The notes beneath the pieces are model-generated. The model saw nothing but the letters and a program-made list of their open reading frames with translations. It made no database searches and was not told where the DNA came from. Below, piece after piece: positions 1-21,348 of a stretch of 21,348 bases of DNA. Where the stretch lies: positions 1-21,348 of the IMG/VR virus record IMGVR_UViG_3300025132_000371; one strand, given 5' to 3'. The DNA comes from a virus. A program made the translations under genes and the position numbers. Every line of letters begins with the position of its first letter. Positions within the stretch are counted from its first letter, which is position 1.

Positions 1-783
1 TTCCCAATACCCTCTTTCTATTCCTATTTCTATTAAGTTTAATACTCCAGTTTCTATTGCCTTTTGCAAAGCTATAGAACCCACCTCATTCTCAGCAACA
101 CCTCCCTCTATCTCTACAAGTTCCGTGCCTTGCTCAATAAAACGAAAGATGTCCTGAGAAATACTTGTCGATAAAATATTTTTTGAAACTGCAGATTCCA
201 TTAATATTTCACCTGTAGATACAGAAACTAATCGCAATGATATAGTTACTACATCTTCTCGGTATTGTTTACTATTACCTATTCCTAAGTATCTAGCACC
301 AATACCACCAGATTGAATGTTTGTGTCATAACTAATAACTCCACCTTGTATTATAAGACCAGCAAATAATAAAGGTTGTAGTTTTTGGTCTTCTTCAAAG
401 TTCTCTCTGGTTGACCGGATTAGTTGTCTTTCTTTAGTAAGGTTATCTAAACCTACTCTTTCGACAACTCTAAAAAAATTACCATTAGCAGCATGTTTTA
501 AAGCTCTAATAAGCAACGCTTCTGGAGCTTGAGTAACTGCTGTACTAAATAAAGCAAAGCTACTATTACTTTTTCTTTGCCCTGTTAAATCTTGAAAGCT
601 ATCTCTATATACTGCTATTACTGGTTTCTTTTTCGCAGGAGGTAATTCAGCTAATTCAACTGATTGTAAATCTAAAATATTAGCAGGTAATATATTTCTA
701 GTTAGTGATAGGTCTTTGTTCTCGTTTAAGACTGCACAACTAGAAACTAAAATTGCCAATAGGAAGCTGTATAGTAGTTTCAT
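1..783 (-). CDS. csgG: CsgG-like outer-membrane lipoprotein pore (partial, 3' end cut by window edge)
   Basis: I read this gene by hand from the ATG at 783; 261 codons stay open to the left edge. Residues 1-16 are a lipoprotein signal (MKLLYSF..., lipobox V-S-S-C, Cys16); the residue after Cys is Ala, compatible with outer-membrane sorting. Similarity to Escherichia coli CsgG, compared from memory, runs the full length: QDLTGQ and FSTAV near 64-83, the LIRALK helix, ERQLIRSTREN near 118-128, SGGIGARYLGIG near 158-169, VSTGEIL near 188-194, and AIETGVLNLIEIGIERGYW at the end. About 15-25 C-terminal residues are probably missing. CsgG is known as a nonameric outer-membrane channel that secretes curli subunits. 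The start overlaps the end of the csgF-like gene by 44 bases, suggesting coupled translation. The family call is firm; the role in a phage (lysis pore, secretion, exclusion) is inference. Confidence 0.9.
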   Translation of the reverse strand, partial: MKLLYSFLLAILVSSCAVLNENKDLSLTRNILPANILDLQSVELAELPPAKKKPVIAVYRDSFQDLTGQRKSNSSFALFSTAVTQAPEALLIRALKHAANGNFFRVVERVGLDNLTKERQLIRSTRENFEEDQKLQPLLFAGLIIQGGVISYDTNIQSGGIGARYLGIGNSKQYREDVVTISLRLVSVSTGEILMESAVSKNILSTSISQDIFRFIEQGTELVEIEGGVAENEVGSIALQKAIETGVLNLIEIGIERGYWE

Positions 784-1258
784 TCCCATCACTATCCGTA
801 ATTACTAAAGTTATTATTCCATCTTCAACACTATATGTAATAGTGTTACCCTCTAAAGTTAGTGTACCACTTTCACTAGGAGTTTCTCCAAATAAGTTTT
901 CTACTAACTGTCTTGATAGTTGTGCATATATTCTAGATTCTAAATTTCTTATAAATCTTGCAAGTGTTGTATTTTCTTTGTCTCTTTTTATTTGTTCTTG
1001 TAAAGCTTTTAATTCTTCTTTGATAGACATCTTACGATTGAACTCTTGATTTTCTATAGTAAGATAATGTGCAGATGTACCTACACCACTAAAACTAGGA
1101 TTTTTAAATTGATGAACCATTTCATCTGCAAAAAGTTTAGAGTTCATCCAAAACACTAAAAACATTAAACCAAACATTGTAACCTGAATAATGGAGGCTA
1201 CTGTTATTTGTGTCATTGGATGTACATTTTCTATTTTATCAATCTTTCCTTTGGTCAT
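740..1258 (-). CDS. csgF: CsgF-like curli assembly protein, partner of the CsgG-like pore
   Basis: This 172-residue protein matches E. coli CsgF (from memory) at both ends. Its probable mature start DEMVHQFKNPSFSG parallels the mature CsgF start GTMTFQFRNPNFGG, the segment known to insert into the CsgG channel. The C-terminal part, from LARFIRNL (about 99) to the end (ITYSVEDGIITLVITDSDG, then TTIQLPIGN), parallels the CsgF neck and head. A long N-region and a hydrophobic stretch at about 18-37 could be a signal peptide cut after Ala44 (LFA), giving exactly seven residues up to QF as in E. coli. Between the two matching parts is a charged helical stretch at about 78-98. The start at 1258 overlaps the upstream gene by 20 bases; Met15 and Met28 are alternatives without a better ribosome site. 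It precedes csgG as in the curli operon. Its function in the phage is inferred. Confidence 0.82.
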   Translation of the reverse strand: MTKGKIDKIENVHPMTQITVASIIQVTMFGLMFLVFWMNSKLFADEMVHQFKNPSFSGVGTSAHYLTIENQEFNRKMSIKEELKALQEQIKRDKENTTLARFIRNLESRIYAQLSRQLVENLFGETPSESGTLTLEGNTITYSVEDGIITLVITDSDGNETTIQLPIGNFSF

Positions 1259-1586
1259 CTCTATCTGCCTTTGCTATTTTTTCTATATCTATTAAGTTAG
1301 GAACGCCTAACAATGTTTTTAAAAGAACATCTTGTCTAATACTTTGATTATCCATTGCTCTTACTCTGTCAATTAAACTGACAATAATGCCATATTGACT
1401 GTCAAGTTTAGTTGTAACTCTTTCTTCCATAGTATCTAAACTAACTTGCACTTTATCATCTAAAGTATCTAGTTTAGTTTCCATGCCATCTATGATTCTA
1501 TTTATAAGTTTCCATATAAATAAACCTAAACCTAAAGCTGCTGCTATAGGAAAGCCTACTTCACTTATTAACGCTACTGCATCCAT
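1239..1586 (-). CDS. Small membrane protein with coiled-coil tail, second holin-like candidate
   Basis: This 115-residue protein has one hydrophobic segment at about 8-28 (GFPIAAALGLGLFIWKLI) followed by a charged coiled-coil-like region (METKLDTLDDKVQ, then MEERVTTKLD) and a basic/acidic C-terminus. The layout resembles YvrJ- and BhlA-type holin-like proteins, but I cannot assign a family. It starts in a TAATG overlap with the holin-like gene and ends inside the csgF-like gene, so it sits between the inner-membrane lysis protein and the outer-membrane pore pair. It could be a second holin, an antiholin, or an inner-membrane connector to the pore. It occupies the relative position of csgE in a curli operon but does not look like CsgE, which is a soluble periplasmic protein. 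The gene is secure; its function is not. Confidence 0.75.
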   Translation of the reverse strand: MDAVALISEVGFPIAAALGLGLFIWKLINRIIDGMETKLDTLDDKVQVSLDTMEERVTTKLDSQYGIIVSLIDRVRAMDNQSIRQDVLLKTLLGVPNLIDIEKIAKADRDDQRKD

Positions 1587-2059
1587 TAGTCTTTAGTAGA
1601 ATTAGAAGCTCCAAAATAAAAACTTATAACTGCTGATGCTAAACCACCTAAATATCCTAACACTAAATTAATTAGAGCTTCGCTGTTTTGCTCTGGTGGT
1701 TGTAGTGTTACTAAGAATATATATCCTAGAAAGCCACCTACTGTAGCTATACCCATAATACGAGCAGTCCAATCCTTACTAAAGTTTTTTCTAGCATCTT
1801 GTGTATCTGCTACTTCTAATTTATATACATCAACATCAAGTTCTTTCATTTGAACTTCAAAAGCTTGTTCAGCTTTTTTAAGTTCTAGCATCTGTTCAGG
1901 TGTTGCTTCTGATATACCTTTTTCTATTGCTTTTGGATTATTAGGTACACCTAAAACTTCAGCTATCATATTAGCAGCCATGCCACCCATAGGACCACCT
2001 AAAGCAGTACCTAGTGTTGGAGCTACAGCACCTACTACATTTTTTAATAACGCTTTCAT
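1586..2059 (-). CDS. Holin-like protein with three hydrophobic segments (gene-transfer-agent holin type)
   Basis: The 157-residue protein has a Gly/Ala-rich N-terminal segment (about 8-36), a charged central region, and two clear membrane segments at about 98-119 (ARIMGIATVGGFLGYIFLV) and 126-149, the latter ending ASAVISFYFGAS. This architecture and the C-terminal SAVISFYFG motif fit the three-transmembrane holin family named after the Rhodobacter gene transfer agent. Such proteins open the inner membrane so that a cytoplasmic endolysin reaches the peptidoglycan. The gene lies two genes after the lysozyme. A strong ribosome site (AAGGAG at 2064-2069) overlaps the end of the preceding gene, so the start at 2059 is well supported. 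The central charged stretch is long for a holin. The family assignment is from recalled pattern, not a search. Confidence 0.75.
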   Translation of the reverse strand: MKALLKNVVGAVAPTLGTALGGPMGGMAANMIAEVLGVPNNPKAIEKGISEATPEQMLELKKAEQAFEVQMKELDVDVYKLEVADTQDARKNFSKDWTARIMGIATVGGFLGYIFLVTLQPPEQNSEALINLVLGYLGGLASAVISFYFGASNSTKD

Positions 2060-2060
2060 A

Positions 2061-2300
2061 TTACTCCTTATCTAAAGTTAATGTTCCCTCTAACATACCA
2101 TCAATAGAATTTAACACCCACTCAGGCATATCTTCTATTAATATATCCTCCTTCTCAGCTTTAACTAAATGTAAGCTGATTAAATCTTCATATAGACTTC
2201 TAAACTGTTCTCTAGTTACCCAAGGTTCATTAACTTTAGCTCTAGCTTTACAATCTAATCTATATGCCCTATCTAAATCTTTTTCTAAGTAGAGCAGCAT
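2061..2300 (-). CDS. 79-residue protein of unknown function in the lysis cassette
   Basis: The protein is short, soluble-looking and acidic towards its end. It has an N-terminal segment with LDRAYRLDCKARAK and then EPWVTREQFRSLYEDLI, and no signal peptide or membrane segment. The segment style is reminiscent of small conserved marine-phage proteins, but I cannot name the family. It overlaps the last 16 bases of the lysozyme gene and ends just before the holin-like start, so it is co-translated with lysis genes. No strong Shine-Dalgarno site precedes its ATG, which suggests coupling to lysozyme translation. A lysis-timing role would be a guess. Confidence 0.7.
   Translation of the reverse strand: MLLYLEKDLDRAYRLDCKARAKVNEPWVTREQFRSLYEDLISLHLVKAEKEDILIEDMPEWVLNSIDGMLEGTLTLDKE
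2064..2069 (-). promoter_or_regulatory. Ribosome binding site of the holin-like gene
   Basis: Minus-strand AAGGAG lies four bases before the ATG at 2059 and directly upstream of the TAA stop (2061-2063) of the preceding gene. It is among the best Shine-Dalgarno matches in the lysis cassette, and it suggests that the holin-like gene is translated efficiently and fixes its start. Confidence 0.7.
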
Positions 2301-2743
2301 TCTAATACCATCTTTTGTAATTCAATACTTCTTCTACCAACTTGTCCAAACCAACGACTATCTTCCATTTGTCTAGCCATCTCACTCCAGTTATGTTCTT
2401 TACAAGCCTTTAACATATTTTTAAATTTAGATAATCTTGTACCACCTAAATTAAAACACATATTAACTAATACTCTTTGAATAGGTTCTGGTAAGTTTTC
2501 AAAGTCTTCTTCGCTACCAAAGACATGTATTGTTTCTTTGTAATGTTTTTGAAAGTCTTGCTCATAATACATATCAACAACTTCTTGAGATACTTTAGTT
2601 CCTACTTCCCAAGAATATTCAGGGTCTTCAGGTTGACAAAGATGTCCAATACCTAAAGTTTTATAGCCTAAACTATCTTCGTATATTTTTAACACTTCAC
2701 CTTCGTGTCTTTTTATTTCAGCTTTACAAAGTTCTATATTCAT
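2285..2743 (-). CDS. Endolysin, T4-type lysozyme (glycoside hydrolase family 24)
   Basis: This 152-residue muramidase would cut the peptidoglycan glycan strand between N-acetylmuramic acid and N-acetylglucosamine. The catalytic triad of T4 lysozyme (Glu11, Asp20, Thr26) is present with identical spacing as Glu14 (IKRHEG), Asp23 (IYEDSLGY) and Thr29 (KTLGIGHL). The C-terminal half keeps the family pattern: QRVLVNMCFNLG near 89-100, a FKNML helix, and SRWFGQVGRR near 129-138, matching SRWYNQTPNR in T4. It is slightly shorter than T4 lysozyme (164 residues). There is no signal peptide or N-terminal anchor, so it should need a holin for export. It starts in an ATGA overlap with the 1351-residue virion gene, with GGAGG and AGGA sequences upstream. 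The assignment is firm. Confidence 0.93.
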   Translation of the reverse strand: MNIELCKAEIKRHEGEVLKIYEDSLGYKTLGIGHLCQPEDPEYSWEVGTKVSQEVVDMYYEQDFQKHYKETIHVFGSEEDFENLPEPIQRVLVNMCFNLGGTRLSKFKNMLKACKEHNWSEMARQMEDSRWFGQVGRRSIELQKMVLECCST

Positions 2744-5700
2744 AATCCTAATTCCTCCATTTGTGCTGAGTAAGGTTCTCCAGTAAAAGGGTCTACTCGG
2801 TCTGCTGGGTCTTCTTTGGTGTCGGGTACTTCTGGTCCTGTAATTAAACCACCTTCAACTTTTTGTTGTCTGATAAATCTTTTAGGTCTTTTTAAAATAC
2901 TTATAACTTCTTTTTCTGCTTCATTTAAATCATCTTCGTATTGTAATAAAGGTAAAATACTTAATTGATTGTATAATTTTTTATAGCTTCTTTTAAATTG
3001 TTGAAAACTCATACCAGTATAATCAGATGCATTGTATAAAGCTCTTATTTGTCCATCAGCTAAACGAATAGGTTGAAAAGTATTATCGTAAGATGCTAAT
3101 CCTCTTTTTTCTATAGAGCCTAAACCTGTACCTTGTATATTTTTAAGGGAGTTTTTAATATCTTTAGTGCTAACTCCTAAAGTTCTTGCTCCTTTTATAG
3201 CTCTATTTAAAGTTACATAGTCTCTATAATATGCTCTGTTAGCTCGTAAATAATTCTCTAATGCATCATCTATTGTTTCAACTTTTGATATATTTAATAA
3301 ATCTTGAGTGGCTTCGTAGCTTGTATTAAATTCTTTTATTTTGTAAAATAAACTTCTTTTTATATTATCAGTATTAACAGAAGTATAATTTAAGCCTGTT
3401 AATTTACCTATAAATTCTTCTGCTGCTTCTTCTCCAGATAATGTTCCCTCTTGTAACTCTCTAGTATACTTAGCCCCTTCTCTTAAAAATCTTGGTATTA
3501 AAACTTCTCCTACATATTTAGAACTTGCAAATGCATTATCTATAAAACTTTGATTTGGGTTAGTTCCGGGAATATCATTACCATTTTCATCTTGACCTAT
3601 AAATGCTCTTGCTAATCTGTCAGTAAATAAAGGCTGGTCAATAAAAGGTTGTACAAATGTTTTTAAAGATTCCATAGTTGCATTAGCTACTTTATCTGAA
3701 ACACTATCAAGTGATGATTCTGGGTCAAATATCTCATCCATAAAAGAATTATATACATTTAAAACCGGAGCATTTGGGTCAGAAAAACTTAAATCTACAA
3801 ATGAAATATTACCAAATTTATCTCTCTTATATCCTATAGTTCCATTTTTTGACCAATAAGGTAAGGCAACATCTTTTATAGCTTGTTCTTCTTCATCACT
3901 AACTCCAAAGGCATATTTAGTATATCTGTTTATACCTTCACTACCTAAATAACCAACAGCCATTTGACTAGCTAATCTTTGATAACCTCTTTCAATTAAT
4001 TCTGGATTACCTGACCTAATTTCTTCCATACCTCTAATTAAAGTATGATAATTATTTCTCCATCTTTCTGCAAAGAAAGAATAAAAATTACCAAATATAG
4101 GTATTTTTCTTAACTCTCTAGCACCTAAAGGAACTAAATTATAAGTAGGAAAAGTATTTCTAATAATAGTAGCTGCTTCTTTTTCTAATTCATCTATACT
4201 TCTATTAGGGAATGCTTTTTTAAGAACATTTAATTCTTTTTGAAAAGATGCTATTCTCCATATATCATCTTCTGCAACATAAGTTTTATTAAAAGTATCT
4301 GTTACTTTATTAAATAATTTTTTACTTTTATCTCCAAAAATTTCAACAAATCCTCTATCTAATCTTTTTGCCCAGTTAGCATCTGTTAAGTTTTCATTTA
4401 TTAATTTTTTAAATTCACCTACTCTAACATTTTGATTTACAATACCTAAATTTTGATATTTAACATATAAATCTTCTAAAGCTTTATCTTTATTAGGGGT
4501 TCTAGCATACAGTTCATTTGTTAAAGTTTTAAAAGAATCTCTAGTTTCTTTACTAAAAGGATTTAATCCATTTTGTGCCATAATAATACCACCACCAATA
4601 GTATTACGAGCATGAGTTGTAATACTATATACAGTTGCTACAGCTTGTCCTACTCCTTTAAAAGCTAAAAGAGGAGATAATAATCGTTCAAAAGTTCCTG
4701 TAGAAGTTTGCTCAAAAAATTTAGCTATTTCTTTTGTAGTTCTCATACCATCCAAAGAACCAAATTGTTGTCCATTTATAGTAGCAGCAACTCTTGTTCT
4801 TGTAGTTGGACTTGCTCCTTCTTTAAAAAACCATTTACCTTCACCCTTAGTAGCTAAATCATCATACATTTTTAAATCAGATAAATACTTACCAAGGGTT
4901 TCTATAGTAGTAAAAACAGTCTTACCTATATCTTGAGTTTTTCTTTCGCCAAAAAACTTTCTTAAAGGTTCATCTATTTCTTTTCTAGTTTGAAATAAAA
5001 TGTCTGCTTTTTTAAATCCATAAACTTTATCTAAATAAAAGTCTATATTTTTTGAATCACCTAATAACCCATCTACAATTTCTCTAGCTTCTATACGAGC
5101 ATTATCTAAAGTTAATTTTGCAGTATCATCAAATAAAGAAGCTTGAACAGATTTACTAGCTAACTTTTCAGCTATACTTTCTACAGCTCCCTCTATAACA
5201 TCTTGACTAGGTTTGTAACTAGGGTTTTCAAAATACTCATAACTTTTTCTTAAATATTTACCTATGTTACTTCTTATAACAAATTTTAAATCTTCAGGTA
5301 TATTTTTTTGTTCTAATAATAATCTACTTAAATCATCAATAGTATCTCTAGTTCTTACAGCTACATCTTGTAAACCTTTAGGTAACTCATTTAAAGGTAT
5401 TTCTTTAGATAAATAATCTTCTAACATTTTAGTAACTTGAGGAGCATTAAATTCACCTTCTTTAACAAGTTGTTTAGATTGATAGGTTAAATCATCTAAC
5501 AAATTTTTTGCTTGTTTTTCAAATCCAGCTTTAGCTAACTCACCATCTAAAATAATATTGTGCATTTCTGAACTATAATATCCTCTAGTAGTAAAGTATC
5601 TTCTTCTTAGATTTCTAATTCCATTTAAAATATTTGTAGTAGTTTGTTTAATTCTACCCCCTTCACTTGGGATAGGAACAAAAACATCATCATCTAATCT

Positions 5701-6795
5701 ATCTTCAATTTTACTAGGAGTAAAAGGTTTTAACTTTTCTTTTAATGGAGCTAACATTTTTTTAAAAGTTTCTTTTACTTCAGGATTACTTTTTATTCTT
5801 TTTAATACACTACCTAGTGCATCTTTAGTAAGTGATGCAGTTTTAAAAGCTCCTCCTATTATTCCAGTAAAAACTCCACCATCTAATAATAAAGTTAATC
5901 TTCTTTGAGCAGCACTACTATCTTCATCAGCATCTAAATACTCAAAAAAATCTCCAATAAAGTTATCATCAAGTTCATTAGTTTCTAATTTTTCATTTAT
6001 ATAATTAGCTACAATAAACATTTCAGGGTCATCTGCAAAAACAAGTTGTGATGATGCTTCAGCAGCAACTAAATCTTTACCTAGTTTAATTTTTTTACTT
6101 CGTAAAACTTTTTTCTTATCTATTTTTTTACCAGTTTGTTTTACTACATCATCAACATTAGAACCCATTAGTTTTCTAAACTTACTCAGACCCACAACAA
6201 AAGGCACAACACTAGTTGCACCTTTACCTATGATTCCTTCAGGTTCTTGAATAGTATTATTATCATAAATATCAGCACCTACTATTGGTCTTAATACAGT
6301 AGACACACCTTTATCTATACTATCATTTCTATTTTTATTAATTTGCTTAACTAATTCATCATAGGACATATTTTTATCTTGAGCCATTTTTTCTAAAACT
6401 TCTCTTTGTCCAAATGTATTTAAAACAGAACTTGTATCTCCTAGTAACTTAGCACTACCTGTAACTAACTCATCAATAATACCACCCATAGTTCTTCTAT
6501 AATTTTTAAAGGGTAAATTATCACCTACCCAATCTTTATAAGTTGGTTCAAATTTTTTTCTATAAAAGTCAGGGTCTGATTTTAATGGGTCAGGTGGTAA
6601 TTCAGGAGATGTAATCTTTTGTATATCACCACTTAAAGGTTTTACAGAATCTTTTGTAGCTATATCTACAAACTCTGCAAATCCAAATTCTTTTTGATAA
6701 GAAGGTGTAGTATTGTAAAGTCTTCTAAGTTCCTCTAAATCATTTACATTACCTATATTATTCTCATACTTATATTGTTCGTATAGTGAAGGCAT
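2740..6795 (-). CDS. Very large internal virion / DNA-ejection-type protein (1351 residues)
   Basis: This is the largest protein of the window and is not assignable to an enzyme family by eye. The first ~130 residues are polar. Long charged helical regions follow, then a hydrophobic Gly-rich segment at about 702-742 (LLSPLLAFKGVGQAVATVYS, then GGGIIMAQNG) and an aromatic segment near 895-925 (RKIPIFGNFYSFFAERW). The C-terminal tail, including GGLITGPEVPDTKEDPADR and PFTGEPYSAQ, resembles tails I recall from large structural proteins of marine podoviruses. Its place at the end of a run of putative internal proteins, just before lysis genes, fits a gp16-like ejection protein that crosses the host envelope. 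I see no lytic transglycosylase motif. No clear Shine-Dalgarno site precedes the ATG; the preceding gene stops 11 bases upstream. The virion role is inferred. Confidence 0.72.
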   Translation of the reverse strand: MPSLYEQYKYENNIGNVNDLEELRRLYNTTPSYQKEFGFAEFVDIATKDSVKPLSGDIQKITSPELPPDPLKSDPDFYRKKFEPTYKDWVGDNLPFKNYRRTMGGIIDELVTGSAKLLGDTSSVLNTFGQREVLEKMAQDKNMSYDELVKQINKNRNDSIDKGVSTVLRPIVGADIYDNNTIQEPEGIIGKGATSVVPFVVGLSKFRKLMGSNVDDVVKQTGKKIDKKKVLRSKKIKLGKDLVAAEASSQLVFADDPEMFIVANYINEKLETNELDDNFIGDFFEYLDADEDSSAAQRRLTLLLDGGVFTGIIGGAFKTASLTKDALGSVLKRIKSNPEVKETFKKMLAPLKEKLKPFTPSKIEDRLDDDVFVPIPSEGGRIKQTTTNILNGIRNLRRRYFTTRGYYSSEMHNIILDGELAKAGFEKQAKNLLDDLTYQSKQLVKEGEFNAPQVTKMLEDYLSKEIPLNELPKGLQDVAVRTRDTIDDLSRLLLEQKNIPEDLKFVIRSNIGKYLRKSYEYFENPSYKPSQDVIEGAVESIAEKLASKSVQASLFDDTAKLTLDNARIEAREIVDGLLGDSKNIDFYLDKVYGFKKADILFQTRKEIDEPLRKFFGERKTQDIGKTVFTTIETLGKYLSDLKMYDDLATKGEGKWFFKEGASPTTRTRVAATINGQQFGSLDGMRTTKEIAKFFEQTSTGTFERLLSPLLAFKGVGQAVATVYSITTHARNTIGGGIIMAQNGLNPFSKETRDSFKTLTNELYARTPNKDKALEDLYVKYQNLGIVNQNVRVGEFKKLINENLTDANWAKRLDRGFVEIFGDKSKKLFNKVTDTFNKTYVAEDDIWRIASFQKELNVLKKAFPNRSIDELEKEAATIIRNTFPTYNLVPLGARELRKIPIFGNFYSFFAERWRNNYHTLIRGMEEIRSGNPELIERGYQRLASQMAVGYLGSEGINRYTKYAFGVSDEEEQAIKDVALPYWSKNGTIGYKRDKFGNISFVDLSFSDPNAPVLNVYNSFMDEIFDPESSLDSVSDKVANATMESLKTFVQPFIDQPLFTDRLARAFIGQDENGNDIPGTNPNQSFIDNAFASSKYVGEVLIPRFLREGAKYTRELQEGTLSGEEAAEEFIGKLTGLNYTSVNTDNIKRSLFYKIKEFNTSYEATQDLLNISKVETIDDALENYLRANRAYYRDYVTLNRAIKGARTLGVSTKDIKNSLKNIQGTGLGSIEKRGLASYDNTFQPIRLADGQIRALYNASDYTGMSFQQFKRSYKKLYNQLSILPLLQYEDDLNEAEKEVISILKRPKRFIRQQKVEGGLITGPEVPDTKEDPADRVDPFTGEPYSAQMEELGL

Positions 6796-6806
6796 TTTAA
6801 TTTATT

Positions 6807-8327
6807 TTATGGTCTTAAATTTAACGGGTCAGGATTCTCAATAGATTCTTTAGAAAATATTCTAGCTAAGTTATATTGTTGCCTAATAAATTCTTCTGTT
6901 TGTAATTCTCTAAATAAAGATAATGAATCTCCTAAAATTTCTTGATTAGAATTTATATCTTCTAAACTCATTCCTCTAATTCTTTCTTGTACATCAGCAG
7001 GTAATTTATCCATATCTAACACATTAAGCATAGTGTCATTTGGAGTTAAATCACCAGTATCTAATTTTTCATATACTCTTGCCATTCTACCTTTCATAAT
7101 TTCAGCTTCAACTGCTGCTATATTAATACCACCAACAGCTTTTCTTTGTATTTCTGCGATATAATCTTTTACAAATTCTTGTCTTTGCTCTTCTAATTCT
7201 TTAACATCTAGACCTTTATCTTTTCCATTGCTAATTGCAACAGTTAAATCAAATATTTCATTAGCTTTATCTATAGTATCTTGAGTTAAATCTTCAATAC
7301 CTAATACTTTTCTTTTAGCTGATTGTAATCCTCTATTCCAAGTATTCCATTCTAATGATGTGTTATCTTCAGGTTCTGGTTTTAATTCTTTATAAGTGTC
7401 TTCAGCATCTTCAAGTTTTAATAAATTAAGTTTAGCATTAAATCCTTCTTGATATGAAGCTATTGCATCTACAGCAGCGTTGTATGTCATACCACCAGCC
7501 GTCCATTCTTCTCTGATTCCTCTTCTTAATCTTAAACTATCTTCTCCAGCTTCAGCTAAACCACTTTGAGTTAATAATGTGGTTAAATCTGCATTACTAA
7601 TTTTTAAACCACTTATTTCACCTTTTTCTTTTTTAATACGAGCTATATCATCTTGAGTAAATCCTTTTATTCTAGTTTGATTTGCTTCTCTTTGTAATTT
7701 TAATTTTTCAACTTTATCAGCATATTCTTCTTTATCTTTACCTATTCCTATTTTACTAAATGCTTTATGAACTAAACTTACATTAGCAGGAGAAGCTATT
7801 TTATCTCTTTGTGCTAGATAGTAATCCATGTATGGTTTAGTAAACTCTTCTTTAGTAGTAATAGATTTATCTAATTTATTATATGTGTCCATAAATTCTT
7901 TTTCTTGTTTGTCAGAATAATCTGTCATCCAATCGAGTTTGTATTTTGCAATATCTCCACCTTGTAAACTCATTAATTCTTTTTCTTGAGTATGTGCATC
8001 ATTAAAAGCTTTTTCAGCATCAGCTCTATAATAATTTAAAGCTCCATTTTTTTGAATATTTTCGTATTGATTAGACAGTTCAACTCTTTTAGTCCATTGA
8101 TTATTTAGTTTTGCAACCTCTAAAGTTTTTTGTCTTTCAAGCTCTTCTAAATTTTTTCTTACTTTACTTTGCATACTAGCTTCTCTAGCATTAAAAAATA
8201 AAGATGCTAATAAAACATTTCTAGCTCTATTATCTTTTTTATCTCTATTAGATAAGAAAGCTCCTATAAGGTCTCCTGTTTGTGAACCGGGGTTTTTATC
8301 TAATAAACTTTTTAAAAAATCTGACAT
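6807..8327 (-). CDS. Helical, coiled-coil-rich putative internal virion protein (506 residues)
   Basis: The protein is mostly charged and helical, with heptad-like stretches (NLEELERQKTLEVAKLNNQW near 60-80, KEEYADKVEKLKLQREANQ near 200-220) and no signal peptide, membrane segment or recognised catalytic motif. It sits between two other putative internal virion proteins, and its start follows a good ribosome site (GAGGAA, about five bases before the ATG at 8327). The preceding stop is one base upstream. The context and helical composition fit an internal or ejection protein comparable in role, not in sequence, to T7 gp14-gp16. A tail-length (tape measure) role is less likely because the neighbouring genes look podoviral. 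Confidence 0.65.
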   Translation of the reverse strand: MSDFLKSLLDKNPGSQTGDLIGAFLSNRDKKDNRARNVLLASLFFNAREASMQSKVRKNLEELERQKTLEVAKLNNQWTKRVELSNQYENIQKNGALNYYRADAEKAFNDAHTQEKELMSLQGGDIAKYKLDWMTDYSDKQEKEFMDTYNKLDKSITTKEEFTKPYMDYYLAQRDKIASPANVSLVHKAFSKIGIGKDKEEYADKVEKLKLQREANQTRIKGFTQDDIARIKKEKGEISGLKISNADLTTLLTQSGLAEAGEDSLRLRRGIREEWTAGGMTYNAAVDAIASYQEGFNAKLNLLKLEDAEDTYKELKPEPEDNTSLEWNTWNRGLQSAKRKVLGIEDLTQDTIDKANEIFDLTVAISNGKDKGLDVKELEEQRQEFVKDYIAEIQRKAVGGINIAAVEAEIMKGRMARVYEKLDTGDLTPNDTMLNVLDMDKLPADVQERIRGMSLEDINSNQEILGDSLSLFRELQTEEFIRQQYNLARIFSKESIENPDPLNLRP

Positions 8328-8328
8328 A

Positions 8329-8925
8329 TTATTCCTCTTTTGCTAATAAGCTATTGCTTTTTTGTTTTTCTACTTTATCTAATAAACTTTGTGGTATTTC
8401 AGTTTCCTCAATAACTTCTCTAACTTCTGTAGGTACGGACTGTGGATTTACTCTACTTACAGCTTGTTTCCTTATATTATCTAATTCGTTTATGCCACCT
8501 TGTAAAGTTTCTATTTGTTTATCTGCAGACATTTCTATGGGCTCTTTATCATCTCCTGAATCTAACACATAATCTATTTCTGCTTTTTCAGCTAAAGCTA
8601 TAAGCATATACATAGTTGGTTCAACCATAAGTGTCATTAAGTCTGGATTCCATTTACCTTCTAAAAATCCTGTATAAAGAATACTAGAAGCAATATCAAT
8701 AACTCCTACACCATTACTTAATGATAATAAAATATTTGTAGTTGTTTCTGGAACTGTAAGAGTTTCAAAAATATAAAACATAGTTTCTTTTGGGTTAGTA
8801 AACTCTGAAGGTTTTTCCCAGTTATATGCATCTTCTGGGGAGTTAGTTAAACTTTGTCCGGGAACAGCTTTACCTGTTTCAAAACTATCTGATATAAATT
8901 TTATTGCTTTTTCTGAAATTGCCAT
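8329..8925 (-). CDS. Conserved-looking phage structural-region protein, function unknown (198 residues)
   Basis: Near the N-terminus is a PGQSLTNSPEDAYNWEKPSE segment, and then a helical part with GFLEGKWNPDLMTLMVEPTM followed by a MLIALAEKA helix at about 88-115. I recall this arrangement (PGQSLT..., WE.P, GKW.PD) from small structural-region proteins of marine phages, but no function is known to me. The C-terminal 80 residues are charged and probably helical. The moderately hydrophobic middle (TNILLSLSNGVGVIDIAS) could pack against a membrane or partner. A good ribosome site (AGGAT) precedes the ATG. The gene sits inside the putative ejection-protein block and may be a virion component or an assembly chaperone for one. 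Confidence 0.65.
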   Translation of the reverse strand: MAISEKAIKFISDSFETGKAVPGQSLTNSPEDAYNWEKPSEFTNPKETMFYIFETLTVPETTTNILLSLSNGVGVIDIASSILYTGFLEGKWNPDLMTLMVEPTMYMLIALAEKAEIDYVLDSGDDKEPIEMSADKQIETLQGGINELDNIRKQAVSRVNPQSVPTEVREVIEETEIPQSLLDKVEKQKSNSLLAKEE

Positions 8926-8934
8926 AATTTTATC

Positions 8935-9849
8935 CTATGAATATACTTGTGCTTGTCCTAATAAATACTGTGGAGAAAGAGTACCAAACAATAAACTTTG
9001 ATTTAGTTGTTGAAAGTTTGTAGCTGGTAAATTAGGTATTTGATTTTGTACCTCTCTCACATAAGCTCCTTGAGCACTCTCTTGCATTGGTTGAGAAGCT
9101 ACACCAGCACTTTGAAACTGTTCTTCTGGCTCTCCCATAATTGTATTTATAGCTAAACTACCAACTACACTTCTTGCAGTATCGGGAATAAAATCTGGTC
9201 CTACAAGTTCTTTAGTTTTACCTATTGGGTCTTGACCAAACTCTTTTATACCCTTTCCTAAATCTGTAAAATTTTGTTTTATTTCTTGTCCTAAAGTAGG
9301 AGTTTTACTTTGTGATACAAAATCAGTAGGTGTCATTAATCTATCTGAAATATTACCTGTTTCAAAATTTGGTAAACTACCTTCAAATCCGGGTATATTT
9401 AAATTATTGGCTAGTTTGTTAAGAGAACCAGTAACAGTATCACTAATAATTGGAGGACTATTAACAATACTTTTTTCTATTGCTGCCATATTTAATTGAC
9501 CTGAAGGCAATGCTGTTCCTGTAGCAGAACTTAAAGCTGAACCCTCTGTAAGACCTGTTACAGTTTTTGATAAAGCATCTGTTCCTGCAGCAATACTTTC
9601 TACTGTTCCAGCCCCAGCAGTTGCAGTAGTAGTTGCACCAGCACTTGAAGCAGGAAGAGTTGTAGGTATATTTACTGTAGGAGGAGGCGTTATTCCTAAA
9701 GCACCTTTTATACCATTAAAGGCTCTACCTATTAATGGTCCTAACATCATACCAATAGCTATACTTCCTATAAAAGCACCTATCTTACTACTAAAAAGTT
9801 TTTTAACTCCTTTCTTTATTTTTCTACCTACTTTTCTTAAAAATCCCAT
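8935..9849 (-). CDS. Putative membrane-active internal virion protein (304 residues)
   Basis: The first 22 residues are a strongly basic amphipathic helix (nine Lys/Arg; GRKIKKGVKKLF). A hydrophobic Gly-rich segment at about 23-45 follows, with glycines at 24, 28, 33, 37 and 41, a GxxxG-type packing pattern. The rest is low-complexity Thr/Ala/Gly/Pro-rich (about 53-115) and then polar, ending FGTLSPQYLLGQAQVYS. No enzyme motif is seen. The head of the protein resembles membrane-permeabilising peptides, which would suit a protein ejected with the DNA and inserted in the host envelope. The ribosome site AGGAT is well placed before the ATG at 9849. The gene lies four bases downstream of the 11-residue-repeat protein gene. 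The function is inferred from composition and position. Confidence 0.65.
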   Translation of the reverse strand: MGFLRKVGRKIKKGVKKLFSSKIGAFIGSIAIGMMLGPLIGRAFNGIKGALGITPPPTVNIPTTLPASSAGATTTATAGAGTVESIAAGTDALSKTVTGLTEGSALSSATGTALPSGQLNMAAIEKSIVNSPPIISDTVTGSLNKLANNLNIPGFEGSLPNFETGNISDRLMTPTDFVSQSKTPTLGQEIKQNFTDLGKGIKEFGQDPIGKTKELVGPDFIPDTARSVVGSLAINTIMGEPEEQFQSAGVASQPMQESAQGAYVREVQNQIPNLPATNFQQLNQSLLFGTLSPQYLLGQAQVYS

Positions 9850-9853
9850 AATA

Positions 9854-12013
9854 TTATCCTAGTCCTGATTGATACGAATTTCTTAATGAACTTATTAAAC
9901 TTGTTAAATAGTCATCATAAACTTGTCCTGATTTACCTTCATTAGCAATAGCTGTTGCAAGTATTTGAGCATTTCTATTTTCTTGATTTTCAAAAGCTCT
10001 AAAATCAAAATCTGCTTGGTCTCTTAACTCTTGCCATAAAAATGACATAGACTGAGAACTTAAATTAAATGCGTTCATAGCATTTTGCATATTAATTTGA
10101 TTTTGTGCAGCAGTATTAATTGTATTTGCTTGTCTTCTCCATTGCACATTAGAAGCTTCAACAGCAGCAGCATTTTGTGCATTCCATTGATTTCTTGCAA
10201 AGTCTTGTTGAGAATTAAACTGGTCTACTTGAGTTATAAGTTGTGCATTAAATTTATTTATATCAGCTTCTCTTCCAGCTCTTCTAGCTTCTGCAGCATT
10301 TGATTGAGTTGCATTAAATTGACTCATCGCATTTGCTTGAGAAGAATTATATTGATTTATTTGTGCATTTAAATTTGCCATAAATTGATTTGTTTGATTT
10401 TCACTTGTAGCATTAAATTGATTAGATGCATTTTGAGCTGCTTGATTACTTAAAATTCTTTGTTGTGTTTGTTGAGCTTTTAACATATTGGCTTGTTGTT
10501 CACTACTAAGATTAGCCATATCCATTTGTAAAAAGTTTTTAGCATTTTGTATTTGTGCTTGTTGATTTAAATTAGCTTCAGCTAAATTAGCTTGAGACAT
10601 TAATACAGCATTTTGTATAGTGCTTTGTTGGTCAGCACTAGCCTCTGTTAAACTAATAGTTTGAAAAAATTTACTATTAGCTAAAGATGTTTGTTGTTCA
10701 GCACTAAATTCTGCTACATCTAATTGAAATACATTTTTAGCATTATTTAAAACAGCTTGTTGTTCTCTTTGTGCATTAGATTCAGCAACTTGTGCTTCAA
10801 TACTTCTTTGTTGACTTACACTTTGTTGTATAGCTTGAGCATTACTTTGAGCTAAAGGTATAGCACTTTGTATAATAGCATTAAATAAATTATCTCTACC
10901 GACACTAGATGCACTTAAACCTCTTCTTGCTAACATAGCTTCTACACTAGCAACAGCAGGTTGAGCCCATGCAGGTATTTCACCTTCTTCCATACCACTT
11001 AACAAACTATCTAATTGATTAGATACTAAAGCTTCTTCTGGTAATCCAGCTATTACTCCCCTTTCTTGTTCTGTAAAATCAGTTAATTTATCTTCTAAAG
11101 CTTCAGGGTTATTACCTAACTGAGTAATAGCATCTTCTTGTAATCCTGCATTTCTTAATTGTTTTTTAGCTCTAGTAACTCTGGCTAAATTAGTACCTGC
11201 ATTATTTGCTGCAATAGCTTTTGCTTCTGGACTTAATGTACCTTTAATTGTTTCTGCTACAGCTCCTTCTTGAACAGTAACAGTAGCACCCTCAATAGTA
11301 GCAACTTTATCTACTCCTGCAGCTTCAGCGATAGCACCATCTGATAATGTTCCTTGTGCAGCTTCAACTTGAGCTTTAGTATCGACAGTAGCTGCTCCCA
11401 TTTTTGAAGCAGTCATTCTTCCCATAATAGGTTGCCCTTCTGCATCAACTCCTATTTGTGTTAAAGGTACTTCTGCTTGAGCTACTTTATCTGATTCTAT
11501 AGTTGTAACTTTTTCTGGAGTAGTTTGTTTTGCAGTAGTTTTTGTAACTGAAGTTGGTTGTGCCATAGTTGTTTGTTCTTGGTCTTTTACATCTCCTACT
11601 TTTCTTGCTGTAGGTATTACTGCTGTTTCTGGTAGCATACCTTGAGCAGCACCTTCTACTAAATTTGCAGACCTTTCAATTCTTTCTCTTCTTTCGTTAG
11701 ATGCAGTAGTGCTTCCACCACCTACGTTACTTCCTCCACCACCAATACCGGGAATATCAATAATATTGTCATCACCACTATTTCTATCAATAAGTGGAGG
11801 TACACTCCCCGGTTGTATTTGATTTTGTCTATCAACAGAAAATCTATTTCTTAATTCTTCTTGTCGTCTTTCAAATCTTTCTTTGTCTTCATCTTCATTG
11901 TGAGGACCACCATGAAATTTAGACACTCTTCCACCAGTACGCATATCTACTCTATCACCTGTAGTATATCTATTTCTTTTACTTCTTCTTTTTTTCTTTT
12001 CTTTTTTTGCCAT
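9854..12013 (-). CDS. Putative internal virion protein with long 11-residue repeat helix
   Basis: I start this gene at the ATG at 12013, because CAGGAAAAG lies just upstream; a GTG at 12028 would put that site inside the coding region. The 719-residue protein begins with a very basic segment (AKKEKKKRRSKRNR), then a Gly-rich linker (about 85-105), an Ala/Thr-rich region, and a conserved-looking motif GEIPAWAQPAVASVEAMLAR (near 344-363) followed by RRGLSASS. I recall PAWA...RGL.SSS segments from internal virion proteins of marine podoviruses and myoviruses. From about residue 391 to 665 it is an unbroken run of 11-residue units rich in Gln, Asn and Ala. It lacks membrane segments. The basic N-terminus could touch DNA. 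A structural or ejection role is likely; the exact one is unknown. Confidence 0.75.
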   Translation of the reverse strand: MAKKEKKKRRSKRNRYTTGDRVDMRTGGRVSKFHGGPHNEDEDKERFERRQEELRNRFSVDRQNQIQPGSVPPLIDRNSGDDNIIDIPGIGGGGSNVGGGSTTASNERRERIERSANLVEGAAQGMLPETAVIPTARKVGDVKDQEQTTMAQPTSVTKTTAKQTTPEKVTTIESDKVAQAEVPLTQIGVDAEGQPIMGRMTASKMGAATVDTKAQVEAAQGTLSDGAIAEAAGVDKVATIEGATVTVQEGAVAETIKGTLSPEAKAIAANNAGTNLARVTRAKKQLRNAGLQEDAITQLGNNPEALEDKLTDFTEQERGVIAGLPEEALVSNQLDSLLSGMEEGEIPAWAQPAVASVEAMLARRGLSASSVGRDNLFNAIIQSAIPLAQSNAQAIQQSVSQQRSIEAQVAESNAQREQQAVLNNAKNVFQLDVAEFSAEQQTSLANSKFFQTISLTEASADQQSTIQNAVLMSQANLAEANLNQQAQIQNAKNFLQMDMANLSSEQQANMLKAQQTQQRILSNQAAQNASNQFNATSENQTNQFMANLNAQINQYNSSQANAMSQFNATQSNAAEARRAGREADINKFNAQLITQVDQFNSQQDFARNQWNAQNAAAVEASNVQWRRQANTINTAAQNQINMQNAMNAFNLSSQSMSFLWQELRDQADFDFRAFENQENRNAQILATAIANEGKSGQVYDDYLTSLISSLRNSYQSGLG
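10019..10843 (-). repeat. About 25 tandem 11-residue (33-base) protein repeats
   Basis: In the encoded protein every eleventh residue is usually Asn: 17 of 25 units begin with N by my count. The first part shows a 22-residue super-period ending in EQQ/DQQ/NQQ units (NAKNVFQLDVA, then EFSAEQQTSLA). The second part has aromatic residues just before the Asn (QF-N, QY-N, QW-N). The register never slips over about 275 residues. An 11-residue period predicts three turns of a straight or right-handed helical assembly. Confidence 0.8.
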
Positions 12014-12020
12014 TATCTTT

Positions 12021-12024
12021 TCCT
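12021..12024 (-). promoter_or_regulatory. Ribosome binding site that decides the start of the 11-residue-repeat protein
   Basis: Minus-strand AGGA (context CAGGAAAAG) is seven bases before the ATG at 12013. It would be inside the reading frame if the in-frame GTG at 12028 were used, so the ATG is the better start. Confidence 0.65.
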
Positions 12025-12088
12025 GCACGATGTAGCAGCTTCATAAGAAGTTTAGGTTTATCTGTCATCATTATGATTACTGCTCGTT

Positions 12089-12331
12089 TCATTTTACTTC
12101 AAATAATTTGTCAACCTTTTCGTGTAATTTTTCTACTCTATCCATTAGAGTATTCATATCATCTTTTAATTCTTGTTTAGTTACATAGTCTCTTGCAATC
12201 TCTTCACGAGTTTTGTTTAAGAGTATGTCAATCCGTTTAGCCTCTGCAGTATTACCACGAATACCATAAAGCACGGGAGCTAACACCAAAGTTATAAAGA
12301 TGTTCCAAAATAAATAAGGTGTTAGTTCCAT
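12089..12331 (-). CDS. Small membrane-anchored coiled-coil protein (80 residues)
   Basis: An N-terminal hydrophobic segment at about 5-24 (PYLFWNIFITLVLAPVLYGI) is followed by a charged helical tail (KRIDILLNKTREEIARDYV, then MDRVEKLHEKVDKLF) typical of a coiled coil. I recall similar proteins beside fibre genes in marine phages, without known function. The layout (anchor plus coiled coil) resembles the 115-residue protein at 1239-1586 and small holin- or spanin-like proteins, but there is no lipobox partner beside it. It begins one codon after the previous stop and has no clear ribosome site. Its neighbours are the fibre cluster and the internal virion proteins, so it may be a virion-associated protein rather than a lysis protein. 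Confidence 0.7.
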   Translation of the reverse strand: MELTPYLFWNIFITLVLAPVLYGIRGNTAEAKRIDILLNKTREEIARDYVTKQELKDDMNTLMDRVEKLHEKVDKLFEVK

Positions 12332-12333
12332 AA

Positions 12334-12678
12334 CTAGCTAAGTACTTTAGTTACGCTAGTAGGTGTTACTTTCTCAGCTATCTCAGCATCTAATGCAGTT
12401 TTCATAGCTGTAACAGTATCAGCAGTTAATGCTGTTTCGACCCAGCCTTGAACATCACTAGCTTTTAAGCTAGACCATTCTATAAAGCTTGAAAGGTCTG
12501 AAGTGTCAACAGACTGTGAACCATAACAAGTAGCAGTCCAGTTATTACCATCGCTATCTTTATTAGTATCATCAGTTGCTGTAAGTCTCCAATGTACATT
12601 ATAGACTACATCACTTTTACTATCTTTTGTAGGGTATGTGTCGCAAGTGCTAACATCCCAAGTATATCCTATTGCCAT
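12334..12678 (-). CDS. Conserved marine-phage-type accessory protein after the long fibre (114 residues)
   Basis: The protein starts MAIGYTWDVSTCDTYPTKD, continues with VVYNVHWRLTATDDTN, and has a Thr/Ser-rich helical end with WSSLKASDVQGWVETAL. Its first half looks like beta strands and its second half like a small helix pair. I recall proteins with the same YTWD..TCDTYP and YNVHWRLTA segments next to fibre genes of marine phages, where they are unassigned. It follows the 1347-residue fibre after two bases, with a strong ribosome site (AAGGAG) at the fibre's end. A fibre-associated or virion-decoration role is plausible. It has no membrane or signal segment. Confidence 0.7.
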   Translation of the reverse strand: MAIGYTWDVSTCDTYPTKDSKSDVVYNVHWRLTATDDTNKDSDGNNWTATCYGSQSVDTSDLSSFIEWSSLKASDVQGWVETALTADTVTAMKTALDAEIAEKVTPTSVTKVLS

Positions 12679-12680
12679 AT

Positions 12681-15600
12681 TTATTCTCCTTTTAAGTTAT
12701 TAATTTCAGATTGTAAGGCATCAACCTGTTCGTGTAATTCTTGTAATGCTTTAGTAAGTACAGCTATGTAAGGACTTGTTAATCCTTCACTAATTTGTTT
12801 GTAACCATTTTCATCATTTGAAACAAATTCAGGTAAAACTGTTTCAACATTTTGTGCAATAAATCCATAAGGCACATCTAAATTACTTTCTGTAAATGTA
12901 AAAGAAGATGGTTTTAGAGCCATAACTTTATCTAAACAACCAGTCACATCTTTTATATTTTCTTTTAATCTTTCATCAGAAGTAGCTGTAAATTGTGGTG
13001 AACCACCTGAACCAAATGTAATTTTACCACCAGCAGTACCACCTCCACTTATGTCAAAGTGTATGTATGTATTTGTAGAACTTGCTGTTCCATCTGATTT
13101 TCTTATAAACAATGCTGCATCAGTTGATGCTTCTACTATTGATACTTTTGCATTAGAAATTTGTGATGTTGTTCCTATTTGAACATCACCAGAAGAATCA
13201 ATACGCATTCTTTCTGTATTATTAGTACCGAATACAAAATCATTATTGGCTCTATTGTATAAAAATCCTACATCATCTGTTCCACTAGCAAAACCTTGTC
13301 CTAAAATTATTTCTTGTGCTTCAGCGTTACCATCAGCTCTTAAAGATAATGCAGCAGCACCAGAGGATTCACCAACTAACATAATTCTATCGCCTACTAC
13401 ATGCAGTGGTTCACTAGGACTGCTGGTGTTAATTCCAACATTACCAGTACTATCAATACGCATCTTTTCAGATAATGTAACTGCTGCTCCTGCACTACCA
13501 CTAGCTTGTGTAAAAAATTGGTGAATACCAGCTTCTTGTCTGTAAGCTGATGATTCATTAGCTTCAATGTACGCAAAAGCACCTGTATCAGAATCAACAT
13601 ACATATTATCTGTAACAAAAGTACCATCAAGACCATGAACTCCTGTAGCATTTTCACTTATTACTGAACCTTTTTGACCTATAAAAACTTGTGTCCAACC
13701 AGTATGTGTATCAGAAGGTGGAGTAGTTCCCATACCTATTGCACCAGTACTTGTCATTCTCATTCTTTCTGTATTATTTGTAGAAAGTGCTAATGTATTA
13801 CTAGCAGGTGCATGAATAAATACTTGGTCAGAAGTATTTGTAAAATGCAATTTATTAGTGCTTTTAATTTTTGCATCGCCATCAATAACTAATTTTTCAT
13901 CTGGACTACTTGTACCAATACCAACACCAGTAGAATCTATAATAACTCTTTCAGTACCACCAGTATCAAATCTTATTTTATCTTCATCACTTGATTCTTC
14001 TACTTGAACCATGGTATCACCATCGGCATCACTTAGTTGTGTAGCTGTTGTAATACTTGTATTAGTTGCAGTTATAGCTTCTACTGCTACACCTGAAGGT
14101 GGGGCTACTCCAAATGTTAAAGTAGTACCACTTACTGAAAAACTATCTTTGTTTTGATAAACACCATCAAAGTAAACTGATACATTGTTTTCATGTACTG
14201 GAGCAACTGATAATGTTAATGTAGTATCAGAACCATCTCCAGTCATTGTAGCTATTGAGTTATTAGAACCACCTACAGTTGTTGTACTATGATAGACTGT
14301 AATAACTCTACCATTAGCAGGAGCTGTAGCAAATGTTAATGTAGTTCCTGAAACAGAGTAAACATTCTGTGCTTGGAAAACACCATCAACAAATACCATT
14401 AAATTGTTTTCGCTGTCTGGAGCTGTACTTAATGTAAAAGTTGTATCACTTCCATCACCTGTAAAGATATTGGTGTCCATGTTTGTACCTGAACCACCAC
14501 CGGCTATTGCACCCCATTCAGTTGTATAACCTTCAAACTTACCTGTTTCTGAATTATATCTAAAATAACCTGCTGCTGGTGAAGAAGGTCTTTGTGCTGT
14601 TGTACCTACTGGTACATGTATTGAGTCTGTATTAGAACCTAAGTCAAGTGAAACATCTGGTGAAGTTTGATTGACACCTATTTTATTTTCACTTACATCA
14701 ACAAATAATACACCACTATCTACATTAACATCTCCAGAGAATGTAGCTGCATTAAATGTTGTAGGCACTATATTAGCACTACCATCAAAGCTTACACCAC
14801 CAATAGTTCTTGCAGTTGTTAAAGTAGCTGCTGAACCTGTAGTGTTTTGATTAAGAGTTCCTACTGTTAAATCTATCGTACCATCGGAGTCTTGATAATC
14901 AACTGTAATACCTGATTCAGTATTAGAGCTAAACATAGCACCAACTGTATCTTGTACAACCTCTGTTAGGTCTATATTAGCTGTACCATCAAAACTTACT
15001 CCGTGTATTGTTCTAGCTGTTTCAAGTGCTGTAGCTGTAGCTGCATTACCTGTTGTGCTTTGATTTAATGTACCAACTGTAAAGTCTAATGTACCATCAC
15101 TATCTTCGTAAGTTACAGTAATACCACTTTCAGTATTACTAGATACCATAGCTCCTACAGTATCTTGAATAACCTCTGATAAATCAATGTTAGCTGTACC
15201 ATCAAAAGATACACCATGTATTGTTCTTGCTGTCGCTAACGCTGTAGCTGTATCTGCCAAGGCTACAGAAATATTAGCTGTACCATCAAAGCTTGTACCA
15301 CCGATAGTTCTAGCAGTTTCTAAAGCTGTAGCAGTTGCAGCATTACCTGTAGTATCTTGGTTAAGTGTTCCAATAACAAAGTCTAAAGTATTATCACTAT
15401 CATCATAAGTTACTGTAACTCCTGTTTCTGTATTAGAAGTTACCATAGCTCCTACAGTATCACTAATTGTTTCTGCTAGTGTTGTACCATTTATTGTAAT
15501 AGCATCAGCTTCTAATGTACCATCAATGTCTACATCTCCTGATACATCTAATGTAGCTGCATCAAGTTCACCTGTTATAGTTATGTTTCTTGCACCTGTA

Positions 15601-16724
15601 AAGTCTTTGTTACCATCTACAATAATAGCTTTAGAAGCTTCTACAGTTCCTACTGTTGAAACATCTACATAATTAAGTTCTGTTGTAGTTGCTGTAACAC
15701 CATCAAGTAAGTTTAATTCTGTAGCTGTTGATGTAACTCCATCAAGTATGTTTAACTCTGATGCAGTACTGGTAACTCCATCAAGTATGTTTAGCTCTGC
15801 TGTTGTAGATGTTACACCATCCATTATATTTAATTCAGCAGTAGTTGCAGTTACACCATCCATAATGTTTAGTTCTGCTGTTGTTGCAGTAACTCCATCC
15901 ATTATATTTAGTTCTGCAGTTGTAGCAGTTACTCCGTCAAGAATATTAAGTTCGGCTGCTGTGGATGTCACTCCATCTAATATGTTTAGTTCAGCAGCAG
16001 TTGATGTGATTGCTGTGCCATTAAAGTTTATAGCATCTAAATATGCAACACCATCAATATATAAATCTTTCCATTCTTTTGAAGAACTACCTAAGTCATA
16101 TGTGTTATCATCATCTGGAACAATATTAGAATCTACTTCACCACCAAAAACAATATTGTCTGTATCAGCATCACCTAAAGTTAGTGTGCCACCATTAAAT
16201 GTTGTTGTACCTGTTACTGTAAGATTACCACCTACATCTACATTACCTGTAGTGGTAACAGTAGTAAATGCACCACTAGAAGCTGAGTTAGCTCCTATAG
16301 TAGCACCATCAACAGTACCACCATTAATATCAGCAGTATCAGCAACTAAAGCATCTGTAGTAACTGTACCATCAAAAAATGCATCTTTAAATTCAAGAGA
16401 GCTAGTACCTAAGTCAATATCATTATCTGTTACAGGAACTATAGCACCATCTGCTATATATAATTGTTGTACTGAACTACTAGATACTTCTACATAAAAC
16501 TCAATAAAATTATTTGTAGTGTCTATTAAGACTTTGTTGTTTGGAGAAGTTTCTCCTGCATCACCAATTAATCCTATAACTGGTCCAGAAGCTGTTGTTC
16601 CATCATGTGAGTGTCCTGTTGAGTTGTTAAATGCATTTACTAACTGGTTATATTCATTATTAAATAACGCAGCAGTAATTGTATCTCCATCTGCAAAAGA
16701 ACTTTGTCTTGTATATCCTGCCAT
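12681..16724 (-). CDS. Long tail fibre with C-terminal S74 intramolecular chaperone (1347 residues)
   Basis: This receptor-binding-type fibre has an N-terminal virion-attachment-like part (FNNEYNQLVNAFNN, GHSHDGT near 21-42). Then come nine 13-residue TAELNILDGVT-type units (about 238-356), three longer modules (about 421-655), two ~55-residue beta modules with FTGDGSDTTFTL and VFVDGVFQ (about 753-884), and beta repeats with NTERMR motifs. The last 99 residues are an S74 (endosialidase-type) chaperone: TSDERLKENIKDV near 1248, PYGFIAQNVETVLPE, and a terminal coiled coil (ELHEQVDALQSEINNL). In the known family this domain trimerises the fibre and cleaves itself off at a conserved Ser, here Ser1249. 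The gene begins in a TAATG overlap with the previous fibre gene, with GGAGAG upstream. The receptor is unknown. Confidence 0.88.
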   Translation of the reverse strand: MAGYTRQSSFADGDTITAALFNNEYNQLVNAFNNSTGHSHDGTTASGPVIGLIGDAGETSPNNKVLIDTTNNFIEFYVEVSSSSVQQLYIADGAIVPVTDNDIDLGTSSLEFKDAFFDGTVTTDALVADTADINGGTVDGATIGANSASSGAFTTVTTTGNVDVGGNLTVTGTTTFNGGTLTLGDADTDNIVFGGEVDSNIVPDDDNTYDLGSSSKEWKDLYIDGVAYLDAINFNGTAITSTAAELNILDGVTSTAAELNILDGVTATTAELNIMDGVTATTAELNIMDGVTATTAELNIMDGVTSTTAELNILDGVTSTASELNILDGVTSTATELNLLDGVTATTTELNYVDVSTVGTVEASKAIIVDGNKDFTGARNITITGELDAATLDVSGDVDIDGTLEADAITINGTTLAETISDTVGAMVTSNTETGVTVTYDDSDNTLDFVIGTLNQDTTGNAATATALETARTIGGTSFDGTANISVALADTATALATARTIHGVSFDGTANIDLSEVIQDTVGAMVSSNTESGITVTYEDSDGTLDFTVGTLNQSTTGNAATATALETARTIHGVSFDGTANIDLTEVVQDTVGAMFSSNTESGITVDYQDSDGTIDLTVGTLNQNTTGSAATLTTARTIGGVSFDGSANIVPTTFNAATFSGDVNVDSGVLFVDVSENKIGVNQTSPDVSLDLGSNTDSIHVPVGTTAQRPSSPAAGYFRYNSETGKFEGYTTEWGAIAGGGSGTNMDTNIFTGDGSDTTFTLSTAPDSENNLMVFVDGVFQAQNVYSVSGTTLTFATAPANGRVITVYHSTTTVGGSNNSIATMTGDGSDTTLTLSVAPVHENNVSVYFDGVYQNKDSFSVSGTTLTFGVAPPSGVAVEAITATNTSITTATQLSDADGDTMVQVEESSDEDKIRFDTGGTERVIIDSTGVGIGTSSPDEKLVIDGDAKIKSTNKLHFTNTSDQVFIHAPASNTLALSTNNTERMRMTSTGAIGMGTTPPSDTHTGWTQVFIGQKGSVISENATGVHGLDGTFVTDNMYVDSDTGAFAYIEANESSAYRQEAGIHQFFTQASGSAGAAVTLSEKMRIDSTGNVGINTSSPSEPLHVVGDRIMLVGESSGAAALSLRADGNAEAQEIILGQGFASGTDDVGFLYNRANNDFVFGTNNTERMRIDSSGDVQIGTTSQISNAKVSIVEASTDAALFIRKSDGTASSTNTYIHFDISGGGTAGGKITFGSGGSPQFTATSDERLKENIKDVTGCLDKVMALKPSSFTFTESNLDVPYGFIAQNVETVLPEFVSNDENGYKQISEGLTSPYIAVLTKALQELHEQVDALQSEINNLKGE
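14073..14468 (-). repeat. Two diverged copies of a ~55-residue beta module in the long fibre
   Basis: Residues about 753-811 and 824-884 of the fibre share FTGDGSDTT / MTGDGSDTT, a P-x-x-ENN turn, VFVDGVFQ / VYFDGVYQ, and VSGTTLTF followed by APP-like turns. The copies are clearly homologous at the protein level and diverged at the DNA level. Confidence 0.75.
14760..15464 (-). repeat. Three copies of a 70-75-residue module in the long fibre
   Basis: Residues about 421-655 repeat the order DTVGAM(V/F), SSNTE(S/T)G(I/V)TV, DSDGTLDFTVGTLNQ, TTGNAATATALETARTI, then GVSFDGTANI, three times, with an extra partial ARTIHGVSFDGTANID copy between the first two. The copies differ mainly by conservative changes, which suggests internal duplication. 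Confidence 0.8.
15657..16013 (-). repeat. Nine tandem 13-residue (39-base) repeats in the long fibre
   Basis: Residues about 238-356 are units of the form T(S/A)T(A/T)AELNI(L/M)DGV. The amino acids hardly vary, while the codons do (for example tta/ctt/ttg-type choices and aca/act for Thr), so the DNA copies are far less alike than the protein copies. The last unit is degenerate (TATTTELNYVDV). Confidence 0.85.
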
Positions 16725-18049
16725 TATTTACTCTCCAATTTTGTTTTTAATTCTTCTACTTCTGCTGTTAGTTCTTGTACAGCTTTTACTAACAATGGTG
16801 TTATTCTTCCATAATCTACACCTTGCATTTCATCACCATCTTTTTCACCATAAACACAGTCACTAAATATTTCATCAACCTCATGTGCTATAAATCCTTC
16901 AGCTTCTTCACCTGTTTCTTTCCAAGTAAATTTTACTGGATTTAATTTATTTAATCTTTCTAAACCATTTTGCATGGTTTCTATATTTTCTTTTAATCTA
17001 TAATCAGATGATGTGTTATAAACTGTTGAAGAACCACCTGATGTAATTGAGCCTACTGCTGTTGCACTGTCATTTTCAAACAAACATAAAAATCCATTAC
17101 CAAAAGATGATTTTCTTACTATTAGTCCAGCACCTGCAGTTCTTGTTACAATAGCATCTGATGACGCTTGTATTGATAAATCCTCTGAGCCTCTTACGCC
17201 ACTTGTCGTGCCAATAAGAACTTTACCACTAGCATTAATTCTCATTCTCTCGGTATCAGTGTTTGTATTAAAAACTATAGTATCTTCACCTTGTAGTTGT
17301 AATGCACCTGAACCAGTTGCACTAGTTAAACCTACTGAACCATACTCAACATTATTATCACCTCTAAGCATAAAATGTTTTTTACCATCACCATTTCTAG
17401 TTTGAATGATTGCACCAGTACCAACATTACTTACGCCATTAAATAAACCTGCGTATGTGCTGTTTCCTATAGATGTGCCTAGTTGTAACAGACCAGCACT
17501 TGTTAGTCTTGCATTTTCTGAAGTATTAGTTTGAAAATACAAGTAATTACCATTGTTATTGTATAAAACAGCACCTATATCATCATCATCCGTATCGCCC
17601 ATAACCATACCAGCAAGACTAGATGTGCCTGAAACTGCTGCTATTATTGAATGGTCGCTAGATTTTTGAACTTTTAATTCTCTGTCAGTAGTTGTAGTAC
17701 CTATAGAAACAAGACCTGAACTATTAATACGCATCCTTTCTGTATCACTTGTTCCAAAAGCTAAAGTGCCTGTACTTGGTGTAAGTAATGCTACTGCAGA
17801 AGCAGTTTTAAATTGAAAATCTGCATCTGATGCATTTGTAAAGTTAGCAAGAGTTCCATCTGCTGCTGAAACACTAAAAGGTGAGCTGGGTGCAGCACCT
17901 ACTCCTACTCGGTCATTACCACCATCAACAAATAACATGTGTGTTTTACCATTAGACTCAACTCTAAAATCAGCATCTGCTGAACTTTCATTAATTACTA
18001 CGCCACCATCTAAATCTACTAAAGATGCTGAAACTTTTGTTATCGCCAT
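16724..18049 (-). CDS. Second tail fibre with S74 intramolecular chaperone (441 residues)
   Basis: The N-terminus (MAITKVSASLVDLDGGVVIN) is short and unlike that of the long fibre. The shaft carries beta-helix-like units with repeated ERMRIN(S/A)SG..(S/L)IGT motifs near 104-117 and 268-281. The S74 chaperone covers about the last 95 residues: YNTSSDYRLKENIE near 344-357, the KFTWKETGEEAEGFIAHEVD segment, and a terminal coiled coil (LTAEVEELKTKLESK). Autocleavage would be expected at the Ser before Asp-Tyr-Arg (Ser348). A strong AGGAGA ribosome site precedes the ATG at 18049. The gene ends in a TAATG overlap with the long fibre gene. It is probably a second adhesin or a part of a branched fibre; which of these is not decidable here. 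Confidence 0.85.
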   Translation of the reverse strand: MAITKVSASLVDLDGGVVINESSADADFRVESNGKTHMLFVDGGNDRVGVGAAPSSPFSVSAADGTLANFTNASDADFQFKTASAVALLTPSTGTLAFGTSDTERMRINSSGLVSIGTTTTDRELKVQKSSDHSIIAAVSGTSSLAGMVMGDTDDDDIGAVLYNNNGNYLYFQTNTSENARLTSAGLLQLGTSIGNSTYAGLFNGVSNVGTGAIIQTRNGDGKKHFMLRGDNNVEYGSVGLTSATGSGALQLQGEDTIVFNTNTDTERMRINASGKVLIGTTSGVRGSEDLSIQASSDAIVTRTAGAGLIVRKSSFGNGFLCLFENDSATAVGSITSGGSSTVYNTSSDYRLKENIETMQNGLERLNKLNPVKFTWKETGEEAEGFIAHEVDEIFSDCVYGEKDGDEMQGVDYGRITPLLVKAVQELTAEVEELKTKLESK

Positions 18050-18052
18050 ATT

Positions 18053-19660
18053 TTATCTCCTGCCTGAAGGTATGTAATCTACATAAAAACCATTTATCGT
18101 ATATGGTGGTTTTGTGTCATCACTTATAATTGTAAAATTGTTACTTGTTCCACTTCCTTGTAATGGAACTCTTATTAAAGGATTATCTCCACCACCGAAT
18201 ACATTAGTATTAAATAATGCATCGCCAAACTTTGAAGGTGGATTGATAACTCCTAAATCAAATAAATCTGGTGGTTGTGGAACATCTGTATTACCATAAT
18301 CAAATCTAACTTGTACATCTGGTTCTGTTATACCTTCAGAACTTGCTGATACTCTAAGATAATGTAAAGTCTTTAATGTTCCTAAGTCACCATAATCATA
18401 ATTAGGTGTTTCAAATCTAGCTAATATATTACTACCATCAAAACTATTTCCTGTATCATGTTGATAAACAAAACCATTTGTATCTCCATGATAGTATTGT
18501 TCTACATTATTATTATCAAATCCTGAACCTATAGCAGTAACTTCTAATCCTCTTGTTTCTGACCATTGAAATCCATTTGGTCTTAATGTTCCTATAATTC
18601 CTTTTTGTTGTGTTTGTTCTAAACTTGTATTTGTATAAAATAATCTGTATTGTGACTTTTCTCGTAATACAACACTATCTATTACAAATGAATTTATGTT
18701 TTCTGCTAAGTTTGTTACTAAAGGTTGTATAGATTTACTAACTGTACCTAACTCGACATCTCCGATTCTTGCAGTACCGGCAACTGTTCTTAATCCATCT
18801 GGTGCTAAAAATATTAAGTCACCACCAATCTCTTGAATACTATAGCCACTTAAACAGCCAACATTCTTTGTAACAGGTACTATGGCTATATTACTTGAAT
18901 CATTTATATTTATTAATTTAAATATACTGTTTGTACAAAATATAAATAACTCATTACGGAATCCTCTGATTCCTTCTATCTGGTCTTCTACTACTATAGA
19001 ACCTGAACCAGTACCACTAAAGCTTGTAGGGTCTAATGTAGCACTAAAAAATATAGTACTTAAATTATCTTCAACTCCTGCAGCTATTAAATGTTTATCG
19101 TGAGTTGTAACATATTTAACACCCTTTGTTCCTGTTACAGTTATTTCTTCTGCAAAGAATGTTCTAGATGTTAATGCTCCCGTACCTTCCATTCTAAATA
19201 TGTAAGGTTTGTTAGCACCATCAGCTATAATAACTTGACCATAATCAAATGTAGCTCCATCAAATAATGTAAACTGACATTGACCTTGAGAAGTTCTTGT
19301 TAGTGTGCTTCTACCTGTAAAGGTACTGTAATTATCGCCACTACTTGATACAGAACTTCTACCTATATTTACCCAAGTCTGTCCATCATTAGTAAAAAAT
19401 ATTCCTGTACCTGCAGTAGCTATTACACCATCTGCATAAGGAAATACACCTAATATATTTGTTGTACCACCTGTAGGTTGTGTAGCACTTGTAGTACCAA
19501 ACTTTTGATACCCATTAATTCTTCTGTAGCCACCCTCTGTAGAAACCTCAAAGTTTCTTAAGTCTTTTGCAACTCCGGGAGTTTTAAGTAAATCAATTAC
19601 ATTAGATGATTCTACTAACCCTCCGTTTACTGCAACTGTATAAGGTTGACTTATTGCCAT
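18053..19660 (-). CDS. Tail protein resembling stabilisation / tail-tube B proteins (535 residues)
   Basis: The sequence begins with QPYTVAVNGGLVESSNVIDL and then has STEGGYRRINGYQKFGTT near 40-57, a pattern I recall from podovirus proteins annotated as DNA-stabilisation or tail tubular protein B. The rest is rich in beta strands, Gly and aromatic residues (GVFPYADGVIATAGTGIFF, then VEDQIEGIRGFRNELFIF near 220-240). No transmembrane segment or enzyme motif is visible. It lies downstream of the tail-tubular-A-like gene, separated by an S74 fibre gene, and upstream of two more S74 fibre genes, which suits a tail-nozzle protein to which fibres attach. The length lies between those of P22 gp10 and T7 gp12. 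The ribosome site is weak (AGTAGA). The family is inferred from recalled motifs. Confidence 0.7.
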   Translation of the reverse strand: MAISQPYTVAVNGGLVESSNVIDLLKTPGVAKDLRNFEVSTEGGYRRINGYQKFGTTSATQPTGGTTNILGVFPYADGVIATAGTGIFFTNDGQTWVNIGRSSVSSSGDNYSTFTGRSTLTRTSQGQCQFTLFDGATFDYGQVIIADGANKPYIFRMEGTGALTSRTFFAEEITVTGTKGVKYVTTHDKHLIAAGVEDNLSTIFFSATLDPTSFSGTGSGSIVVEDQIEGIRGFRNELFIFCTNSIFKLININDSSNIAIVPVTKNVGCLSGYSIQEIGGDLIFLAPDGLRTVAGTARIGDVELGTVSKSIQPLVTNLAENINSFVIDSVVLREKSQYRLFYTNTSLEQTQQKGIIGTLRPNGFQWSETRGLEVTAIGSGFDNNNVEQYYHGDTNGFVYQHDTGNSFDGSNILARFETPNYDYGDLGTLKTLHYLRVSASSEGITEPDVQVRFDYGNTDVPQPPDLFDLGVINPPSKFGDALFNTNVFGGGDNPLIRVPLQGSGTSNNFTIISDDTKPPYTINGFYVDYIPSGRR

Positions 19661-19672
19661 ATTTATTCTACT

Positions 19673-20500
19673 TTAGCCTTCTAGTGTTGTTATTCTTGCT
19701 TCTAGTTCTTGTATTGTTTTTACCAGTAATGGTACAAGTTTGCTTTGGTCTATACCTTGATATTCTGGATTTCCTTCACTATCAACTGCATCTTTTTCAC
19801 CTGTAATAGCTTCAGGCACTATACTTGAAACTTCGTGAGCCAAAAACCCATCAACTAATGTATTTGTTTCATCAGATTTAAAATTAAATCTAGCAGGTTT
19901 TAATTGTTTTAATCTTGTGGTTGCATCCCAAGTGTAGTCTACATTTTCTTTTAATCTGTAATCTGAAGATGTGTTAAATGCTGTTGCAGTTGTTGTTACA
20001 GTTATACTTCCCACATTTGAAGCATCTCTTAAAAATTCTAAAACACTTCCATTACTATTTTCTCTTTTAAAATAACCTGATGCACCATTGAATCTTGATG
20101 AAACTATATAATCATCAGCACCACTGACTCCAAAACCTGAATGTCCATCACTTAATAGTGTAAGAGGAGTTTGAGTAGTTCCCACCAATAAATTGCCCGA
20201 ACTATCAATACGCATTCTTTCTGAATTTGCAGTATGAAATGTCATTATATCTGAACCGGGTAAAACAATACCAGAATCTGTATCTGCATCACCTAAATAT
20301 TGGTCAGCATAAATTGTTCCAACATTTGTTAAATCAGCTTCACTAAAACTTGTAGCACCTAAAGTATTAGCTGCTGCTGTGGAAGTTATGCCTGTTGAAA
20401 ATGTCACAAGCTCATCACTACCAATAGTTATAGCTGTTGCATTACTTCCGTCTACTATTCCGGGGGTACTTGATAGTTCTACTGGTACTTTTGTTGTCAT
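19673..20500 (-). CDS. Short tail fibre with S74 intramolecular chaperone (275 residues)
   Basis: A short N-terminal part (VPVELSSTPGIVDGSNATAI) is followed by a single SERMRIDSSGNLLVGTT unit near 93-109 and then by the S74 chaperone from about 175: FNTSSDYRLKENV, VDGFLAHEVSSIVPEAITGE, QGIDQSKLVPLLVKTIQELE. The C-terminal domain is clearly closer to that of the 441-residue fibre (same NTSSDYRLKEN, same LLVK-x-(V/I)QEL end) than to that of the long fibre. The small shaft suggests a stub fibre, a fibre connector, or a decayed copy, although the frame is intact. A strong TAGGAGA ribosome site precedes the ATG. The gene sits between the two tail-tube-like genes. Confidence 0.83.
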   Translation of the reverse strand: MTTKVPVELSSTPGIVDGSNATAITIGSDELVTFSTGITSTAAANTLGATSFSEADLTNVGTIYADQYLGDADTDSGIVLPGSDIMTFHTANSERMRIDSSGNLLVGTTQTPLTLLSDGHSGFGVSGADDYIVSSRFNGASGYFKRENSNGSVLEFLRDASNVGSITVTTTATAFNTSSDYRLKENVDYTWDATTRLKQLKPARFNFKSDETNTLVDGFLAHEVSSIVPEAITGEKDAVDSEGNPEYQGIDQSKLVPLLVKTIQELEARITTLEG

Positions 20501-20509
20501 CTATATCTC

Positions 20510-21274
20510 CTAAAAATATGTTCTATCATCTGTCATGTATTTAGGCGTTGGATTCATAAGATTTGATTTCATGTATCTCATTGCTTTTTTATAATCATCT
20601 AATGCAAAAGCTGCCTGTTGTGGACTTTCTTTAAACTGCCATACATAGTATCTAGTCCTTGCAGTCACAACATTACTGTATTGTTCTGGTAATGCCATTG
20701 TATCTCCATGAGCATCTAAAGCTGTAGGCTTTGTAAATGCATAAAAGTGTACATTATAAACTTTGTCTGGTATTGGACTTAATCCAAACTTTCTACTATC
20801 AGGAGATTTAATTACATATACAGGTTCGCCATGACTTGAATCTGCATCGTCTGAGTTTTCACTATCTCTGTAATATCTTCTCCAATCAGCTAGTGTTAAA
20901 AATTTTAATCCTTTAGAAACAAAAGGACTTGATTCTCCACTTACATTTATTGTTGTTATGTAGAAGTCATCCCAATCTATAGAAGCAAAATCTGTAGTTA
21001 TGCTAGAACTACCATCTTTTAAAGTATAAAATCTTTGTCCTGCTACAGTTGCTACTGTTGTATTACCATAGAAAGGGTCTGTACTTCCACTTACACCAGC
21101 ACTAAAAAAAGGTAACTGTGGTTCTTGATTAGCTATATCAAATATAGATTTATTAATTGCATCCTTTACAAACTTCTGAAAACCTACAGCGTTTGCAAAG
21201 TTTGCAGAAGTTAGTGGGATTTCATTTAGTTCTCGAAGAACTTCGTTAGTTAAATCTAAATATGTTGTAGCCAT
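20510..21274 (-). CDS. Tail tubular protein A / head-tail adaptor-like protein (254 residues)
   Basis: The N-terminal part (TYLDLTNEVLRELNEIPLTS, then VGFQKFVKDAINKSIFDIAN) is the typical helical start of T7 gp11 / P22 gp4-type tail-tube and adaptor proteins. The middle has VAGQRFYTLKDGSSSI and WRRYYRDS, and the later part has a conserved-looking PDSRKFGLSPIPDKVYNVHF segment and QYSNVVTARTRYYVWQ. These proteins form the ring between portal and tail in short-tailed phages. The gene begins in a TAATG overlap with the end of the upstream gene and lies at the head of the tail cluster, as expected. The call rests on recalled sequence style and position. Confidence 0.75.
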   Translation of the reverse strand: MATTYLDLTNEVLRELNEIPLTSANFANAVGFQKFVKDAINKSIFDIANQEPQLPFFSAGVSGSTDPFYGNTTVATVAGQRFYTLKDGSSSITTDFASIDWDDFYITTINVSGESSPFVSKGLKFLTLADWRRYYRDSENSDDADSSHGEPVYVIKSPDSRKFGLSPIPDKVYNVHFYAFTKPTALDAHGDTMALPEQYSNVVTARTRYYVWQFKESPQQAAFALDDYKKAMRYMKSNLMNPTPKYMTDDRTYF

Positions 21275-21348
21275 TATTTTTTATGTACCTTTTGTATTGC
21301 AAAGTTTGCCATTAAACTTGCACCTTTGTGTGGTACAAACTTTCCTTT
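21274..21348 (-). CDS. C-terminal end of an unrecognised gene (partial)
   Basis: An open minus-strand frame runs from the right edge to a TAA whose last base is shared with the ATG of the tail-tube gene. The visible 24 residues (KGKFVPHKGASL, then MANFAIQKVHKK) are basic, without a recognised family. The tight TAATG junction matches the pattern between other genes here, which is the main support that it is a real gene end. In related layouts this place often holds a small virion gene after the capsid gene, but that is not shown here. Confidence 0.55.
   Translation of the reverse strand, partial: KGKFVPHKGASLMANFAIQKVHKK

Follow-up and report, generated by a model that had tools for sequence, protein, structure and literature searches.

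The curli operon of Escherichia coli is organized as csgDEFG/csgBAC. Curli clusters have also been reported in phages, namely in pelagimyophages (PMC7029224), in phage Melnitz (PMC9004378) and in HTVC023P-type podophages (PMC9599517), and csgGF is mentioned for temperate viruses of sediments (PMC9636769). According to PMC9599517, the type VIII secretion system (T8SS) of HTVC023P-type phages has the gene order 'HK'-csgF-csgG-curlin-FecR-(curlin)-adenylate cyclase and no CsgE, a 'histidine kinase' gene, at times two of them, invariably stands in front of the cluster, and CsgE is absent from viral and alphaproteobacterial modules. PMC7029224 describes CsgE as dispensable. For the Melnitz genes, PMC9004378 proposed a pinholin- or secretin-like function, partly from the absence of csgA/B.

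In a literature search mostly without subscription journals, we found no report of a curli module in HTVC103P/HMO-2011-like podophages, and a word look-up in the accessible text of PMC9038755, PMC10504331, PMC12753301 and PMC8528129 gave no curli terms. The locus described here, which resembles the HTVC023P-type and the pelagimyophage/Melnitz clusters in gene order, adds a phage lineage to those with a known viral curli system, one near the HMO-2011-type group that is described as dominant and broadly distributed (PMC9038755).

The csgF-csgG end of the window and its continuation

The window, i.e. the whole stretch of DNA that was analysed, is a 21,348-base contig fragment, in which the genes are long, mostly abut or overlap, and are carried by the minus strand. 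Read from right to left, it encodes tail and structural proteins, a virion protein, a lysozyme, a small protein, a holin-like protein, a small membrane protein (named cl2 here), CsgF and CsgG. The features of its left end are as follows.

1..792, minus strand: csgG homologue, an outer-membrane lipoprotein pore, truncated at the window edge; Pfam CsgG, PDB CsgG and continuation in locus L002
740..1258, minus strand: csgF homologue; Pfam CsgF, apparent signal/anchor segment and QFKNPSFSG stretch
1239..1586, minus strand: cl2, small membrane protein; phrog_18771, N-terminal membrane segment and coiled coil by eye
1586..2059, minus strand: holin-like protein; phrog_1544, of unknown function
2061..2300, minus strand: small protein between the lysozyme and holin-like genes; PHROG search without match
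2285..2743, minus strand: endolysin (phage lysozyme); PF00959 (4.5e-9) and phrog_7 endolysin (3.5e-19)
2740..6795, minus strand: large virion protein of 1351 residues; phrog_22602 virion structural protein (4.1e-24)

The overlapping csgF-csgG pair claimed in the initial annotation was confirmed by the profile searches that it had proposed, in which both proteins scored well over the Pfam cut-offs: CsgG matched Pfam CsgG at 1.1e-50 (172.3 bits; cut-off 20.8) and aligned with solved CsgG chains in PDB (6e-44), and CsgF matched Pfam CsgF at 1.3e-19 (71.1 bits; cut-off 25.8). The score of CsgF against the NCBIfam CsgF equivalog was far below the cut-off (17 bits versus 171), and a sequence search of solved structures found no relative of this protein. 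A lipobox was detected by an ad hoc pattern in 78 of 81 CsgG sequences. The claimed position after lysis genes in the same orientation also holds, with the lysozyme, the holin-like protein and the small membrane protein encoded upstream on the minus strand. The virion protein gene overlaps the lysozyme gene and starts a gene chain that runs into csgF-csgG. Late expression of csgF-csgG is likely, because these genes overlap and are co-oriented with structural and lysis genes. A promoter scan yielded 24 candidates versus 30.3 expected from shuffled sequences, i.e. the shuffle level, and an Rfam search of four sources gave no match. The homologue of the holin-like protein in locus L065 matched the 3TM gene-transfer-agent holin family weakly (0.053, below the cut-off). 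Elsewhere in the window, three tail-fibre-like proteins (12681-16724, 16724-18049 and 19673-20500) have C-termini that look alike by eye, and the first contains tandem copies of 'TAELNILDGVT' and has a long open frame opposite it on the other strand (15748-16497).

The window end truncates csgG 21 residues short of its end. Locus L002, which shares 10,792 bases with the window at 100% identity and extends past its edge, encodes the last 21 CsgG residues, a 238-residue curlin-like protein, a FecR-domain protein and, on the other strand, a partial cyclase. The initial annotation had stated that no curli subunit was visible; this was not borne out and is explained as a window-edge artefact, because L002 continues immediately past csgG into the curlin-like and FecR genes. 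A lysis pore without cargo was rejected as a candidate on the same ground. The statement that csgE is missing was upheld by a search of 11 related records (the record of the window itself lay outside that search), none of which contained CsgE, with a positive E. coli control.

The L002 curlin-like protein has an apparent signal peptide and GDSNTFTI-type repeats, of which six copies were counted with a pattern written after reading that sequence. Its match to Curlin_rpt PF07012 (0.0034, 17.7 bits) is below the cut-off of 20.7, and its matches to NCBIfam CsgB (.0018) and CsgA (.0023) are both far below the cut-offs. PF07012 was detected at E<=0.1 in 27 of 39 curlin-like members (best 6.4e-5); per record, a Curlin_rpt match was obtained at E<=0.001 in 3 of 11 and over the cut-off in 2 of 11. 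The AlphaFold model is all-beta (pLDDT 77) and has four phage-protein matches at E<=0.001, among them three named 'Curlin associated' (best 1.2e-5). In a PDB fold search with this model nothing was significant (best E 0.058), and the curlin-like profile matched no PDB chain. Two cysteines near the C-terminus are invariant among the 39 members. We name the cargo gene curlin-like, and by its sequence it appears to be a strongly diverged curlin. The CsgG and CsgF families are common to this locus and the E. coli curli operon, whereas here no CsgE was found, a FecR protein and a CHASE2 cyclase are added, and the curlin-like protein is strongly diverged.

The FecR-domain protein of L002 has an apparent signal peptide and matches PF04773 at 6e-10. 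In locus L004, which aligns in two pieces with most of the leftmost 2.8 kb of the window at 93-96% identity, the cyclase gene is complete (CHASE2 2.1e-27, cyclase 1.5e-20) and adjoined by an Hsp20 gene. Of the cyclase motifs searched, motifs 1 and 2 are present in all 43 proteins and a strict motif 3 in 28 of 43; the L065 cyclase shows GSDVNLAAR at the third motif. The best explanation of the csgF-csgG pair is that it is the contig-cut left end of a module, cl2-csgF-csgG-curlin-like-FecR-CHASE2 adenylate cyclase, inserted between the lysis cassette and ribonucleotide-reductase genes.

Linkage of the module and the phages that carry it

A scan with the window CsgG gave 242 viral loci, of which the best 80, with CsgG identities of 76-100%, were examined. 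Linkage profiles were built from these same 80 loci, and a locus was counted only if it had enough sequence on the relevant side. Among these best 80 of 242, csgF was found upstream of csgG in 75/75 testable loci, cl2 before csgF in 67/67, the curlin-like gene after csgG in 66/66, and the FecR gene with csgG in 58/58. The cyclase was present in 40/40 (28 on the csgG strand and 12 inverted), accompanied by Hsp20 in 20 of these 40, and a holin-type gene (the 1586..2059 type or an alternative, cl19) in 45/45; the window-type lysozyme was found in 31/45 by a profile that misses other lysozymes, e.g. that of L080. The module genes are under purifying selection: dN/dS values, from 15 pairs each, were 0.08-0.33 for csgG, 0-0.29 for the curlin-like gene, 0.03-0.51 for FecR and 0.08-0.76 for csgF, the two top csgF values involving L020, which was scored on the longest of several csgF-type frames. 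Four csgG-bearing contigs of 49-54 kb (G004, G005, G008 and G010, of loci L050, L051, L063 and L069) have no Pfam phage lysozyme, which is present in the other seven csgG-bearing contigs searched; these four encode the alternative holin-like protein, so another hydrolase is expected in them.

The large terminase subunit of the L004 contig is 63-66% identical to those of the Pelagibacter phages HTVC115P, HTVC103P and HTVC104P, and the three best matches of a structural protein of the window (18053-19660) are from HTVC103P/104P/115P (38-43%). By contrast, the large virion protein has no HTVC103P-type match; its top-ranked record is a Pseudoalteromonas phage (24.6%). From the terminase and structural genes, the window phage appears to be an HTVC103P/HMO-2011-like marine podophage, and HTVC103P-type phages are described as pelagiphages whose morphogenesis and packaging genes are HMO-2011-like (PMC8528129). 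A SAR11-type host is likely, because these terminase and structural matches are to Pelagibacter phages. A second podophage lineage, grouped by shared genes (L065, L067, L080 and L081), carries the module in another context, and the terminase of the L080 contig is 59-61% identical to those of HTVC027P and 023Pt_psg01, i.e. of the HTVC023P type.

In the csgG trees, whose rows were labelled from shared gene clusters (terminases were compared with known phages for the L004 and L080 contigs only), the HTVC023P-type sequences are nested inside the HTVC103P-type ones, and a single clade was not rejected by the AU test (p 0.448). Phage CsgG and 32 bacterial rows are split by one branch (100/98) when L125, L127 and L131 are dropped as long branches; with these kept, the bacteria need two changes. 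The bacterial set comprised 39 loci, of which L122, L128, L132 and L133 are absent from both trees. Among these 39, no donor was found (best identity 49%), and the phage profiles detected no FecR, cyclase or cl2 gene near csgG in the DNA fetched. A record of 1,499 bases named 'Salmonella phage S.Kent 1-2-1' (OR851715.1) contains a csgG at 43% identity; its size and host suggest that it may be bacterial and not phage DNA.

Compared with the published HTVC023P-type system, the phages described here have an HTVC103P-like terminase, one curlin-like gene was seen, the cyclase is inverted in 12 of the 40 testable loci (best 80 of 242), and no kinase-family match was obtained for the gene occupying the 'HK' position. 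The likeness to pelagimyophages and Melnitz (PMC7029224, PMC9004378) lies in cl2 copies followed by csgF-csgG-curlin-FecR-cyclase: HTVC008M and Melnitz have the order cl2-cl2-csgF-csgG-curlin-FecR-cyclase, with a second curlin gene in Melnitz. Their csgG is 41-46% identical to that described here and, unlike here, the module sits between ssb and baseplate/tape-measure genes. A scan with HTVC008M CsgG (best 80 of 194 loci) gave csgF in 76/76, the curlin gene in 59/59, FecR in 41/41 and the cyclase in 17/18 testable loci (missing in L283), and cl2 in 73/73, as two copies in 62 and one copy in 11.

The cl2 proteins have about 95-116 residues and, by eye, one membrane segment and a coiled coil. 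The family, which includes window 1239-1586, L082:6724-7286 and L083:6969-7607, precedes csgF in three phage lineages and also occurs without csgG in the slot of L155, L185 and L193. Three members searched against Pfam matched no kinase family at E<=1, whereas phrog_18771 matched 12 of 12 members and the holin family phrog_4898 matched 2 of 12 (best 1.1e-4; window member 0.029). Judged from position and copy number alone, cl2 is probably the published 'histidine kinase' (PMC9599517), and our results bear on that label. Among 75 loci with cl2 (two unscorable and seven classed by eye), the long cl2 occurs with the 3TM-type gene in 52/52 and the short cl2 with the alternative holin-like protein in 21/21; L005 has the short cl2 although its CsgG is 97% identical to that of the window. 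The cl2 protein looks like a lysis-cassette protein travelling with the curli genes.

The slot between the lysis cassette and the reductase genes

Because NrdB flanks the module, loci were also collected with NrdB as the anchor. From at least 600 loci the best 80 were used, a sample that is biased by closeness to the module-bearing phage and shares several contigs with the csgG scan. Among the best 80 of at least 600, csgG was found in 16; 27 loci span the interval from nrdB to the virion protein gene, and csgG is present in 10 and absent in 17 of them. A lysozyme- or holin-type gene is kept in 16 of the 17 csgG-less sisters (L177 has neither by these profiles), so lysis seems not to need the module. 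Replacement of a lysis gene by the curli genes was considered and rejected, because the csgG-less slot is either short or filled by another gene pair, as judged from an inspection of these slots that covered lipoproteins by an ad hoc pattern.

In 9 of the 17 csgG-less sisters (L176, L179, L187, L191, L192, L194, L198, L200 and L205; e.g. L191:7096-10336), the slot holds another apparently secreted pair, and 8 have neither this pair nor csgG. One member has 640-790 residues, conserved cysteines and an acidic middle; the other is an Asn/Thr-repeat protein of 310-396 residues. Both have apparent signal peptides in the sequences that were read. The large protein was found in 24 of the 80 NrdB loci (best 80 of at least 600), in 0/80 csgG loci (best 80 of 242) and in 0/80 HTVC008M-scan loci (best 80 of 194), and no locus among those scanned contains it together with csgG. 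None of four large proteins exceeded a Pfam cut-off (best 0.011), none of three matched PHROGs, and a search of 50,697 phage records with one of them found nothing. A profile of the nine gave only weak matches to cathepsin L/silicatein in PDB (E 0.0028-0.049), and a fold prediction for a 638-residue member was unusable (pLDDT 32). The Asn/Thr-repeat protein matches phrog_20531, of unknown function, in 3 of 3 tested; its profile also matches HTVC115P (L134), which may reflect low complexity. The presence of alternative secreted cargos in one slot speaks for a surface function. Sisters with the curli genes, with the other secreted pair or with neither constitute a natural experiment, and comparing these slots makes the gain that a phage draws from curli testable.

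Possible roles of the module

We consider it probable that the locus is an accessory curli-type (type VIII) module with its own curlin-like cargo, which it would export as an extracellular fibre or adhesin. Late in infection, CsgG would form an outer-membrane pore capped by CsgF; the curlin-like protein would reach the periplasm via its apparent signal peptide, exit through the CsgG pore and persist as a fibre or adhesin on the outside of the cell. Envelope sensing and cAMP production may fall to the FecR protein and the membrane cyclase. Candidate benefits are holding sibling cells, masking the surface and excluding rival phages. Weighing against the fibre are the L002 curlin match, which is below the Pfam cut-off, the model, which has no significant likeness in PDB, the absence of CsgE and the single curlin-like gene seen in these podophages. 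The absence of cell clumping with Melnitz, reported in PMC9004378, also counts against it.

The initial annotation had suggested that CsgG-CsgF might form a late outer-membrane pore that helps to burst the cell, a role that could also include the timing of lysis and that we regard as improbable. The same-strand, overlapping chain with the lysozyme and holin-like genes favours such a pore, as do the frequencies of the holin-type gene and the window-type lysozyme given above (45/45 and 31/45 testable loci, best 80 of 242). In the HTVC023P-type context (L065, L067 and L080), the module also abuts a holin-like gene and a lysozyme, and cl2, which is tied to the holin type, precedes csgF; this tie is the strongest remaining hint of a link to lysis. 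A lysis role could still follow from it and from the placement beside lysis genes in both podophage lineages. A pore for lysis does not, however, account for the curlin-like and FecR genes that always follow csgG where testable (66/66 and 58/58, best 80 of 242), nor for the slot-spanning loci without csgG (17/27, best 80 of at least 600), of which 16 keep a lysozyme- or holin-type gene and 8 lack the other secreted pair as well. The pair lies beside lysis genes in both podophage lineages but not in HTVC008M and Melnitz, in which the 8 kb around csgG contain no annotated lysis gene, many neighbours being 'hypothetical'. In the HTVC008M scan (best 80 of 194), the podophage profiles gave a lysozyme match in 3/80 loci (L242, L254 and L259); with 4 kb on both sides, 0/13 matched the podophage lysozyme or holin profiles, which could miss other lysozymes. 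The published argument for Melnitz, 'incomplete operon, hence lysis pore', used the absence of csgA/B, yet two curlin repeat proteins appear among the annotations of the Melnitz record, and PMC9599517 had partly corrected this argument by finding curlin genes in myophages; the cargo gene found here bears on the same argument. Taken together, the module linkage, the csgG-less sisters with lysis genes and the myophage placement do not support a lysis pore, and a surface-fibre device is more likely.

The absence of CsgE in 11/11 records would fit a CsgG pore that, lacking its plug, admits nutrients or cofactors, as considered in PMC7029224 and PMC9599517. We give this channel little credence, since it leaves unexplained why every testable locus with csgG also encodes a curlin-like protein and CsgF. 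A shield against other phages, formed on the infected cell by the exported protein or the pore, was suggested in PMC9599517 and agrees with a slot filled by differing apparently secreted proteins, as expected of surface-competition genes. As an explanation in its own right it seems unlikely to us, as the probably late expression would limit its benefit; it could also be the purpose of the secretion device described above, and is in that sense not only opposed to it. More tentatively, and with some doubt, we suggest that the slot may exchange alternative secreted surface devices, the curli module on one side and the unrelated pair with a small membrane protein on the other. Such devices would be co-expressed with lysis genes, with cl2 as a holin-linked partner, and fibre-coated cells or debris near the end of infection would change who meets the progeny.

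The cyclase differs among these phages in two further respects. The cyclase and Hsp20 block is inverted between clades (L004:12655-14885 versus L053:12539-14828), and this inversion would place the cyclase on the reductase strand instead of the late one. For the catalytic domain, at least two types of sequence were seen, FTDVRGFT and FTDIMGFT.

Follow-up and report, generated by a model that had tools for sequence, protein, structure and literature searches.

A strictly registered 11-residue helical repeat in a virion-module protein of HMO-2011-type marine podoviruses: a candidate DNA conduit

INTRODUCTION

What does a short-tailed phage do with a protein built largely from one uninterrupted series of 11-residue units? 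The question is raised by a gene on the minus strand of the window (the whole stretch of viral DNA analysed here, 21,348 nucleotides, positions 1 to 21,348 of IMG/VR virus record IMGVR_UViG_3300025132_000371), which encodes a large, Gln/Asn-rich protein of a marine short-tailed phage that consists mostly of 11-residue helical repeats. HMO-2011-type phages are considered to be among the most abundant in the ocean (PMC9038755). Within the literature covered, an open-literature search found no description of the 11-residue repeat and no report on how short-tailed phages of the HMO-2011 type carry their DNA across the envelope.

RESULTS

Layout of the repeat protein

The GTG start listed for the repeat gene (12013–12028) is probably wrong; the ATG five codons on, opening MAKKEKKK, is the likelier start because relatives and the family consensus begin MAKK (Table 1). 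The N-terminal region varies freely in length among relatives, and the conserved helical domain that follows it terminates in a P-I/L-A-Q anchor, the proline of which is the final one ahead of the repeat in 64/64 proteins examined. The second part of the repeat ends beyond a further anchor, SNVQWRR. The composition of the repeat is 18% Ala, 18% Gln and ∼1% Gly, with no Pro and few Lys, and its net charge in the window is −7.

Table 1. Position of the repeat gene, of the parts of its protein and of neighbouring genes in the window
Feature	Position	Strand	Basis or remark
Repeat-protein gene	9854..12028	−	ORF; 724 aa from GTG, 719 aa from ATG at 12013
N-terminal region, low-complexity, mostly unstructured (predicted)	11252..12028	−	Residues 1–259; AF2 and family comparison
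Conserved helical domain preceding the repeat (predicted)	10844..11251	−	Residues ∼260–395; AF2 pLDDT 75–90
25 units of 11 residues	10019..10843	−	Residues 396–670 exactly
First repeat part, 22-residue super-period, E/D/N-Q-Q units	10460..10843	−	Residues ∼396–523
Second repeat part, 11-residue units, aromatic at 11 and Asn at 1	9960..10459	−	Residues ∼524–690
Next gene, 304 aa, Gly/Ala-rich hydrophobic segment KIGAFIGSIAIGMMLGPLIGRAF	8935..9849	−	Variable slot
198-aa partner protein	8329..8925	−	Downstream of the repeat gene in 80/81 loci with room
506-aa all-helical cassette protein (predicted)	6807..8327	−	Gene order, structure prediction
1351-aa cassette protein, 'virion structural protein'	2740..6795	−	PHROG phrog_22602
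Endolysin/lysozyme adjoining the cassette	2285..2743	−	phrog_7, 3.5e-19
Three fibre-like proteins, each with a terminal Peptidase_S74 chaperone	12681–16724, 16724–18049, 19673–20500	−	
172-aa protein matching CsgF of curli secretion	740–1258	−	PF10614, 1.3e-19

Periodicity of the repeat

Identity autocorrelation of residues 396–670, compared with shuffles, gave z = 5.6 at lag 11, 7.3 at lag 22, 8.25 at lag 33 and 6.4 at lag 44, and z below 0 at lags 7 and 18 in the same 275-residue stretch, so that both of the peaks expected by an earlier note on this DNA, at 11 and 22, are present. That note had counted about 25 units here with Asn at position 1 in 17 of 25; both figures were recovered, and the observation was, if anything, understated. 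Its 22-residue super-period is likewise found in the first half, where lag 22 dominates (z up to 8.0), and Phe, Tyr or Trp occupies position 11 in the second half, as described (units starting at 528, 539, 550, 561, 583, 594 and 605), where lags 11 and 33 dominate. The hydrophobic positions proposed, 4, 8 and 11, stood only in part: position 8 holds, 4/5 holds in the first half and 11 in the second, and in place of a single face there are two opposite seams. Across the family the hydrophobic positions are 10, 8, 2 and 4/5 in the first half and 11 and 8 in the second.

By the same autocorrelation, no lag-11 or lag-22 maximum was found in four neighbouring cassette proteins and no lag-11 maximum in six P22 and T7 ejection proteins; P22 gp16 gave a weak lag-22 peak (z 3.8), and phiX174 H a lag-11 z of 5.1. 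Recent tandem duplication of DNA was rejected as the origin of the units: there are no 33-bp arrays in the repeat gene, so that the register is maintained at the protein level.

A family of relatives

A protein-level relative is present in 24 phage records, including HMO-2011, HTVC103P/104P/115P/033P, Roseobacter CRP phages, Vibrio CHOED, Aeromonas MQM1 and 1233, Pseudoalteromonas Slicky01 and Rhizobium/Sinorhizobium phages. In IMG/VR, 77 loci were recovered with the window protein as query, the best being 100% identical and probably the window's own contig, and a profile scan recovered at least 548. The 11/22-residue periodicity is kept in 11/11 isolate or assembled-phage homologs tested, even below 40% identity, in most cases with the 22-residue period preceding the 11-residue one.

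Sequence searches of Pfam, PHROG and the PDB gave no match above cut-off for the window protein. The CRP-3 homolog matches phrog_6121, 'virion structural protein' (3.6e-13), a family without assigned function that matched neither the window protein nor the other five family members scanned. A C-terminal Peptidase_S74 domain is absent from the window protein and present in 1 of 22 members (CRP-3). In HMO-2011, CHOED, CRP-3 and phiM6 the repeat protein runs on into a Gly/Ala-rich hydrophobic C-terminal segment; in the window a comparable segment opens the next gene instead. The protein belongs to HMO-2011-type podoviruses that probably infect SAR11. Phage-borne curli genes have been reported in HTVC023P-type pelagiphages (PMC9599517), and together with these the CsgF match in the window fits a SAR11 host.

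Length changes in whole steps of 11

Length was measured from the PIAQSNA-like anchor (residue 391 on) to SNVQWRR (residue 626 on), a span of 235 residues in the window. With strict regular-expression anchors, the departure from 235 is an exact multiple of 11 in 64/64 proteins, and this holds for each of the two sub-spans; ungapped scoring against the anchor peptides, which agrees with the strict expression (64/64), gave exact multiples in all 72 distinct proteins of a first set. Among 79 loci of a second set, most of them on new contigs, 77/77 with clear anchors obey the same rule, with differences of up to +627 residues; the two others are without clear anchors, and one of them (L240) is cut at a contig edge. 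Since the anchors resemble repeat units, their placement can be off by one or more whole units, and they are weak in three members of the first set (phiM6, RHph_N3_19 and L080); an out-of-register insertion would still show. As a control, 60 proteins were examined outside the repeat: 8 of 55 distinct non-zero length differences in the N-terminal segment and 1 of 20 in the C-terminal segment are multiples of 11, against 9/9 in the repeat of the same proteins. The lengths of the flanking segments follow no 11-step rule and behave at random.

The steps are of 11, and not only of the 22 of the super-period. Most of the length variation falls in the part with the 22-residue period; the aromatic part is nearly constant in close relatives, and the number of uninterrupted hendecads between the anchors ranges from 13 to ∼78. 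Proline was found in none of the 21,354 (first set) and 27,676 (second set) repeat residues, ∼49,000 in total, and the longest proline-free run per protein is 246 to 938 residues (333 in the window). In a relative of ∼1755 aa, encoded at one locus (L224), the hendecads continue for 938 residues free of proline, ∼141 nm as one helix. That length shifts only in 11-residue steps, in some 150 relatives, suggests a modular rod or tube. At the level of sequence, the repeat and its strict register are established, and the feature is real, conserved and unusually strict.

Predicted helices with two opposite hydrophobic seams

AF2 with 44 homologs predicts helices at residues 378–436, 453–504, 509–538 and 543–698 and no sheet in the repeat. 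Together with the strict register across relatives, this agrees with the uninterrupted helical 11-residue register described earlier, and the predicted helix reaches ∼698, beyond the end previously given at 670; a globular fold, named in the earlier note as one outcome that would tell against the repeat, is not predicted. The pLDDT is ∼75–85 over most of the second part and 38–53 in residues 430–510 of the first. A Foldseek search of the repeat-protein model against the PDB returned nothing at E <= 0.001.

Because the single-harmonic hydrophobic moment gave no face, a two-face test was run. On an 11/3 wheel, two-face hydrophobic power exceeded 3 in 45/45 non-redundant proteins (4–13 in the named phages) and single-face power in 1/45; the two-face signal is strong per protein and not significant on the 11 family-averaged positions alone (p 0.07–0.18). 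The seams are separated by nearly 180 degrees, a value that does not fix the number of helices. Between them, Gln lies at ∼200 degrees and acidic residues at ∼30 degrees, the concentration of Gln on one face having p 0.007–0.014 in the window and the second part and 0.34 in the first part. The repeat thus has the character of a hendecad helix, in strict register, with amide side chains on one face and acid opposite Gln. The two-face alpha periodicity (196 degrees) aliases with the period of a beta-strand (164 degrees), and composition together with AF2 argues for helix rather than beta. Two opposite seams imply that each helix packs between two neighbours, as a barrel or a helix sheet needs, a pattern that appears unlike what a simple trimer or a helix lying on a membrane would show. 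Both the helicity and the pair of seams are in this sense predictions, drawn from modelling and sequence statistics.

Gene neighbourhood

On the minus strand of the window, genes for an SU10-type adaptor, a nozzle-like protein and S74 fibres precede the repeat gene, and 304-, 198-, 506- and 1351-aa proteins and a lysozyme follow it. The 1347-aa fibre-like protein contains a run of TAELNILDGVT-type short repeats. The 198-aa partner carries the motif PIPGxSLT..P.WE.PP, and PHROG, Pfam and the PDB gave no clear match for it; for the 506-aa protein, Foldseek against the PDB gave nothing at E <= 0.001; and residues ∼507–680 of the 1351-aa protein have a period-23 self-similarity (z about 5). In the isolates compared, the repeat gene comes after tail/fibre genes and is followed by ∼180-aa, ∼370–930-aa and ∼800–1700-aa proteins, often with one or more small or variable genes between it and the ∼180-aa gene. 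In Roseobacter phage CRP-603 (L094 4171–5112) the slot directly after the repeat gene encodes a cell wall hydrolase (PF07486), and in CRP-2 (L090 10208–11131) a protein with a weak tape-measure match. An odd neighbour occurs in HTVC115P, where the annotation of the gene that follows reads toxin-activating lysine acyltransferase (L091 10765–11214).

In HMO-2011-type marine podoviruses the repeat gene stands first in a conserved cassette. Judged from gene order, the layout is that of a putative ejection cassette, as in P22 and T7, and it supports a virion-module gene that is placed right for an ejection protein.

DISCUSSION

Our results suggest that the repeat protein is most likely a virion protein, as gene order indicates, that assembles into a DNA conduit or a rod. 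We give about an even chance to the conduit, that is, to a virion protein whose helices, packed via the two seams, form a barrel or bundle through which DNA crosses the envelope in an H-like manner. Long Gln/Asn/Ala-rich 11/3 helices would pack side by side through the two opposite hydrophobic seams into a barrel or straight bundle, in which the Gln side (positions 3, 7 and 11) would line the lumen and the charged side (5 and 9) would face outward. The protein would travel in the head, be set free early in infection and then extend, and the extended form may act as the DNA conduit across the cell envelope, in the manner of the phiX174 H tube. The rod or helical ejection tube suggested in the earlier note thus stays the best of the readings, with the likeness to the H tube in its favour. 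The barrel state, the face turned inward and ejection are proposed by analogy, and the function is thus one that we infer, with good motivation.

The dimensions of a relative bear on this proposal. Aeromonas phage MQM1 has a 9.2-nm tail and a 70.6-nm head (PMC10410586), and with so short a tail an ejected conduit would be needed to cross the envelope. The longest members, when straight, exceed the ∼70-nm head and must fold back there; the 938-residue run, at 141 nm, is longer than both this head and what the envelope needs, which argues against a single straight tube for all members unless it folds back. Points against a conduit are that there is no detectable homology to known ejection proteins, that AF2 confidence is low in the first part and that the CRP-3 homolog carries an S74 domain. 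No virion proteomics or structure was found for any family member.

A rod that is not a channel remains the main rival, unlikely as we judge it: a trimeric external fibre, needle shaft or tape-measure-like spacer whose length changes in 11-residue steps would suit the wide, modular length variation, the S74-bearing fibre genes just upstream and the S74 end of the CRP-3 homolog, a domain usual in trimeric fibres. However, a trimeric coiled coil should show one hydrophobic face where the repeat has two, S74 occurs in that single member of 22, and the gene heads a putative ejection cassette beside a slot able to hold a cell wall hydrolase. The two seams would equally suit an antiparallel sheet or bundle of helices, and since the longest members exceed the head diameter of MQM1, folding back in the virion is likely; both points favour an internal core or DNA-organising head protein without a channel, such as a hairpin bundle. 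This we consider improbable, because the net charge of the window repeat is unlike that of DNA-condensing proteins and a loose bundle offers no reason for a strict register over the full length.

Two further readings concern the fold itself. Local i,i+2 hydrophobic alternation (FLQMDM), with Asn and Phe at fixed positions, might point to a beta-solenoid with an Asn ladder and an aromatic stack, but the lack of proline, the scarcity of glycine, the abundance of Ala and Gln, the AF2 helix (pLDDT ∼75–85 over most of the second part) and steps of 11 rather than solely 22 make this very unlikely. Apolipoproteins have an 11-residue repeat with a 22-residue super-period, and the 11-mer helices of apolipoproteins, LEA proteins and synuclein have a single amphipathic face, the 22-mers of apolipoproteins being typically punctuated by Pro. 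The repeat protein shares the 11-residue repeat and the 22-residue pairs, which would suit an amphipathic helix of this type lying on and coating a host membrane; its two opposite hydrophobic faces (a single one in 1/45 proteins) argue against an apolipoprotein-like helix, as do the few Lys and the absence of Pro punctuation. The apolipoprotein-like comparison made in the earlier note is accordingly not upheld, and we regard the membrane-coating reading as extremely unlikely.

For the conduit, the strictly quantised helical repeat offers a clear, testable candidate for an envelope-crossing DNA machine. For protein design, the family adds a natural series of hendecad helices that differ in length, and the 11-step rule is a simple sequence rule by which further members may be found.

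In gene arrangement the nearest known systems are the ejection proteins P22 gp7, gp16 and gp20 and T7 gp14, gp15 and gp16, which occupy the same genome position after the tail genes in a multi-gene cassette; the window likewise has an ordered cassette, large partner proteins included, on the downstream side of its tail genes. P22 gp7 and gp20 are also Q/N-rich, like the repeat protein. A likeness seen by eye between ARRGLSASSVGRDNLFNAIIQSAIP and GGLGSTATSNQLSAIAP of gp7 had suggested homology to P22 gp7 or T7 gp14, which was rejected: hhalign probability was below 1% against P22 gp7, gp16 and gp20 and T7 gp14 and gp15 (T7 gp16 lay outside the profile comparison), compared with 99.7% for diverged members of the repeat family as positive control. 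The P22 and T7 alignments held close relatives only, so that very remote homology could escape hhalign. The C-terminal barrel of the P22 portal is a 12-helix alpha-helical barrel of 15 nm (PMC4992974), with Gln/Ala-rich helices around a passage for DNA in the virion, a likeness to the structure proposed here; as a relative it was rejected, having no homology and no 11 peak (z 0.6) and belonging to the portal.

In function the nearest parallel is the phiX174 DNA pilot protein H (residues 151–271), likewise a phage protein whose Gln/Asn-rich helix is built from 11-residue repeats (QKELTKMQLDN...). The H tube is a decamer that combines 11/3 and 7/2 helices, with hendecads of the form QKExxxxQ and a lumen in which 18/23 residues are N, Q or R (PMC7354561). 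It has three hendecads followed by heptads, over 17 nm, whereas the repeat family has 13 to ∼78 uninterrupted hendecads between the anchors, and phiX174 is an ssDNA microvirus whereas the phage of the repeat protein is a dsDNA podovirus. No homology to H was detected (hhalign probability 0.1% or less), and the likeness of the 11-mer profile to the H hendecads is weak, or at most suggestive (best rotation p = 0.07). Since both are phage proteins with hendecads and a face rich in amides, we propose that the repeat protein works like H, though not homologous to it. It is possible, at rather less than an even chance, that this widespread family of dsDNA podoviruses independently evolved an amide-lined hendecad tube like that of H, its length set in 11-residue quanta from ∼13 to ∼78 units.
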